Shown one piece after another: positions 1 through 55,724 of a stretch of 55,724 bases of DNA. Origin of the DNA: Nitrososphaerota archaeon (GTDB lineage Archaea; Thermoproteota; Nitrososphaeria; Nitrososphaerales; Gagatemarchaeaceae). Location of the stretch: NCBI GenBank assembly GCA_027339745.1, contig DAHWNW010000002.1:1-55724 (forward strand). The letters run 5' to 3'. How positions within the stretch are numbered: the stretch's first letter is position 1; each line of letters begins with the position of its first letter. Both the position numbers and the translations under genes were made by a program. Under the pieces are notes generated by a model. The model did no database searches, was not told the origin of the DNA, and worked only from the letters and a program-made list of their open reading frames with translations.

Positions 1-1
1 G

Positions 2-145
2 GGAGGGAAGAAGTACGACAAGTTCTTCATCTACATTCCCACTGATCTGGCGAAGGACTCCCTCTTCCCGTTCAAAGACGGCGACCTCCTGGAATTCGAG
101 GTCGAAGGCAAGACTCTACGAGTCAAAAAGGGTCGTGCGTCATAA
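2..145 (+). CDS. AbrB/SpoVT-like small protein, C-terminal fragment
   Basis: An open frame enters from the left edge and stops with TAA at 143-145, leaving 47 residues of the C-terminus. The segment around YIPTDLAKDS, followed by FKDGDLLEFEVEG and a basic tail, has the strand-turn-strand pattern of swapped-hairpin AbrB/SpoVT DNA-binding domains, which are common in archaeal antitoxins and regulators. The N-terminus is outside the window, so family membership rests on this short match and any partner gene is unseen. The 100 bp between its stop and the tRNA-Gln gene hold no recognisable gene. Confidence 0.45.
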   Translation, partial: GGKKYDKFFIYIPTDLAKDSLFPFKDGDLLEFEVEGKTLRVKKGRAS

Positions 146-247
146 CCAACTTCTGTGAGTTCTCAGGCGGAAGAGGCCGATTTGAAATATCGGTAGCCTA
201 CAGAGGCCAAATTACGTGCTGTTTGGCAAACGGAGCTCATTTCAAGG

Positions 248-320
248 TAGCCCGGCTAGGATTCGAACCTAGGTCGAAGGCTCCAGAGGCCCCCATCCTT
301 GACCACTAGACGACCGGGCT
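248..320 (-). tRNA. tRNA-Gln (anticodon CTG)
   Basis: The reverse complement folds as a 73-nt cloverleaf: acceptor AGCCCGG/CCGGGCT, T arm CTAGG-TTCGAAT-CCTAG, and anticodon stem GGGGC/GCCTT (two G.T pairs) closing the loop CTCTGGA, so positions 34-36 read CTG. The discriminator is A and CCA is not encoded. No intron is needed. A TATA box lies about 30 bp upstream on the minus strand. Confidence 0.92.
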
Positions 321-347
321 GCGATTCTGGTGTCCGACCCCAGTGCC

Positions 348-355
348 GATAAAAG
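348..355 (-). promoter_or_regulatory. TATA box of tRNA-Gln
   Basis: The minus strand reads CTTTTATC, centred about 31 bp upstream of the first tRNA base, as expected for an archaeal TBP site. Confidence 0.6.
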
Positions 356-359
356 GGTT

Positions 360-1562
360 CTACCGCCGGCTCCGTCGTTTAGCCACTGCCACTTGATGGG
401 CTGACACGCCGAGCTCCTCCATCACCTCCCCCATGGAACCCAGGGCCTTCCTGAGGGCCTCAGGCTGAAGCGTTCCGAAGTGACCTATCCTGATCATCCT
501 GTCCTTGTCGTCGTAGATCCCCCTCGAAACCATTACGTGGTGCTCGCTCTCCAGCGTCTTCTGTATGGGGCCCGCCTTCCCTTCTTCCACCCAGAAGGAC
601 GTGACCGTATCTGCCCTATGGCCTTCCTCCGCCACGAACCTCTGGCCCCACCCCTCTACGCTCGCTCTGGTGATCTCTCCCAGCTTCCTGTGCCTCGCCC
701 ACCTGTTTTCGATCCCTTCTTCCTTCGCCTCCAGGAGCGCCTCTCTCAACGCCTGCAGGACCTGCGTGGCTGGCGTGGCCAGGTACATCTTCGGGTCGTC
801 CATCACAGGCTTCCATCGGAGGAGGTTCATGTAGTAGCTCTCTATCGGGCTCTTGCGTTTCTCCATCTTCTCCATGGCGCGCTTGGACACAGCCACGAGC
901 ACCGCCCCTGGGGGCCCGGCCAGGGCCTTCTGGGAGGCGGTGAACACGATGTCCGCACCGAGCGAGTCGAAGTCTAGCGGGAGGCCCCCTATGGCGCAGA
1001 CAGAATCCACAACCGCCGCCACGCCGGCCTTCGCGCATTCTTCGACCAGCTCCCTGACAGGGTTCAGGACAGAGCTGGAGGTGTCGACGTGGGTGATGAA
1101 GACCGCGGAGTATTTCGCCTTTCTGAGCTGGCTCCTGAGCGAGTCAGGGTCTGCCGCCTTCCCTCCCGTGAACTCGAGCTTGTCAGCCTTGGCACCATGG
1201 ACCTGGTTGAGCATGAGCATCCTGTGGCCGAAGTAGCCGTTGATGAGCGTCAAGGTCCGCTCCCCACGCGACACCAGGCTCACCACAGATGACTCCATGC
1301 CGATGGTCCCCGACCCGGTGAACACGAACTGGTCCCCCTTCTCGTTCTTGAAGACGTACCTTGCCAGGCCGACCGTCTCCCTGAACATCGAATAGAACTC
1401 AGAGCCGACATGAGGGAGTTGGGGGCCTGCCATGACTTCCCTCACGCGCTTAGACAGGTTAGTCGGACCGGGTATCAACAGGAGGGTGTCGTCCAAGTCA
1501 GAAGCGCCCCGCTCGTCTTCGCCCCGGAGCGTAAAAACCCTCTCCCTATCCGATATATTCAA
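360..1562 (-). CDS. class V aminotransferase (alanine/serine-glyoxylate aminotransferase family)
   Basis: PLP-dependent fold-type I transaminase. PGPTN near residues 31-35 opens the fold, VDSVCAIGG near 185-193 carries the cofactor Asp, and SQKALAGPP holds the Schiff-base Lys at about 212. Family members transaminate alanine, serine or phosphoserine with glyoxylate or 2-oxo acids; the exact substrate cannot be read here. It follows a SerB-like phosphatase with a 17-bp overlap, which suggests a role in serine/glycine metabolism. The first codon is TTG at 1560-1562. A second in-frame TTG, 21 codons on, starts directly before the conserved core and lies downstream of an AATATATC box, so an internal leaderless start is possible. 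Confidence 0.85.
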   Translation of the reverse strand: MNISDRERVFTLRGEDERGASDLDDTLLLIPGPTNLSKRVREVMAGPQLPHVGSEFYSMFRETVGLARYVFKNEKGDQFVFTGSGTIGMESSVVSLVSRGERTLTLINGYFGHRMLMLNQVHGAKADKLEFTGGKAADPDSLRSQLRKAKYSAVFITHVDTSSSVLNPVRELVEECAKAGVAAVVDSVCAIGGLPLDFDSLGADIVFTASQKALAGPPGAVLVAVSKRAMEKMEKRKSPIESYYMNLLRWKPVMDDPKMYLATPATQVLQALREALLEAKEEGIENRWARHRKLGEITRASVEGWGQRFVAEEGHRADTVTSFWVEEGKAGPIQKTLESEHHVMVSRGIYDDKDRMIRIGHFGTLQPEALRKALGSMGEVMEELGVSAHQVAVAKRRSRR

Positions 1563-2178
1563 GGATCTCCGAGAGGGAATCTATGTGTATGATCCCCGGG
1601 TCAGGGACCCTCGTGGTGTGGGCCAGCATGAATCCGAGCCCGGCCGACTTCAAGAAGGCGAGGTCGTAGATGGTGTCCCCGACAGCTATGGTCTGCTTCG
1701 CCGGGACCCCGGCGGCCTTCAAGAGTTTCGCATAGGCAAGGTCCTTCTTTATCGGGTCCACCCGGCCGACCCCCATCGGCAGCAGCTTCCCCGCCCTGTC
1801 GAACCTGAGCCCGTTGGCGACCCAGTGGTCTATCCCCAGCTCCTCGGCGACCTCTTTGGCCAGGATGTCGATCCCGGACGTCACCAGAGCCGTCCGCACC
1901 CCCCGAGCCCTGAGCTCTTCGAAGAGGCGAGGCGCCTCCTTCCTGACCCTGTACCCCGAGAGTATCTCGGCCACTTGGCCTCTTGTGATCCCCTTGGGCC
2001 AGCAGGCGATGTCCCTACGCATGAACTCTTTGTAGCCTATCTTCCCCTCTGTGTAGAGCTTCAGGGAAGCCTCGCCGAGGTGCTCGGTCCCGAACGCTCG
2101 GTGGAGGGCCACCCAGCTCCCGTTGTACTCAAGGACCGTCCCGTCAAGGTCGAACGCAGCCAGCCTGAACCTGGTCAT
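1546..2178 (-). CDS. serB: HAD phosphatase, phosphoserine phosphatase-like
   Basis: HAD-superfamily hydrolase of 210 residues, the usual SerB size. Motif I DLDGTV (residues 10-15) supplies the nucleophile and acid/base Asp. Motif II is TSG near residue 99. GDTIYD near 168-173 gives the Mg-binding Asp pair. The cap after motif I is of the helical SerB type. Family members hydrolyse phosphoserine to serine. The start ATG overlaps the argS stop (ATGA) and the gene runs into the aminotransferase, so the three probably form one transcript. SerB specificity is inferred from architecture and from the transaminase neighbour; another small phosphomonoester is possible. Confidence 0.7.
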   Translation of the reverse strand: MTRFRLAAFDLDGTVLEYNGSWVALHRAFGTEHLGEASLKLYTEGKIGYKEFMRRDIACWPKGITRGQVAEILSGYRVRKEAPRLFEELRARGVRTALVTSGIDILAKEVAEELGIDHWVANGLRFDRAGKLLPMGVGRVDPIKKDLAYAKLLKAAGVPAKQTIAVGDTIYDLAFLKSAGLGFMLAHTTRVPDPGIIHIDSLSEILEYIG

Positions 2179-4070
2179 ATTCTCTCTTTGACCGGGACAC
2201 CAATTAGCCTCATCGCCTCCGCGAGCACCCTGCTAGCCGCGTCCACGAGCGCGAGGCGCGCGTCCCTGGTGTCCTGGTCGGGTTCCTGGTTGACAGGGAC
2301 GCTCTCGTAGAAGTCGTTGAAGTCCATGGCCAGCTCGTGGGCGAACTTGGCAATCTCTCTCGGGGAGAGGAACTCGCCGGCCGTCTCGGCCGCGAGGTCT
2401 AGCATCGACATCTTCTTCGCGAGCCTGGCCTCCTGCGGCTTGCCGAGCTTGGCGGCCGATTCGAGCGTGATCCTAGGGCGCCCCTCGGTCTTGCCGAGAA
2501 TCCTCCTCGCCCTGGCGTAGGTGTAGACCAGGTAGGGACCCGTGTCCCCCTGGAACTGGAGCGCGTCGTCCATGTCGAACACTATCATCTTGTCTGGATC
2601 CTGCTTGAGGAGCTCGTACCGGAGCGCAGCCACTGCCACGGCCTCGGCCACCTCGTCCACCCACCCCTCCGCCTCAGACAGGTTACGCCTCCGTGTCTCC
2701 GCCTTCGCCTTCTCCTTGAGGCGGTCGAGGACGGTGTCGACGTTCACGTAAAGCCCCTTCCTCCCAGACATGTGAACGAACTCCCCGTCGATCCCGAACC
2801 CGAGCTGGGAGGCCGTCTTCTTCGACAGCGCCACCACTTCGTACCCCCGGTGGACGTACCTCCTCGAAGCCCCCTCCCGGAACTTGTCGAGGACTTTGGC
2901 CACGATCTTCTGCAGGTAGCTCTGCCTGGCGTCTATTACGGAGACGGCGAGCTCAGCCCCCCCGAAGTGGACCTTGGCCTTCCCTCCACTGAGGGTCGTG
3001 GAGTAGAGGGGCCCTCCAGGCTGCTCCCCTGAGTACACCTCATACCCGAAGGGGTCGCCGATCAGGCCTATCTTCCAGGCGGCGTAAGGGATGTCCTTGG
3101 CTACGTACACAGCAGTCCCGTCGGACCTCACGACCACCTTCTCCTCCCCCGTGTCCGGGTCAGGGATGACCCAGCACCCCTCGTTCTCCCCCTGTGTCTG
3201 GAGCCTGACGTACCCCATCTTCTTCAGCGACTCGAATATCTTCTCCCACATCCCAGAATGGACGAGCTGCGACTCCCAGTTGAGCAGGTCGTAGGTCGCC
3301 CCCAGCCTCCAGCACGTGGAGAGCTGCGCGGCGAGAATCTTCCTCACGATGCCCCTGGTGTACTCGGCAAGCTCCCCCGAGCCTTTCTCAATCTCCTTCA
3401 ACACAAGGGACTGCTTCTCCTTCAACGACGGACGTGTCTCGTACTCTTTTGTCACCCTCGAGTAGACGTTGTCGCCGCAGTACACGTCATATTTGGCCCC
3501 CGGGGGCGCCTCGTCAGGGAGCCCCATGAACTTGAACCCCACTATGATATCCGCCACCTGGGCGCCCGAATCGTCCACGTAGTTGAGCGCCTGGACCCTC
3601 TGGCCGAGGTAGCGCATCACCCTTACCAGCGAGTCGCCGAGGACGAGGTTGCGGGCGTGCCCGATGTGGAGTGCTTTGTTGGGGTTGACGTTGGTGTGCT
3701 CGACCGCCACCACCTCCCCCTTCTCCCTCGTGGTCCCCAGGTCCCCGGCCAAGATGCCGTTTATGGCGTCGAGGAGGAACCGGGGGCGGTTTATGCCGAA
3801 GTTGACGAAGCCACCTTTGTGCGGGGATACGCCCCCGATGTACTTCGTCCGCCTCGCGAGATCCATGGCCTTTGCCCCGATCTCGACGGCGAGGTCCCCC
3901 GGACTCCTCCCTGCGTCCTTGGCTATCCTGATGGCGACGGCGCTCGCGAGGTCTCCGTAGCTGTCGTTAGGCGGGAGGGAGACGTCGGCTCCGGCGTCTT
4001 TGTAGCCAAGCGCCCTGCATGCGCTGGCAAGGGTCTCTTCGACCTCGGCCTGGAAATCGAGGAACTTCAA
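2175..4070 (-). CDS. argS: arginyl-tRNA synthetase
   Basis: Class I aminoacyl-tRNA synthetase of 631 residues that charges tRNA-Arg. The N-terminal Add-1-like domain is followed by the HIGH motif (HIGHARN near 135-141), a Rossmann catalytic core with the KMSK-equivalent MSGRKG, and a C-terminal DALR anticodon-binding domain with many Arg/Glu helices. The start is TTG at 4068-4070, 28 bp downstream of a clear TATA box, which fits a leaderless message. It is the first gene of the argS-phosphatase-aminotransferase run. Confidence 0.95.
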   Translation of the reverse strand: MKFLDFQAEVEETLASACRALGYKDAGADVSLPPNDSYGDLASAVAIRIAKDAGRSPGDLAVEIGAKAMDLARRTKYIGGVSPHKGGFVNFGINRPRFLLDAINGILAGDLGTTREKGEVVAVEHTNVNPNKALHIGHARNLVLGDSLVRVMRYLGQRVQALNYVDDSGAQVADIIVGFKFMGLPDEAPPGAKYDVYCGDNVYSRVTKEYETRPSLKEKQSLVLKEIEKGSGELAEYTRGIVRKILAAQLSTCWRLGATYDLLNWESQLVHSGMWEKIFESLKKMGYVRLQTQGENEGCWVIPDPDTGEEKVVVRSDGTAVYVAKDIPYAAWKIGLIGDPFGYEVYSGEQPGGPLYSTTLSGGKAKVHFGGAELAVSVIDARQSYLQKIVAKVLDKFREGASRRYVHRGYEVVALSKKTASQLGFGIDGEFVHMSGRKGLYVNVDTVLDRLKEKAKAETRRRNLSEAEGWVDEVAEAVAVAALRYELLKQDPDKMIVFDMDDALQFQGDTGPYLVYTYARARRILGKTEGRPRITLESAAKLGKPQEARLAKKMSMLDLAAETAGEFLSPREIAKFAHELAMDFNDFYESVPVNQEPDQDTRDARLALVDAASRVLAEAMRLIGVPVKERI

Positions 4071-4094
4071 GTTGCGGCGTCTTCGAACGTTCGA

Positions 4095-4102
4095 GATAAA
4101 AG
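4095..4102 (-). promoter_or_regulatory. TATA box of argS operon
   Basis: The minus strand reads CTTTTATC, about 28 bp upstream of the argS TTG, which places the transcription start at or next to the start codon. Confidence 0.6.
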
Positions 4103-4137
4103 GTATCGCGGCTCGCCCGTCCCAGGCCGCGCGACTG

Positions 4138-5931
4138 TCATGCCTGCTTGGACTGTAGAGCGTACATCCCTGCGAAGATTCCGCCTGGGACCGATGTCAG
4201 CTGGTCGAAGGTGCCCTCCTCCACCACCCTCCCGCCCTCGAGGACCACGATCCTGTCCGCCAGCCTGATGGTGGAGAGCCTGTGCGCGACTATGATCGTC
4301 GTCCTCCCCTTTATCATCACAGAGAGGGACCGTTGTATCTTCAGCTCGGTGAAGGGGTCGAGTCCCGACGTCGCCTCGTCCAGGATGAGGATCTTGGGGT
4401 CTCTCAGGATCGCCCTGGCGAAGCATATGAGCTGCTTCTGTCCCATCGACAGGTTCGTAGCGCCCTCGGTCAGCATCGTGTCGTACCCTTCGGGGAGGGA
4501 GGAGATGAACTCGTCCGCGCCCAATGCCTTGGACACGGCTTTGACCTCCTCGATGGTGGCTTCAGGCCTCCCGTACCTTATGTTGTCTGCGATGCTGGAG
4601 GTGAATAGGATCGGGTCCTGGGGGACCACGCTCATCCGCGACCTGAAGTCTCTGAACCTGAGCCTCCTGATGTCGACCCCGCCTATCAGGACCGAGCCCT
4701 GCTGAGGGTCGTAGAAGCGCTGGACGAGGCTTACTATGCTGGATTTCCCCGCCCCCGTCGGGCCGACTATGGCGACTACCTCCCTCGGCTCGATCTTCAG
4801 GTTCACGTCCTTGAGGACAGGGGCGCCCTGCGCGTAGCCGAAGGTCACACCCTTGAGCTCGACTCCCCAGTCAGCTTCCGCGTCGATTTGGTCAGGGTCG
4901 GCTGGCTCCTTGACCTCCACGTTTGTATTGACTAGCTGCGTCACCCTGTCGAGCCCCGCCACAGCCGACTGGAACGAGTTGTAGAACGTAGTTAGTTGTA
5001 TGATCGGGTTGAAGAAGGCGTTCACGTAGAGCATGAAGGTCACGAGGGTCCCCACCAGGAGGTGGCCGGAGTATATCTCCGTGGCGCCGTACCACAGGAC
5101 GAGCGCGAGGCCCACCGCCTCTATCACCTGCACTATGGAATTGAAGGCGGAAGTGTACCTGTTTGCCTTTAGGTTCGCCTGCATGTTCTCGTTGTTCACT
5201 ACGTCGAAGTTACCGGAGACGCGCTCTTCGCTGACGAACGCCTGGGTCACCCTCACCCCGCTTATCCCTTCCTGAAGCTTCGCCGTGACTGCTGCGATCT
5301 TCTTCCTGGTCTCCACGAAGTTCCTGGAAATCCTCCCCTGGAAGACGAAGGTGGTCGCGACGAGCGCGGGGATGACCACGAAGGAGACGAGGCTGAGGTC
5401 GACGTTGAAGTAGAGCATTATGACCACTATAGACGCGATGGTCAGGAAGCCGGAGAGGACCTGAGGGAGCTGGAAGGTGACGAAGTCCTCTACTGCGTCC
5501 ACGTCGTTCATTATGTACGACATTATGCGCCCGGTCTCTTTGGAGGAGAAGTATGAAGGGGAGAGGCGCTGGAGGTGGTCGAAGGCGTCCCTCCTGATGT
5601 CTCTGAGCGAGTTCTGCCCGACGACCTGCATGGAGTAAGTCCGCCTGCTGTCTGCTACGTAGTTGGCGACGTACAGCACGGCGTACGACCCGGTCAGGGC
5701 AGCGACGCCGGCGTAGTTTCTGGCAAGCATGTCGTCGACGGCGAATCCCAGAAGGACTGGGCCCACGATGCCTGCGCCTGCTATGAAGAACAGCCCCGCC
5801 AAGGTTATCACGAGGTCCTTGCGATACCCGACGACGTACCCGACAAGCCGCCGGATGAGGTAGCTGTCGCTGTATTTCCTGTCCTTCCGCACGTCGGGGT
5901 CGTCGCTGATGTACATCCCTCGGGCGGCCAC
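4138..5931 (-). CDS. ABC exporter half-transporter with catalytic NBD
   Basis: 597 residues: a six-helix exporter membrane domain (about 30-330) fused to an ATPase domain. Walker A is GPTGAGKSS near 390, the signature is LSMGQ (not LSGGQ) near 494, Walker B ends LILDE with the catalytic Glu near 519, and the switch His sits in VAHRLS near 550. It starts with GTG overlapping the stop of the upstream half-transporter by one base (TAGTG), so the two are translationally coupled and should form a heterodimer. The substrate (lipid, drug or peptide) cannot be read from sequence. Confidence 0.88.
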   Translation of the reverse strand: MAARGMYISDDPDVRKDRKYSDSYLIRRLVGYVVGYRKDLVITLAGLFFIAGAGIVGPVLLGFAVDDMLARNYAGVAALTGSYAVLYVANYVADSRRTYSMQVVGQNSLRDIRRDAFDHLQRLSPSYFSSKETGRIMSYIMNDVDAVEDFVTFQLPQVLSGFLTIASIVVIMLYFNVDLSLVSFVVIPALVATTFVFQGRISRNFVETRKKIAAVTAKLQEGISGVRVTQAFVSEERVSGNFDVVNNENMQANLKANRYTSAFNSIVQVIEAVGLALVLWYGATEIYSGHLLVGTLVTFMLYVNAFFNPIIQLTTFYNSFQSAVAGLDRVTQLVNTNVEVKEPADPDQIDAEADWGVELKGVTFGYAQGAPVLKDVNLKIEPREVVAIVGPTGAGKSSIVSLVQRFYDPQQGSVLIGGVDIRRLRFRDFRSRMSVVPQDPILFTSSIADNIRYGRPEATIEEVKAVSKALGADEFISSLPEGYDTMLTEGATNLSMGQKQLICFARAILRDPKILILDEATSGLDPFTELKIQRSLSVMIKGRTTIIVAHRLSTIRLADRIVVLEGGRVVEEGTFDQLTSVPGGIFAGMYALQSKQA

Positions 5932-7685
5932 TAGCGGTAGGCCTCCGTTGAAGGTACGTCCTGGGGCGCGTACTGCGAACGATAGAGCTTTGCGTAGGTG
6001 CCGTTTCGCGCCAGCAGCTCCGTGTGGTCTCCGTCCTCCACGACCTTGCCGCCGTCGAACACCACTATTCGCTGGGCAAGCCTGAGGGTCGAGAGCCGCT
6101 GGGTTATGATGATGGTCGTCCTCTGCTTTACCACCTCCTTCAGTGCGTCGGCTATGGCGTATTCTGTCCCCGCGTCGACGCTAGAAAGGGAGTCGTCCAA
6201 GATGAGAATCCTGGGGTCTGTCAGGAGCGTCCGGGCGATCGCAATCCGTTGCTTCTGACCCCCCGAGAGGGTGACCCCCCTCTCGCCGACCCTGGTCTCA
6301 TATCTTTCCGGGAAACGCTCGATGAACTCGTCAGCACGGGCGACCTTGCAGACCCTCTCGACGTCCTCCTGACTGGCGTCGGTCCGCCCATAGCAGACGT
6401 TCTCCCTTATGGTGGCTGAGAAGAGGAATATGTCCTGGCTTACTAGGCCCACGGACCCCCGGAGAGACTTCAAGGTCACGTCCCTGACGTCCTTCCCGTC
6501 TATCTTGACCGCCCCGCGGGTCACGTCGTAGAACCTAGGGATGAGGTTGGCCATGGTAGTCTTCCCCGAACCAGAAAACCCGACGAAGGCGACCACCTGT
6601 CCCGGCTTGATTTCGAGGTCCACCCCCTTCAGCACGTCCCTGCCGGCGCGGTAGCCGAACCAGACGCCCTCGAACCTTATCTCGCCTTTGACCTCCCCGA
6701 TCTGGATGGCCCCAGGGTTGTCCTTCACTTCCGCCTTCGCGTCGATTACTTCGAGTATGCGGTCGAACCCGGCCATGCCGTTCTGCCCGATGAGGATGAG
6801 CTGTCCTAGGAACCTGCTGGGCCCTGAAAGCAGGGCGAGGAGGTTCGCTGCCGCCACGAGCTCCCCAAGAGTGATCGTCCCGGCTATGACTCGGCCGCCC
6901 CCGAGATAGTAGAGGGCAGCGAGGTCTAGGCTGATGACGAGGCTCAAGAGCGGGACATAGATCGCCCTGACGGCCGATGAGCCTACGATTCCATCGCGGT
7001 AGGCCTGGTTAGTGGACGCGAACCGAGACATCTCAGCTTCTTCCGCGGTGAACGACCTCACTATCCTGGCCCCCGTGACGTTCTGCTGGAGGACCGAATT
7101 CATCGTGCCGTAGTTCCTCCTGGTAAGCCGCCAGAAAGGACCCTGCGTCTGGCTGAACTTCCAGCTGAGGAAGAAGATCAGAGGGAAGACTATGATGACT
7201 ATTGCGGCTAGGTACAGGTTGAGGTAGAACAGGGAGACAATCACCCCGCCGACGAGGAACGTGTTGGACAGGAGCTGCCCCAGCCCAAACGCCACGAACC
7301 TACGGACGGCCTCCACGTCCCCCGTCGCCCTGGACATCAGCTGTCCGGTCTCGTTGCGGTCATAGAAGCTGAAGGACTGCGACTGGATGGAAGTGAAGAT
7401 TGTGTTCCTTATGTCGTAGATCAGCTTCTGGCCGAGGGCTTGCCCCCCGTAGCTCAGCCCGAAGCTGAAAGCCGCTGACGCGGCGCTCACAGCCACTATC
7501 TCGACCGCGAGGTAGGCCACCGACGATACAGGAGCCTTGGCAACGATGTCGTTGACTGCGGCCCCGGTGAGGAACGGGACGAGCACCCTGAACCCTGTGA
7601 GGGCTGTGACGCAGACGCCCATCACAGTGGCTATCTGCCAGTGCCTCCTCACCAGGGAGAAGAGACGGAGGTACTTTTCGAACAT
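5931..7685 (-). CDS. ABC exporter half-transporter with degenerate NBD
   Basis: 584 residues with the same exporter fold. Walker A is GFSGSGKTT near 369 and the signature is canonical LSGGQ near 473. Walker B ends LILDD, with Asp replacing the catalytic Glu, and the switch motif is ITQRLS, with Gln replacing His. These are the substitutions of the degenerate subunit in heterodimeric exporters such as TM287/288. The degenerate site would pair this domain's Walker motifs with the LSMGQ of the downstream partner. First gene of the pair; a TATA-like box CCGTTTTTAAG lies about 40 bp upstream. Confidence 0.88.
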   Translation of the reverse strand: MFEKYLRLFSLVRRHWQIATVMGVCVTALTGFRVLVPFLTGAAVNDIVAKAPVSSVAYLAVEIVAVSAASAAFSFGLSYGGQALGQKLIYDIRNTIFTSIQSQSFSFYDRNETGQLMSRATGDVEAVRRFVAFGLGQLLSNTFLVGGVIVSLFYLNLYLAAIVIIVFPLIFFLSWKFSQTQGPFWRLTRRNYGTMNSVLQQNVTGARIVRSFTAEEAEMSRFASTNQAYRDGIVGSSAVRAIYVPLLSLVISLDLAALYYLGGGRVIAGTITLGELVAAANLLALLSGPSRFLGQLILIGQNGMAGFDRILEVIDAKAEVKDNPGAIQIGEVKGEIRFEGVWFGYRAGRDVLKGVDLEIKPGQVVAFVGFSGSGKTTMANLIPRFYDVTRGAVKIDGKDVRDVTLKSLRGSVGLVSQDIFLFSATIRENVCYGRTDASQEDVERVCKVARADEFIERFPERYETRVGERGVTLSGGQKQRIAIARTLLTDPRILILDDSLSSVDAGTEYAIADALKEVVKQRTTIIITQRLSTLRLAQRIVVFDGGKVVEDGDHTELLARNGTYAKLYRSQYAPQDVPSTEAYR

Positions 7686-7723
7686 TCCACAGGCCGTTGG
7701 TTCAATCCCTCTGAATCCGTCTT

Positions 7724-7732
7724 CTTAAAAAC
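7724..7732 (-). promoter_or_regulatory. TATA-like box of ABC exporter genes
   Basis: Minus strand TTTTTAAG about 40 bp before the ATG at 7685. Predicted transcription start is near 7701, leaving a leader of roughly 15 nt. Confidence 0.4.
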
Positions 7733-7746
7733 GGCGAAAGTCCCGG

Positions 7747-7753
7747 TTTATAG
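7747..7753 (+). promoter_or_regulatory. TATA box of MFS gene
   Basis: GTTTATAGC centred about 32 bp before the in-frame TTG at 7782. It is the main reason for choosing that start over the longer reading. Confidence 0.55.
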
Positions 7754-7781
7754 CGAGCGGGCCGGGCGGGGCCATTCCCAC

Positions 7782-9011
7782 TTGAACGAGGACAAGACCA
7801 ACGCGAACGAGCGACCTACCGATACGCGCTCTCTGACGTACCTTGCGTCGCTGCGGATCCTCAGGAGCGTAGCCTCCGGGATGATCAACGTCGCGTTTCC
7901 TTTCCTCGTGCTGACAGAGCTCCAACTTGGGACGCTCCTCCTCGGCGTGATGTACGCGGCGGCGACGGTCGCGACCGCACTGTTGGGGCTCGGGATAGGG
8001 ATTGCCGCGGACCTGGTGGGGAGGAGGCTCTCGTTCGTGGTCGCCTTGGTGCTTCTCCCTCTGTCAGCGCTCCTAGTGGTGGTTAGCACCAGCGTCCCCT
8101 CGCTCTTCTTGGCGGCGGTGATTGGAGGGATCTCGGCCACGGGGTCCCTCCCTGGAGGGGGGGTCGGAGGGGCCGCCCAGCCAATACAATCGATTCTCAC
8201 CACGGAGCTCACATCGAGGAAGGACAGGACGAAGTACTTCTCGCTCCTGGCGTTCATATCTGGAATCGCCTCAGCCGCCGGGGCATACCTAGGCGGGTTT
8301 GGAGGCATTCAGGACGTGTTCGCGGTCGCCGCAGTCCTTGGCGCCGCCTCGGTGCTGCTCAGCCCGCTGGTGAAGATGGAGAAGTCTGCCCGGCGCTCGT
8401 TCAGCCTGAAGTCTGGGGCGGCTATTGGCAAGTTCAGCCTCACGGGGATGCTGAACGGGCTGAGCCAGGGCCTTGTCACCCCGTTCTTGATCCCTTTCTT
8501 CATCGTCCTCTACTCGGTAACCAGGCAGGAGATGAACATCTTCGCCGCTGTCTCAGGGCTCATAGCATCCTTCGCCCTCCTGCTCGCCCCCAGGATAGAG
8601 AGGAGACTCGGGTTCCTCCGCGGGATGATGGCGACGCGCGGCTTTTCGGTAGCGTTAGCCATCCTGATGCCTCTCGTCCGCCTGTTCCCAGTTTCGCTTT
8701 CGATTTACTTGCTCTTGCCTGCAACCAGGGTGATGGCCCTCCCCGTCCAGCAGGCGGCCATGATGGACATGGTCTCTGAGAGCGAGAGGGGGACGGCGTT
8801 CGGGATAAACCAGACGACGAGGCTCGTCGCGTCGTCTGGCGGGACGTACTTCTCCGGGTTTGAATTCGCAGCTGTGGACGCCGACCCAATGGCCATAGAC
8901 TATCCGTTCGCGCTGTACGCTGTGGTGCTCGCGTTCAACTTGGGACTCTACTGGTGGTTCTTCAGGAGATACAGGCCCCCGCCAGGGGTGAGGGGCGAGG
9001 CGGGGAAGTGA
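7782..9011 (+). CDS. MFS transporter
   Basis: Integral membrane transporter of about 409 residues with two blocks of hydrophobic helices. The segment GIAADLVGRRLS after the second or third helix is the MFS motif A loop (G-x3-D-x2-G-R-R). A second related turn, SESERGTAFGINQTTR, lies in the C-terminal half. Substrate unknown; the divergent ABC exporter next door suggests efflux but does not show it. The frame is open from 7641, but the first 47 codons are hydrophilic and lie upstream of the TATA box, so TTG at 7782 is preferred. Confidence 0.82.
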   Translation: MNEDKTNANERPTDTRSLTYLASLRILRSVASGMINVAFPFLVLTELQLGTLLLGVMYAAATVATALLGLGIGIAADLVGRRLSFVVALVLLPLSALLVVVSTSVPSLFLAAVIGGISATGSLPGGGVGGAAQPIQSILTTELTSRKDRTKYFSLLAFISGIASAAGAYLGGFGGIQDVFAVAAVLGAASVLLSPLVKMEKSARRSFSLKSGAAIGKFSLTGMLNGLSQGLVTPFLIPFFIVLYSVTRQEMNIFAAVSGLIASFALLLAPRIERRLGFLRGMMATRGFSVALAILMPLVRLFPVSLSIYLLLPATRVMALPVQQAAMMDMVSESERGTAFGINQTTRLVASSGGTYFSGFEFAAVDADPMAIDYPFALYAVVLAFNLGLYWWFFRRYRPPPGVRGEAGK

Positions 9012-9053
9012 GCCGGGCGCGCGCTTAACTCGTCGGGTCTTGTGGGGTAGGAC

Positions 9054-9143
9054 GGGCCCGTAGCCCAGCACGGACAGGGCGTCAGCCTCCGAAGCTGAAG
9101 TGCGGTAGCTCAGAGACCGTGGGTTCGAATCCCACCGGGCCCG
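9054..9143 (+). tRNA. tRNA-Arg (anticodon CCG) with a predicted 15-nt intron in the variable loop
   Basis: Acceptor GGGCCCG/CGGGCCC, D stem GCCC/GGGC, anticodon stem TCAGC/GCTGA closing loop CTCCGAA (anticodon CCG), T arm GTGGG-TTCGAAT-CCCAC, discriminator G. The region between anticodon and T stems is 20 nt, where tRNA-Arg needs 5. Removing 9101-9115 leaves AGACC and a standard 75-nt tRNA. It is not Ser or Leu, because the loop reads CCG and the long arm makes no variable stem. The archaeal splicing motif fits exactly at both ends of the insert. Confidence 0.85.
9101..9115 (+). other. predicted non-canonical tRNA intron (bulge-helix-bulge)
   Basis: Exon bases CTGA (9095-9098) pair with intron bases TCAG (9110-9113) as the 4-bp central helix. 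The flanking 3-nt bulges are AG^T and AG^A, cut after the second base. The intron core GCGGTAGC closes as a GC/GC mini-hairpin with loop GGTA. The outer exon helix is weak, as is common for relaxed motifs at non-canonical positions. Confidence 0.7.
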
Positions 9144-9146
9144 CTA
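9131..9146 (+). repeat. att-like direct repeat, tRNA copy
   Basis: The 3' strand of the T stem, the acceptor strand, the discriminator and three further bases of tRNA-Arg. It matches 14164-14179 at 15 of 16 positions, including the bases beyond the tRNA. Confidence 0.6.
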
Positions 9147-9196
9147 CAATTTTGTATCGGAACCCCCCGTTAAATTCGGCCTCCCACCAGAAGGGA

Positions 9197-9618
9197 ATGG
9201 ACGAAGCGGTCTAGGGAAGGACCGGGCACACTCGCCTCCTGGCCGATAGCGAGTCGAGGAGGTGGTACGACAACGTTCGAAGGGGCTCTCCGATAACCGC
9301 AGACGTCTGCCTCAGAAGGCTCGGTAGCTCGTGCCAGAGGAAGGGCATCAACACAGGGGAGATGCTCGAACATGCAAGGGGCGACGGAGGTGGGCCCTCA
9401 ACTTCCTGGCCGACCTCGTCAAAGAGCTGGAGGGCGAGAAGAAGGCCGGGAGCCGCATTGCACCCAATGTTAAGGTGGTCAAGTCGTGGCTGTCTCACAA
9501 CGGCGTGGACGTCAAGGGAAGACTCCGAATTAGAGGAGCCCACAACTTTGGCAGCAACAATGGACTCCTCACCAGACTACGCGAAGGCCGAATCCGGAGG
9601 AGGCGGCTCGGGCCTTGA
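9197..9618 (+). pseudogene. tyrosine recombinase/integrase remnant, N-terminal part
   Basis: From ATG 9197, MDEAV is followed by TAG at 9212. The same frame then reads WYDNVRRGSPITADV and LRRLGSSCQRKGI up to about 9385, where the match moves one frame to NFLADLVKELEGEKKAGS and VVKSWLSHNGVDVKGR. Joined, these resemble the core-binding (SAM-like) domain of thaumarchaeal XerC/D-type integrases. The catalytic domain with its R-H-R-Y residues is absent before the next gene. It therefore carries an early stop, one frameshift and a 3' truncation. Position directly behind a tRNA supports an integrase origin. Confidence 0.65.
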
Positions 9619-9698
9619 TCAGTGAGTCAAAGGATTGTAATGGTGTTTCATCTGGTGCTCGGCCGGCAAACGAACGAGACTGCATGAATCGGCGGGCG

Positions 9699-12600
9699 TC
9701 AGGATTCGATTGCGTTGATGATGTCTTGAGCGAAATCGGTCAGCACCTGGGCCTGCTGCTGCGTGATGTGTTTCCCGGCCTGTGCGTTCACCTCGTTGAT
9801 GAAAGCATTGAGCTGGTTGGTGGCGATGGCGTTCTGACCTGCTTGAAGGGAATCCATGGCCGCGCTCAGTTTCGCGTCTAAGCTGACTTTGATGCCATTG
9901 GGGATGTTCATTGAATCCTTAATGTTGATGAGGGTTTGAATCGCGTTGGCCGGCGCTTCGTAAGCTGCGGTCGCGACGTGAGGGCCCGTCATCGTCACTG
10001 TGATTGTTTCGGACAACTGCGTCTGGTTGACTCCGTCCACCTCCCAGTTCACGAAGACGTACCCCGTCACGTTGTTTGCAGCAACGTTGACCGTGGCTCC
10101 CGCATCAAAGTATCCGGATGAGGGGGTAGGGGATGGCGACAATCCCTCCGGGTTCGTCTGCACGGTGAGGAGATATTGGACCACGTAGGATCCGGTGACT
10201 GCGTTGGCGCTTGAGACCGTAAACCCAGAGGATGGACCGCTCACCCCGGCTAGGCCATACCTTACCCCCGCCTCCGTACTGCCGACGTAGGGCTGGAAGG
10301 CGTAGGTGATTGTCGCTCCGCCGTCAGCATAGAACGAGCCACCGTTGGGGCCCAAGGTCTGGGTGCCTGCTGGTTGCCCGTTGCTGACCGTGACTGACAC
10401 GAGTTCGCCAGAGGCGTCCGAGGCCAGGCCACTCGCCGAGAAGCTCTGGAGATACTGTGTCTTGTAAGTCGCGTCGATGAATCCGGGCCCGATTACGGTG
10501 AAGGTCCCAGTCTGGGACGATGCGAGCCCCGAGGTCCCGGTCCAGACATACCGGTCACCAGAGGTCCCCTGAATTGGAGAATAGTACGAATAGGTGAGAG
10601 AATTCCCGGAGAGGAAGAGTACCGAGGCGGGGAGCTGTGACTCCTGATAACCTATACCGTTCACCGTCAGTACCGTCGCGGAGCCAGTGTCTGTGCTCAT
10701 GCCCTCTGTCACCAAGCTCACCTGATACTGCTGCGCCCAAATCCAGGTGATGGAAGAAGGCGAGTCGATGTCGAAGAGGACCGAGCAGTGGGTCCTGGAA
10801 CTTGTGATGGCTGAAGGGACCGGACAGGAACCTCCTGAAGGGGCGCTCCCTGAGCCAGCGAACGACGATACGACGTCCTGAACCCCGAACGCTTCCCCAA
10901 TCGGAAAGTAGGAGTCGGTGGCGTTGATCTGCGTTCCCGCGTTGTACCAGCCGCTCGCAGGCGAAGGCGAGCTCAGCACCGACACGAGTTGCGAGTAGTC
11001 AGAGGACACCGCGGAGCTGTCCTGGGTGCTGCTGAAGTAGTACTGGGTGACGTAGTTCCCGGTTACTGTGCTGCACTGGGTCGTGATCGTGAGAGGTGGG
11101 GCGAGCTGCGCTCCACCGCAACCGGTGAAGGAGGAGAGGGCGTACTGCTTGCCCGTGCCCGCTGGGACGGTCGCCTCGTAGGCGACGGGGTTCTCGCCAT
11201 AGGTTCCCCAGACCGTGACGGGGAGCTGGGAGACGCTGTAGTTCGTGCCTGCGATGTTCAAGACAGGAGCCGTGGCGTCGCTTCCCACGCCGCTGCTCTG
11301 CAGCGTCAGTGGAAGCAGCACTATGCCCCCGGTCGCGGGGTTGTAGTTCGGGAAGCCGCTAGCTCCCGAGTAGGTCGTGTTGATCTCTATCTGACCGGTC
11401 GCCTGAGGGAGGGTGAGTTTGACCGAGCAGGCGCTGGGCATTATGAGGTACTGCTGGTTAGAAGGGGGCGGCAGTTTTGCGAGCGTGCAGGACGCGGCGC
11501 TCAGCTGCCCTCCTGACGGCCCAGAGTATGTCCAGGCCACACTGCCGAGCGGAGTCCCTTCGTGCGCGGTGTCAGTCACGGTAGCAGTGCAGGCGGTCTG
11601 GAAGCCTGGAGTCGCGATGACCGGGTCAGGCGAGCAGGAGACCGAGACTGCGGCCGGGTCGTACAGCGCAAGAGGCTCGCTTTGGTAGTTGATCGGTTCC
11701 TGCACGCACTTGTGGCTAGAGTAGCCTGGCAGCGGGCAGCCGCTCCCGGGAAAGAGGGCCCAGCCGCTGACTCCTATGGTCGGCGACCCTACGCTTTCTC
11801 CCTCGAGTGCGTAGGCGGTGGGGAACTGGCATGAGAAGCTGCCTTGCGTTACCGGGCAGAACTCGGTGAAGCCGGGATCGCTGAGCTCGGCTACACCGTC
11901 GGACACGAACTGGAGGCCCGAGGGTCCGTATTGGGTGAAGCCGATGTTGGTGCCCGTGACGTTGACGTTCGACGGGAGATTGTTGGCAAAGACCACGTCG
12001 GGGCTCACGGTCGCCCCTCCCACGAAGAGCAGCGAGGTTGCTGTGTCTCCGGAGGGCCCGTTGCCCGTGGCCAAAAGGTCGTAGGTCCCAGGAGGCAGAG
12101 GCGGGATGGTCACCGCGCAGGAATTGAAGCCGCCTGTGGGTTCGAATCCGCCCAGGGTATTGAGAGTAGAGCAGCTGCCCAGGACCTTTCCCTGGACGCT
12201 TAAGGTGACGTAGTGATCCTCGAGCGAGAAGCCCGTGCCGTTGACTTTGATGGCTGTCCCAGGCGGCCCCGAGAGCGGATTAGATGAGACTATTGGGTAG
12301 ACCGCGAGTGTGCCGCTCTGGGTGTCCAGGGCATTGTTCCCCTCCCCGTATATGGTGAGCGCTTCGCCTAGCTGGACGTTAGGCGGAATCGTCAGGTAGC
12401 AGCTGAAGATGCCTTGGGAGGCAGGGCAGGTTTCGGTCTGTCCCGCCCCGCTCGTTATGTAGACATTGACTGCGGTGTCGTCATACTGGTAGCCGTAGCC
12501 GGTGACCTTCACCGTCTGCCCAGGAAAGACCGCCGCGGGGTCGAAGGAGAGCGGGTACTGGCCCGGGACGCTCAAGACGGTGCTCGCCTGATATATGTCT

Positions 12601-13733
12601 GAGGGGCCTGTGGCTTTCACGAAGTACGGGCCCGGGGGCAGGGTCATGCCTGCGTCAATCGAGCATGCGAAGGCTCCGGCGGACGCTACGCAAGCATTCT
12701 GCAGAAACACGTTGTAATAGCCCGGCCCCGGCTGGTCGATCTGCACATCCACGTGGCTGTCTGACGTGGAAAAGCCGAACCCGCTGACCTGGAACTGCGA
12801 ACCAGAGACGCTCGCGGTGATAGAGGGGGGCGTGATTAGGAAGTCTGCGGAATAGCTCTTGTCGGGAATTCCGTAGGGGAAGTAGGCCGAAACCGTCATC
12901 GTATGGATGCCCGTGCTGTTGTTGGGGACGGAGAAGGTGCATGAGCCTCCTCCGGCCTGTCCAACGTCTCCGTCTGGGACGGGGAGGCAATTCGTGTTGA
13001 ACTTGAAGAGTATGGCGTCCATAAGAAGGTACTGGCCATCCCAGTTGTAGTCCGCGGTTATGTCGCAGATGCCCCCATACTTGGAGATGAAACAGCCGAA
13101 CCAGCCATCGCCGTATACTGTTACCGTTGTGCCCGGTGAGCCTTCGTTCGGAACCAGCCCCATCCCGTCGAGGACGGAGAATTGAGTGGTGGCAATGTCG
13201 TTGGAGTTGCCGTCAGCGTACAGGGCACCGAGCTCATCGCCAGCGCAACTATCAGGGGTTGAGCACGGATTGGCGTACTTGGGGAGCGCAGGCACGATGA
13301 AGAGGCAATCGAAGGAGCCTTCTGTGACAGGGCAGTCGCCGGCAGGGACGTTGCCGCTCGTCTCGACGACGCCGTTGGCAGGGCAGAGGTAGGTCCCCTG
13401 CGGGGGTGCGTATCCCGGAGCGCTCCTCGAGCAATCAGTGCCTGTCACGGCCGTGAAATACCAGACTTCCAGTCCCTGGAGCACGCTGACGTTGACATAC
13501 TGGTCAGAGCTTGAGAAGCCGATGCCTACGATGCTTACAATCGAACCGGGTGCTGCATTTGGAGTAGAGACCGTGACCGAAGGGCCCGTTTGTGCGTGCG
13601 CCGGTGAAGCGGCCAAGGAAAGGAAGATGAAAGACGACCCCAGCAACAGAAAGAGAGTCAGTACGGAGAAGCTGGGCTTGGGGAGCGACAGTTTCGCCGT
13701 TAACACTCTCGGCTCCAAGAGCGACCCCGGCAT
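9699..13733 (-). CDS. large secreted Ig-like/IPT-repeat protein with C-terminal FIMAH-like domain
   Basis: 1344 residues, probably exported and cell-surface associated. A signal peptide with a hydrophobic core at about 23-45 ends near AHAQ. Residues about 50-690 hold five or six IPT/TIG-like beta domains, recognisable by PGxxVxVxGxGF segments such as PGTAIKVNGTGF. Several contain a C-x8-C hairpin (CPVTEGSFDC and three relatives). An Ig-like segment and repeats of the form NGxGYxxSQLPxxV follow, then an InlB-like segment ending GYVFVNWEVDG. The last 80 residues are helical and match FIMAH (NQLNAFINEVNAQAGK). No C-terminal anchor is visible. Role unknown; adhesion or surface binding is likely for this architecture. 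It is the main cargo of the tRNA-Arg island. Confidence 0.8.
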   Translation of the reverse strand: MPGSLLEPRVLTAKLSLPKPSFSVLTLFLLLGSSFIFLSLAASPAHAQTGPSVTVSTPNAAPGSIVSIVGIGFSSSDQYVNVSVLQGLEVWYFTAVTGTDCSRSAPGYAPPQGTYLCPANGVVETSGNVPAGDCPVTEGSFDCLFIVPALPKYANPCSTPDSCAGDELGALYADGNSNDIATTQFSVLDGMGLVPNEGSPGTTVTVYGDGWFGCFISKYGGICDITADYNWDGQYLLMDAILFKFNTNCLPVPDGDVGQAGGGSCTFSVPNNSTGIHTMTVSAYFPYGIPDKSYSADFLITPPSITASVSGSQFQVSGFGFSTSDSHVDVQIDQPGPGYYNVFLQNACVASAGAFACSIDAGMTLPPGPYFVKATGPSDIYQASTVLSVPGQYPLSFDPAAVFPGQTVKVTGYGYQYDDTAVNVYITSGAGQTETCPASQGIFSCYLTIPPNVQLGEALTIYGEGNNALDTQSGTLAVYPIVSSNPLSGPPGTAIKVNGTGFSLEDHYVTLSVQGKVLGSCSTLNTLGGFEPTGGFNSCAVTIPPLPPGTYDLLATGNGPSGDTATSLLFVGGATVSPDVVFANNLPSNVNVTGTNIGFTQYGPSGLQFVSDGVAELSDPGFTEFCPVTQGSFSCQFPTAYALEGESVGSPTIGVSGWALFPGSGCPLPGYSSHKCVQEPINYQSEPLALYDPAAVSVSCSPDPVIATPGFQTACTATVTDTAHEGTPLGSVAWTYSGPSGGQLSAASCTLAKLPPPSNQQYLIMPSACSVKLTLPQATGQIEINTTYSGASGFPNYNPATGGIVLLPLTLQSSGVGSDATAPVLNIAGTNYSVSQLPVTVWGTYGENPVAYEATVPAGTGKQYALSSFTGCGGAQLAPPLTITTQCSTVTGNYVTQYYFSSTQDSSAVSSDYSQLVSVLSSPSPASGWYNAGTQINATDSYFPIGEAFGVQDVVSSFAGSGSAPSGGSCPVPSAITSSRTHCSVLFDIDSPSSITWIWAQQYQVSLVTEGMSTDTGSATVLTVNGIGYQESQLPASVLFLSGNSLTYSYYSPIQGTSGDRYVWTGTSGLASSQTGTFTVIGPGFIDATYKTQYLQSFSASGLASDASGELVSVTVSNGQPAGTQTLGPNGGSFYADGGATITYAFQPYVGSTEAGVRYGLAGVSGPSSGFTVSSANAVTGSYVVQYLLTVQTNPEGLSPSPTPSSGYFDAGATVNVAANNVTGYVFVNWEVDGVNQTQLSETITVTMTGPHVATAAYEAPANAIQTLINIKDSMNIPNGIKVSLDAKLSAAMDSLQAGQNAIATNQLNAFINEVNAQAGKHITQQQAQVLTDFAQDIINAIES

Positions 13734-13878
13734 GACAATTTAGCGCGGTATGCACGTATTGCGGTCGAGTGACGAACCTGGGGATGGAATACTGTCGCAT
13801 GACGATGGGGAATTGTTATCGTGTGGTCTTCTGTCGGTCCGCCACATAACATGATACCACACTTGCGAAGCCTCACGA

Positions 13879-13886
13879 ATATAAAT
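13879..13886 (+). promoter_or_regulatory. TATA-like box upstream of candidate RNA
   Basis: GAATATAAATTCG is the most AT-rich spot of the intergenic region and a good TBP site. It is near-symmetric and could face either way. Facing right, it predicts a start near 13908. Confidence 0.35.
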
Positions 13887-13907
13887 TCGTCACGCACCGG
13901 ACTCCAG

Positions 13908-14035
13908 AGAAGTCACCGGAGCCCGAAATCCGTGTCGAACCAAGAAGAGGAGTCACACGGGTATCCGTGCGAATCCCTTCCGACCGCATGACTCCTCGTT
14001 AAGCCACTTCCCAGCGCCATCATCTTGGCGTTCTT
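13908..14035 (+). ncRNA. candidate structured RNA in intergenic region
   Basis: A perfect 9-bp stem pairs 13947-13955 (GAGGAGTCA) with 13989-13997 (TGACTCCTC). Inside it sits a 5-bp hairpin, CACGG-GTAT-CCGTG (13956-13969). A second hairpin follows at 14013-14032 (AGCGCCA/TGGCGTT, one G.T). A TATA-like box lies about 30 bp before the assumed start. No coding signal was recognised in either direction, and no known RNA family was recognised. The ends are guesses; a protein-binding cruciform is the alternative. Confidence 0.3.
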
Positions 14036-14163
14036 GACTACCGCAAAGAGTTGGGACGCAGAGTCGCAGAGTGGTGCATTGATACCAAGCTGGAATATCA
14101 TTGGATGCAATGACTAAGGGACAGGCGAATGGGAAGGGGGCCTGACACAAAAAGGTGCCTGAA

Positions 14164-14179
14164 CCCACAGGGCCCGCTA
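14164..14179 (+). repeat. att-like direct repeat, distal copy
   Basis: CCCACAGGGCCCGCTA against CCCACCGGGCCCGCTA at 9131-9146: one mismatch in 16, same orientation, with no tRNA structure around it. Confidence 0.55.
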
Positions 14180-14289
14180 GAGAACTTAACCTCGAAAGGG
14201 ATGCGGTTCAGGAGGCAGTCAAGAGCTCCTGCGACGGAGAACGAAGAGGACAAAGGAGACACCAACGCGGAGGAATTGGCGACATTAGT

Positions 14290-14765
14290 TTGAAAAAAGC
14301 AAAACGCGTGATTGTGAAGCGGGCCTCCATGCGAGACTTCGACACTCTGAGAAGGCATCGCAGTGCTTTGCATGAAGAATTGCGTCATAGAACGGACGTC
14401 GAGCATAGAAACGGCGACAGGGCCTATGGAAGACTCTTGGCCGAAATGTCAAGAAGACGGCGGTTCGTGGGGTTCCTAGCATATGTTGACGGCGACCTAG
14501 CTGGAAGCGGCTGCGTGTGGCTTAGAGAAGCGACCCCGAACCCCGTCTCCTAAGACCACTACGAATGTATGCATACCTTCTGTCAATGTACACTATTCCT
14601 GCCTATCGTAACAACGGGGTCGCGACCGCAATCATCAAGGAGGCCATGAAATGGTCGAAGGGTCATGGATATCCGACACTGTTGCTACATGCATCAGAGC
14701 AAGGGCGCCGTGTCTATTCGAAACTGGGCTTTACCGATACGCATGAAATGCGAACCAGACTATGA
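14290..14765 (+). pseudogene. GNAT acetyltransferase, broken by stop and frameshift
   Basis: The first frame, from TTG 14290, reads VKRASMRDFDTL, FVGFLAYVDGDLAGSG and VWLREATPNP, then meets TAA at 14551. Its continuation would read DHYEC. The neighbouring frame from 14565 supplies MYTIPAYRNNGVATAII, with the acetyl-CoA-binding R-x2-G-V/A turn, and GRRVYSKLGF. Together they make a normal GNAT of about 155 residues. One stop and one frame change separate the halves, so the N-acetyltransferase is probably dead. It lies just outside the distal att-like repeat. Confidence 0.7.
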
Positions 14766-14822
14766 CCGCCTGCTGTAGTAGGCTTGAACGCGGAAGAGGA
14801 AAGGACCTGCTCGGGCTGAGAC

Positions 14823-14834
14823 TCCCACCGGGCC
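14823..14834 (+). repeat. third copy of the tRNA-Arg 3'-end core
   Basis: TCCCACCGGGCC, identical over 12 bases to the tRNA-Arg T-stem/acceptor junction (9130-9141). Same orientation; located between the broken GNAT and vapC. Short, so weaker than the other two copies. Confidence 0.35.
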
Positions 14835-14855
14835 TTCCGACGAGTTGAGTGCAAC

Positions 14856-15242
14856 TTACACAATGATAACTTCAGGGAGTCCTTCGAAGTGGCTGTCGCC
14901 TGTTACCACCTTTGCCGACACGACCCTGGCTGTTGCCAGAATGATTGAGTCTGCCATTCCCTAATTCTTGACTTTTGCCTTCCGTTCATAGTTTAGCGCG
15001 CTCGCAAGCAGCGCAGTCTCCCGGTCTACGTTTGCTACCGAGGTCTTTGACGTTATGAACGCGATATCCTCCTCGAATGTTTGCCACTTTTCCCTCAGAT
15101 ACTTTTCCTTCATTTCCGCGAGGCTCAAAGCCGAAGTGGCTGCAGTTTCGCTCTCCACGGACCGGCGAGCTCTCCTTCCCGATTCAGTTCCTCTGAAATA
15201 TTCAATCCAGGCATAGGAATCTATCACATATTCATAACTCAT
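14856..15242 (-). pseudogene. vapC: VapC-type PIN toxin interrupted by in-frame TAG
   Basis: From ATG 15242 the frame opens with YVIDSYAWIEYFRG, carrying the first PIN Asp, then SLAEMKEKY with the conserved Glu. TAG at 14961-14963 ends the product after 93 residues. The same frame continues without shift as GMADSIILATARVV and VVTGDSHFEGLPE, which carry the remaining acidic residues, to TAA at 14856. Read through, it is a full 128-codon PIN ribonuclease. Truncated, it lacks half the metal site. The start overlaps the end of the antitoxin gene, as is usual for vapBC pairs. Confidence 0.75.
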
Positions 15243-15432
15243 GGAACTCACTTTCGTCTTTTGGACTGAATGGCGTCATCTTTGGATGTGCGCCGAACAT
15301 GGTCTCTGGGATGTTCTCGGCCTTATTGATGAGATGCCGTAGAGTCTCGTCCATGCTCCTTGCATGGTATTTCTTCTTGAGTTCCTCCAAGATCTTCGCT
15401 GTGTTTCTCTTCACTTCCACCGTGGCGGGCAT
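15232..15432 (-). CDS. vapB: VapB-type antitoxin
   Basis: 66 residues. The N-terminal part VEVKRNTAKILEELKKKY followed by SMDETLRHLI resembles the ribbon-helix-helix antitoxins paired with archaeal PIN toxins. The C-terminal tail is the likely toxin-binding segment. Its stop overlaps the vapC start, so the pair would be cotranscribed. The reading frame is intact although the toxin is not. A TATA-like TTAATG lies about 27 bp upstream of the ATG. Confidence 0.75.
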   Translation of the reverse strand: MPATVEVKRNTAKILEELKKKYHARSMDETLRHLINKAENIPETMFGAHPKMTPFSPKDESEFHEL

Positions 15433-15453
15433 ATCTACAGACTATGAACTATC

Positions 15454-15463
15454 GACATTAAGG
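15454..15463 (-). promoter_or_regulatory. TATA-like box of vapBC
   Basis: Minus strand GCCTTAATGT, centred about 27 bp before the vapB ATG; moderate match. Confidence 0.35.
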
Positions 15464-15613
15464 CTTGGCCGGTCGACGCGCCTCCAGAGTTGCCAATAAT
15501 CCTCGAAAGCAAGGCATTGGGTCTGCGAGAGAAACGGGGCCGATTGAGGTCTGAGCCAATACGAGCCAGGGCCCCTGCCCCGATTCTTAGGGCAGTCCAG
15601 CCCTGATTGGGAC

Positions 15614-16396
15614 CTAATAGGCGCCCCAGCCTGCGTCCGCGACCACGCAGGACCCGTTCAGGTACCTCGATTCCTGCGAGACCAAGAAAAGAGCCACGCT
15701 CGCGACTTCGGCCGGGTCCCCGACCCTCGGGAGCGTGGCCATTGTCTTGTTCAGGTTCTCCATCCCTCTCGGATTGGGGTCAGCGCTTCCCACGCCTATC
15801 GCGGTCTGCACCGCACCCAAGACGATGGCGTTGCACCTGATTCCATCTTTCCCATATGAAGCCGCTATGTTCTTGGTCAGGCCGATGAGTCCGTGTTTGG
15901 AGACCGTGTAAGCGGCCCCGGCCCTGGCGCCGAACACCCCGGCGAGGGAAGCGGTGTTCAATATGACCCCTCCTCCATGCTCGATCATCGACGGAATCGC
16001 CCTTCGGCTCGCCCTGAACGGCGCAACCAAGTTGACTGACATGACTCGGTCCCACACATCATCAGGGGTATCCACAACTGGCCTCGCCCCGTCCATGATT
16101 CCGGCGTTATTGCACAGGATGTCGATCCGCCCGAAGGAGCGCAGCGTCCCTTCTATCATCTTATCGACATCGCCCCCTACCGATAGATCGAGCACCATGC
16201 CAGAGGCTTTCTTCCCTCCGCCTACGATCTCTTCCACCACTCCGCTGACCCTAGCTGGTATCACGTCGACGGCCACGACGTTGCACCCGTTGTCCGCGAA
16301 CATCTTCGCCATGGCCCTCCCGACCCCCGATCCAGCTCCGCTGACTATCGCGATTTTCCCCTGCAGGGATGACGAAGCCCGGTCTGTCGGACCCAA
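15614..16396 (-). CDS. SDR-family NAD(P)-dependent oxidoreductase
   Basis: Classical short-chain dehydrogenase. The Rossmann motif GAGSGVGRA follows the first strand. NNAG is present, the catalytic Ser is in NTASLAG, and the Tyr/Lys pair is in YTVSKHG (Y-x3-K). The C-terminus VVADAGWGAY is the usual SDR end. Substrate not readable. The frame is open to 16510, but the chosen TTG at 16394-16396 gives a standard 260-residue protein and lies about 35 bp from a strong TATA box, so the leaderless start is preferred. The gene is divergent from the cupredoxin gene. Confidence 0.85.
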   Translation of the reverse strand: MGPTDRASSSLQGKIAIVSGAGSGVGRAMAKMFADNGCNVVAVDVIPARVSGVVEEIVGGGKKASGMVLDLSVGGDVDKMIEGTLRSFGRIDILCNNAGIMDGARPVVDTPDDVWDRVMSVNLVAPFRASRRAIPSMIEHGGGVILNTASLAGVFGARAGAAYTVSKHGLIGLTKNIAASYGKDGIRCNAIVLGAVQTAIGVGSADPNPRGMENLNKTMATLPRVGDPAEVASVALFLVSQESRYLNGSCVVADAGWGAY

Positions 16397-16427
16397 ACGC
16401 TGACCCCCGAAGACGCTCCAAGGATTT

Positions 16428-16438
16428 CGATATTTAAG
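16428..16438 (-). promoter_or_regulatory. TATA box of SDR gene
   Basis: Minus strand CTTAAATATCG, 32-42 bp upstream of the TTG at 16396. Confidence 0.5.
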
Positions 16439-16477
16439 ACCGGGCAGCGTTTTCAATCCTGAGAATCGAGCTGATTC

Positions 16478-16484
16478 CTTATAT
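16478..16484 (+). promoter_or_regulatory. TATA box of cupredoxin-bc operon
   Basis: CTTATAT, centred 30 bp upstream of the TTG start of the cupredoxin gene. Confidence 0.55.
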
Positions 16485-16510
16485 CTCGCCAGTAGCTTGG
16501 TTTTAGTCAA

Positions 16511-17197
16511 TTGAGCACGCGGACTACCCTAATAGGTGGGTTCACCGTCGCGGTTCTTGCGGTGGCTCTGATCATATCCGGCTTCGGAGCCGCTCTCGCG
16601 GTAGGGGGGGTGGGGTCGAAGGAAGTATCGACCACCACGGTCACCCCGAACGGCAACTCAACCTCTGCCGCCCCCTACGTCGTGACTCTGGTCTTGACTA
16701 CGAACAACATGTTCAACGCCACGGTCGGGGACCAGCCTGCGTACTACGTGCTGGGGGCGAACGGGCTCCAGTCCGCGGCGAATATCACCCTCCCCGCGAA
16801 TCGCCTGATCAAGCTGGTGATAGTGAGCTACGATGACGGTAACGCGTCCATGGTGATACCCACCAACAACGTCGTGTCGGGGACCACGGGGAACAGCATC
16901 TACGTGGCCTCCAACGACTTCGTCAACTCCAGCGAAGGGTCGGCCGGTATAGTGTTGAACGGCGGAGAGAACGTGACGTCGGTCCCTCTCTCAGATGTCG
17001 CACACACGTTCACAGTCCCCGCGCTCAACCTCAACATACCAGTGCCAATCAGCTCGACTGTGGTCGCCTACTTCAAGGTAGGTGCCGCCGGGACCTACTT
17101 CTGGTTCTGCGAGACCCGTTGCGGCTTCGGCCCTGACGGGACCCTAGGCGCGATGTCGACCCCAGGGTGGATGACCGGTTCGCTGGTGGCGAGCTGA
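16511..17197 (+). CDS. membrane-anchored cupredoxin, CoxII-like
   Basis: 228 residues. An N-terminal membrane helix (about 7-32) precedes a Ser/Thr-rich linker and a cupredoxin domain. AHTFTVP (His165) and FWFCETRCG (Cys200, Cys204) align with the CuA loop of cytochrome oxidase subunit II, but the His expected four residues after the second Cys is absent; Met215 or Met221 could close the site. It probably carries copper outside the membrane and exchanges electrons with the bc-type complex encoded just downstream. Start is TTG, 30 bp after a TATA box. Whether the site is binuclear, mononuclear or copper-free cannot be decided here. Confidence 0.75.
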   Translation: MSTRTTLIGGFTVAVLAVALIISGFGAALAVGGVGSKEVSTTTVTPNGNSTSAAPYVVTLVLTTNNMFNATVGDQPAYYVLGANGLQSAANITLPANRLIKLVIVSYDDGNASMVIPTNNVVSGTTGNSIYVASNDFVNSSEGSAGIVLNGGENVTSVPLSDVAHTFTVPALNLNIPVPISSTVVAYFKVGAAGTYFWFCETRCGFGPDGTLGAMSTPGWMTGSLVAS

Positions 17198-17239
17198 AAT
17201 ATTGACGGTGCACTCCCTGGGAGCGGTGGTCTAGACCCA

Positions 17240-17887
17240 GTGAGCGCTGATCAATCCGGACGCCTCCGCGGCGAGGAGGAAGGGGATAAGTCGAAGCGGG
17301 AGTTCCTTAAGATAGCGGCCGCAATCTCCGGCGCCCTTGCACTGGCAGGGATCGCGTCCGTGATGAAGTCGGTCGTGGTCCCCGCTGTCCCGACGAGTTC
17401 GGGGACGCCGACAGAGTTTCCGCGCGTCAAGGTTTCAAGCGTGTCGGAGCTTTCCACCGGGGTCGCTGTAATCTTCGACTACCCGCTCACCAACGAGCCA
17501 AACCTGCTCGTGAAGCTGGGCCAGAAGGCCGAAGGCGGGGTCGGTCCTGACGGGGACATAGTCGCGTTCAGCCAGATCTGCCAGCACCTTGGGTGCATAT
17601 GGGGTTTCGTCGCCCAAGGCAAGTCCCCCACCGTAAACCCTTCATTCGTCGCGCCGAGCCCGGTAGGATACTGCCCATGCCACGGGAGCGTCTACGACCT
17701 GCTCGAGGCGGGAAAGGTGATCGGTGGGCCCGCGCCGAGGCCGGCCCCCCAGGTACAGCTCGAGACCGACTCGTCGGGAGACATCTACGCCGTCGGCATG
17801 GGCCCCCCCACGATATTCGGCCACGACACCGGGTCCACCGACGTGAGCGACGACCTCCAGGGCGGGACCCTGGTCACTTCTACCTAG
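17240..17887 (+). CDS. Rieske iron-sulfur protein of bc-type complex
   Basis: 215 residues. An N-terminal twin-basic-like KSKREFLK stretch precedes a membrane helix at about 24-50. The Rieske fold has box 1 CQHLGC (Cys114, His116, Cys119) and box 2 CPCHGS (Cys145, Cys147, His148): two Cys and two His ligate the 2Fe-2S cluster and Cys119/Cys147 can form the stabilising disulfide. It takes electrons from quinol at the cytochrome b Qo site. Start is GTG at 17240. Its stop is 13 bp before the cytochrome b ATG. Confidence 0.92.
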   Translation: MSADQSGRLRGEEEGDKSKREFLKIAAAISGALALAGIASVMKSVVVPAVPTSSGTPTEFPRVKVSSVSELSTGVAVIFDYPLTNEPNLLVKLGQKAEGGVGPDGDIVAFSQICQHLGCIWGFVAQGKSPTVNPSFVAPSPVGYCPCHGSVYDLLEAGKVIGGPAPRPAPQVQLETDSSGDIYAVGMGPPTIFGHDTGSTDVSDDLQGGTLVTST

Positions 17888-17900
17888 CAGGGTGCGTGGC

Positions 17901-19376
17901 ATGACAGAGAAGACTGGTCCACTGCAGCGGCTGGCGGGATGGTTCGACTCCAGGTTCGGCCTGAGCTACCCCCTGCTCCGCCCGGTGCCGGGCTACGCCT
18001 TGAACCCGTTCTATTGGCTGGGCGCCCTGGCGGTGGTAGCCTTCGTCATACAAGGGGTGACAGGGGCGATCATGATGCTATACTACGTCCCGAGCCCGAC
18101 CGAGGCGTACTCGACCACCCAGTACATATTCCAGAGCGTGTACAACGGCAGGTTCCTGGAGACCATCCACCTCTACACGGCCTACGCGATGATCATGCTC
18201 GCGTTCATGCACATGATGAGAGGTTACTTCGTGTCTGTCCATAAGAAGCCTAGGGAAGCCATGTGGATCATAGGGATGCTGATGGGATTCGTCACCCTTG
18301 CGTTCGGGTTCACGGGATACCTCCTGCCGTGGACGGTCGTCTCGAAGTCCGCTACCGACGTCGGGATAGGGATGGTCACAGCGCTCCCGCAGCCTATCTC
18401 GTCCCTCCTCACTTTCCTGATAGTAGGCAACGGGGGAGACTCGGCAGAGCTCCTCAGGTTCTTCGACCTCCACGTCATGCTCCTCCCTGCCGCCCTCCTG
18501 ATACTCCTGGTGGCGAAGATGTACATGCTCGAAGCTCATGGGGTCGCCGACCCCACGAGCGGACCCCCCGCGGAACGCAAACCGAAGCTCTCCCCCATCT
18601 TCCCCGACGTCACGATGTACCTCTTCGAGCTGTCCCTTCTCTTCGGCGCCGGGATGTTGCTCATATCCGCCCTGTTCCCGCTCAACCTCCCGCCTCAATA
18701 CACGCCCGCCGCGGCATCGCAGTTCATCCCCCAGCCCGACTGGTACTTCCTCTGGGTCTATCAGGTGCTGAAGTTCAGCATATTCGAGGGCTCCACGGGG
18801 CTCGCGATGGCCCTCACCGTGGTGTCCGCCATCTTCGTCCTCCTGGTCATCCTCCCGTTCATCGACCGGGGCGAGAACAGAGAGATCTCCAAGAGGCCGA
18901 TCTACACCACCCTGGGAGCCATCTTCGTGACCGAGGTCGTGGTACTCTCATATTGGGGGCTGGTGACGCCGGGGAAAATCATCCCCGTCGAGCAGGCGGC
19001 GCTCGTGGTCGGGGGGACGGCGCTACTCGTGGCTGTCGGCTCGGTCCTAATCTACAGGCTGATGTACTCCAAGGCCAAGGGGAAGCTCGCGGTGGTTCCC
19101 GCGAAGAGCATACCATCGTCTGAGCTGAGAAGCGGGCTCGCGTTCACCGGGCTGGTCGCGCTGGGGGCCTTCTCCGTCGGGACGCTCGTGAACAGCCTCG
19201 CCGGGCTCCTCGTGGGCGGGGCTTCTCTCGCCGGCCTGGAAGGGGCAGGCGCCTCCGCCGTGCTGCTGGCACTCGACCTGGTCGGGAGCGCCTTCCTCAT
19301 CTACAGGCTCGACCTAAGGACAGGGAACATCAAGCGGAGGGTGAAGGTCCTCGAAGTGGGATGGAGAGACAATTGA
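17901..19376 (+). CDS. cytochrome b/b6 of bc-type complex
   Basis: 491 residues. The N-terminal b6-like part has His90 and His104 spaced as heme ligands. In the fourth-helix segment LHVMLLP, His191 is present, but the partner position 15 residues on is Lys206 (VAKMYM); a further His213 lies in EAHG. The C-terminal half holds the Qo-site motif PDWY, followed by extra membrane helices. With the Rieske protein it would oxidise quinol; PDWY instead of PEWY is reported mainly with low-potential quinones. ATG 17901 is preferred over GTG 17892 for its spacing. The stop overlaps the next gene. Confidence 0.92.
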   Translation: MTEKTGPLQRLAGWFDSRFGLSYPLLRPVPGYALNPFYWLGALAVVAFVIQGVTGAIMMLYYVPSPTEAYSTTQYIFQSVYNGRFLETIHLYTAYAMIMLAFMHMMRGYFVSVHKKPREAMWIIGMLMGFVTLAFGFTGYLLPWTVVSKSATDVGIGMVTALPQPISSLLTFLIVGNGGDSAELLRFFDLHVMLLPAALLILLVAKMYMLEAHGVADPTSGPPAERKPKLSPIFPDVTMYLFELSLLFGAGMLLISALFPLNLPPQYTPAAASQFIPQPDWYFLWVYQVLKFSIFEGSTGLAMALTVVSAIFVLLVILPFIDRGENREISKRPIYTTLGAIFVTEVVVLSYWGLVTPGKIIPVEQAALVVGGTALLVAVGSVLIYRLMYSKAKGKLAVVPAKSIPSSELRSGLAFTGLVALGAFSVGTLVNSLAGLLVGGASLAGLEGAGASAVLLALDLVGSAFLIYRLDLRTGNIKRRVKVLEVGWRDN

Positions 19377-19645
19377 GGATCGCGGCGACCTTGTTGACCC
19401 TCCAGGTGGTCTTCCTCATTGCACTGCAGGGGACCTCCATCGGCGTGATCTGGTTGCTCAACCCTCTGACGCAGTCCTCTACCGACACCTTCGCCCTCTA
19501 CCTCAGCGTCGACCTGCTCGCCTTCGCCATGATGTCTTACCTGTACAGGTCGAAGCGCTCCGGCGGGGAGCCCAGTTCTGCATGGCTCGCCGTCGGCTAC
19601 CTCGCCCTGATTGTCCTCCTGGTCTCAGACCTGCTGATGGCCTAG
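19361..19645 (+). CDS. small membrane protein of bc cluster
   Basis: 94 residues with three predicted membrane helices (about 7-33, 42-62, 73-93) separated by a short basic loop, YRSKRSGGE. The ATG lies inside the last codons of cytochrome b (16-bp overlap), so translation is coupled and the protein is probably an accessory subunit or assembly factor of that complex. No family recognised. Confidence 0.7.
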   Translation: MERQLRIAATLLTLQVVFLIALQGTSIGVIWLLNPLTQSSTDTFALYLSVDLLAFAMMSYLYRSKRSGGEPSSAWLAVGYLALIVLLVSDLLMA

Positions 19646-20655
19646 CGTTCGGGGGGCGCGACCGCCCTCTCCTCCTTGTGGTAGAGGAAACAGGCGACCT
19701 CCCTCCCCCCTGCTGCCGCCAGCGCAGGCTCCTTCTCCTTGCAGAGGTCGAAGGCGCGCTTGCACCTGTTGCTGTATCTGCACCCCCGGGGGAGGTCGGC
19801 GAAGCTCGGCGGGTCGCCCGTGATCTTCACATCAGTGACCTTCCTAGAGATGTCCATGGTCGGGACGCAGCTGAGCAGGTCCTGGGTGTACGGGTGCATC
19901 GGCTCCCCGATCACCTCCTCTGAGGTCCCGCGCTCCACCACCTCCCCCGCGTACATCACAGCGACTCGGTCGGATACGTACTGAGAGACGGCCATGTTGT
20001 GACTGATGAATAGGTATGAAGCCCCCGACTTCGACTGGAGGTCCATGAGCAGGTTCAGGATCTGGGCTTGAATCGAGACGTCCAGGTTGGAGGTAGGCTC
20101 GTCGAGGACGACGAATTGGGGGTCCCCGACGATCGCCCTGGCTATCCCTATCCGCTGCCTCTGTCCGCCGGAGAACTCATGGACGTACTTGGACTTCGCC
20201 GATGGGTCGAGGCCGACCATGGTCATGGCGCGGCTCGTCCTATCATCTATTTCGCCTGGGTCCTTCATCCCAGACCCTATCAGCGGCTCTGACACGATGT
20301 CCTTCACGTGCAGTCGCGGGTCAAGGCTGGAGTATGGGTCCTGGAAGACTATCTGCATCTGCCTCCGGAGCTCCCGCAGGTCAGAGCCCTTCGCCTTTCC
20401 GATGTCCTGCCCGGAGAAGAGGACGCGCCCGGCGCTCGGCTTGACAAGTCTCAAGAGTGCGAAGCCCAGGGTGGACTTGCCGCTCCCCGACTCCCCTATC
20501 ACTGTCATCACCTCCCCCTTCCTGACCGAGAGGTCGACGCAGTCGACAGGCTTGATCACCCTGTGGGTGCTCCCGAGGAACCCCGTCCTCACCTTGTACG
20601 TGACGCTGAGCGCCTCCGCGCTCACCAGGTCCTCAGTAGAGGTGGCAGGCGACAA
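19642..20655 (-). CDS. dppF: peptide ABC transporter ATPase, DppF/OppF type
   Basis: 337 residues. Walker A GESGSGKST, Q-loop VFQDPYSSLDP, signature FSGGQRQR, Walker B VVLDEPTSNLD, switch SHNMA. The C-terminal oligopeptide-ATPase extension has the GCRYSNRCKRAFDLC cluster. It energises import of peptides or similar solutes together with the DppD-like protein. The TTG at 20655 overlaps dppD by 23 bp; GTG at 20625, just after the dppD stop, is an equally good start. Last gene of the five-gene operon. Confidence 0.9.
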   Translation of the reverse strand: MSPATSTEDLVSAEALSVTYKVRTGFLGSTHRVIKPVDCVDLSVRKGEVMTVIGESGSGKSTLGFALLRLVKPSAGRVLFSGQDIGKAKGSDLRELRRQMQIVFQDPYSSLDPRLHVKDIVSEPLIGSGMKDPGEIDDRTSRAMTMVGLDPSAKSKYVHEFSGGQRQRIGIARAIVGDPQFVVLDEPTSNLDVSIQAQILNLLMDLQSKSGASYLFISHNMAVSQYVSDRVAVMYAGEVVERGTSEEVIGEPMHPYTQDLLSCVPTMDISRKVTDVKITGDPPSFADLPRGCRYSNRCKRAFDLCKEKEPALAAAGGREVACFLYHKEERAVAPPER

Positions 20656-21664
20656 AGTGGTCTTTCTCCATCTCCTTCAGGGAGGTCTCTTCGGACCTGC
20701 ATCTTTCCATCGCGAACTTGCAGCGGGGATTGAACCTGCACCCCGACGGGAGCCTCAAGATGTCAGGGGGGGACCCAGGGATCTGCTCTATGCGCCTTTC
20801 CCCCTTGAAGCCGCTAGGAATCGACCCGATGAGCCCTTTCGTGTATGGGTGGAGCGGGTTCTTGAGCACAGCCTCTGTCGGCCCGAGCTCCACCACCTCC
20901 CCCGCGTACATCACCGCGACCCTCCGCGCAACCTGACCTACGACCAGGATGTCGTGCGAGACGAATAGGATGGAGGTGCCTTCCCTGCTGAGGCCCAGGA
21001 GGAGCGAAAGGACCTGGGCCTGGGTGGTGACGTCGAGGGCGGTTGTGGGCTCGTCGGCGACGAGGACCCTTGGACGGAGTAGGAACGACATGGCGATCAT
21101 TACCCTCTGCCTCTCCCCTCCCGAGAGCTCGTGTGGGTACTTCGACGCCGTCCTCTCAGGGTCGCTTATCCTCACCTGGCGGAGGGCCTCCACAGCCTCC
21201 TTCGAGGGCGGCACCGACCTCTCCGAGCCCATGGCGAACCTCGGGTCGCGGCCGCCCGGGACCGCGATGGAGTCGGCCCGGAAGACCCCCAGCTTGTAGT
21301 GCTCCCCCCTCGACGTCACAGCCTCGGAAAGCTGGTTCGACACGCGCATGACTGGGTTGAGGCTGGTCATGGGTTCCTGGAATATCATCGTCATCCCGGC
21401 CCCCCTGTAACGATGAGCCTCATTGGCTGGGAGCCCCACCACGTCCTTGCCGAGGATCTCGACCCTCCCCCTCGCCCTTGCGTTGGCCGGGAGGAGCTTC
21501 ATGATAGCCAAAGAGAGGCTGCTCTTCCCCGAGCCGCTCTCACCTACCACCCCGATCACCTCGCCCTCCCCCACCGTTAGGTCTACCCCGCGGACGGCGC
21601 TCGCCCACGTCCCCTTCGTCCGATAGTCCACCCAAAGGTCAGATACCCTCAGCGCGTCGGTCAT
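20633..21664 (-). CDS. dppD: peptide ABC transporter ATPase, DppD/OppD type
   Basis: 343 residues from the ATG at 21664, which overlaps the stop of the permease gene. Walker A GESGSGKSS, Q-loop IFQEPMTSLNPV, signature LSGGERQR, Walker B VLVADEPTTALD, switch SHDILV. The C-terminus carries the oligopeptide extension, GCRFNPRCKFAMERC. Open frame upstream of 21664 lies over the permease gene in another frame and is discarded. Pairs with the DppF-like ATPase. Confidence 0.9.
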   Translation of the reverse strand: MTDALRVSDLWVDYRTKGTWASAVRGVDLTVGEGEVIGVVGESGSGKSSLSLAIMKLLPANARARGRVEILGKDVVGLPANEAHRYRGAGMTMIFQEPMTSLNPVMRVSNQLSEAVTSRGEHYKLGVFRADSIAVPGGRDPRFAMGSERSVPPSKEAVEALRQVRISDPERTASKYPHELSGGERQRVMIAMSFLLRPRVLVADEPTTALDVTTQAQVLSLLLGLSREGTSILFVSHDILVVGQVARRVAVMYAGEVVELGPTEAVLKNPLHPYTKGLIGSIPSGFKGERRIEQIPGSPPDILRLPSGCRFNPRCKFAMERCRSEETSLKEMEKDHFVACHLY

Positions 21665-22545
21665 CTCTGCCCCCTCAGCCTCGGGTCGAACACGTCCCTC
21701 AGCCCCTCGCCCGCCAGCGAAAAGCCCAGCGCGAGTATCATGAGGATGAGCCCGGGGAAGAAAGACCACCACCAGTTCCCTGGGAGCGCGGTCAGCCCGT
21801 CATAGACCATCCTCCCCAGCTCCGGGGTCGGGGGAGCCACCCCCAGCCCGAAGAAGGCGAAAACCGAGTACAGAAGGAGCGTGGTCCCCATGTCGAGGGT
21901 CGCGTAGACCGCCACGACGGAGGCGAGATGAGGGATCACGTGCATCCTTATGATCCTTAACTTCCCGAGGCCAGACGCTTCGGCCGCGCGCACGAATGGC
22001 ATCTGCTTGAGCGATATCACCTGCGCCCGGGCGAGCCTCGTATAGAAGGGCCACCCTACGACTATCAGCGCCAGCTCGGTGAAGACGACGCGCAGGCCTT
22101 CATCAGTCGCGCCGAGGATGGCGGAGATCGTGAGGGCAAGGACCACGCTGGGGAAGGCGAAGAAGAGGTCGGCGACCCTCAGCACAAGCTCCTCGACCCA
22201 ACCCCCGAGGTATCCGGCGAAGGTCCCAAGCAGGAACCCGATGCCGACGCTCGCCCCGACTACTTCGAACGGGATGACGATGTCGATGGGGAGCGCGGCG
22301 ATCACCCTGGCGAAGATGTCCCTCCCTTCCGCGTCGGTCCCGAACAGGTGAGCCAGCGAGGGGGGCGCGTTAGAGCTGCCGAAGTTGAGGGCGTCCGGGG
22401 AATAACGAGCGATGAGATGATAGGTGACGGGCCAGGCGGCCAGGGCCGAGAGCACCAGGAACACTACCAGTATCCCGACGCCGACCAGGGTCGCCCAGTT
22501 CCCAAAGATTATCCCGAGGGTTACGGACGAGCTGCTCTTGCTCAA
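21661..22545 (-). CDS. dppC: peptide ABC transporter permease, DppC/OppC type
   Basis: 294 residues with an N-terminal helix, then the binding-protein-dependent permease domain. The FGTDAEGRDIFARVI segment is the classic DppC N-terminal signature, and EASGLGKLRIIRMHVIP is the EAA loop that docks on the ATPase. Five to six membrane helices. TTG start overlapping the dppB stop. Confidence 0.9.
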   Translation of the reverse strand: MSKSSSSVTLGIIFGNWATLVGVGILVVFLVLSALAAWPVTYHLIARYSPDALNFGSSNAPPSLAHLFGTDAEGRDIFARVIAALPIDIVIPFEVVGASVGIGFLLGTFAGYLGGWVEELVLRVADLFFAFPSVVLALTISAILGATDEGLRVVFTELALIVVGWPFYTRLARAQVISLKQMPFVRAAEASGLGKLRIIRMHVIPHLASVVAVYATLDMGTTLLLYSVFAFFGLGVAPPTPELGRMVYDGLTALPGNWWWSFFPGLILMILALGFSLAGEGLRDVFDPRLRGQR

Positions 22546-23609
22546 TAGCCCACCCTGGTGCGTGGGTCGAGGAAGCCATACCCGATGTCGACCACGAGGT
22601 TGCTGAGTATGATCACCACCGTGATGAGTATGAGCGTCCCTATCAGGGAGGGTGTATCGAAGGTGAGGAGGCTCTCAGCGACATAATATCCCAGCCCATA
22701 GTAGCCGTATATCGTCTCGACGACCAGGCTCCCGGTCACAAGGCCTGCGAAGACCAGCCCAATCAGCGTGAACGCGGGGAGGAGGGAGTTCCTTAAGGCG
22801 TGCCTGAATATCACCACGTTCTCTCTGAGCCCTTTCGCCCTGGCCGTGCGGACGTAGTCCTGGTCGAGGACCTCGAGCATGGACACCTTGACGAGCCTGA
22901 CGATCCCCCCGAACCCGAACAAGATCAACGTCACGACAGGGAGCACCGCGTGGGACACGGCAGACGAAAAGGCAGCCCAGTCCCCGACGAGGAGCGCGTT
23001 CAGTATGGGCATGTTGTCCACCAGCCAGAAGCCGGTCACCTTTCCTGCGATGGGGTTGTAGAACTGGAACTTGGGGACTGTCGCCCCAAGTATCGGGTCG
23101 ATGGGCTGCGAAGACGGGAAGGTGTGCGTCCCGTACGAGAAAAGGAGAAGGAGGCCGAGGGCGACCAAGAACGGGGGCGCGCTACGTACGGTCGTGTAGG
23201 TCACCTTGATCAGGTTGTCCACCGCCCCATTCGGCCGCATGGCGGACACGACCCCCAGGGTCATCTCGAGGCCTATCTTGAAGACGAATGCTATGATGGT
23301 AAGCTCGAGCGTGACAGGGAGGTATTCTTCGATGAGGGAGATCACAGGCTGCTGGTAGAGAGGCGAAATACCCCAGTTACCGCTGAAGACGTTGACCATG
23401 TAGTAATAGAACTGGACGTACCAGGGGCTGTTCAGGTGGTACATCTGGGCTACGAGGGCGACCTGAGCTTTGGTGGATTCAGGGCCCGCCCAGATCACTG
23501 CAGGGTCTGGCGCTGCTATGTTGGTGAGGTAGAATATTATCAGGAGCTCCCCGATTATGACGAAGAAGGAGAAGAGCGCCCTTCGGGCTACGTAGGTAGC
23601 TAGCCCCAA
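22542..23609 (-). CDS. dppB: peptide ABC transporter permease, DppB/OppB type
   Basis: 355 residues. An N-terminal helix, a long extracytoplasmic loop with the DppB-type PWYVQFYYYMVNVFSGNWG segment, then the permease domain with the EAA-like stretch ARAKGLRENVVIFRHALRNS. About six helices. Start TTG at 23609, 9 bp after the solute-binding protein gene. Forms the channel with the DppC-like protein. Confidence 0.9.
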   Translation of the reverse strand: MGLATYVARRALFSFFVIIGELLIIFYLTNIAAPDPAVIWAGPESTKAQVALVAQMYHLNSPWYVQFYYYMVNVFSGNWGISPLYQQPVISLIEEYLPVTLELTIIAFVFKIGLEMTLGVVSAMRPNGAVDNLIKVTYTTVRSAPPFLVALGLLLLFSYGTHTFPSSQPIDPILGATVPKFQFYNPIAGKVTGFWLVDNMPILNALLVGDWAAFSSAVSHAVLPVVTLILFGFGGIVRLVKVSMLEVLDQDYVRTARAKGLRENVVIFRHALRNSLLPAFTLIGLVFAGLVTGSLVVETIYGYYGLGYYVAESLLTFDTPSLIGTLILITVVIILSNLVVDIGYGFLDPRTRVGY

Positions 23610-23618
23610 CGCTTCTTC

Positions 23619-25553
23619 CTAATAGAGGGTGGCGTAGAAGTTCCCTAGCAGGGCCGCGTTCCAAGTGAATCCTTGCAGGCTCGACGAGGCCACGGTGTAG
23701 GCTGTGAAGTCGTCCAGCCAGACGTACTGTGCCTGCTGTTTGTAGATGTTGGTCATGTTGTTGTAGTACTGCTGCAGCAGTGTCGGATTGGACGTGTGAA
23801 TCGCCTCGTTGATTAGCTGCACTACCTGTGTGTTGTTGAAGTAAGCCGGGTCGCCGTGGTGGCACCTCGCAGGGCAGTTGCCGAGGTAGGCTGACGGGTC
23901 CGATGGGCCCACGAAGACCACTGAGTTTGCGGCAATCTGGAACGCAGGGTAGTTCGGCGAGTTCGCGGGGTTGAGCTCGTCCTCGACTATGGTTGTGAAA
24001 GCCTCCGGGGCCAGGTTCACGGTCACCCCTATCGCAGCAAGCTGCGACTGGATCACAGTCGCCTCCTCTTGATCGGCCGCGCTCCCCGCGGTGAAGATCA
24101 GGTTGAGGGCTGGGAGCGCCTTGCCTCCGCTGTTTATCACCGTTCCGTTGGGGAGAGCCACCCTGAAGCCAGCCTGAGACAGCTGCTGAATGGCCGTGTT
24201 GGGGCTGTACGGGTACCCCTGGATCGAAGGGTTGTAGTAGGCCATGGCCGGGTCGAGGGGTCCGACGTACGGCTGGCTATATCCTGCATATACTTCGTGC
24301 TGGATCTGAGAGGCGTTGACCCCGTACTCCAGCGCCAACCTCACCCCTGTGATGTTGTACGGGTACTGGTAAGCATCGATCGCCAGGAAGTCGATGGTCG
24401 GGGTCGGCCCCCAGTTGTGTATGATAACCCCTGAGTAGTTGGCCACCTCGTGCAGGTCAGGTATCTCGACTTGGGATATCTGCGCGTGCCCCGATTGGAT
24501 GTCAGCCACCCTGGTCGCTTCGCTCGATTGGTAGTCTATCACTACTGTTTTGATAGACGGCGGGGTGAGCCATACGCTGCGCTGGGATGCCGGAATCTTG
24601 GACGCCCAATAGTTGGCGTTGGCCACTAACACGACGTTAGACCCACCCAGAGGCGTGGTGAGGGTGTACGGGCCCGACCCTAGTGCGTTGTCGGTGACGT
24701 AGGAGTTCGCAGTGTCGATCTGGACTCCTCCGTGCGAGTCGACGAAAGTCGGGCTTACTGCGTCCCCGAGCCCGCCGGAAATGACCTGGAGGAAGTCAGC
24801 ATAGGAGAAGTCGAGGTTGATGTTCACCTGGTCGGTCCCCGAGACAGACACAGCCTGATGGGGATACGACATGATGGTCTCGATGGTGGAGTTCGCAGCG
24901 TTGAAGTTCGAGAGTATCGAGGCGAGGTCTTGGGCAGCCTGCTGGTCCGCCTGGAGTTGGTTCGATGAGAAGGTGTATCCTCCCGCTGCCAAGGCCTGCT
25001 GGGCTCCGAATGGGAGCCTGATGTTCCCCTTCGCCGTGCTGCTCACGTTCCCAGTGAAACCCGCCCCCCCGTTAATCGCAAGGACTTGGCTGATGTACGA
25101 AGATATCCCGAGGTTCATGATCATTGTCCTGTAGAACGAGTACCAGATAGTGCTAGCGTTGAGAGCGGCCCCGTTGCTGAACGTCTCGGACGGCCAGAGG
25201 TTGAAGGTGTAGTTCAAGCCGTTCGAAGCCGCGGTCCAGTTCTCCGCGAGCACCCCCACGAAGCTCGAGCCGCTCCTGCCGTTGTAGAACACCAGGCCTT
25301 GGTACACGTTCTGCATTATCTCCCCCCCAGGGACGTCGTAGCTGGATGCGGGGTCCACGCTCACCGGCGCGGGAATTTCATCGACGGTGATGGACGCAGG
25401 AGCCTGCACCGAAGTCGTGCTCGCTGTTGTCGTGTGGCTCGAGGGCAAGACGACGAAGAAATACGCCGCCCCGGCTACCACAAGTATGACGACGACGATA
25501 ACCGCAGCGGCTACTCTCGCGATGCCTGAGCGATCGTTACGCAACCAGTCCAT
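23619..25553 (-). CDS. dppA: family 5 extracellular solute-binding protein
   Basis: 644 residues. A single N-terminal hydrophobic helix (about 10-34) anchors or exports it, followed by a Ser/Thr linker and the long SBP_bac_5 fold, with the segment DPASSYDVPGGEIMQNVYQG near the start and an aromatic-rich ligand pocket. It delivers peptides, or other solutes of this family such as sugars or nickel chelates, to the downstream permease. First gene of the operon. The ATG at 25553 is only 22 bp from the TATA centre; TTG at 25544 is a possible leaderless start. A palindromic operator candidate lies just upstream. Confidence 0.9.
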   Translation of the reverse strand: MDWLRNDRSGIARVAAAVIVVVILVVAGAAYFFVVLPSSHTTTASTTSVQAPASITVDEIPAPVSVDPASSYDVPGGEIMQNVYQGLVFYNGRSGSSFVGVLAENWTAASNGLNYTFNLWPSETFSNGAALNASTIWYSFYRTMIMNLGISSYISQVLAINGGAGFTGNVSSTAKGNIRLPFGAQQALAAGGYTFSSNQLQADQQAAQDLASILSNFNAANSTIETIMSYPHQAVSVSGTDQVNINLDFSYADFLQVISGGLGDAVSPTFVDSHGGVQIDTANSYVTDNALGSGPYTLTTPLGGSNVVLVANANYWASKIPASQRSVWLTPPSIKTVVIDYQSSEATRVADIQSGHAQISQVEIPDLHEVANYSGVIIHNWGPTPTIDFLAIDAYQYPYNITGVRLALEYGVNASQIQHEVYAGYSQPYVGPLDPAMAYYNPSIQGYPYSPNTAIQQLSQAGFRVALPNGTVINSGGKALPALNLIFTAGSAADQEEATVIQSQLAAIGVTVNLAPEAFTTIVEDELNPANSPNYPAFQIAANSVVFVGPSDPSAYLGNCPARCHHGDPAYFNNTQVVQLINEAIHTSNPTLLQQYYNNMTNIYKQQAQYVWLDDFTAYTVASSSLQGFTWNAALLGNFYATLY

Positions 25554-25571
25554 GCCTACCCCACCCGTAAC

Positions 25572-25578
25572 ATATAAG
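25572..25578 (-). promoter_or_regulatory. TATA box of dpp operon
   Basis: Minus strand TTATATG, 22-31 bp before the two candidate starts of the solute-binding protein gene. Confidence 0.5.
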
Positions 25579-25588
25579 CGGAATCAAC

Positions 25589-25606
25589 ATGTACAAAAGT
25601 GTACAT
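25589..25606. promoter_or_regulatory. palindromic operator candidate of dpp operon
   Basis: ATGTACA-AAAG-TGTACAT is a perfect 7-bp inverted repeat with a 4-bp spacer. Each half contains the palindrome TGTACA. It sits about 11 bp upstream of the dpp TATA box, where a bound regulator could block or recruit TBP/TFB. The regulator is unknown. Confidence 0.5.
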
Positions 25607-25646
25607 TCGTTTACCTTCGTGCGACGGCAGGCGCCCTTGCTTCGGG

Positions 25647-26777
25647 TCAGTCTGCCTGGGCCCCGATAAATCGCGACACCCTGGAGATCCCTTCCCTTAT
25701 CCTCGACCTCCCTTCGGCGCAGAAGACAAGACGGATGTGCCCCTCACCACTGGGGCCGTATCTGGCGCCTGCCATCGTCCTGACCCCCGCCTCCTTCTCG
25801 AGGGCCGAAGCGAGAGAGACCGAGTCGCGGGAATATGCGGAAAAGTCGGGGAACACCTCGAAACCCGCCTTCGGAGTCTCGAAGGTCACGTCATTGATCT
25901 GTGCCAAGGCCTCCATCATCACCCGCCGCCTGGCGTCCAGCTCCTCCACCATGGCTCGAACTGACTCGGAACAGCTCTTCACGGCCGCCGCGCCCGCGTA
26001 CTGGACGGCGTAGCTGACGCCGCCGTTGTACTCCTCAGAGAGCCGCTTTATTCTGTCTGCGTTCCTCTTCCCCGTCACCACATAACCCAAGCGCCAGCCC
26101 GTCATGGCGTAGGTCTTTGAGAAGCTGCTGACGACATACACCTGGTCGAGGAGCGCTCTTTCGCTCAGCATCGTATAGTGAGAAGACCCGTCATAGAGAA
26201 TCCTCGCATAGCACTCGTCGAGCAGGAGCGAGACCCCCTTGTTTTCTTCGAGAAGTTCGGACAGGGCGTCCAATTCGGCCCGGCTGCACACGGTCCCCGT
26301 CGGATTGTTCGGGTCGCAGAGGTAGATCATCCTGGTCTTCTCCGTCAACGCGGACTTGATTGCGTCCACATCCAGCCGCCAGTGCTCCCCTTCGAGCAAT
26401 GGCACGAAGACGGGCCTGAGGTCGAACGCGCCCAGCTTCTCTATGAGGGCACTGTAGGTGGGCTCTGGGACGACCATCTCGTCGCCGGGCCTGGCGCAAA
26501 CCTGGATGGAGAGCGAGAGCGCTTCTTGGGCGCCATGGGTAGGGCAGACTTCGTCCATTGGGTCTATCTTGACTCCGTATTCGTCTAGGTAATGACCGGA
26601 TATCGCCCGATGGAGGACGTGCGCGTCAAAGCCCGCGGCGGGAAAGTAATGCGTACAGCCTTTGCTCACCGCGTAATTGAAAGCGTCGACGATCTTCGCG
26701 TCAGTCCTGAAGCCTGGGTCGGCGACCCACATATCGATCGGTCCGCCACCGTTGTTCTTGCGACCTTTCATGCTCAC
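25647..26777 (-). CDS. class I/II aminotransferase
   Basis: 376 residues, fold-type I PLP enzyme. Segments in order: HYFPAAGF near the start, CDPNNPTGTVCS (the NPTG motif), LLLDECYARI with the cofactor Asp, SSFSKTYAMTGWRLGY with the Schiff-base Lys, and a C-terminal region with IRLVFC in place of the usual (V)R(I/L)SF. It transfers amino groups between an amino acid and 2-oxoglutarate or a similar acceptor; aspartate-like specificity is a guess. GTG at 26777 lies about 31 bp after an AAATAGA box; ATG 26771 is the alternative. It is followed by the dpp operon 94 bp downstream. Confidence 0.85.
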   Translation of the reverse strand: MSMKGRKNNGGGPIDMWVADPGFRTDAKIVDAFNYAVSKGCTHYFPAAGFDAHVLHRAISGHYLDEYGVKIDPMDEVCPTHGAQEALSLSIQVCARPGDEMVVPEPTYSALIEKLGAFDLRPVFVPLLEGEHWRLDVDAIKSALTEKTRMIYLCDPNNPTGTVCSRAELDALSELLEENKGVSLLLDECYARILYDGSSHYTMLSERALLDQVYVVSSFSKTYAMTGWRLGYVVTGKRNADRIKRLSEEYNGGVSYAVQYAGAAAVKSCSESVRAMVEELDARRRVMMEALAQINDVTFETPKAGFEVFPDFSAYSRDSVSLASALEKEAGVRTMAGARYGPSGEGHIRLVFCAEGRSRIREGISRVSRFIGAQAD

Positions 26778-26803
26778 TATCGCCGACCTCGGGATGAGGC
26801 TGC

Positions 26804-26812
26804 TCTATTTCT
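26804..26812 (-). promoter_or_regulatory. TATA-like box of aminotransferase gene
   Basis: Minus strand AAATAGAG, centred about 31 bp before the GTG start; moderate match. Confidence 0.35.
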
Positions 26813-27179
26813 CCCTTCGGCCATCTAACTGGCGAGTCATGCTGCCGACAGGGCAGACGGGGTGATTACAACCGCTCGGCTTCGCACAAGGCGGAGGTGG
26901 ACGCTTTCGTGACAGCAAGGAACGGGCCCGGGCGGGTTCGTCAAGCTAGGGACGGGAGACGGGTTCAGGCATTTGTTGGTAAGGGTTTGAGCTTTGTTCG
27001 ATTAGGGGGGCTTGACTCAGATTCGCTCGAAGGCGGAACGACGGCCAGTCTGGCTGATCCGGAGAGGGTTGCTGATCTGACGGGCGCTCTGCGGGCGGAG
27101 CCAGTCCCGCCAGGACCCTTCCTTGTCTGGGGCGAGTCCCAACGCATCCCGCTTAACTCGTGAACCAAGCGGACGTCGG
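26813..27179. other. gene-poor interval, nothing recognised
   Basis: About 370 bp between the aminotransferase promoter and the zinc-binding protein gene. Short open frames exist on both strands (for example 26897-27163), but none has a recognisable domain, promoter spacing or protein-like composition. No tRNA fold or strong repeat was seen. Confidence 0.4.
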
Positions 27180-27416
27180 TCAACCCGACTCAGCGCCATC
27201 TTCAGGTCCTGTGCCTTCCTCATAAGACAGCCATAGCCCAGACCTCGCTGCGCAGTTCTTGTGATAGAGCTTGAAGTGGCGCCCATCGCTCTTCGAGACG
27301 ACCGTCCCCTCTTCGAGGGCCAGTCCGCACAGACGACAGACCGCCCTGCCTTCGCTCCGAAGTCTCTGATATTGTCGGCCATCCAGCCGCCTGAGGGTGG
27401 CGGTCATCCCGCTCAC
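27180..27416 (-). CDS. small zinc-binding protein
   Basis: 78 residues. CRLCG in the middle and YHKNCAAR about 25 residues later give a C-x2-C...H-x3-C pattern suited to one structural zinc. The N-terminus is basic and the C-terminal tail acidic. Small proteins of this kind are common in archaea and often bind nucleic acid, but no family is recognised. It starts at GTG 27416 or ATG 27407, 68 bp after the membrane protein gene, and has no TATA box of its own, so it is probably cotranscribed. Confidence 0.55.
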   Translation of the reverse strand: MSGMTATLRRLDGRQYQRLRSEGRAVCRLCGLALEEGTVVSKSDGRHFKLYHKNCAARSGLWLSYEEGTGPEDGAESG

Positions 27417-27484
27417 TTGGAAGGTGCTGCCGCTGTACGGAGGTTCAGGTCCTCCTCCAACAACCCGGCCCCGCCGTCCTCCAT

Positions 27485-27892
27485 CTAACCGAACCCCTTC
27501 AGGACAGCCATGTCAATACCAATGAACAGAGAAACTATGAGGAGGAGCAACCCCGCGCTCAAGTAGAAGTTGACCATTCGAGGGGTGGCTGTCTGCCTCC
27601 CGCTGAGATAGACGAGGTAGATCCCGGCCCCTCCGAGGGCGATCACGAACGCGTTCACGAAGGCGTCAGGGATGGTCTCGAACGACGGGCTCGGGTACGG
27701 CGTCAGGCTCTGGACCGGGGCGGGATACAGCACTGCGAGTGAGAACCCAGACATATAGACTACGATGATTACGACATAGAGAACCCGGACGAGCCCCCCT
27801 CCCTCCATCAACGACGACATAGAGCGGGCAACCGTCCCTTTCAACTCGCCCAAGGTCCTCGTGTACGCGGATTCCAGAGCCTGCCTTAGCAT
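27485..27892 (-). CDS. membrane protein of unknown function
   Basis: 135 residues from ATG 27892. Three predicted helices (about 33-56, 75-98 and 108-130) follow a soluble N-terminal segment, ESAYTRTLGELKGTVARS. No family recognised. A GTTTATAC box about 41 bp upstream suggests a short 5' leader. The open frame extends to 28027, but that part lies upstream of the promoter. Confidence 0.65.
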   Translation of the reverse strand: MLRQALESAYTRTLGELKGTVARSMSSLMEGGGLVRVLYVVIIVVYMSGFSLAVLYPAPVQSLTPYPSPSFETIPDAFVNAFVIALGGAGIYLVYLSGRQTATPRMVNFYLSAGLLLLIVSLFIGIDMAVLKGFG

Positions 27893-27929
27893 CACAACAC
27901 CCCTTTGATGGGGCAGCTCCGAATCGGCG

Positions 27930-27937
27930 GTATAAAC
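27930..27937 (-). promoter_or_regulatory. TATA box upstream of membrane protein gene
   Basis: Minus strand GTTTATAC, with a predicted start about 15 nt before the ATG at 27892. Confidence 0.5.
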
Positions 27938-28125
27938 CAGAGATAACCACGAGCTGTTACCTACAGCCATAAGGCCGAGCGGCGGACCAATGGTCTTGCT
28001 CGACGATGCGGAAACCCGCCGGCCCATCGGTTCGCGCTGTCGGGCTGATCTCGATCACGTGACCGCAAATTGCGGCCTTCCCGTCCGTCCTTCGCCAATC
28101 GCCGACCGGACGACAGGGTTCAACA

Positions 28126-28133
28126 GATATTAA
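28126..28133 (+). promoter_or_regulatory. TATA box of PurD-like gene
   Basis: GATATTAA, centred about 30 bp before the ATG at 28160. Confidence 0.5.
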
Positions 28134-28159
28134 CGAGGAAGAAAAATGGAACGCATCTG

Positions 28160-30493
28160 ATGAAGTTCCTCTTCGTGACCGAAGAAAGCCTCTCGGCGGA
28201 CCTTGCGTGGCAGCTCAAGAAGGAGGGGCACGAGGTCAAAATGTACTGCCACGGTCAGGGGGAGAAGGACGTCGGGCTCGGGTTCTTCGAGAAGGTCGAC
28301 GAGTGGGACACCCTGAAAGAATGGCCGGACGTGATCGTCTTCGACGACGTGGGGTTCGGGGCCAAGGCGGAGCAACTTCGAAGCGAGGGGAAGTTCGTCG
28401 TCGGAGGGAACCCCTACACCGACAAGCTAGAGCTTGACAGGGAGTTCGGCCAGTCTGAGCTGAACTTGGCCGGGGTCGACGTGCTCCCCAGCTGGAACTT
28501 CACCTCCTTTGACGAAGCGATAGACTTCGTGAAAAAGAACCCGGACAGGTACGTCCTCAAGCCGAGCGGCAAGGCTCAGAGCGAGAAGGAGCTCCTCTTC
28601 ATCGGTCAGGAGGCCGACGGAAAGGACATCCTCCAGGTACTGGAACACTACAAGACCAACTGGTCCAAGAAGATCAAGGAGTTCCAGATGCAGAAGTACG
28701 CAGAGGGGGTCGAAGTCGCGGTGGGAGCGTTCTTCAACGGGAAAGACTTCGTGATGCCTGTCTGCGTCAACTTCGAGCACAAGAGGCTCTTCCCCGGCGA
28801 GCTCGGCCCGAGCACCGGGGAGATGGGCACCGCCATGTTCTACACCAAGAACAGCCCGGTCTTCGAAAGGACCCTTCTGAAGGCTAAGGAGAAGCTCGCA
28901 GCGAGCGGGTACGTAGGATACATTGACATCAACTGCATCGCCAATGCCAAGGGGATATGGCCACTGGAGTGGACCTGCTTCGACGAGGCCACAGAGATAC
29001 TGACAAAGTCAGGGTGGAAGAAGTACTTCGAGATAGAGATGGGCGACGAGACCCTGTCAATCGACCCAGCCTCGCGTGAAGTCAGCTGGAAACGGGTCGC
29101 CGCGCTCCTTGCCAAGACATACAGGGGCGAAATGGTCCGGCTGAGGTCGTCGGACGGGAGCTACCCAGCGTTCGACGCCCTCGTCACGCCCGACCACAAG
29201 ATGTTGATCGAACGTTCGGGCAAGGCCGGGTTCGCGAAGGCGGGGAGCATCACCGGCCGAGGACGCATCGTAAGGACAGGGCGCTTCGTCGGAACGCACG
29301 TTGAGACAATCGAGATTCCGGCGTACGTGGAGGAAAATCACCTCGGAGGGGACGGAAGGGCGTTGGAGACAGTCCATGAGGCAATCCCCGTACCTGCAAT
29401 GGCGTTCATGGCCTTCCTAGGCCTCTACCTTGCACTTGGGAACTCTGACAGCCGCGGTTACACCGTCACAATCTCCCGGCCCCCTTGCGACCAGAACCGC
29501 GCCGGGGCAGAGGCCGTCCTGAAAGAGACAGGGCTGAAATACATGGTCCGTGGCGACGGCGACTTCGAGATACAGTCGACGCAGCTTGTTAGATATCTCG
29601 ATCAGTTGGGTTTGTCAGGCACCGGGGACCGGGGGAAATTCGTCCCGCAAAGGTTCAAGGACCTGTCCCAAGACCTGCTAGGAGCGTTTTGGCGAGGATA
29701 CTCGCTCGGGCGCAGGGACGCCCGCACACCGACCCGCCAAACGGACTTTGAGACCTTGTCGGAGAGACTTGCGGACGACCTCCAAGAGATCGTTGTCAAG
29801 CGCGGCATGCTTGCGGACATAAGCACTACGAAGGGGGGGGTGGCCAAGTCCGCAGGAGAATACGCCCCCGGAAGTGATACGCACGTCCTCTCGGTGGTGG
29901 CTGAAGACGCGGACATGTCATCCGACGAGTGCGTCACTTCACGAGAAGTCTACTCAGGGGTGGTGTGGGACGTCGAAGTGGAAGACTGGCACACGATGCT
30001 CGTAAGGCGGAACGGAAAGCCTTTCTTCTCGGGAAATTGCAGGTTCGGCTACCCGACCATCAGCATCCAGATGGAAGGGATTACCAGCGAGTGGGGACAG
30101 TTCCTCTACGACTTGGCCCATGGCAACGAGACCCAGCTGAAGTCGAAGAAGGGATACCAGGTCGGCGTGGTGGTCGCGATCCCGCCGTGGCCCTTCGAGG
30201 ACGAGAAGGCGTTCAAGAAATACTCCGAGGGAGCGACCATACTCTTCAGGCGCCAAGCGCTTGACGGCATCCACATTGGAGAGGTGAAACAGGAGGGGGG
30301 AGACTGGCACATAGCCGGAAACTCAGGGTACGCCCTCGTCGTAACAGGCTCGGGGGCGACCATGTCGGATGCCATCGAGAAGGTGTATCAGAACGTGAAG
30401 AACGTGATGATACCCAACATGTTCTACCGTGACGACATAGGGCAACGTTGGAGCCGCGAGAGCGACCTGCTGATAAGCTGGGGCTACATCTAA
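28160..30493 (+). CDS. PurD-like ATP-grasp ligase precursor interrupted by an intein
   Basis: 777 residues translated: a 272-residue N-extein, a 354-residue intein and a 151-residue C-extein, giving a 423-residue host after splicing. The host has an N-terminal nucleotide-fold-like domain (MKFLFVTEES), ATP-grasp lobes (YVLKPSGKAQSEKE and VEVAVGAFFNGKDFV), the metal-binding segment that becomes PLEWT-CRFGYP after splicing (compare EFNxRFGDPE of PurD), and a C-domain with VTGSGATMSDA. Similar archaeal proteins are annotated phosphoribosylamine-glycine ligase (purine synthesis), but GGREHA is missing, so the reaction is uncertain. ATG 28160 matches a TATA box 30 bp upstream. Confidence 0.8.
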   Translation: MKFLFVTEESLSADLAWQLKKEGHEVKMYCHGQGEKDVGLGFFEKVDEWDTLKEWPDVIVFDDVGFGAKAEQLRSEGKFVVGGNPYTDKLELDREFGQSELNLAGVDVLPSWNFTSFDEAIDFVKKNPDRYVLKPSGKAQSEKELLFIGQEADGKDILQVLEHYKTNWSKKIKEFQMQKYAEGVEVAVGAFFNGKDFVMPVCVNFEHKRLFPGELGPSTGEMGTAMFYTKNSPVFERTLLKAKEKLAASGYVGYIDINCIANAKGIWPLEWTCFDEATEILTKSGWKKYFEIEMGDETLSIDPASREVSWKRVAALLAKTYRGEMVRLRSSDGSYPAFDALVTPDHKMLIERSGKAGFAKAGSITGRGRIVRTGRFVGTHVETIEIPAYVEENHLGGDGRALETVHEAIPVPAMAFMAFLGLYLALGNSDSRGYTVTISRPPCDQNRAGAEAVLKETGLKYMVRGDGDFEIQSTQLVRYLDQLGLSGTGDRGKFVPQRFKDLSQDLLGAFWRGYSLGRRDARTPTRQTDFETLSERLADDLQEIVVKRGMLADISTTKGGVAKSAGEYAPGSDTHVLSVVAEDADMSSDECVTSREVYSGVVWDVEVEDWHTMLVRRNGKPFFSGNCRFGYPTISIQMEGITSEWGQFLYDLAHGNETQLKSKKGYQVGVVVAIPPWPFEDEKAFKKYSEGATILFRRQALDGIHIGEVKQEGGDWHIAGNSGYALVVTGSGATMSDAIEKVYQNVKNVMIPNMFYRDDIGQRWSRESDLLISWGYI
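28976..30037 (+). other. intein with LAGLIDADG-type endonuclease domain (354 residues)
   Basis: Begins with Cys (CFDEATEILTKSGW, block A). Block B is VTPDHKM, with Thr-x2-His at intein residues 71-74. Block F is VWDVEVEDWHTMLVRR, ending FFSGN before the +1 Cys of the C-extein, so the penultimate His is Gly. The two endonuclease helices are FLGLYLALG (about 147-155) and LLGAFWRGYSLG (about 234-245); neither ends in the Asp expected in LAGLIDADG. It interrupts the ATP-grasp metal motif, so splicing is required for host activity. Splicing looks possible; DNA cutting looks lost. Confidence 0.88.
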
Positions 30494-30882
30494 GACCGCG
30501 CAGGGTCTGCGTCCGCCCCGGGGCTCTTCGCCCGCGAGGACACCAAGTACCATGGCACGAGGACCATGAGCGTCATCTCGGCTGCCAGTCCGACGAATAT
30601 CGTCGCAGCCGCAGAGACGTCGCCGCTCGCGACCAGCTGATAGTGGGCGGGCTGAGTGACGGTCGCCGCGAAGGCGACCGCGGCGAGCAACAGGCCTAGG
30701 TAGTAGGAGGCCCTCGGCCGGATGAACGTGAGTGCTGCGTCGACCACGAAGAGTGCCTCGCCGAAGGCGACGGAGTAGAAGACGTCGGACGGGAGCACCG
30801 GTCGGACCTCATAGAGGAAGGGGACGCCGAAGAGCGCCGCGAAGATGATGACGAATTGGATTACCCTCGGCAGAGAGTTCAT
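30490..30882 (-). CDS. four-helix membrane protein, unknown function
   Basis: 130 residues with four predicted membrane helices (about 8-26, 35-54, 61-78 and 90-113) and a hydrophilic C-terminal tail. Its stop overlaps the end of the PurD-like gene by 4 bp on the opposite strand. The promoter region carries a GAAATATC box and repeated AGAATAT units. No family recognised. Confidence 0.6.
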   Translation of the reverse strand: MNSLPRVIQFVIIFAALFGVPFLYEVRPVLPSDVFYSVAFGEALFVVDAALTFIRPRASYYLGLLLAAVAFAATVTQPAHYQLVASGDVSAAATIFVGLAAEMTLMVLVPWYLVSSRAKSPGADADPARS

Positions 30883-30902
30883 CGCCCCCCTCGCGGCAGA
30901 AC

Positions 30903-30928
30903 GATATTTCAGAATATCCGCAGAATAT
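30903..30928. promoter_or_regulatory. inverted and direct repeats in promoter of membrane protein gene
   Basis: GATATT-TCAG-AATATC (30903-30918) is a perfect 6-bp inverted repeat, and CAGAATAT occurs twice, 11 bp apart (30910-30917 and 30921-30928). The site overlaps the likely TATA region of the gene starting at 30882. It could be an operator; the AT-rich composition makes chance possible. Confidence 0.35.
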
Positions 30929-31030
30929 AGGCCGGGACGAGCGCTCGAGCCAGGGCCGTCTGCGTTGGCCGGGTCGCGGCCTCCGAGCTCTCCGAAGACC
31001 TCGTTTGTGTCCCCCCGCCCGTCGCCTGGG

Positions 31031-31300
31031 TCATGCGAGACGCGGCCTGTGGGAGTGTAGGACGATGTCGGTTACTGTGCTCCTGACCCCCTTGATGGTC
31101 GTTATCTTGTTCACCAAGATGTCCCTGAACTCGCCTAGGTCGCGGGCAGAGAATATCGTGACGATATCGAACTCACCTGCCACCTCGTAGAGCTCCTCAA
31201 GGCCTGGCAGCCTTTGAAGCTCCTCGATCACCGAAGACGTCGACCCCGAGTCCACGAAGATGTTCACAAAGGCGAAGACTCGGGCCAACCAGGTCCCCAT
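31031..31300 (-). CDS. stand-alone Lrp/AsnC RAM (ligand-binding) domain protein
   Basis: 89 residues: AFVNIFVDSGSTSSVIEEL, then LYEVAGEFDIVTIFSARD and IKGVRSTVTDIVL. This is the beta-alpha-beta-beta-alpha-beta pattern of the AsnC C-terminal effector domain, without a helix-turn-helix. Such stand-alone domains bind amino acids and can modulate full-length Lrp proteins. The ATG follows the upstream membrane gene stop directly (TGAATG), so the two form an operon. Confidence 0.8.
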   Translation of the reverse strand: MGTWLARVFAFVNIFVDSGSTSSVIEELQRLPGLEELYEVAGEFDIVTIFSARDLGEFRDILVNKITTIKGVRSTVTDIVLHSHRPRLA

Positions 31301-31723
31301 TCAGAGCCCGTCGGCATGCGCATGCTTAGGCGAACCCCGTGGTGCCACCACCAGCGCTGCGCCAGTCAGAGCAGCGGGGACCACCCCAAGCAACATCACC
31401 AAAGCCGCCGCAGGGTTGAGGGTGTAGAAGACTGCGTCCCCCAACACGAGGACGAAGAAATCCATCCAGAAGAGTAGAGAAACCCCGACGTCGCCGTCGG
31501 GTCTCCTCAGATGGCCGACAGCGATGCCGACGAGGGACCCGAACCCCGCGAGCGCCAATCCTGCCAACCCGACCGCCGCTTCTGGCGAGGGAGGAGGGAC
31601 GATGGCCCCCCTGAAGGTGAGTGCGAGCACAACCAGGCGTGGAGATTCGTAGATCAACCCGAAGAAGGCCGCCCCTGCGCTCATGACCTGTCCGAGCGAC
31701 TCCCACTCTCCTACCTGAGGCAA
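31301..31723 (-). CDS. membrane protein of unknown function
   Basis: 140 residues with four predicted helices (about 15-38, 48-69, 80-98 and 105-126) and a His-containing tail. First gene of a two-gene unit with the RAM-domain protein. A strong TATA box lies 29 bp before its ATG, which indicates a leaderless message. No family recognised. Confidence 0.6.
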   Translation of the reverse strand: MPQVGEWESLGQVMSAGAAFFGLIYESPRLVVLALTFRGAIVPPPSPEAAVGLAGLALAGFGSLVGIAVGHLRRPDGDVGVSLLFWMDFFVLVLGDAVFYTLNPAAALVMLLGVVPAALTGAALVVAPRGSPKHAHADGL

Positions 31724-31748
31724 CCCTGACAGATTTCTACACGCCTGA

Positions 31749-31756
31749 GATAAAAG
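31749..31756 (-). promoter_or_regulatory. TATA box of membrane protein/RAM operon
   Basis: Minus strand CTTTTATC, about 29 bp before the ATG at 31723. Confidence 0.55.
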
Positions 31757-31921
31757 GGTTGGAGCCCGAGCGTCGCTCTATCCCCCTGACTGAGGGAAGC
31801 TAGAGCCGCCGCGCTTGGGTTTTCGGGTACGCAAGGGACTCAAGCACGACATGCAGGTAGCCTCAAGGCCAGACATCGCGACCTCGAAAGTCTTTTGAGC
31901 CTCAGGGGAGGCAGAAGGCCC

Positions 31922-34420
31922 ATGGTACAAGCACCGCACAAGTCCTTTCACCTGCCTGAGTCGAGACGCCACTACGCGCCGCCTCTCGAGTTCCACACCC
32001 ACCACACGAAGATAGAGCTCGCTGTCGACTTCGAGAAGAAGAGGATTTCGGGGCGGTGCACGATTGAGATAGAGCCGACAAGGGACGGGCTGAAGATGGC
32101 CACGTTGGACGCCTGCGGCCTGGAGGTGTCGAAGGTCACAGTGGACGGAGAGGAGGCGGTCTTCGGATACGACGGCTCGAAGCTCGAGGTGCCGCTTGGT
32201 CAGGGCGGCAGCAGGAGGCGGAAGATACTGGTCGAGTACAGCTCGTCGCCAAGCGTCGGGGTGTACTTCACCGGCCCCGACATCGAGCACCCGGAGAAGG
32301 AGGTCCAGGCGTGGACACACACCGAACCGGAGGAGTCGCGCTATTGGTTCCCTTGCCACGACCACCCCGGGGACAAATCGAGCAGCGAGCTGGTGCTGAC
32401 GGTTCCCAAGGAGTTCAGAGTGATATCGAACGGGAAGCTCCTTTCGACGAAGGTCGAAGGTGAAACGGCCACGTTCCATTGGCTGGAGGAGACTCCGCAC
32501 TCATGCTATCTCACGTCCTTCGTCGCAGGGAGGTTTGACGTCATCAGTCAGGCGTCCAGGGGGGTTCCTCTCAACTATAACTTCTCTGAGTCCAAGAGAG
32601 AGGACGCGCTGAGGTACTTCGGCGAGACCCCGAAGATGCTGGAGGTCTTCGAAGACCTCACCGGGGTCAGATATCCCTACGCCAAATATGACCAGACCGC
32701 GGTGGAGGACTTCGTGGCGGGAGGGGAGGAGAACCTGAACGCGACCACTCTGGCCAACAACTACTTCCCAGACGCAGCTTCGGAGGAGGACTTCTCGGTG
32801 AGCTACTCGAACGTCACTCAGAGGCCAGTGGACCTCGTGTCTCATGAACTAGCCCACCAATGGTTCGGAGACTACGTCACCTGCGCCGACTGGCCCCACG
32901 CATGGCTGAACGAAGGCTTTGCGTCTTACTTCCAAGAGCTATACCTCGAGAAGACGCGTGGGACAGAGGAGATGCTCTGGCATCTCGACGCCAGGACAGA
33001 GGACTACTTCGAAGAGGACGAGAAGGACTACAGGAGGCCCATTGTAGAAAGAGACTACGTCTGGCCCGACGACCTCTTCGACAGCCACCTCTATCCCAAA
33101 GGGGCATCCAGGCTCCACGAGCTCAGGTACGTGGTAGGGGACGCCTCTTTCTTCAGGGGCATATCGGAATACCTGAAGGCGCATGCGCTCTCGACGGCCG
33201 AGACCGTTGATTTCAGGCGGGCCATGGAGAAGGCGAGCGGGATGCAACTCGAGGAGTACTTCGAGCAGTCGTTCTACAGGCCGGGCCACCCGGAGTTCGA
33301 CGTATCATACGCCTGGGACGACGCCACTTCGATCGCCACCCTCAGGGTGGCGCAGACACAGAAGACAGACGACGGGACCCCTGTCTTCAAGCTCCCCTGC
33401 GAGGTCGTGTTCTACATAGGGGGGAGGAGAGAGAGCCATCGAGTGCTCTTGGATTCAGCCAACCAGACGCTCAGTTTCAGGCTCGATTCGAAGCCGACCA
33501 TCGTCGAATTCGACCCGAGAAGATGGCTCCTGAAGAGGGTGAAGTTCGACAAGAGCATAGGGATGCTGCTCAGCCAGTTGGAGCAGAGCGAGGACGCGCT
33601 TAGCAGAGCGCAGGCTGCCAAGAGGCTCGGCGAGCTGAAAGACGCGACGGCGATAGCAGGACTGGCCAAAGCTGCGTCGAAGGAGCAGTTCTGGCACGTG
33701 AGGGCGTCCGCCCTGAAGGCCTTGGGCGAAATCGGCACCGACGCGGCCCTCGAAGCACTTCTCAGGTTGGAACCCCCCAAGGACAGGCGGGCAAGGAGGG
33801 GGATTGCAGCGGCGCTCGGAGGGTTCAAGGACGAGAGAGCGAGAGAGAGGCTGCTCACCCTGCTGAAGGAGGACGAGAGCCCATACGTCCGATGCGAAGC
33901 TGCCCTCAGCCTGGCGAAAGCTTGGCCCGAAGGAGCGCTCCCGCACCTCAAGGACGCGGCGCGGGTTCACACCGCCAACGAGACCTTGGCGGAGGCCTGC
34001 GTCGCCGCGATGGGGAAGCTCGAGGACGAGGATGCGAGGAAGATAGTGAAGGATTCTCTCGCTTATGGGAACCCGACCAGGGTCAGGATAGGCGCCCTGA
34101 AGGCGATCAAAGAGAGAGGTTCGATCACCGACGAAGAGCTGACGGTCCTCAAGGAGATCCTCCTGCACGACAAGGAGTTCAGGGTCAGGCAGCTCCTACT
34201 GACCAACGTGATAAAGCAACTCCAAGATAGGAGGTTCCTCGACACGCTCAAGGTAGTCTCGAAATCAGACCTCCGCCCTGGGCTCAAGAGGAAAGCCCTC
34301 CAGCTTTACCACGAACTTGCGGCCTCGGTGGGCCCGGCGGAGGAACTTGAAAGGCTCAGGTCGGAGGTGGAGGAGCTCAGAAGCGAGGTCAGGCGGACGG
34401 CTGCCAGGGCGGCAGCCTAA
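31922..34420 (+). CDS. M1-family aminopeptidase with C-terminal HEAT-like repeats
   Basis: 832 residues. An N-terminal beta domain, then exopeptidase motif GGEEN (for GAMEN), zinc motif HELAHQW (residues 308-312 are HELAH) and the second ligand in NEGFA: a standard M1 zinc aminopeptidase that trims N-terminal residues from peptides. The usual C-terminal helical domain is followed, from about residue 550, by at least five HEAT/PBS-lyase-type repeats (units such as WHVRASALKALGEIGTDAAL and YVRCEAALSLAKA) and a terminal coiled coil (EELERLRSEVEELRSEV). The ATG at 31922 has a purine-rich stretch before it; TTG 31895 is the alternative. Convergent with the next gene, with a 4-bp overlap. Confidence 0.9.
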   Translation: MVQAPHKSFHLPESRRHYAPPLEFHTHHTKIELAVDFEKKRISGRCTIEIEPTRDGLKMATLDACGLEVSKVTVDGEEAVFGYDGSKLEVPLGQGGSRRRKILVEYSSSPSVGVYFTGPDIEHPEKEVQAWTHTEPEESRYWFPCHDHPGDKSSSELVLTVPKEFRVISNGKLLSTKVEGETATFHWLEETPHSCYLTSFVAGRFDVISQASRGVPLNYNFSESKREDALRYFGETPKMLEVFEDLTGVRYPYAKYDQTAVEDFVAGGEENLNATTLANNYFPDAASEEDFSVSYSNVTQRPVDLVSHELAHQWFGDYVTCADWPHAWLNEGFASYFQELYLEKTRGTEEMLWHLDARTEDYFEEDEKDYRRPIVERDYVWPDDLFDSHLYPKGASRLHELRYVVGDASFFRGISEYLKAHALSTAETVDFRRAMEKASGMQLEEYFEQSFYRPGHPEFDVSYAWDDATSIATLRVAQTQKTDDGTPVFKLPCEVVFYIGGRRESHRVLLDSANQTLSFRLDSKPTIVEFDPRRWLLKRVKFDKSIGMLLSQLEQSEDALSRAQAAKRLGELKDATAIAGLAKAASKEQFWHVRASALKALGEIGTDAALEALLRLEPPKDRRARRGIAAALGGFKDERARERLLTLLKEDESPYVRCEAALSLAKAWPEGALPHLKDAARVHTANETLAEACVAAMGKLEDEDARKIVKDSLAYGNPTRVRIGALKAIKERGSITDEELTVLKEILLHDKEFRVRQLLLTNVIKQLQDRRFLDTLKVVSKSDLRPGLKRKALQLYHELAASVGPAEELERLRSEVEELRSEVRRTAARAAA

Positions 34421-34773
34421 GGGGAACCCTTCCGGGGGCTATCCCCCCCGGTCGATGTGACCTTGGACCGCTTCGAAGACAAGATCCGTTTCATCTTCGG
34501 GCCCATTGTCTCGAAGACCTTCGCGAGGTTGTACCCGGTTTCGGTGAAGGAGTGGGTGTCGCGCGGTGTGTAGATTTCGACCGAGACCTCATACCTGGCA
34601 TGGTCGCCTGCCTGCTTCTTCGACTTCACCACCGCTCTTATCTCCTCGATGAACGGGTAGACCCTGCAGAGGTCTCCGGACAGCCTCTCGAACTTCGCCT
34701 TTGCCTCTGTGGCCTCCAAGGGCTCCTCGGGTAGGCCGACGATGTAGTACGGCGCGCTGACTCTCTCGCTTGG
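34417..34773 (-). CDS. small protein, weakly like ribosome hibernation factor (HPF/S30AE)
   Basis: 118 residues from ATG 34773. The order strand-helix (KFERLSGDLCRVYPFIEEI), strand (AVVKSKKQ), strand (RYEVSVEIYTPRDTHSF), helix (LAKVFETMGPKMKRIL) is that of S30AE/HPF domains, with a basic C-terminal tail. Residue-level similarity is weak, so this is a fold guess; an unrelated small RNA- or protein-binding domain is possible. It starts just after the GMC gene end, so cotranscription is likely. Confidence 0.4.
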   Translation of the reverse strand, partial: PSERVSAPYYIVGLPEEPLEATEAKAKFERLSGDLCRVYPFIEEIRAVVKSKKQAGDHARYEVSVEIYTPRDTHSFTETGYNLAKVFETMGPKMKRILSSKRSKVTSTGGDSPRKGSP

Positions 34774-34778
34774 CATCT

Positions 34779-36047
34779 CTATGACCGACGTTTCTCCTTC
34801 ATGGTCAGCTTTATGGATTCCGCGGTCCGCTTCGCCATGGCCATTATCGAAATCATGGGGTTGACGGCGGGGGTGGTGGGGAAGACGCATGCGTCCCCTA
34901 TGAACAGGTTTGACACCGTGTGCAGCTCTCCGGTGGGAGAGGTAGGGCCCAATGACGGGTCGGAGCTCATCCTACAGGACCCCATTATGTGCGCGCTGTA
35001 GAGCATCATCCTGTTGTAAACCACCCCTTCTCTCCTGAGGTCTTCGGCGAACCTGTCGAGCTCGGGCTCTCCGACCTTGGCCTTCCCGTCCCCGGCGAAG
35101 ACCTGGGAGTTGTGAGTGGTCCAGATGCCGACGGCGCCAGCGGCGGCTAGGATCCTGGCAGTCTCTTCCATCCCCCGGACCATGGTGTCCCTGTCTGCCG
35201 ACTCCATGTCGTACGTCACACGCGGGAAGCCGTCCCTGTCGATGGAGACGCGCCCCGAGCTCCGCTCTCTGAGGAGCACGATCGACGCCGATGAGCGCGC
35301 GTAATACCTGGCCATGAAATCCTTGTGGTCTCTTCCGCTCACCCACGGGATGGAGAGGGCGAAGAGCCCGGGGTGGGCGGGGGCAGCTTCGACCCAGAAG
35401 CCGTGGTACGTCCCGTCTAGGTCTATGTGCTTCCACACGGCCACGGTCTGCGGAGGACCGCTCCAGGGCATGACAGGGTGCTCGAAAATCCCTCCCACTG
35501 CGGCCGTCGGGTCGAGCCTGAGGTAGGCCCCCACGCCCCTGTCCTTCACGCCGGACCTAAGCAGGAGCGCAGGGGTCTCGATGCCCCCCGCTGCGACGAC
35601 CACCGCCTTGGCGCTCACCTCGAGGGTGTGCGTCCTCCCCCCGGAAACGCATGTCGCGACGACCCCCTTCGCTACGCCCCCTTCGATCTCAACTCGCTCG
35701 GCCCTAGCGTTGAATATGAACCTGGCCCCGGTGGCTTGGGCTCTTGGCAGGAAAGTGAGGGCCGTTGACTGTTTCGCAGTGTAGATGCATCCGTAGGTGC
35801 AGAAGTCGCACCGCTGGCGGCACCCCGTAGCGTTACGCTGGATCAGGTGGTAGTCGGTCCCCTCTTCGTATCCGAGCGCCCTGCACCCGTCCCAGAGCAC
35901 TTTGTTGTTGCCGTTGAGCTGGCTCTCCAAGCCGTTGACCTTCAGGCCGGCCCAGACGTCGTCAAGGAGGGCTGCGAAGCCCTCGCCAGTGACCCCGGCG
36001 ATGCCGAACTCAGCCTCCCACTCCGAGAGGACCCGCTTCGGGGGCAT
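34779..36047 (-). CDS. GMC oxidoreductase, C-terminal part (separated by frame change)
   Basis: 422 residues, beginning LMPPKRVLSEWEAEFG in the frame of a TGATG overlap with the upstream half. Contains a Cys-rich segment (TGCRQRCDFCTYGC), VVVAAGGIETPALLL of the FAD domain, the substrate domain and the C-terminal signature SNLFIGDACVFPTTPAVNP, with HIMGSCRM before it. These belong to GMC/long-chain alcohol oxidase-type flavoproteins. It lacks the dinucleotide-binding N-terminus, which is in the preceding frame. Either one gene has suffered a 1-base deletion or two coupled products assemble. Confidence 0.75.
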   Translation of the reverse strand: MPPKRVLSEWEAEFGIAGVTGEGFAALLDDVWAGLKVNGLESQLNGNNKVLWDGCRALGYEEGTDYHLIQRNATGCRQRCDFCTYGCIYTAKQSTALTFLPRAQATGARFIFNARAERVEIEGGVAKGVVATCVSGGRTHTLEVSAKAVVVAAGGIETPALLLRSGVKDRGVGAYLRLDPTAAVGGIFEHPVMPWSGPPQTVAVWKHIDLDGTYHGFWVEAAPAHPGLFALSIPWVSGRDHKDFMARYYARSSASIVLLRERSSGRVSIDRDGFPRVTYDMESADRDTMVRGMEETARILAAAGAVGIWTTHNSQVFAGDGKAKVGEPELDRFAEDLRREGVVYNRMMLYSAHIMGSCRMSSDPSLGPTSPTGELHTVSNLFIGDACVFPTTPAVNPMISIMAMAKRTAESIKLTMKEKRRS

Positions 36048-36799
36048 CAGGCAGGTATCCAGTTCACCGTCGTACCGCCCCCCGCCCCCCGCCCTGCGAG
36101 GAGGACGAAGGAGAGGTCCACGGTGGCAGCCGTCCCGCCCTGTTGGAACAGCCTTTGCATCATGCCCATCTCGTCCTGCCTGAAGGTGGTGGACGTGTCG
36201 TACGGTCCCTGCTCCAGCACGAGCACGTCATATCCAGCGCCGGACAGGGACTCGGCGACAGCCCCGCCCCCGGCACCAGAGCCGACCACCACCACGTCGC
36301 AGCTCATCTTTGCGTCTGCGTCGACCGGAATGGGTTTCAGGAGGAGATTCTCGGGCGTGGGGACCGGGGGGTCGCGGGAAGGGCCGGGGTAACCAAGCGC
36401 CCCCCAGCTTGGATTCCTCCCGTCGAGACCGGGTGACGCGTAAGCTATGAACAGGGCGAGACGCTTGACCGCCTGGAAAGCGGTCCGCTTCAGGGCGAAG
36501 GGGCTGTCCCTCCAGGCTTGGAGGTACCTCTCCCTCGCTCCTGAGCCCAGGCTCGAGAACTTCACCGGCCTCCCTGAGAGGATGAAGTTGTAGGCCGGGC
36601 TGTCGACCGCTCTCAGCATCCTTCGGAAGTCCCTTGCGCTCCCCGGCTGGAGGGAGCGTTCCACCGCTTCGGCGAGGGAAGATTCGATGGCTAGGTCGGA
36701 GGCGCTCAGTCTGAGGAAGTCAGAACCTCCAGGAATCGATGGGAAGAGGGTGTCGCAGAGCGCCTTCAGGGTTGCCCTCTCGGCATCAGTCAGCTCCAA
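36047..36799 (-). CDS. GMC oxidoreductase, N-terminal FAD-binding part (frame ends early)
   Basis: 250 residues. The first 130 resemble the small helical domain seen before FAO-type alcohol oxidases (opening DAERATLKALCDTLFP). Then VVVVGSGAGGGAVAESL, the FAD dinucleotide fold, and AGRGAGGGTTVNW, where homologues continue into CLxPPxxV. Here the frame gives IPA and stops at TGA, while the expected CLMPPKRV lies in the adjacent frame. Oxidises an alcohol or similar substrate with FAD if whole. The start overlaps the HAD gene end by 14 bp. Confidence 0.72.
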   Translation of the reverse strand: MELTDAERATLKALCDTLFPSIPGGSDFLRLSASDLAIESSLAEAVERSLQPGSARDFRRMLRAVDSPAYNFILSGRPVKFSSLGSGARERYLQAWRDSPFALKRTAFQAVKRLALFIAYASPGLDGRNPSWGALGYPGPSRDPPVPTPENLLLKPIPVDADAKMSCDVVVVGSGAGGGAVAESLSGAGYDVLVLEQGPYDTSTTFRQDEMGMMQRLFQQGGTAATVDLSFVLLAGRGAGGGTTVNWIPA

Positions 36800-37487
36800 C
36801 GCGTCCTCCCGCTCCCCCCTGACTTCTCAGGCCCGCGAAGAGCGGTTTCAGATCGGCGAGAGACGCGACGGCGTAGTCCGCGCCCTCGTCTCGCAGCCTC
36901 GCAGCGGGGTAGCTGCCGGTGGCCACCGATATGACCTTCACCTTCGCAGCCTTCGCTGCCTGGACGTCGTAGGGGCTGTCGCCGATGTAGTACGTAGAAT
37001 CTCTGGGGAGGCACAGCCTGGAGGCCGCCAAGACGACGCCCTCAGGTGCGGGCTTCATCACAACGGTATCGTCACGGGTGAGGACGAATTCAAAGTAGCC
37101 GCTGATCCCCGCGAGCTCAAGCTCAGCCGAAGCGGCCTTCCTTCCGCTGTTGGTCAGGACTGCCATCCGGACCCCGCTCCGGGACAGTTCTTCGAGGGTC
37201 TCGCGGGTCTCAGGGAATGGCTCGGTCGAGCTTACCCCCGCGACCTCGTACCTGTCCAAGATCTCGAAGGCGGCCCTGCGCGCGCACGCGAAGCGAGGCT
37301 CGTCGCCGCTAGGCGTCTGCGCCTTCGCTGCATCTAGCAGCCGCTGGGTCGGGCCCGATGAGTCCTGTGCTGACATGTCGTACCCTCTGTCCGCAAGTTC
37401 CCTGATGACTTCCTTCCTGGCAGTCCTGAGGTCGAACCTGAATGTGACGAGCGTGCCGTCGAGGTCGAAGATGGCTCCTAACGCCAT
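36786..37487 (-). CDS. HAD-family phosphatase (Gph/YjjG-like)
   Basis: 233 residues. Motif I DLDGTLV (residues 8-14), a helical cap (about 18-95), motif II LTNSG, motif III Lys in MKPAPEG, motif IV GDSPYDV. The layout matches phosphoglycolate-phosphatase-like HAD enzymes; the substrate is a small phosphomonoester that cannot be named. It is cotranscribed with the tiny membrane protein 5 bp upstream and overlaps the GMC gene downstream. Confidence 0.85.
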   Translation of the reverse strand: MALGAIFDLDGTLVTFRFDLRTARKEVIRELADRGYDMSAQDSSGPTQRLLDAAKAQTPSGDEPRFACARRAAFEILDRYEVAGVSSTEPFPETRETLEELSRSGVRMAVLTNSGRKAASAELELAGISGYFEFVLTRDDTVVMKPAPEGVVLAASRLCLPRDSTYYIGDSPYDVQAAKAAKVKVISVATGSYPAARLRDEGADYAVASLADLKPLFAGLRSQGGAGGRVGAD

Positions 37488-37492
37488 GGGTC

Positions 37493-37621
37493 CTAGAGCT
37501 TCTTCTTTGCGAACAGGATGAGAATCGCTAGGCCCGCGAGCCCGATGGCTACGACGAGGACCGCGATGGCCGTGAGCGTGTCCGCACCCGCCGCCTGCAG
37601 ATCCGGCAGGAATGGAGACAA
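37493..37621 (-). CDS. 42-residue single-helix membrane protein
   Basis: TTG start, a short polar N-terminus (SPFLPDLQAAGADT), one hydrophobic helix of about 24 residues and the basic end FAKKKL. The frame ends with TAG 5 bp before the HAD phosphatase ATG. A TATA box lies 29 bp before the TTG, so this would be the first, leaderless gene of the operon. The Lys-rich end after the helix fits cytoplasmic orientation of the C-terminus. No function is inferred. Confidence 0.55.
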   Translation of the reverse strand: MSPFLPDLQAAGADTLTAIAVLVVAIGLAGLAILILFAKKKL

Positions 37622-37644
37622 CCCCGTGGATGACCTCCCAGGTT

Positions 37645-37656
37645 CTTATTTATTTG
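37645..37656 (-). promoter_or_regulatory. TATA box of small membrane protein/HAD operon
   Basis: Minus strand AAATAAATAAG, centred 29 bp before the TTG at 37621. Confidence 0.5.
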
Positions 37657-37743
37657 TTCCCGGGGGAAGCGTCCTCCGCATGGTCTCGCCAGCCGGGCGC
37701 GCGAGCCCAAACGGCAATGGCACCAGGTCGTGCGCTGCAAGGA

Positions 37744-37751
37744 TTAATTAG
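37744..37751 (+). promoter_or_regulatory. TATA box of RNase J gene
   Basis: TTAATTAG, about 26 bp before the GTG start at 37773. Confidence 0.5.
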
Positions 37752-37772
37752 TGTCGTGCCCGGTTCCGAGCC

Positions 37773-39140
37773 GTGTCCCCCACTCTCACGTGCTACGGAG
37801 GCGTAGGAGAGATTGGCGGGAACAAGTTCCTCCTAGAGGACAGGGGGGTCAAGGTCCTGCTCGACTTCGGGACGGGGTTCGCGGACGGGGCAGACTACTT
37901 CGACGGGAACATCTCTCCGAGGGCGGTCAACGGGGCGGGCGACCTGTTCGAGTTCGGGCTCCTCCCAGAGATACCTGGGCTGTACTCCGAGAAGGCGCTC
38001 CAGAACACCGACCTGCGTTACGGCGACCCCGAGGTGGACGCCATAGTCCTCAGCCACTACCACTCGGACCACACGGGGAGGATATCGTACACCGACCCGA
38101 AGATACCGGTCTACTGCGGGGAGACCACGTCGCTCATCCACGAAGCATACAGCGACTCGAGGAGTTCTCCCCTCGATGACCATGAGATCAGGAGATTCAG
38201 GACAGGTGGGAGATTCAGGGTCGGGCCGATGGAGTTCGTGCCTGTCCACGTCGACCACTCCATCCCAGGGGCGTATGGATTCGTCGTGCACATGAGCGGA
38301 GGGACGTTGGCCTATACAGGAGACTTCAGGTTCCACGGTCGGGCGGGGGAGATGACCTTTGACTTCATCGAGGAAGCCGGCAGGGAAAAGCCAGACACGC
38401 TCCTGACTGAGGGAACGAGGGTCGGCCAGGGGGACGCGAAATCAAGGATGTCGGAGAGGGCGGTCCTCGAGGAGGCGCGTAGGCTGGTAGGCGGCGCGAA
38501 GGCCCTCGTGTTCTCGTCGTTCCGCGGGAACGACGTCGACAGGGTCAACACGTTCTTCGAGGCCTGCGAGAGCGCGGGGCGGAGGCTCGTCGTATCGATG
38601 AAGATTGCCATAATCCTGGAGAAACTGACGGCGGACCCGAGGTTGAAAGTCCCGAAGGTCGGGAAGGACATAGATGTCTATGTGAAGCGGAAGAAGTCTG
38701 GCCGAATCGACGACTCTGACTACTTCAAGTGGGAGAGGCAGTTTCTGAATCGAGGGGTGACGGCGGCAGACGTGAGGAAGGGCCAGAGAGACTACTTCCT
38801 CCATCTCGAGTCTTGGGACTTCCCGGAACTAATCGACATCGAGCCCGACAGAGGAGGGACGTACATACACTCCGCGACAGAGGCATACAACGAAGAAGGA
38901 GAGAAGGAGGAGGCGGTGATCAAGAACTGGGTCCACCACATCGGCTTCAGGTATGCCCAGCTCCACGCGTCCGGCCACGCCCCGGAGGGAGAGGTGTTCA
39001 CTCTGGTCGACAGGGTGGGTTCAGGCAAGGTCGTCCCCATTCACACAGAGCACCCGGACGCCTTCGTCCCGACGTCCAGGCGGAGGGGGCGGAAAGTCGA
39101 GATCCCAGCCAAGGGGGTCCCCATCGAAATAGGCGCGTAG
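37773..39140 (+). CDS. RNase J-type metallo-beta-lactamase/beta-CASP ribonuclease
   Basis: 455 residues. GGVGEIGGNKF near the N-terminus, zinc motif SHYHSDH at residues 94-100, a further His in HVDHSIPGAYG, Asp in YTGDFRFHG, the beta-CASP segment VFSSFRGNDVDRV, and C-terminal HASGHAP and HTEHP. This is the core of aRNase J 5'-3' exoribonucleases, which mature and degrade RNA. It lacks the long C-terminal extension of bacterial RNase J, as archaeal members do. GTG start; leaderless by TATA spacing. The HAD gene follows 14 bp later. Confidence 0.88.
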   Translation: MSPTLTCYGGVGEIGGNKFLLEDRGVKVLLDFGTGFADGADYFDGNISPRAVNGAGDLFEFGLLPEIPGLYSEKALQNTDLRYGDPEVDAIVLSHYHSDHTGRISYTDPKIPVYCGETTSLIHEAYSDSRSSPLDDHEIRRFRTGGRFRVGPMEFVPVHVDHSIPGAYGFVVHMSGGTLAYTGDFRFHGRAGEMTFDFIEEAGREKPDTLLTEGTRVGQGDAKSRMSERAVLEEARRLVGGAKALVFSSFRGNDVDRVNTFFEACESAGRRLVVSMKIAIILEKLTADPRLKVPKVGKDIDVYVKRKKSGRIDDSDYFKWERQFLNRGVTAADVRKGQRDYFLHLESWDFPELIDIEPDRGGTYIHSATEAYNEEGEKEEAVIKNWVHHIGFRYAQLHASGHAPEGEVFTLVDRVGSGKVVPIHTEHPDAFVPTSRRRGRKVEIPAKGVPIEIGA

Positions 39141-39154
39141 GCAGGTATAGCGTC

Positions 39155-39751
39155 ATGCGTACTCTGCTCTGCGACGTCGGCGGCGTCCTAGTCGAAAACC
39201 CGTGGGTGAGGACGTCTAAAGAGATTGGCAGAAAGGTCGGCGCGGATCAGGCGGAGGTGTTCAAGCTCCTCGATCAGCTCAGCAGGAGGCTCGACAGCGG
39301 AGAGTTTTCGCTGCCGCAGTTCCACCGGGCTCTGGTGGGCGAGCTAGGCGCCGATTACCCGCGCTCCGAGTTCACGGCCCTCCTGAAAAGCTCCCTGAGG
39401 AGGATCCAGCCGGTCTGGGACGCGGTCCAGTCACTGGCGGAGAGCAAGGACCTGCAGGTGGTGGCGCTGAGCAACATGTCCAGGGAGGTGTGGGAGTACC
39501 TCCAGGATAAGTTCGGGATCTGCGCCCTCTTCGACTCAGTCGTCCTGTCGTTCGAGCTCGGGGTCCTCAAGCCAGACCATGCGATCTACCGCTTGGCGCT
39601 GGAGCAGGCGAGGGCGCCGGCAGGCGAGTGCACGTTCGTCGACGATACGCTGACGAACGTGGAGGCAGCCGCATCCATCGGGATAAGGCCCTACCTCGCG
39701 ACCCTGCCTTCAGAGACCGCGAGATTCATCAGGTCTTTGGGGGCGTGCTAG
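39155..39751 (+). CDS. HAD-family hydrolase (HAD-IA, YihX-like)
   Basis: 198 residues from ATG 39155. Motif I is DVGGVLV, where the second Asp of DxDG is replaced by Gly, as in the YihX/HAD-IA variant 3 group. Motif II LSNMS, motif III Lys in GVLKPD, motif IV VDDTLTNV. Probably acts on a phosphorylated small metabolite; the motif I change may lower or alter phosphatase activity. Cotranscribed with the RNase J gene. Confidence 0.82.
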   Translation: MRTLLCDVGGVLVENPWVRTSKEIGRKVGADQAEVFKLLDQLSRRLDSGEFSLPQFHRALVGELGADYPRSEFTALLKSSLRRIQPVWDAVQSLAESKDLQVVALSNMSREVWEYLQDKFGICALFDSVVLSFELGVLKPDHAIYRLALEQARAPAGECTFVDDTLTNVEAAASIGIRPYLATLPSETARFIRSLGAC

Positions 39752-39798
39752 CCACCGCGAGACCCCGTTCTGCGCCCCCCAGGCGGAGGAGGCGAGTC

Positions 39799-39806
39799 AG
39801 GTTAAG
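39799..39806 (+). promoter_or_regulatory. TATA-like box of tldD
   Basis: AGGTTAAG, about 29 bp before the ATG at 39832; moderate match. Confidence 0.4.
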
Positions 39807-39831
39807 AAGGGCCCCTCACACCGGCCAGGCC

Positions 39832-41271
39832 ATGGGGACCCAGGAGGCGAGGGACCTAGCCGACGCGGCGGTCGCGAAGGCACTGAAGGCGGGCGCATCC
39901 TACGCGGAAGCCAGGGTGCAGGCCACCTGGGAGAGGGAGTTCGGGCTCAAGAACGGCGAGCCGCAGCCGTCGATATTCGCCGAGGGGTACGGAATTGGCA
40001 TACGTGTGATCGCCGGAGGAGCGCTCGGGTTCGCCGCCACCAACGACATGCGGAAGGCGGCGGTGGGCGAAGTAGCGGTCAAGGCGGTGAGGCTGGCGAA
40101 GGCGTCGGCCGCTTTGCTTCAGCGCCCGGTGGTATTCGACTCCGCCAAGCCCACCACGAAGAGGTGGGCGGCCCCCGAAACCAGGAAGATAGAGAACGCG
40201 GACTCGGCCTGGCTGAGGGGCGTGCTCGCAGACATCGACGGGAGGATCGCCAAAGGCAAGGCCGGAGCGAGCATCCCCGGGAGGCTCTTGTACCTTTCAG
40301 CTGAGCTGCAGGAGAGATACTACGTCAACAGCGACGGCTCCAGGGTGATAGGCCGGGTCCCGCGCGTCAGCTTCGGTGGCTCTCTGACCGCGATTGAGGG
40401 CGGCACCACCGCCCAGAGGTTCATCCAGCAAGGCGAGACAGGGGGGCTGGAGGTCGTCAAGAGAATCAGGCTCGCCGAGAAGGTTGTCGAGGAGGCAGAG
40501 GCCATGTTGAAGGTGCTGAAGGCTTCGGCGAGACCTCCGACCGGCGTGGTAGACGTGGTGCTGAGCCCGGAGCTTTCGGGGATCGCAGCACACGAGTCGG
40601 TAGGGCACCCGCAGGAGGCTGACAGGGTCCTCGGGAGGGAAGGCGCCCAGGCGGGGGAATCGTATCTGAAAGCGGACAGCCTCGGCAGGAAGATAGGGAG
40701 CGACGAGGCGAACGTCAGCGACGACCCCGGGCTGCCGCACTCCAACGGGTACGCCCCCGTGGACGACGAGGGCGTTGCCGCGAAGAAGCGCCACCTCATC
40801 AGGGGAGGGACGATCAACGAGTTCCTGCAGAACAGGGCGACGGCTGGACAGTTCGGGGTGAAGAGCAACGGGGCCGCGAGGGCCGTCTCCTTCGACAGGG
40901 AGCCGATCATCAGGATGTCCAACACCTTCGTCGAGCCCGGGGACTACACAACAGACGAGATATTCAAGGAGGTGAAGCATGGTGTCTTCTTCAAGACATT
41001 CACCGAGTGGAACATAGACGACAAGAGGCTCAACCAGAGGTACGTGGCGCTGGAGGCCTACCTGATAGAGCACGGGGAGCTGAAAGAGCTGGTCAGAGCC
41101 CCTGTCCTGGAGATCACGACTCCCAGGCTCTGGGGGAGCGTGAAAGCCAGGAGCAAGCACATGGAATTCGAAGCCGCCACCTGCGGGAAGGGGGACCCGA
41201 TGCAGGGAGCGCCCGTATGGACCGGCGGACCGGAGACGTTGCTGTCTGGGATAAGGCTGGGGGAGAGGTAG
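39832..41271 (+). CDS. tldD: TldD zinc metalloprotease subunit
   Basis: 479 residues. HESVGH at 254-259 is the HExxxH zinc motif of TldD. The N-terminal domain (ASYAEARVQ) and the C-terminal beta core match the PmbA/TldD family. TldD and TldE form a heterodimeric protease that degrades unfolded peptides and, in bacteria, trims RiPP leader peptides such as microcin B17. Its job in archaea is less clear, and no RiPP precursor was recognised nearby. Followed by tldE with a 2-bp gap. Confidence 0.9.
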   Translation: MGTQEARDLADAAVAKALKAGASYAEARVQATWEREFGLKNGEPQPSIFAEGYGIGIRVIAGGALGFAATNDMRKAAVGEVAVKAVRLAKASAALLQRPVVFDSAKPTTKRWAAPETRKIENADSAWLRGVLADIDGRIAKGKAGASIPGRLLYLSAELQERYYVNSDGSRVIGRVPRVSFGGSLTAIEGGTTAQRFIQQGETGGLEVVKRIRLAEKVVEEAEAMLKVLKASARPPTGVVDVVLSPELSGIAAHESVGHPQEADRVLGREGAQAGESYLKADSLGRKIGSDEANVSDDPGLPHSNGYAPVDDEGVAAKKRHLIRGGTINEFLQNRATAGQFGVKSNGAARAVSFDREPIIRMSNTFVEPGDYTTDEIFKEVKHGVFFKTFTEWNIDDKRLNQRYVALEAYLIEHGELKELVRAPVLEITTPRLWGSVKARSKHMEFEAATCGKGDPMQGAPVWTGGPETLLSGIRLGER

Positions 41272-41273
41272 AG

Positions 41274-42602
41274 ATGGACCTGGACGAACTTAATCGCCTC
41301 GCGATCCGCAAGGCCGAAGCGCTCAAGGTCGACGACGCGATTGCGCTGAGCGCCAGAGGCACAGACAGCATGATCCGGTTTGCTGACAACTCGGCGACAG
41401 TTGTCAATAGGGTCGAGGAAGCAGAGCTGACAGTCTATCTGGCGAAGGAAAAACGGAGGGCCATCGCGTCCACCTCTAACCTCTCCGCGGCAGCGGTGAA
41501 GAAGTTCGTGGAGGACCTCTTCAAATCCATGAAGGGGCTTCCGCAGGCCGAATGCGCCCCCCTCCCCGAAAAGGTGACCAAGTATAGCCAGAGCGGCGGC
41601 TTCGACAGGAAGCTGGAAGACGTTGAGGAGAAGCTCCCGGAGCTCGCCAAGGTGGCAATTGATTCCTCTCTCGCCGCTGGAGGGAAGAGATCGGCGGGGG
41701 TGATAAGCGCGGGGAAGGCGACGGTCGCGATACTGACGTCGTCAGGCACGACCGGCTCCGACTCTAGGACGGCCATCACGCTGAACATCAGGTCCTTCGG
41801 CGAGGGCGAAGCCAGCGGCCACGGCCTGTCCTGCGCGTCGACGCTGCGCATGTTCGACCCGGCCGAGGCAGGGAAGAGGGCAGGCGAGGACGCGAATAGG
41901 ATGCGTCTGGCCTCCGAACCGGACGCGGGGAAGTACGAGGTCCTGCTGAGCCCCACCGTCGCCTCGAACCTGGTCGAGACAGTCGCACGGGCGGCTTCAG
42001 CCTTCTCCGTAGACGCGGGGACGTCGTACCTCACGGGGAAGCTCGGGAAGGAAGTCGCATCGACGTCTTTCACCCTCACCGACCACGGGGTGACCGACGG
42101 GGGGCTCGGAGGGAGGGCATTCGACGACGAAGGTTCGCCCACAAGGACAACCAGGATCATAGACCAGGGGGTGCTGGGCGGATACCTTCACAACCTCACC
42201 ACGGCGCTGAAGTGGAAGTCTGAGACCACGGGGAACGCCGGACTGATAGCGCCTCACCCGTGGAACCTGGAGGTGGGAGAGGGCGACTCGAGCTACGAGG
42301 AGATGGTGAAGGAGATGAATAACGGGATAATCCTGACGAGCAACTGGTATACCAGGTTCAAAAACTACAGGACGGGAGAGTTCTCCACCGTTCCCAGGGA
42401 CGGCGCATTCCTCGTGGAGGGCGGAGAGGTCACGAAACCGCTGAAGGGGATGCGAGCAGGGGACGACCTGCAACGGCTGCTCACCTCGGCCAGGCTCTTG
42501 TCGAAGAAGCGGGAATGGGTCCAATGGTGGGAGGTAGACACCCCCACCTTGTGCCCCTGGGTCCTCGTCGACGGCGTCAGCATCACGCGAGCGTACGGCT
42601 GA
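41274..42602 (+). CDS. tldE: TldE/PmbA protease partner subunit
   Basis: 442 residues; same family as TldD but without the HExxxH motif, as expected for the non-catalytic partner. Conserved segments include SYLTGKLGKEVAS, TLTDHGVTDGGLGGRAFDDE and the C-terminal domain ending DGVSITRAYG. Starts two bases after the tldD stop (TAG-AG-ATG), so it is cotranscribed and probably coupled. Confidence 0.9.
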   Translation: MDLDELNRLAIRKAEALKVDDAIALSARGTDSMIRFADNSATVVNRVEEAELTVYLAKEKRRAIASTSNLSAAAVKKFVEDLFKSMKGLPQAECAPLPEKVTKYSQSGGFDRKLEDVEEKLPELAKVAIDSSLAAGGKRSAGVISAGKATVAILTSSGTTGSDSRTAITLNIRSFGEGEASGHGLSCASTLRMFDPAEAGKRAGEDANRMRLASEPDAGKYEVLLSPTVASNLVETVARAASAFSVDAGTSYLTGKLGKEVASTSFTLTDHGVTDGGLGGRAFDDEGSPTRTTRIIDQGVLGGYLHNLTTALKWKSETTGNAGLIAPHPWNLEVGEGDSSYEEMVKEMNNGIILTSNWYTRFKNYRTGEFSTVPRDGAFLVEGGEVTKPLKGMRAGDDLQRLLTSARLLSKKREWVQWWEVDTPTLCPWVLVDGVSITRAYG

Positions 42603-42611
42603 CCCCGCCCT

Positions 42612-43979
42612 TCACGCGACCGTCGGAAGGGCTTGGAGAGCCTGGGCCAGCGAGCCCTCGTCGGGTTCGTAGTCCACCAGCCTGTTGGCGAGCTTGTCTT
42701 CGTACGCCTTGAGGTCGAGGAGGCCATGGCCGCTGAGGTTGAACAGGATGGTCTTCGACTCGTTCTTCCGTTTGCACTCTAATGCCAGGTCTATGGCTGC
42801 CTTGACCGCGTGGTTGGATTCCGGGGCCGGGACTATCCCCTCGGTCTGGGCCATCAGTAACCCGGCGTCCATCACCTCATTCTGCGAATATGCGACGCTT
42901 CGCATGTACCCCTTGTCGATGAGCATGCACATCGATGGGGCCTTCCCGTGATACCTGAGCCCGCCTGCGTGGATCGGCGGGCACTGATAGGTGTGTCCGA
43001 CGGTGTGCATCTTGAGGAGCGGAGTCGTCTCCCCGGCGTCCGCGAAGTCATACCTGTAAGAACCCCGCGTGGTCGACGGGACGGCCTTTGGCTCGGCCGC
43101 CACGAAGTCCGCTTCGCTCTTCCCTCGTAACTTTTCCCTCATAAAAGGGTAGGCCAGGCCGGCGTAGTTGCTCCCGCCGCCGATGCATCCGACGATGTAG
43201 TCAGGATCCTCGCCGAACTCCTCCATCTGGAGCTTCGCCTCCTGCCCTATCACAGACTGATGAGTCAGTACGTGGTTGAGGACGCTCCCTAGGGCGTACT
43301 TCGTGTTTTCGTGGGTCACGCAGTCTTCCACAGCCTCGCTGATGGCTATCCCCAGGCTCCCTGGATGGTGCGGGTCCTTCTCGATGAACTTCTTCCCGGC
43401 GTTGGTCCGAGAGCTTGGCGAGGAGTAGACCTCCGCGCCATACACCTCCATCAACGTCCGGCGGTATGGCTTTTGCTCGTAGCTGCTCCTCGTCATGTAC
43501 ACCGTCAGGTCGATGTCAAAGAGGGCTGCCGCGAGGGCAAGGGCGCTCCCCCACTGTCCGGCGCCTGTCTCGGTGGTGAGGCGCTCCGTCCCCTCCTTCA
43601 TGTGGTAGTACGCCTGCGCTATTGCCGTGTTAGGCTTGTGGCTCCCGGCCGGGTTGAGGTCTTCGCGCTTGAAGAATATCTTGGCCGGAGTCTTAAGCCT
43701 CGCCTCCAGGCGGGTGGCCCTGTAGAGCGGGGTGGGCCTGCCGAGCCTGAGGTACGCCTCCCTGACCTCGTCTGGGATGGGGATGTACTCCTGGGTGGAG
43801 ACCTCCTGCATCACACACTCCTTTGCGAAGAGGCGGAGGAGGGGCTCGGGTGACATGGGGCGCATGGTCCGCGGGTCGAGGGGAGGAGGGAGGGGCTCCG
43901 GGAGGTCGTGTTGGATGTTGTAATACTCCGTCGGGATCCTATCAGGCGAAAGGATGGACTTCAGCTGCGTGGCACTCAT
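42612..43979 (-). CDS. trpB2: tryptophan synthase beta chain, TrpB2 type
   Basis: 455 residues. PLYRATRLEARL, then KREDLNPAGSHKPNTA with the PLP Lys near 115, the catalytic Glu in TETGAGQWG, and the phosphate-binding GGGSN. The longer N-terminus with the extra helix EVREAYLRLGRPTPLYRA and the overall length put it in the TrpB2 group, which condenses indole and serine but is often not paired with TrpA. ATG 43979 lies 26 bp after a TATA box and is preferred over 44042. Divergent from an ACT-domain regulator. Confidence 0.9.
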   Translation of the reverse strand: MSATQLKSILSPDRIPTEYYNIQHDLPEPLPPPLDPRTMRPMSPEPLLRLFAKECVMQEVSTQEYIPIPDEVREAYLRLGRPTPLYRATRLEARLKTPAKIFFKREDLNPAGSHKPNTAIAQAYYHMKEGTERLTTETGAGQWGSALALAAALFDIDLTVYMTRSSYEQKPYRRTLMEVYGAEVYSSPSSRTNAGKKFIEKDPHHPGSLGIAISEAVEDCVTHENTKYALGSVLNHVLTHQSVIGQEAKLQMEEFGEDPDYIVGCIGGGSNYAGLAYPFMREKLRGKSEADFVAAEPKAVPSTTRGSYRYDFADAGETTPLLKMHTVGHTYQCPPIHAGGLRYHGKAPSMCMLIDKGYMRSVAYSQNEVMDAGLLMAQTEGIVPAPESNHAVKAAIDLALECKRKNESKTILFNLSGHGLLDLKAYEDKLANRLVDYEPDEGSLAQALQALPTVA

Positions 43980-44000
43980 GCTCAGAGGCCCGCCCCTCAT

Positions 44001-44008
44001 GGTTAAAT
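44001..44008 (-). promoter_or_regulatory. TATA box of trpB2
   Basis: Minus strand GATTTAACC, about 26 bp before the ATG at 43979. Confidence 0.5.
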
Positions 44009-44092
44009 CGAATCGTGCTCGAAACTGTGCATCGCTTTCCAAGTTCAGTTGGAGCGGAAACCCTCAATAGCGCACGTTTCCGGACACTGTTC

Positions 44093-44599
44093 GTGTGGCC
44101 GAGCATAAGGAGGCAGTTCGAGAGGCAGGTGGTAAGGCCAGACATAGTAAAGGAGATGATAAGATGCGGCATGAGGGTCTCCGAGGATGAGAAGATCTAC
44201 GTCGGGAAGGTGGAGATCGGATTCACGGCTGTCGCAAGGGCCGTCAAGGTGGACAGGAGGGTGGTGAAGCAGACGGTGCAGCAGATACGGCAGAACCGCT
44301 ATCTCTTCTCCCTCTTCTCCAAGACTGCCCCCCTGGGGACCAGCCTTGTCGATGTAGTGAACCTGCTAGGCTACACCGCGCTGGTCATACAAGCAGACCC
44401 GAAGTCCCCCGGGATCATGGCCGAGGTCGCCGGAATCCTCTCGCGCCACGGTACGGTAGTGAGACAGGCGGTCGCCGAGGACCCGGAGATGGTCCCCGAC
44501 GCGAAGATGACGCTGGTGGTCGAGGGCCAGCTCAGCGGGCAGGTGATCGAGGAGCTTAACGGCCTGAAGGATATCCGGAGCATCAAGATCCTGAAGTAA
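44093..44599 (+). CDS. archaeal ACT-domain regulator (COG2150-like)
   Basis: 168 residues from GTG (VWPSIRRQF). The N-terminal half, with VARAVKVDRRVVKQTVQQI, resembles a small helix-turn-helix. The C-terminal ACT domain begins near YTALVIQADPKSPGIMAEV, with the ligand-loop Gly-Ile at the end of PKSPGI. The family is annotated as a predicted regulator of amino-acid metabolism. Its divergent position next to trpB2 suggests it senses an amino acid, possibly tryptophan, but that is inference. One base separates its stop from the kinase gene. Confidence 0.75.
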   Translation: MWPSIRRQFERQVVRPDIVKEMIRCGMRVSEDEKIYVGKVEIGFTAVARAVKVDRRVVKQTVQQIRQNRYLFSLFSKTAPLGTSLVDVVNLLGYTALVIQADPKSPGIMAEVAGILSRHGTVVRQAVAEDPEMVPDAKMTLVVEGQLSGQVIEELNGLKDIRSIKILK

Positions 44600-44600
44600 G

Positions 44601-45557
44601 ATGCCCCGCAGGTTCGACGTGGCCGTGATGCACGACTACTTCGTGGACAGGTTGGTGCACATCAGGGGGCTAGGGAGGACCATGGCAGAAGTCGCTGAGA
44701 AGGCGGCGGCGGGAGGGGGCGGCATCCATGGGACCGTCCAAGAGGAGATAAGGGGAGGGAACGCCGTGAACCTTGCGCACGCGCTCGCCAGGCTCGGGCT
44801 CAGGACGCTGCTGATCACCCACTGCGAGCCGGCCCACGAGCACCTTCTCAGGAGCGCGTTCAAGGGGCTGAAGGCGGAGCTCAGGGTGAGGCCCCTGCCG
44901 GCGGGGCTGACGGTAGCGTTCGAAGAGAGCGTGAACGTGATGTTGTCAGATGGCAGGGGAGCAGCCGACTTCGGCCCCGACGCCCTCGACGAGGAGGACT
45001 GGGCGAGCCTCGAGGGCTCGAGGGTCGTCTGCTCTGTCAACTGGGCGGCTAACAGGCGCGGGACTCAGCTGCTCCAGGGGCTGAGGAGACGCCTGGGACC
45101 TGAGAAGACAATCTACATCGACCCCGCCGACTTCAGGGACAGGCTGGACAGGTTCGGGGAGCTCGCCAGGCTCGTCTCGAAGGGGGGGCTCGTAGACTGG
45201 GTAAGCATGAACGAGTTCGAGAGCATGGCGGCCGCCACGGCCCTAGGGCTAGAATCCACGGACAGGGCATCGAGATGCCTCACCCTCGCGAGGGAGCTCG
45301 GGGTAGTGTTCGACATGCACTGCGTCGACGGCGCGTACACAAGCGAGGGGACGAGGGTGACGGCATGTCCCACGAGGGTGATCCGGACGCGCCGCCTGAC
45401 GGGTGCGGGGGACGTGTGGGACGCGGCTTCAATTTACGGGAGGCTGAAAGAGATGGACGAGACAGGGCGGCTCAGGTTCGCCAACAGGGCGGCGAAGCTC
45501 TATCTGGAGGCGAAAGAACCTGTCCCCCCCACGCTGTCGGAGCTGCAGGCGCCTTAG
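44601..45557 (+). CDS. PfkB-family carbohydrate kinase
   Basis: 318 residues. GGNAVNLAHALARLG is the PfkB N-terminal signature. LTGAGDVWDAASIYG carries the anion hole and the catalytic Asp (GAGD) near 270. It phosphorylates a sugar or nucleoside. The N-terminal segment is longer than in ribokinase and carries HGTVQEEIRGGNAV, so the exact substrate is open. Cotranscribed with the ACT regulator; convergent with the next gene. Confidence 0.82.
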   Translation: MPRRFDVAVMHDYFVDRLVHIRGLGRTMAEVAEKAAAGGGGIHGTVQEEIRGGNAVNLAHALARLGLRTLLITHCEPAHEHLLRSAFKGLKAELRVRPLPAGLTVAFEESVNVMLSDGRGAADFGPDALDEEDWASLEGSRVVCSVNWAANRRGTQLLQGLRRRLGPEKTIYIDPADFRDRLDRFGELARLVSKGGLVDWVSMNEFESMAAATALGLESTDRASRCLTLARELGVVFDMHCVDGAYTSEGTRVTACPTRVIRTRRLTGAGDVWDAASIYGRLKEMDETGRLRFANRAAKLYLEAKEPVPPTLSELQAP

Positions 45558-45560
45558 CCC

Positions 45561-46088
45561 CTACTTCTCCAACATCCTTGAGAAGGTCCAGGCGACTGTG
45601 TTGAGGATTTCGTTGAGCCTCGCCTTATCGCGGTAGTTCTCGACTATCAACTTCGTGATGGCCTCGTTGGCCTCTTCCACGTCGAACTTTAGCCCGGCCC
45701 CCTTCGCGAGCTTGCCCCCTCGCACGAGCTCCTCGTCCTTGGCCTTCATCCCGTCGAGAATCTTGCCGAGAAGGAAAGACTTGAACGGCGGGGTGGTCGC
45801 CTTCAGGACGACCCCCGAAGGCTCCACGGACACGGCGTCCGAGGTTATCGTCGCAACCGCGATGACCTCTCCCCCCTTGTCGCGCTTCAGCTCCCGGGTC
45901 TCGGGGATTTCCTTAGACCCAGCGAGCATCTCGATGGCAGGCTTGAAAGTAGTAGCCCTGAGAGTGGAGTCGACGTACCCCAGCGTCTCCTTTAGCCTCT
46001 CAATCTCTTCCTGGAGCTGGGCTATCCTCCCCTCGAGCCACAGCTTGAGCTCGGCGGCCTTCTTCACGTCAGCGTCTGAGGAGGACAT
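45561..46088 (-). CDS. conserved-looking archaeal protein with N-terminal coiled coil
   Basis: 175 residues. The first 45 form a charged coiled coil (KLWLEGRIAQLQEEIERLKE). The middle is a mixed beta domain (GEVIAVATITSDAVSVEPSG), and the C-terminus is helical (LNEILNTVAWTFSRMLEK). No enzyme motif and no recognised family. A TATA box 28 bp before the ATG shows it has its own, leaderless promoter, which supports a real gene. Confidence 0.7.
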   Translation of the reverse strand: MSSSDADVKKAAELKLWLEGRIAQLQEEIERLKETLGYVDSTLRATTFKPAIEMLAGSKEIPETRELKRDKGGEVIAVATITSDAVSVEPSGVVLKATTPPFKSFLLGKILDGMKAKDEELVRGGKLAKGAGLKFDVEEANEAITKLIVENYRDKARLNEILNTVAWTFSRMLEK

Positions 46089-46112
46089 CGGATGGAGTCC
46101 GGGAGCGTCTCG

Positions 46113-46120
46113 CTAAAAAC
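46113..46120 (-). promoter_or_regulatory. TATA box of 175-residue protein gene
   Basis: Minus strand GTTTTTAG, 28 bp before the ATG at 46088. Confidence 0.5.
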
Positions 46121-46227
46121 GTTGGGCGGCGGCCGAAGCGCTTGGAAGCGCCAGGCTGAAAGTGTCAGGCACCGCTGGAGGCTCGCGCACCAACGGGATT
46201 GAACGCCGCAAAGACTTTCGGGAGCAC

Positions 46228-46234
46228 TCTTTAA
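46228..46234 (+). promoter_or_regulatory. TATA-like box of isocitrate dehydrogenase gene
   Basis: CTTTAAT, about 30 bp before the ATG at 46261; supports that start over the longer frame from 46162. Confidence 0.45.
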
Positions 46235-46260
46235 TGGGGTCCGCCACCGGCGGGGAAGCT

Positions 46261-47466
46261 ATGTCTGGTAAGGACGAACCTTTCGCGGAGTCAGCCGAGA
46301 GGTTCCGAAGGTTGCTCCAGGAGCAAGCCGATAGGGCGAAGAGGATCGGCGGGAGGGTCGAATGGCTCGACTACGCCAAGCTTGACAGGCTGGTGATTGG
46401 GGTCATAGGAGGGGACGGCATAGGCCCAATCATTGCGAGGGAGACGAAGAGGGTTATGGAACGCCTCCTGAAGGATGAGCTGCGTTCCGGGAGGGTGGAG
46501 ATCAGAGAGATAGGGGGGCTGACCATAGAGAACAGGATCAAGCAGATGAAGCCGCTGCCGGATGAGGTCTTCGAAGAGATCAAAAAATGCCACGTCCTGC
46601 TGAAAGGTCCGACGACGACCCCCGAAGAGGGGAGCGGTATGCCCAACATCGAGAGCGCGAACATAGCGATCAGGAAGGCTTTCGACCTCTTCGCCAACGT
46701 CAGGCCAGTGAAGGTACCGTCTCAAGGGATCGACTGGGTCTTCTTCAGAGAGAACACGGAGGGGGAGTACGTCCTTGGGAGCAAGGGGTTCATGGCGACC
46801 CCCGACCTCGCGGTCGACTTCAAGGTGATCACACGCCCTGGGTCTGAGAGGATAATCAGGCTCGCCTTTGAGCACGCGAAGAAGACAGGGAGGAAGCGGG
46901 TGACCGTGGTGACTAAGGCGAACGTGATCAAGACCACCGACGGCCTCTTCTTAGAAGCGGCGAAGAAGGTAGCCGGAGACTTCCCCGGGATCGAGTTGGA
47001 CAGCTGGTACATCGACGTCTTCACCGCCAAGCTCATAGATGAGAAGAGGAGGCGGGACTTCGAGGTGGTAGTACTCCCTAACCTCTACGGGGACATCGTC
47101 ACCGACGAGGCGGCGGAGCTGCAGGGAGGAGTCGGCACCGCTGGGAGCGCCAACATAGGGGCGAGGTTCGGCATGTTCGAAGCGATCCATGGGTCCGCCC
47201 CGAGAATGGTCACCGAGGGGAGAGGAGGATACGCTGATCCCCTCAGCCTGATGAGGGCCGCGGTCATGCTCCTCGAGCACGTCGGCATGAGGGAGAAGAG
47301 CGTGAAGCTCGCGAGGGCGCTCGACCTCTGCGGCCTGTTCGAGCGTAAGATGAAGGTCACGGGGAGGGCCGACGGGGCGACGGCTGCCCAGTTCGGAGAC
47401 TACGTGGTCGCGACCCTGTCCGACCCGCGCCTGGACGAGAAGTGGCTGTCATACCAGAGCAGCTGA
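46261..47466 (+). CDS. icd: isocitrate dehydrogenase (isocitrate/isopropylmalate dehydrogenase family)
   Basis: 401 residues. GDGIGP near the start, GPTTTPEEG, then ESANIAIRK, whose Ser-x-Asn...Arg arrangement fits the isocitrate phosphorylation-site loop rather than isopropylmalate dehydrogenase. ENTEGEY, TKANVIK, the metal-binding Asp in NLYGDIVTDEAAEL, and HGSAPRM follow. It oxidatively decarboxylates isocitrate to 2-oxoglutarate in the citrate cycle. Cofactor choice (NAD or NADP) cannot be read with confidence. Convergent with the acylphosphatase gene. Confidence 0.85.
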   Translation: MSGKDEPFAESAERFRRLLQEQADRAKRIGGRVEWLDYAKLDRLVIGVIGGDGIGPIIARETKRVMERLLKDELRSGRVEIREIGGLTIENRIKQMKPLPDEVFEEIKKCHVLLKGPTTTPEEGSGMPNIESANIAIRKAFDLFANVRPVKVPSQGIDWVFFRENTEGEYVLGSKGFMATPDLAVDFKVITRPGSERIIRLAFEHAKKTGRKRVTVVTKANVIKTTDGLFLEAAKKVAGDFPGIELDSWYIDVFTAKLIDEKRRRDFEVVVLPNLYGDIVTDEAAELQGGVGTAGSANIGARFGMFEAIHGSAPRMVTEGRGGYADPLSLMRAAVMLLEHVGMREKSVKLARALDLCGLFERKMKVTGRADGATAAQFGDYVVATLSDPRLDEKWLSYQSS

Positions 47467-47475
47467 AAAGCCCGC

Positions 47476-47748
47476 TCAGCCGTGGATGCGGAAGTCGCGG
47501 TGGTTCCTGGGAGAAGTCGCCTCGACTTCTATCCGGTCCACCCTGGCCCTCGCCGGGCCGACCCTCGCCCACTCGACCATCTTCTGTACTTTCCGCTCGT
47601 CCCCCTCAAGGAAAGCCTCCACCGAGCCGTCTGGGAGGTTACGGACCCACCCGCGGACCCCGTTGTCTGACGCCATTCGCACCATGCTCGCCCTGAATGA
47701 GACGCCGTGGACGAGCCCCCATATCCTGACGCGGACTGCCTTGGCCAT
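47476..47748 (-). CDS. acyP: acylphosphatase
   Basis: 90 residues, the normal size. VRIWGLVHGVSFRASM contains the phosphate-binding loop with catalytic Arg, and GWVRNLPDGSVEAFLEG supplies the catalytic Asn. Hydrolyses acyl phosphates such as acetyl or carbamoyl phosphate. ATG 47748 is 8 bp after the marC stop; the longer open frame upstream is a shadow over marC. Confidence 0.9.
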   Translation of the reverse strand: MAKAVRVRIWGLVHGVSFRASMVRMASDNGVRGWVRNLPDGSVEAFLEGDERKVQKMVEWARVGPARARVDRIEVEATSPRNHRDFRIHG

Positions 47749-47756
47749 GGGCGCCA

Positions 47757-48374
47757 CTACAGCAGCGGGAACAGACCCTTCAGGCCCTCGGCCACGAACG
47801 AGACGGCGAGGGCGGCGATCAGCAGCGCAGTTATCCTGGAGAGAGCGACGGTCCCGTTCTGCCCGATGAACTTCCTGACCCACTCGGAGCTCGAAAGGAC
47901 GAGGTAGGCCACCACAGCGTTGCACCCTACGACGAGCAGGGCCAGGAACGGGCTGTATGGGGGTGAGGATATGATAATCACCGTAGAGATGGCGCCCGGC
48001 CCGGCCAGAAGCGGGGTGGCGAGAGGGAAGGCTGCTATGTCTGACGGTGCGAGGCCCCTGGTCCTGTCCTCTTCCCCTCGGAGGTGGTCGACGGCCACTA
48101 TGAACAGTATGATCCCCCCTCCGACGCGGAAGTCGTTGATGTTTATGCCGAAGATGTCGAAGATCAGCCACCCGAAGAGGGCGAACAGGACGAGGATAGC
48201 CGTCGAGATCAACACCGCATGCTCCACTATGGTCTTTCTTGACCCAGCGACCCCCTCGGTAAGCCCGATGAAGATTGGGACGGTCCCCACAGCGTCGATG
48301 ACGGCGAAGAGGAGGACGAATGCCTCCAGGAAGAGCGCGATGTCGAAGGCGAAGAAGGCCGCGAGTCCGGGCAC
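47757..48374 (-). CDS. MarC-family membrane protein
   Basis: About 205 residues from GTG 48374, with six predicted helices. FLEAFVLLFAVIDAVGTVPIFIGLT is the MarC N-terminal signature, and PLATPLLAGPGAISTVIII is the conserved loop of helix 4. Function of the family is unsettled (possible amino-acid or drug transport). The frame is open to a TTG at 48398, but the shared TATA box lies only about 7 bp before it and 31 bp before the GTG, so GTG is preferred. Confidence 0.88.
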   Translation of the reverse strand: MPGLAAFFAFDIALFLEAFVLLFAVIDAVGTVPIFIGLTEGVAGSRKTIVEHAVLISTAILVLFALFGWLIFDIFGININDFRVGGGIILFIVAVDHLRGEEDRTRGLAPSDIAAFPLATPLLAGPGAISTVIIISSPPYSPFLALLVVGCNAVVAYLVLSSSEWVRKFIGQNGTVALSRITALLIAALAVSFVAEGLKGLFPLL

Positions 48375-48398
48375 TGCTTCACGGGCTGCGGCCTGCAA

Positions 48399-48410
48399 AC
48401 AAATAAATAA
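48399..48410. promoter_or_regulatory. shared bidirectional TATA box (marC / MIP18-like gene)
   Basis: ACAAATAAATAA is the only AT-rich block between the divergent genes. Its centre lies about 31 bp from the preferred start on each side (GTG 48374 and TTG 48436), so one box could serve both leaderless transcripts. Confidence 0.5.
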
Positions 48411-48435
48411 TCAGGTGAGCACGTTCTGAGAGGAT

Positions 48436-48744
48436 TTGGGCCAGGTTGAACAGTCGGCCATCGACGAGGCTATGGCGAAGATTATGGACCCCGAGCTCGG
48501 GAGACCGATTACCGACCTCAGGCTGATCGACAGGACGACCGTCAGCGGAGGGTCGGTGGAGCTCGAATTCCACCTTACGGCCCCGTTCTGCCCTCCGATG
48601 TTCGCACTGAAGATCGCCAGCGACATAAAGGCCGGGCTACTGTCCGTCCCCGGGGTCACCGGCGCCAAGGTCACGCTGCGCGGACACTACCTTGCCGAAG
48701 CGGTCAACAAGCAGGTCAACAAGGCCGTCCCGTCACCGGCGTAA
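48436..48744 (+). CDS. MIP18/PaaD-like (DUF59) iron-sulfur assembly protein
   Basis: 102 residues. AMAKIMDPELGRPITDL is the DUF59 N-terminal signature (DPE-x-G). The conserved Cys in TAPFCPPMFAL is the presumed Fe-S ligand or transfer residue, and VPGVTGAKVTL is the third strand region. Related proteins help target Fe-S clusters to apo-proteins. TTG start 31 bp after the shared TATA box. Confidence 0.85.
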   Translation: MGQVEQSAIDEAMAKIMDPELGRPITDLRLIDRTTVSGGSVELEFHLTAPFCPPMFALKIASDIKAGLLSVPGVTGAKVTLRGHYLAEAVNKQVNKAVPSPA

Positions 48745-48768
48745 CTTCGGCGCGGATGCTCCGAATAG

Positions 48769-48775
48769 CGTATAG
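48769..48775 (+). promoter_or_regulatory. TATA box of AbrB-PhoU regulator gene
   Basis: CGTATAG, about 28 bp before the GTG start at 48800. Confidence 0.55.
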
Positions 48776-48799
48776 AGAGCTGGCTCCGGGCATAGAGAC

Positions 48800-49789
48800 G
48801 TGCCTGCGCGGAAGGCGATAGAGATGGGACGGGGGACGATACTGGTGTCGCTCCCCAAGGACTGGGTCAGGAGGAACGGGATTAAGAAGGGGGCAGATCT
48901 TTCTGTGGAGGAGCTCTCGCCTGGGAAGCTGATGGTCAGGGCTTACGAGGGGAGAGGCGAGGAGCAAAGACAGATGGTCATCGAGCATACCGGGGAGGAT
49001 ATCGCCCAGGTGGTCAACGACGTCACGGGGGCGTACCTCCTCGGCTATGACCTGATCAAAGTCGCGGGGACGAAGTTGATCTCGCGGGACGAGAGGCAGG
49101 CAATCAAAGACGCCATGAAGAGGCTCGTCGGCCTCGAGATCCTCGACGAGGACTCCAGGCGGATCACACTGCAGTTCCTCCTCGAGCCAACGGCCATCAC
49201 CCCTGAGAAGATCGTCAGGAGAATGTCAGGACTCCTTGACGGCATGCTCAAAGACACGGCGGACGCCCTAGCGAAGGGGGACTCGAGGCTCCTTTCCCTC
49301 GTGAGCGAGCGGGACGACGAGGTGGACAGGCTCTACTTCCTCCTAGTCAGGGCGACGAGGGCGGCCGTGGTCAGGGCCGAGGTCGCGGAAAGGTACGGCC
49401 TATCGCCGATTGACCTCCTCGACTACAGGGTCCTGGCGACCTTCCTCGAGAGCGCCGGGGACGCGGTCAGCGAGCTCTCTGAGAAGCTCCGCGAAGAGAA
49501 GGTCCCGCGACAGCTGGCCAGGGGGTACTTGAAGTGCGTGGCCAGGCTGAAGGTGATGAACGAGCTGGCCACCCAGGGATTCCTGTCGAGGCGGGCCGGG
49601 AAGACCAGGACCGTCAACAGCCAGATAGACGCCATGGCGCGTGAAATCACGTCGAGCGTTGCGTCGATATCGAAGGAGGCCCCCGGGGAGAACGCAAACG
49701 CGGCGGGGATCCTGGCGTCGTTGGAAAGGGTGAGCAAGCTTCTGGTCGATGTCTCAGACTTGGCTGTGATCACTCAGCAGGTCTCATAG
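48800..49789 (+). CDS. PhoU-domain regulator with N-terminal AbrB-like domain
   Basis: 329 residues. The N-terminal swapped-hairpin domain (MGRGTILVSLPKDWVRRNGI, about 9-50) is AbrB/SpoVT-like and probably binds DNA. The rest is two all-helical PhoU repeats with metal-type acidic patches (ERDDEVDRLYFLLVRA). Such fusions are typical of archaea and are thought to regulate phosphate uptake, though no pst or pit gene lies in this window. GTG start 28 bp after a TATA box. Confidence 0.88.
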   Translation: MPARKAIEMGRGTILVSLPKDWVRRNGIKKGADLSVEELSPGKLMVRAYEGRGEEQRQMVIEHTGEDIAQVVNDVTGAYLLGYDLIKVAGTKLISRDERQAIKDAMKRLVGLEILDEDSRRITLQFLLEPTAITPEKIVRRMSGLLDGMLKDTADALAKGDSRLLSLVSERDDEVDRLYFLLVRATRAAVVRAEVAERYGLSPIDLLDYRVLATFLESAGDAVSELSEKLREEKVPRQLARGYLKCVARLKVMNELATQGFLSRRAGKTRTVNSQIDAMAREITSSVASISKEAPGENANAAGILASLERVSKLLVDVSDLAVITQQVS

Positions 49790-49805
49790 GAGACGTGCCA
49801 GCAAC

Positions 49806-49813
49806 GCTTAACT
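49806..49813 (+). promoter_or_regulatory. TATA-like box of pyrG
   Basis: GCTTAACT, about 27 bp before the TTG start of pyrG. Confidence 0.45.
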
Positions 49814-49836
49814 AACGCGGGCGGGCTCGGACCGAC

Positions 49837-51477
49837 TTGCCGAAGTACATCTTCGTCACCGGCGGGGTGATGTCTGGGCTCGGGAAGGGCATCATCACGT
49901 CTTCAGTCGCAAAACTATTGCAGCTCTCCGGCGTCAGCGTCGCCTGCTTGAAGATCGACCCCTACCTTAACTTCGACGCAGGGACCATGAACCCTTACAC
50001 CCACGGCGAGGTCTTCGTCACCGACGACGGGGGCGAGACGGACATGGACATCGGCAACTATGAGAGGTTCCTCAACGTGGACATGTCGAAGTCGAACAAC
50101 ATAACGACAGGGCAGATCTACAAGAAGGTCATCGACGACGAGCGGAAGGGGAGGTTCCTGGGGAAGTCGGTGCAGATCATCCCCCACGTCACGGACGAAA
50201 TCAAGAGGAGGATAAGGGCCCTGGCGGAAGGAGAGAAGGTCGAAGTCCTGGTGGTAGAGTGCGGGGGGACCGTGGGGGACATAGAGAGCCTTCCCTTCCT
50301 CGAGGCGTTCAGGCAGATGAGGATGGAAGACGGGGCGTCGAGGACCCTCTTCCTCCATGTAAGCCTCGCGCCCGAGCTGTCGGTGGTGGGAGAGATGAAG
50401 ACGAAGCCGACCCAGCACAGCGTCCAAGAGATGAGGAGGATAGGGATACAGCCCGACGTCATGGTGATACGTGGGTCTCGGCCCCTCCCTGCCGAGGCCA
50501 AGGAGAAGATAGCTCTCTTCACCAGCGTACCGGCGGAGAGCGTGGTCTCCGACCCCGACGTGGAGTCGATCTACCTTGTCCCACGGCTGCTGGAGAGGGA
50601 GGGTGTCCTTCCCCCGATCAGGAGACAGCTCGGGCTAAAAGCCAAAGGATCGATGCGCGCCTGGAACGCAGTCGCCGACAGGTTCGTCAGACACGAGTCC
50701 ACCGTGAAGGTCGCTATGGTAGGGAAGTACGCCGACCTGGCTGACAGCTACGTCAGCGTGAATCAAGCCCTCGCCCACGCGGGTGCGGTCAACGACACGG
50801 ACGTAAGGATCTCGTGGATCGAGTCTGAGGACATCGAGAAGGACGAGTCGAATCTACATCAGATAGACGCCTTCGACGGGGTGGTCCTCCCGCAGGGGTT
50901 CGGGGGGAGAGGGGTGGAGGGGAAGATAGCCGCGGCGAACAGGGCGAGGGTGGCGCAAATCCCTTTCCTAGGGCTATGCTATGGGTTCCAGCTGGCGACC
51001 GTGTCGTTCGCGCGGCACGTCCTTGGGCTGAAGGGGGCGAACAGCACCGAGGTCGACCCGAAGACGCCGCACCCTGTGATCGACCTCCTCCCCGAGCAGC
51101 GGAAGGTGTCCGACCTGGGCGGGACCATGAGGCTCGGGGGGCACGACGTGTACATCGAGAGGCCGAGCAGGGCGTTTGAAATCTACCGGTCGGAGAAGAT
51201 AAGGGAGAGGCACAGGCACAGGTACGAGCTGAACCAGACCTACCTCAAGAAGTTCGAAGAGAAGGGGATGAGGTTCACAGCCTTCAGCGACAGCAGGAGG
51301 AGGGCGGAGATCATGGAGCTCGAAGGGCACCCCTTCTACATGGGGACGCAGTACCATCCGGAGTACGTGAGCAGGCCCGAGAGGCCCGAGCCGATCTATG
51401 TCGCCTTCGTCGGCGCCTGCGCCAAGAGAGCCCGAGATTCGAAGGCTCCCGAAAGGCGCAGGCAGCTATCCCGCTGA
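49837..51477 (+). CDS. pyrG: CTP synthase
   Basis: 546 residues. The synthase domain opens KYIFVTGGVMSGLGKGI, with the ATP loop, and carries KIDPYLNFDAGTMNPYTHGE and HVTDEIK. The C-terminal class I glutaminase has the oxyanion and nucleophile motif GLCYGFQ, and the His-Glu of the triad lies in YHPEYVSRP. Converts UTP, glutamine and ATP to CTP. Start is TTG, leaderless. The 3' end overlaps the convergent ThiN regulator gene by 12 bp. Confidence 0.97.
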   Translation: MPKYIFVTGGVMSGLGKGIITSSVAKLLQLSGVSVACLKIDPYLNFDAGTMNPYTHGEVFVTDDGGETDMDIGNYERFLNVDMSKSNNITTGQIYKKVIDDERKGRFLGKSVQIIPHVTDEIKRRIRALAEGEKVEVLVVECGGTVGDIESLPFLEAFRQMRMEDGASRTLFLHVSLAPELSVVGEMKTKPTQHSVQEMRRIGIQPDVMVIRGSRPLPAEAKEKIALFTSVPAESVVSDPDVESIYLVPRLLEREGVLPPIRRQLGLKAKGSMRAWNAVADRFVRHESTVKVAMVGKYADLADSYVSVNQALAHAGAVNDTDVRISWIESEDIEKDESNLHQIDAFDGVVLPQGFGGRGVEGKIAAANRARVAQIPFLGLCYGFQLATVSFARHVLGLKGANSTEVDPKTPHPVIDLLPEQRKVSDLGGTMRLGGHDVYIERPSRAFEIYRSEKIRERHRHRYELNQTYLKKFEEKGMRFTAFSDSRRRAEIMELEGHPFYMGTQYHPEYVSRPERPEPIYVAFVGACAKRARDSKAPERRRQLSR

Positions 51478-52380
51478 GCAGGCTTCGGCCAGCGTCACTG
51501 CCAGCGTTGCGACTTCCTGCGCCCCCGCAGCGAAGAGGTAGAGGTTGGGCTCTATCCCACTCCCTCCCTCGTCCACCACCGCGTCGAACCTCCCCGGCTG
51601 GGACAGCAGTCTGTTCCGCAGGGCGTCCACCGTGGGGTCGTCAGACGCACCCCGGGGACGCGCGCCGACTGAAAGGACGCGCAGACCCATCCTCCTCAGC
51701 ACGGCCGCGACCTTTCCGTCGTATCTCAGATTGATGCAGGCCCTGAAATCCGGGCGGGCCGTCCTGGCGAGGAGGAGGACGTTGGCCATGTGAACCGAGG
51801 CCCCTGCCTCGGGCGTGAGCACCGCCTTCGCCCTCCCCCTGACTTTGACGATCCTCCCTGGTATGGCCACGACGTCGGAGGGGCTGGTCGCCTCCCCGGC
51901 AGCGCAGGCGACGTTTACCGACACCTCGGGCATCATGTTGACGAAGCTCGGGGATGCTTCAAGGATCCGGACCGCCTCTGAGACCTCTGACACCGCCTGC
52001 GCCTTGGCGCCCGCCTGGCCACCCCACGCCCTGACGCAGAAGTCGCAATCGGCGAGGGAAGGATACAGCGCCCTGTGGGCACCGCAGGCCGCGCCGCTGC
52101 CGAGGATGCCGGTCCAGATTGCGCTGAGGGCTCCGACGCCGTCTTTCGCCCCCCTGGAGGCGGCTGAGGCGAGGCGGGCCGAGTAGATGTCGGCATCGGC
52201 CTTGGAGATCGAGAGCAGAGAGAGGTCGGAGTATGCCTTTGCTGGCGGCGCCGAGAGGTACATGCTTACCGAAGCCTGGCTCGTGCCGAGGGCCAGGGCG
52301 ATTCTGCTCTGCGAGAGCCCCTCGGCGCGCAGTCGGACCGCGACCAACTGCCGCATTGAAGGAAGGAATAGACGGGACAT
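51466..52380 (-). CDS. HTH-ThiN transcription regulator (ThiR-like)
   Basis: 304 residues from ATG 52380. The N-terminal helix-turn-helix is VAVRLRAEGLSQSRIALAL with SQASVSMYL as recognition helix. The middle has a Cys-x2-Cys-like DCDFC. The C-terminal ThiN (thiamine-phosphate synthase) domain starts near EVSVNVACAAGEA and ends in an all-alpha/beta sandwich with GASDDPTVDAL. Such HTH-ThiN fusions are known as archaeal thiamine-pathway repressors (ThiR) that sense thiamine phosphate. The ATG chosen is 26 bp after a GATTATAC box; ATG 52413 lies upstream of that box. Divergent from the ECF-like gene. Confidence 0.82.
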   Translation of the reverse strand: MSRLFLPSMRQLVAVRLRAEGLSQSRIALALGTSQASVSMYLSAPPAKAYSDLSLLSISKADADIYSARLASAASRGAKDGVGALSAIWTGILGSGAACGAHRALYPSLADCDFCVRAWGGQAGAKAQAVSEVSEAVRILEASPSFVNMMPEVSVNVACAAGEATSPSDVVAIPGRIVKVRGRAKAVLTPEAGASVHMANVLLLARTARPDFRACINLRYDGKVAAVLRRMGLRVLSVGARPRGASDDPTVDALRNRLLSQPGRFDAVVDEGGSGIEPNLYLFAAGAQEVATLAVTLAEACSAG

Positions 52381-52402
52381 CAGCTCGTCGGGGGGGTGCA
52401 AC

Positions 52403-52410
52403 GTATAATC
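52403..52410 (-). promoter_or_regulatory. TATA box of ThiN regulator gene
   Basis: Minus strand GATTATAC, about 26 bp before the ATG at 52380. Confidence 0.45.
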
Positions 52411-52424
52411 CACTTATTAGGTAG

Positions 52425-52432
52425 CTTATAAA
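52425..52432 (+). promoter_or_regulatory. TATA box of ECF-like gene
   Basis: CTTATAAA, 25-28 bp before the GTG/TTG starts at 52453 and 52456. The short segment 52411-52432, with CTTAT occurring twice, is also the likely ThiR operator region. Confidence 0.5.
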
Positions 52433-52452
52433 CAGGCACCGGCACCGGGCTA

Positions 52453-53064
52453 GTGTTGGCTGAGACCGCTCAGAAAGGCGATGGGGGCTTAGGGACCCGG
52501 GCGAGCATCAGGCTCTCCGTGGTGATAGTGTTCTCCGCGCTCATTACGGCCAGCGTCGTGTTCTCGATCCCATTGCCGCCCCCCGTATACGAGATAACAT
52601 GGTCACCTGCGATCATAATGGCGCTGAGCGTCCTGATCGACGTCCCCACTGCCGCGGCTGCCACCGGGATAGGCGGGTTCATTGGCGAGGCGTACAATGT
52701 GGCGTTCAAAGGAGGCGGGTCCCCGATCTATCCGTTCGGGATGATCTGGGCCCGGGTCCCCGAGGTCCTCATCATAGCCTGGGCGAGGAACCGCGGGACG
52801 AAGACGCTGGTCGCGGCGATGGTCGGCGCCACGGTCTTTGAGACGCTGGCTTTCTTCTTCCCTGACTGGCTCTTCTACACCTACGGGCTGTTCTCCTACG
52901 GGGTCCCTGCTGGGCAGACGCCTCTGGGGTTGGCGTCGTTCGACTTCGCAACGATGGTGGACCTCATCTACATCCCGGTCGCGCTCGCGATAATCAGGGC
53001 CGGGGCGCCCGCGTTCCGCAGGCTGGGGTTCACGCAGTACCACGGGTCAGGTCCCCAGAGTTGA
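52453..53064 (+). CDS. ECF-type transporter S-component-like membrane protein
   Basis: 203 residues with five or six predicted helices: the first (SVVIVFSALITASVVFSI), then an Ala/Gly-rich pair (AAAATGIGGFIGEAYN) and a late long helix. The size and helix layout are those of substrate-binding S components of energy-coupling-factor transporters. Divergent from a ThiR-like regulator, it is a candidate for uptake of thiamine or a precursor; no ATPase or EcfT gene lies next to it. The stop overlaps the following start, so the two are coupled. Confidence 0.65.
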   Translation: MLAETAQKGDGGLGTRASIRLSVVIVFSALITASVVFSIPLPPPVYEITWSPAIIMALSVLIDVPTAAAATGIGGFIGEAYNVAFKGGGSPIYPFGMIWARVPEVLIIAWARNRGTKTLVAAMVGATVFETLAFFFPDWLFYTYGLFSYGVPAGQTPLGLASFDFATMVDLIYIPVALAIIRAGAPAFRRLGFTQYHGSGPQS

Positions 53065-54104
53065 GCCACGCCGGGAAGCTCCCGCCAGGAGCAATGCGCG
53101 CCGTCTACAGACACCTAGGTGCTCGGTCGATGGATATCATCCAGGGCCCGGCCCGGGGGCTCGACAACGCCGTCCTGAGGCTTGGGGAAGGGAGGGTGAT
53201 GATAGTCACAGCCGACCCCGTCTCCGTCATCCCGGCGGTCGGCGTGCGCCGCTCGGCCTGGATGAGCGCGCATCTCATCGCCTCGGACTTCACTTCAGCC
53301 GGGGTCGATCCCGAGTTCGCCGTCTTCACGTTCAACTTTCCGCCTGCGATGAGCGCGAGGGACAGGGACGGGTACATCGCCGCGCTCGGGGACGAATGCG
53401 AGAGGCTGGGGGTCGCGATAGTGGCGGGCCACACCGGGAGCTACCCGGGGGCCGGCTATACTGTGGTCGGAGGAGGGGTCATGTTCGGGGGGGCGCCGGA
53501 GGACGGGTACGTCACGCCATCCATGGCGCGCGAGGGGGACGTCGTCCTGATGACCAAGCACGCAGCCATCGAGGCGACCGCTTCGTTGGCGACCTCCTTC
53601 CCAGAATTCACAGAGACTGCGGTAGGGGGGAAGGCGGCCAGGTGGGCGCGTTCGTTGCTTTCGAAGTGCTCTACCGTCGCCGACGCCAGGATGGCCCGAG
53701 GGGCCGGGCTAAGGACGGCCGTCACATCCATGCACGACGCGACAGAGGGGGGCGTGCTCGGAGCGCTGGACGAGATGTCTGCGGCCGCCAGGAAGGCCTT
53801 CGTGGTGGAGGCGGGGAAGATCCCAGTGCCCAGTGAGGTGAGACGCATCTGTTCTGCCTTCGGTATCGACCCGGTCCGCACCATGGGAGAGGGGGCGCTC
53901 CTCATCACCTGCAGGCCTGGACTTCAGAAGGAGGTCTATGAGGCATTTAACGGCTCGGGGGTCGACTTGACCGCCATAGGCCGCGTCTACCCCGGGGAGG
54001 GCCTCTTGGTCGACGAAGGAGGCAGGAAGGCGGAGCGTTACAGGGAGTCGCCGGACGCCTACTGGTCCGCATACAAGAGGGCCACAGCCCAGAGAATCCG
54101 CTGA
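53061..54104 (+). CDS. AIR synthase/HypE/ThiL-superfamily protein
   Basis: 347 residues. The N-terminal half has VMIVTADPVSVIPAVG, with the family's metal-binding Asp, and ASDFTSAGVDPEFAV. GHTGSYPGAGYTVVGGG forms the nucleotide half, and SMHDATEGGVLGALDEM is the PurM-type C-terminal signature. Family members bind ATP and phosphorylate or dehydrate small molecules (ThiL, PurM, HypE, SelD). The neighbours suggest a thiamine-phosphate kinase-like role, but HypE-like activity is possible. It overlaps the ECF-like gene by 4 bp. Confidence 0.72.
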   Translation: MSHAGKLPPGAMRAVYRHLGARSMDIIQGPARGLDNAVLRLGEGRVMIVTADPVSVIPAVGVRRSAWMSAHLIASDFTSAGVDPEFAVFTFNFPPAMSARDRDGYIAALGDECERLGVAIVAGHTGSYPGAGYTVVGGGVMFGGAPEDGYVTPSMAREGDVVLMTKHAAIEATASLATSFPEFTETAVGGKAARWARSLLSKCSTVADARMARGAGLRTAVTSMHDATEGGVLGALDEMSAAARKAFVVEAGKIPVPSEVRRICSAFGIDPVRTMGEGALLITCRPGLQKEVYEAFNGSGVDLTAIGRVYPGEGLLVDEGGRKAERYRESPDAYWSAYKRATAQRIR

Positions 54105-54146
54105 GCCGGGAAAGCTCAATTACGATGTCTCAGCGAGGGGCGTTCC

Positions 54147-54833
54147 ATGGAACTGAAGCTCCCTCCCCCAGACGCGTTCGCGAAGAGAATCCACGACACG
54201 CTGGTCGCCCCCGAAGCTACCGCGGCCGACTTGGAGGTGTTCTGCGCCACGGCAAAGAAGTACAGGTTCGGCGCGGTGGTGGTGCAGGGGTGCTGGGTGA
54301 AGCGCGCCAAGGGCTTGGTAGGGGACGACGTGAAGGTCTCTGCGGGGGTCGGGTTCCCGATGGGAGGGGTGACGACCAAGGCGAAGGTGGCGGAGATCAT
54401 GGAGACAGCCGGGCTCGGCGCTGACATGTTCGACGTCATGCCCAACATCGGGTTTCTCAGGTCGGGGATGGACGAAGAGTTCCGGGATGAGATAGCGGCC
54501 ATGGTCGACGGGGCTGGGGGGAGGCCGGTGAGGGTGATGCTGGAGTTCACGATACTCGACAGGGAGCAGAAGGTGAGGGCGGCTAGGCTGAGCGAGGAGG
54601 CCGGGGTTGCCGGTGTGAAGAACTCGAGCGGGTGGGGGAGGGGCGGCCCTGCGACGGTTGAAGACATAAGGCTCCTGAGGGAGTCGGTCACCTCCAGGGT
54701 GCACGTCAAGGCCTCCGGAGGGATCCGGGACCTCGACAACGCGCTCAACCTGGTGGGAGCGGGGGCGGACTTTCTGGGGACGAGGGCAGGTGTGGCGATA
54801 ATAGACGAGCTCAGGGAGCGGCTCGCCCGGTGA
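54147..54833 (+). CDS. deoC: deoxyribose-phosphate aldolase
   Basis: 228 residues, TIM barrel. The first active-site Lys is in GVKNSSG; VHVKASGGIRDL carries the second, catalytic-assist Lys of the DeoC family; VGFPMGG is the phosphate-loop region. Cleaves 2-deoxyribose 5-phosphate to glyceraldehyde 3-phosphate and acetaldehyde. The stop overlaps the next start (GTGA), so it is coupled to the ribokinase gene, which fits pentose/nucleoside catabolism. Confidence 0.9.
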   Translation: MELKLPPPDAFAKRIHDTLVAPEATAADLEVFCATAKKYRFGAVVVQGCWVKRAKGLVGDDVKVSAGVGFPMGGVTTKAKVAEIMETAGLGADMFDVMPNIGFLRSGMDEEFRDEIAAMVDGAGGRPVRVMLEFTILDREQKVRAARLSEEAGVAGVKNSSGWGRGGPATVEDIRLLRESVTSRVHVKASGGIRDLDNALNLVGAGADFLGTRAGVAIIDELRERLAR

Positions 54834-55724
54834 AGCCGATAGTAGTCGTAGGGAGCTATCTCACCGGCGTGATGATGAAGGTCACCCGCCTGCCGACGAC
54901 CGGCGAGACGGTGGTAGGTTCTGGGTACCAGCGCGTCCCAGGTGGCAAAGGGTCGAACCAGGCGGTGGCGGCAAGGAGGCTGGGAGGCAAGGTGAGCATC
55001 ATCGCCTGCGTAGGGTCGGACGAGGACGGAGACCGGGCGCTGACAATGTGGCAGAGGGAAGGGGTGGAAGCGGGTCTGGTCAGGCGGACCCCGAAGCATA
55101 CGGGGGTCGGCTTCGTGATAATCGACAGCGAAGGGGCGAACGCGATAGCGGTTGACCCTGACGCGAGCTGGGACCTCGCCCCCTCTGACATAGACAGGGC
55201 GGAGGCCGCCATCGGAAGGGCAGGGGTGATGTTGGTCCAGCTCGAAGTCCCTATGGCGACGGTGGCCGCGGCGAAGCGGAAGGCGAAGGAGCGCGGGCTC
55301 ACGGTGATCCTCAATCCGGCCCCGGCCGCGGGGGGCGACCTGGACCTCTCCGGTGTGGACGTCCTCACCCCTAACGAAGAGGAGTTCAGAGAGCTCACCG
55401 GAGGGGCTGATTTCGAGCAGGGGGCGAGGCGGCTGCTGGCCAGGGGGGCCAAGGCCGTCGTCGTAACCCTCGGGGAGCGCGGAGCCAGGGTGCTGACAGG
55501 CGACGACTCATACTCGGTCCCGGCCCCGCGCGTCAAGGTGGTCGACTCAACGGGCGCGGGGGACGCCTTCAACGGGGCGCTGGCGGTGGCGCTCTCAGAA
55601 GGGGAGCCGCTGAGGCAGGCCGTGAGGTTCGCGAACTACGCAGGGGCGCTCTGCGCGACCAAGCCCGAGGTAGTGGCAGCTCTCCCCAGGCGGGCAGAGG
55701 TAGATGAGTTCCTCAGGACCGATG
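54830..55724 (+). CDS. rbsK: ribokinase-like PfkB kinase, 3' end outside window
   Basis: At least 298 residues from GTG 54830; the frame runs off the right edge. GGKGSNQAVAARRLG is the ribokinase N-terminal signature, LNPAPA and LTPNEEEFRELTG are typical middle segments, and DSTGAGDAFNGALA carries the catalytic Asp. It phosphorylates ribose or deoxyribose, which would feed the adjacent DeoC. Only the last few residues can be missing. Confidence 0.88.
   Translation, partial: MKPIVVVGSYLTGVMMKVTRLPTTGETVVGSGYQRVPGGKGSNQAVAARRLGGKVSIIACVGSDEDGDRALTMWQREGVEAGLVRRTPKHTGVGFVIIDSEGANAIAVDPDASWDLAPSDIDRAEAAIGRAGVMLVQLEVPMATVAAAKRKAKERGLTVILNPAPAAGGDLDLSGVDVLTPNEEEFRELTGGADFEQGARRLLARGAKAVVVTLGERGARVLTGDDSYSVPAPRVKVVDSTGAGDAFNGALAVALSEGEPLRQAVRFANYAGALCATKPEVVAALPRRAEVDEFLRTD

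Follow-up and report, generated by a model that had tools for sequence, protein, structure and literature searches.

What kind of element fills the 5 kb between two copies of a tRNA-Arg 3′ end in a Nitrososphaerota genome, and did it derive from a virus or plasmid, as a first-pass annotation had suggested? The window, i.e. the whole stretch of 55,724 nucleotides that was analysed, belongs to a 762-kb metagenome bin (G000), which is 60% complete and whose source we infer to be an uncultured thaumarchaeon. It was compared with 30 other genomes of the same genus, which are metagenome bins or of unknown provenance; G, C and L numbers denote genomes, contigs and loci. The 5-kb segment at 9131–14179 constitutes the first unit (unit 1) of a variable array, which extends further, to 16449, and was overlooked in the earlier annotation. 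In window positions, the features of this array are as follows.

9054 to about 9143/9144, forward strand: intact tRNA-Arg(CCG) (ARAGORN), the anchor of the array and its attB
9131–9146, forward strand: attL core CCCACCGGGCCCGCTA, made up of the T-stem 3′ strand, the acceptor strand and 2–3 bases
9147–9197, forward strand: left end of the element, with TTAAAT, a TATA-like box some 28 bp ahead of the integrase ATG (from sequence; conserved in G010:C7 and G003:C11)
9198–9560, forward strand: integrase pseudogene, frameshifted, N-terminal core-binding region only, catalytic domain absent (tblastn)
9699–13733, reverse strand: cargo gene for a 1344-aa secreted protein with an InlB B-repeat and a FIMAH C-terminal domain (Pfam)
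14153–14179, forward strand: attR, consisting of AGGTGCCTGAA and CCCACAGGGCCCGCTA and matching sites in G023 and G031
14290–14765, forward strand: unit 2, GNAT acetyltransferase pseudogene with one frameshift near 14545 (Pfam Acetyltransf_1, E=4e-9, on the C-terminal part)
14824–14836, forward strand: possible third, degenerate core CCCACCGGGCCTT, between GNAT and VapBC
14856–15251, reverse strand: unit 3, VapC (PIN) with an internal stop at 14961–14963 (Pfam PIN, E=2e-5)
15232–15432, reverse strand: likely VapB-type antitoxin partner, suggested by its position overlapping vapC; no family above the cutoff
15614–16448, reverse strand: SDR oxidoreductase gene, named from its translation, within the variable interval and absent from syntenic relatives

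The motif CCCAC[C/A]GGGCCCGCTA occurs at 9131–9146, the 3′ end of the tRNA-Arg(CCG) gene, and again at 14164–14179 on the same strand. The two 16-base copies are identical at 15 of 16 positions, lie 5,033 bp apart and overrun the tRNA by 2–3 bases, which bears out the first-pass description of same-orientation repeats that extend past the tRNA and are separated by 5.0 kb. Such a short repeat, 16 bp with one mismatch, could in principle have arisen by chance in a recombination-prone intergenic region. However, no copy with at most one mismatch arose when the 7.3 kb that follow the tRNA were dinucleotide-shuffled 1000 times, the extended ends are shared with relatives and the core shows a strand bias across 19 genomes, all of which makes coincidence vanishingly improbable. 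Genome-wide, only two other sites match the repeat with at most one mismatch, and both read as the 3′ ends of other tRNAs.

The broken integrase that had been noted directly inside the tRNA side proved to be an N-terminal remnant, and its intact relatives were found within the same genus: comparison with the intact integrases of G003 gave E=5e-27 and 8e-27, in two reading frames (tblastn). The homology covers residues 20–126 of 451, i.e. the N-terminal third, and stops at about 9546; with intact relatives as tblastn queries, no catalytic domain was found anywhere in the 5-kb segment. The remnant by itself has no Pfam match and the intact family gives almost no Pfam signal. Nevertheless, the family is identified as a tyrosine recombinase by the invariant R, K, RPYxxR (YxxR box), H and Y residues of its intact homologs, by a profile match to the structure of the archaeal XerA (PaXerA), by a match to a PHROG integrase family and by an AlphaFold model (pLDDT 85), the fold of which corresponds to those of XerA, IntI4, lambda Int and Cre. 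With respect to its YxxR box, the family agrees with archaeal integrases of the pNOB8 type (PMC8371274). Moreover, of 78 related loci from other archaea, 50 have a facing tRNA gene no more than 500 bp from the integrase, and the placement of the remnant just inside the tRNA therefore follows the rule for this integrase family. An automated search revealed few direct repeats within 6 kb at 78 distant integrase loci. Translation of the integrase probably started leaderless. We also considered an SSV-type split integrase, as a frame in G010 runs through the core; this was rejected, since the conserved ATG and the TATA-like box downstream of the core fit a start inside the element. A second integrase remnant is present elsewhere in G000, at about 257.5 kb on contig C11 (L113:4695–7918, reverse strand), and adjoins a tRNA-like 3′ end; at this locus, a 21-bp sequence, GTTCGATTCCCGTCGGGCCCG, is found at the tRNA-like end and again 3.2 kb downstream on the same strand.

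Both ends of the 5-kb unit have counterparts in other genomes of the genus. Over the 146 bp that begin with the first core base, the left end shares 81% identity with G010:C7; it is also similar to G003:C11, where a long-open integrase frame comes next. The right end (14153–14179, arm plus core) is identical at 26 of 27 positions to G023:C66:182127–182153, and its arm matches 10 of 11 positions of the L108:6821 site in G031, which adjoins a related integrase fragment. Since the left end is common to G003 and G010 and the right end to G023 and G031, both borders are recognisable att sites. At L108, the core has the related integrase on its opposite side, so that sites of this type vary in their architecture.

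Beyond attR, the GNAT gene ends 59 bp before the partial core at 14824, and the final stop of VapC lies 20 bp after this core. Its first 11 of 13 bases are exact, as in 0.1% of shuffles; a 13-mer with at most two mismatches occurs in 6% of shuffles and the match to the type-B profile is weak (E=7), and a third core site in the window is suggestive only. An independent assembly, G013, has the identical layout with 99.7–99.9% identity; differences between the two assemblies are clustered in the VapBC pseudogene (15073–15316), where they are denser than elsewhere in the locus. In seven syntenic genomes (G030, G022, G008, G024 and the three near-identical at the locus, G028, G007 and G029), the flanks are homologous up to 9143 and from 16449, the interval 9144–16448 is absent and 2.7–6.3 kb of other DNA stand in its place. 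The 5-kb unit is carried only by the two near-identical assemblies, as is the sequence at 14180–14857; among the genus genomes compared, we found no copy of the latter without the unit, i.e. no empty site. The proposed boundaries predict that the junction of such a site would have the tRNA running on into ...CCCACCGGGCCCGCTAGAGAACTTAACC.

As homology to the relatives ends at 9143 and returns only at 16449, the mobile unit could instead be the whole of 9147–16448, which would have brought GNAT, VapBC and SDR along in a single 7.3-kb entry, with the repeat at 14164 as an internal leftover site. This is unlikely, since the right arm at 14153 matches other sites and the equivalent interval of the relatives is built from units that were gained and lost separately. 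Such gain or loss of core-bounded units was observed in three genome pairs, one of them exact to the base: compared with G024, G004 carries an additional 877 bp, including a PIN module, which separate the tRNA from the sequence that starts at the tRNA core in G024. In the second pair, G024 has 2,529 bp more than G022, in which the tRNA core is followed by the sequence after the distal core of G024 (77% identity). In the third, G028 has an extra 965 bp, including a VapBC module, at an internal position where a single degenerate site is present in G022.

Throughout the genus, tandem copies of the tRNA-end core are found downstream of tRNA genes. For 19 tRNA-Arg(CCG) loci, the 13-base core was found downstream of the tRNA 15 times on the same strand (G013 supplies one of these cores, and G028, G007 and G029 share one) and twice on the opposite strand, while no core was found upstream. 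The att sites group into types by their 5′ arm, some of which were curated by hand; strict site patterns of type A matched in 11 and those of type B in 6 of 46 family genomes, with no matches in the controls. The units between sites are mostly 0.4–3 kb long and contain one gene or one toxin-antitoxin pair each, with a cargo of PIN toxins, ParE/RelE toxins, RibD, SnoaL, SDR, acyl-CoA ligase, methyltransferase and cupredoxin. The longest array, L040 in G015, has cores at 12924, 9685, 7518, 6121 and 4898 on the reverse strand and four units, which carry a TPR protein with an integrase C-terminal remnant, an acyl-CoA ligase, an unknown and an SDR. A cassette in G026 (L121:4183–4917) carries an NHL-repeat secreted protein and a second protein without Pfam match, which we take to resemble an archaeosortase (ACGGIEE motif). 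In type A sites of relatives, such as L041:7216, the arm GATTCGAACCCATNATGGGTCCGGA resembles a reversed T-arm and is followed by a T-stem mimic, and in several site types a short inverted repeat is retained around 7 bp, as in the T-arm of a tRNA.

The tandem arrangement of one-gene units and their cargo (toxin-antitoxin, SnoaL, RibD) are reminiscent of the cassette array of an archaeal integron, with IntI and attC sites, and one integrase has a weak match to the integron-integrase model, in addition to IntI4 among the fold matches. However, the sites are copies of the tRNA T-arm and acceptor in which inspection revealed no GTTRRRY/RYYYAAC pair; they show no significant hairpin (fold z above −2), and no attI was seen. 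Moreover, the match to the NCBIfam integron integrase, in one of three integrases tested, reached 19 bits against a cut-off of 265. Taken together, we regard an integron proper as very improbable.

An integrase beside a tRNA gene between flanking repeats is a layout common to proviruses and plasmids (PMC6563490, PMC8371274), and the first-pass annotation had read the segment as a decayed member of this kind; on this view, its replication and capsid genes would have been lost. An integrase-type element at a tRNA 3′ end is what we see as well, but an origin from a virus or plasmid appears quite unlikely. ORF, Pfam and PHROG searches revealed no capsid, packaging or replication gene in the 5-kb unit, which carries no viral or plasmid gene, and neither the integrase family nor the 1344-aa protein has a relative in IMG/VR. 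Furthermore, two intact relatives that have retained both ends, L105 (3.4 kb) and L106 (4.5 kb), encode no more than an integrase and two or three secreted or membrane proteins, the latter judged by their N-termini. This does not support the view that almost all element genes are gone: because intact relatives of 3.4–4.5 kb are equally gene-poor, the 5-kb unit is a small element of the usual kind, the integrase of which is broken.

The one very large secreted protein reported in the segment is indeed encoded there by an open frame. It has a signal-like N-terminus, one InlB B-repeat, Ig/IPT-like repeats judged by eye and the C-terminal FIMAH domain, and probably acts at the cell surface. The full-length gene is present only in G000 and its near twin G013, between which it differs by five SNPs (four nonsynonymous and one synonymous), too few to speak on the first-pass suggestion that the cargo was kept by selection. 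Between this gene and attR lies a 51-nt inverted structure with a hairpin inside it (13947–13997, AGGAGTCA...TGACTCCT). On the minus strand, it is similar to the type-C att arm, GATTCGCACGGATACC (nhmmer E=0.03), and it could be another degenerate arm.

Overall, the segment at 9131–14179 is very probably a small integrative element at the tRNA-Arg(CCG) 3′ end, with a decayed integrase, which forms the tRNA-proximal unit of a cassette-like array; the earlier annotation was confirmed in its layout and is partly supported in its interpretation. A tRNA-targeting archaeal tyrosine recombinase with a YxxR, pNOB8-like catalytic box would have inserted the element into the 3′ end of the tRNA gene, with a presumed crossover in the T-arm region. 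The element would have brought its own copy of the T-stem and acceptor strand, leaving the tRNA intact and the displaced copy at the far end as attR. Originally it may have consisted of an integrase beside attL and one cargo gene, the large secreted FIMAH/InlB-repeat protein; loss of the catalytic domain presumably came later. Because its integrase lacks this domain, the unit is unable to move by itself, and it could probably be moved only if a related integrase acted in trans on attL and attR. The array may grow through repeated insertion at one site, with the 5-kb unit as its tRNA-proximal member.

The 5-kb unit is thus an ordinary decayed element, and the surrounding array is the interesting part. 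More tentatively, and as a possibility rather than an expectation, the arrays might constitute an integron-like system without attC. Short cassettes that lack an integrase, including many toxin-antitoxin modules, would enter, leave and change their order at double-stranded sites derived from the tRNA T-arm and acceptor, with tRNA-targeting tyrosine integrases acting on them in trans; the 5-kb unit would be one integrase-marked member of this pool. The array represents a concrete route by which non-model thaumarchaea could gain single accessory genes, and a testable archaeal parallel to bacterial integrons and the ssrA islands of Dehalococcoides. In the literature searched, only larger integrated elements have been reported for this archaeal group, and we found no description of short cassette arrays at archaeal tRNA genes in the open literature (subscription papers were outside the scope).

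Among known systems, the element belongs with the cryptic integrated elements (CIEs) of thaumarchaea, as a small one with a decayed integrase. CIEs carry a tyrosine integrase and short att sites (median 17 bp) and target tRNA 3′ ends; many are without a replication or capsid gene, their sizes have a minimum of 2.6 kb and a median of 17 kb, and tandem insertion is known (PMC6563490, Krupovic et al. 2019). The 5-kb unit shares the integrase type, the short direct repeats with one copy at the tRNA 3′ end and the lack of replication and capsid genes. It differs in that its integrase is a pseudogene of the N-terminal third only, that one 4-kb secreted-protein gene is its sole cargo and that a multi-unit array occupies the site. 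The ssrA islands of Dehalococcoides follow a single RNA gene in tandem and are each delimited by a copy of the 3′ end of this gene; many units lack an integration module and may, as their authors suggest, be cis-mobilizable (PMC3146451). The arrays of the genus likewise consist of tandem units that are bounded by copies of RNA-gene 3′ ends, many without an integration module. However, the ssrA islands are bacterial and use a serine recombinase and a tmRNA target, whereas the arrays described here are archaeal, use a tyrosine recombinase and several tRNA genes, and mostly comprise single-gene or toxin-antitoxin units of 0.4–3 kb. In the CIME/accretion model, attL and attR are kept, the integration genes are lost and the element lies in tandem with others (PMC5704250). 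This also applies to the 5-kb unit, although no conjugative or mobilizable partner was found for it. Finally, archaeal integrons (Ghaly et al. 2022, PMC9668308) resemble the arrays in being cassette-like series of small genes, but have attC hairpins and IntI, both of which are absent from the tRNA-derived sites and arrays of this genus. The array is a variant of the tandem tRNA/ssrA islands (CIMEs), and not an attC integron.
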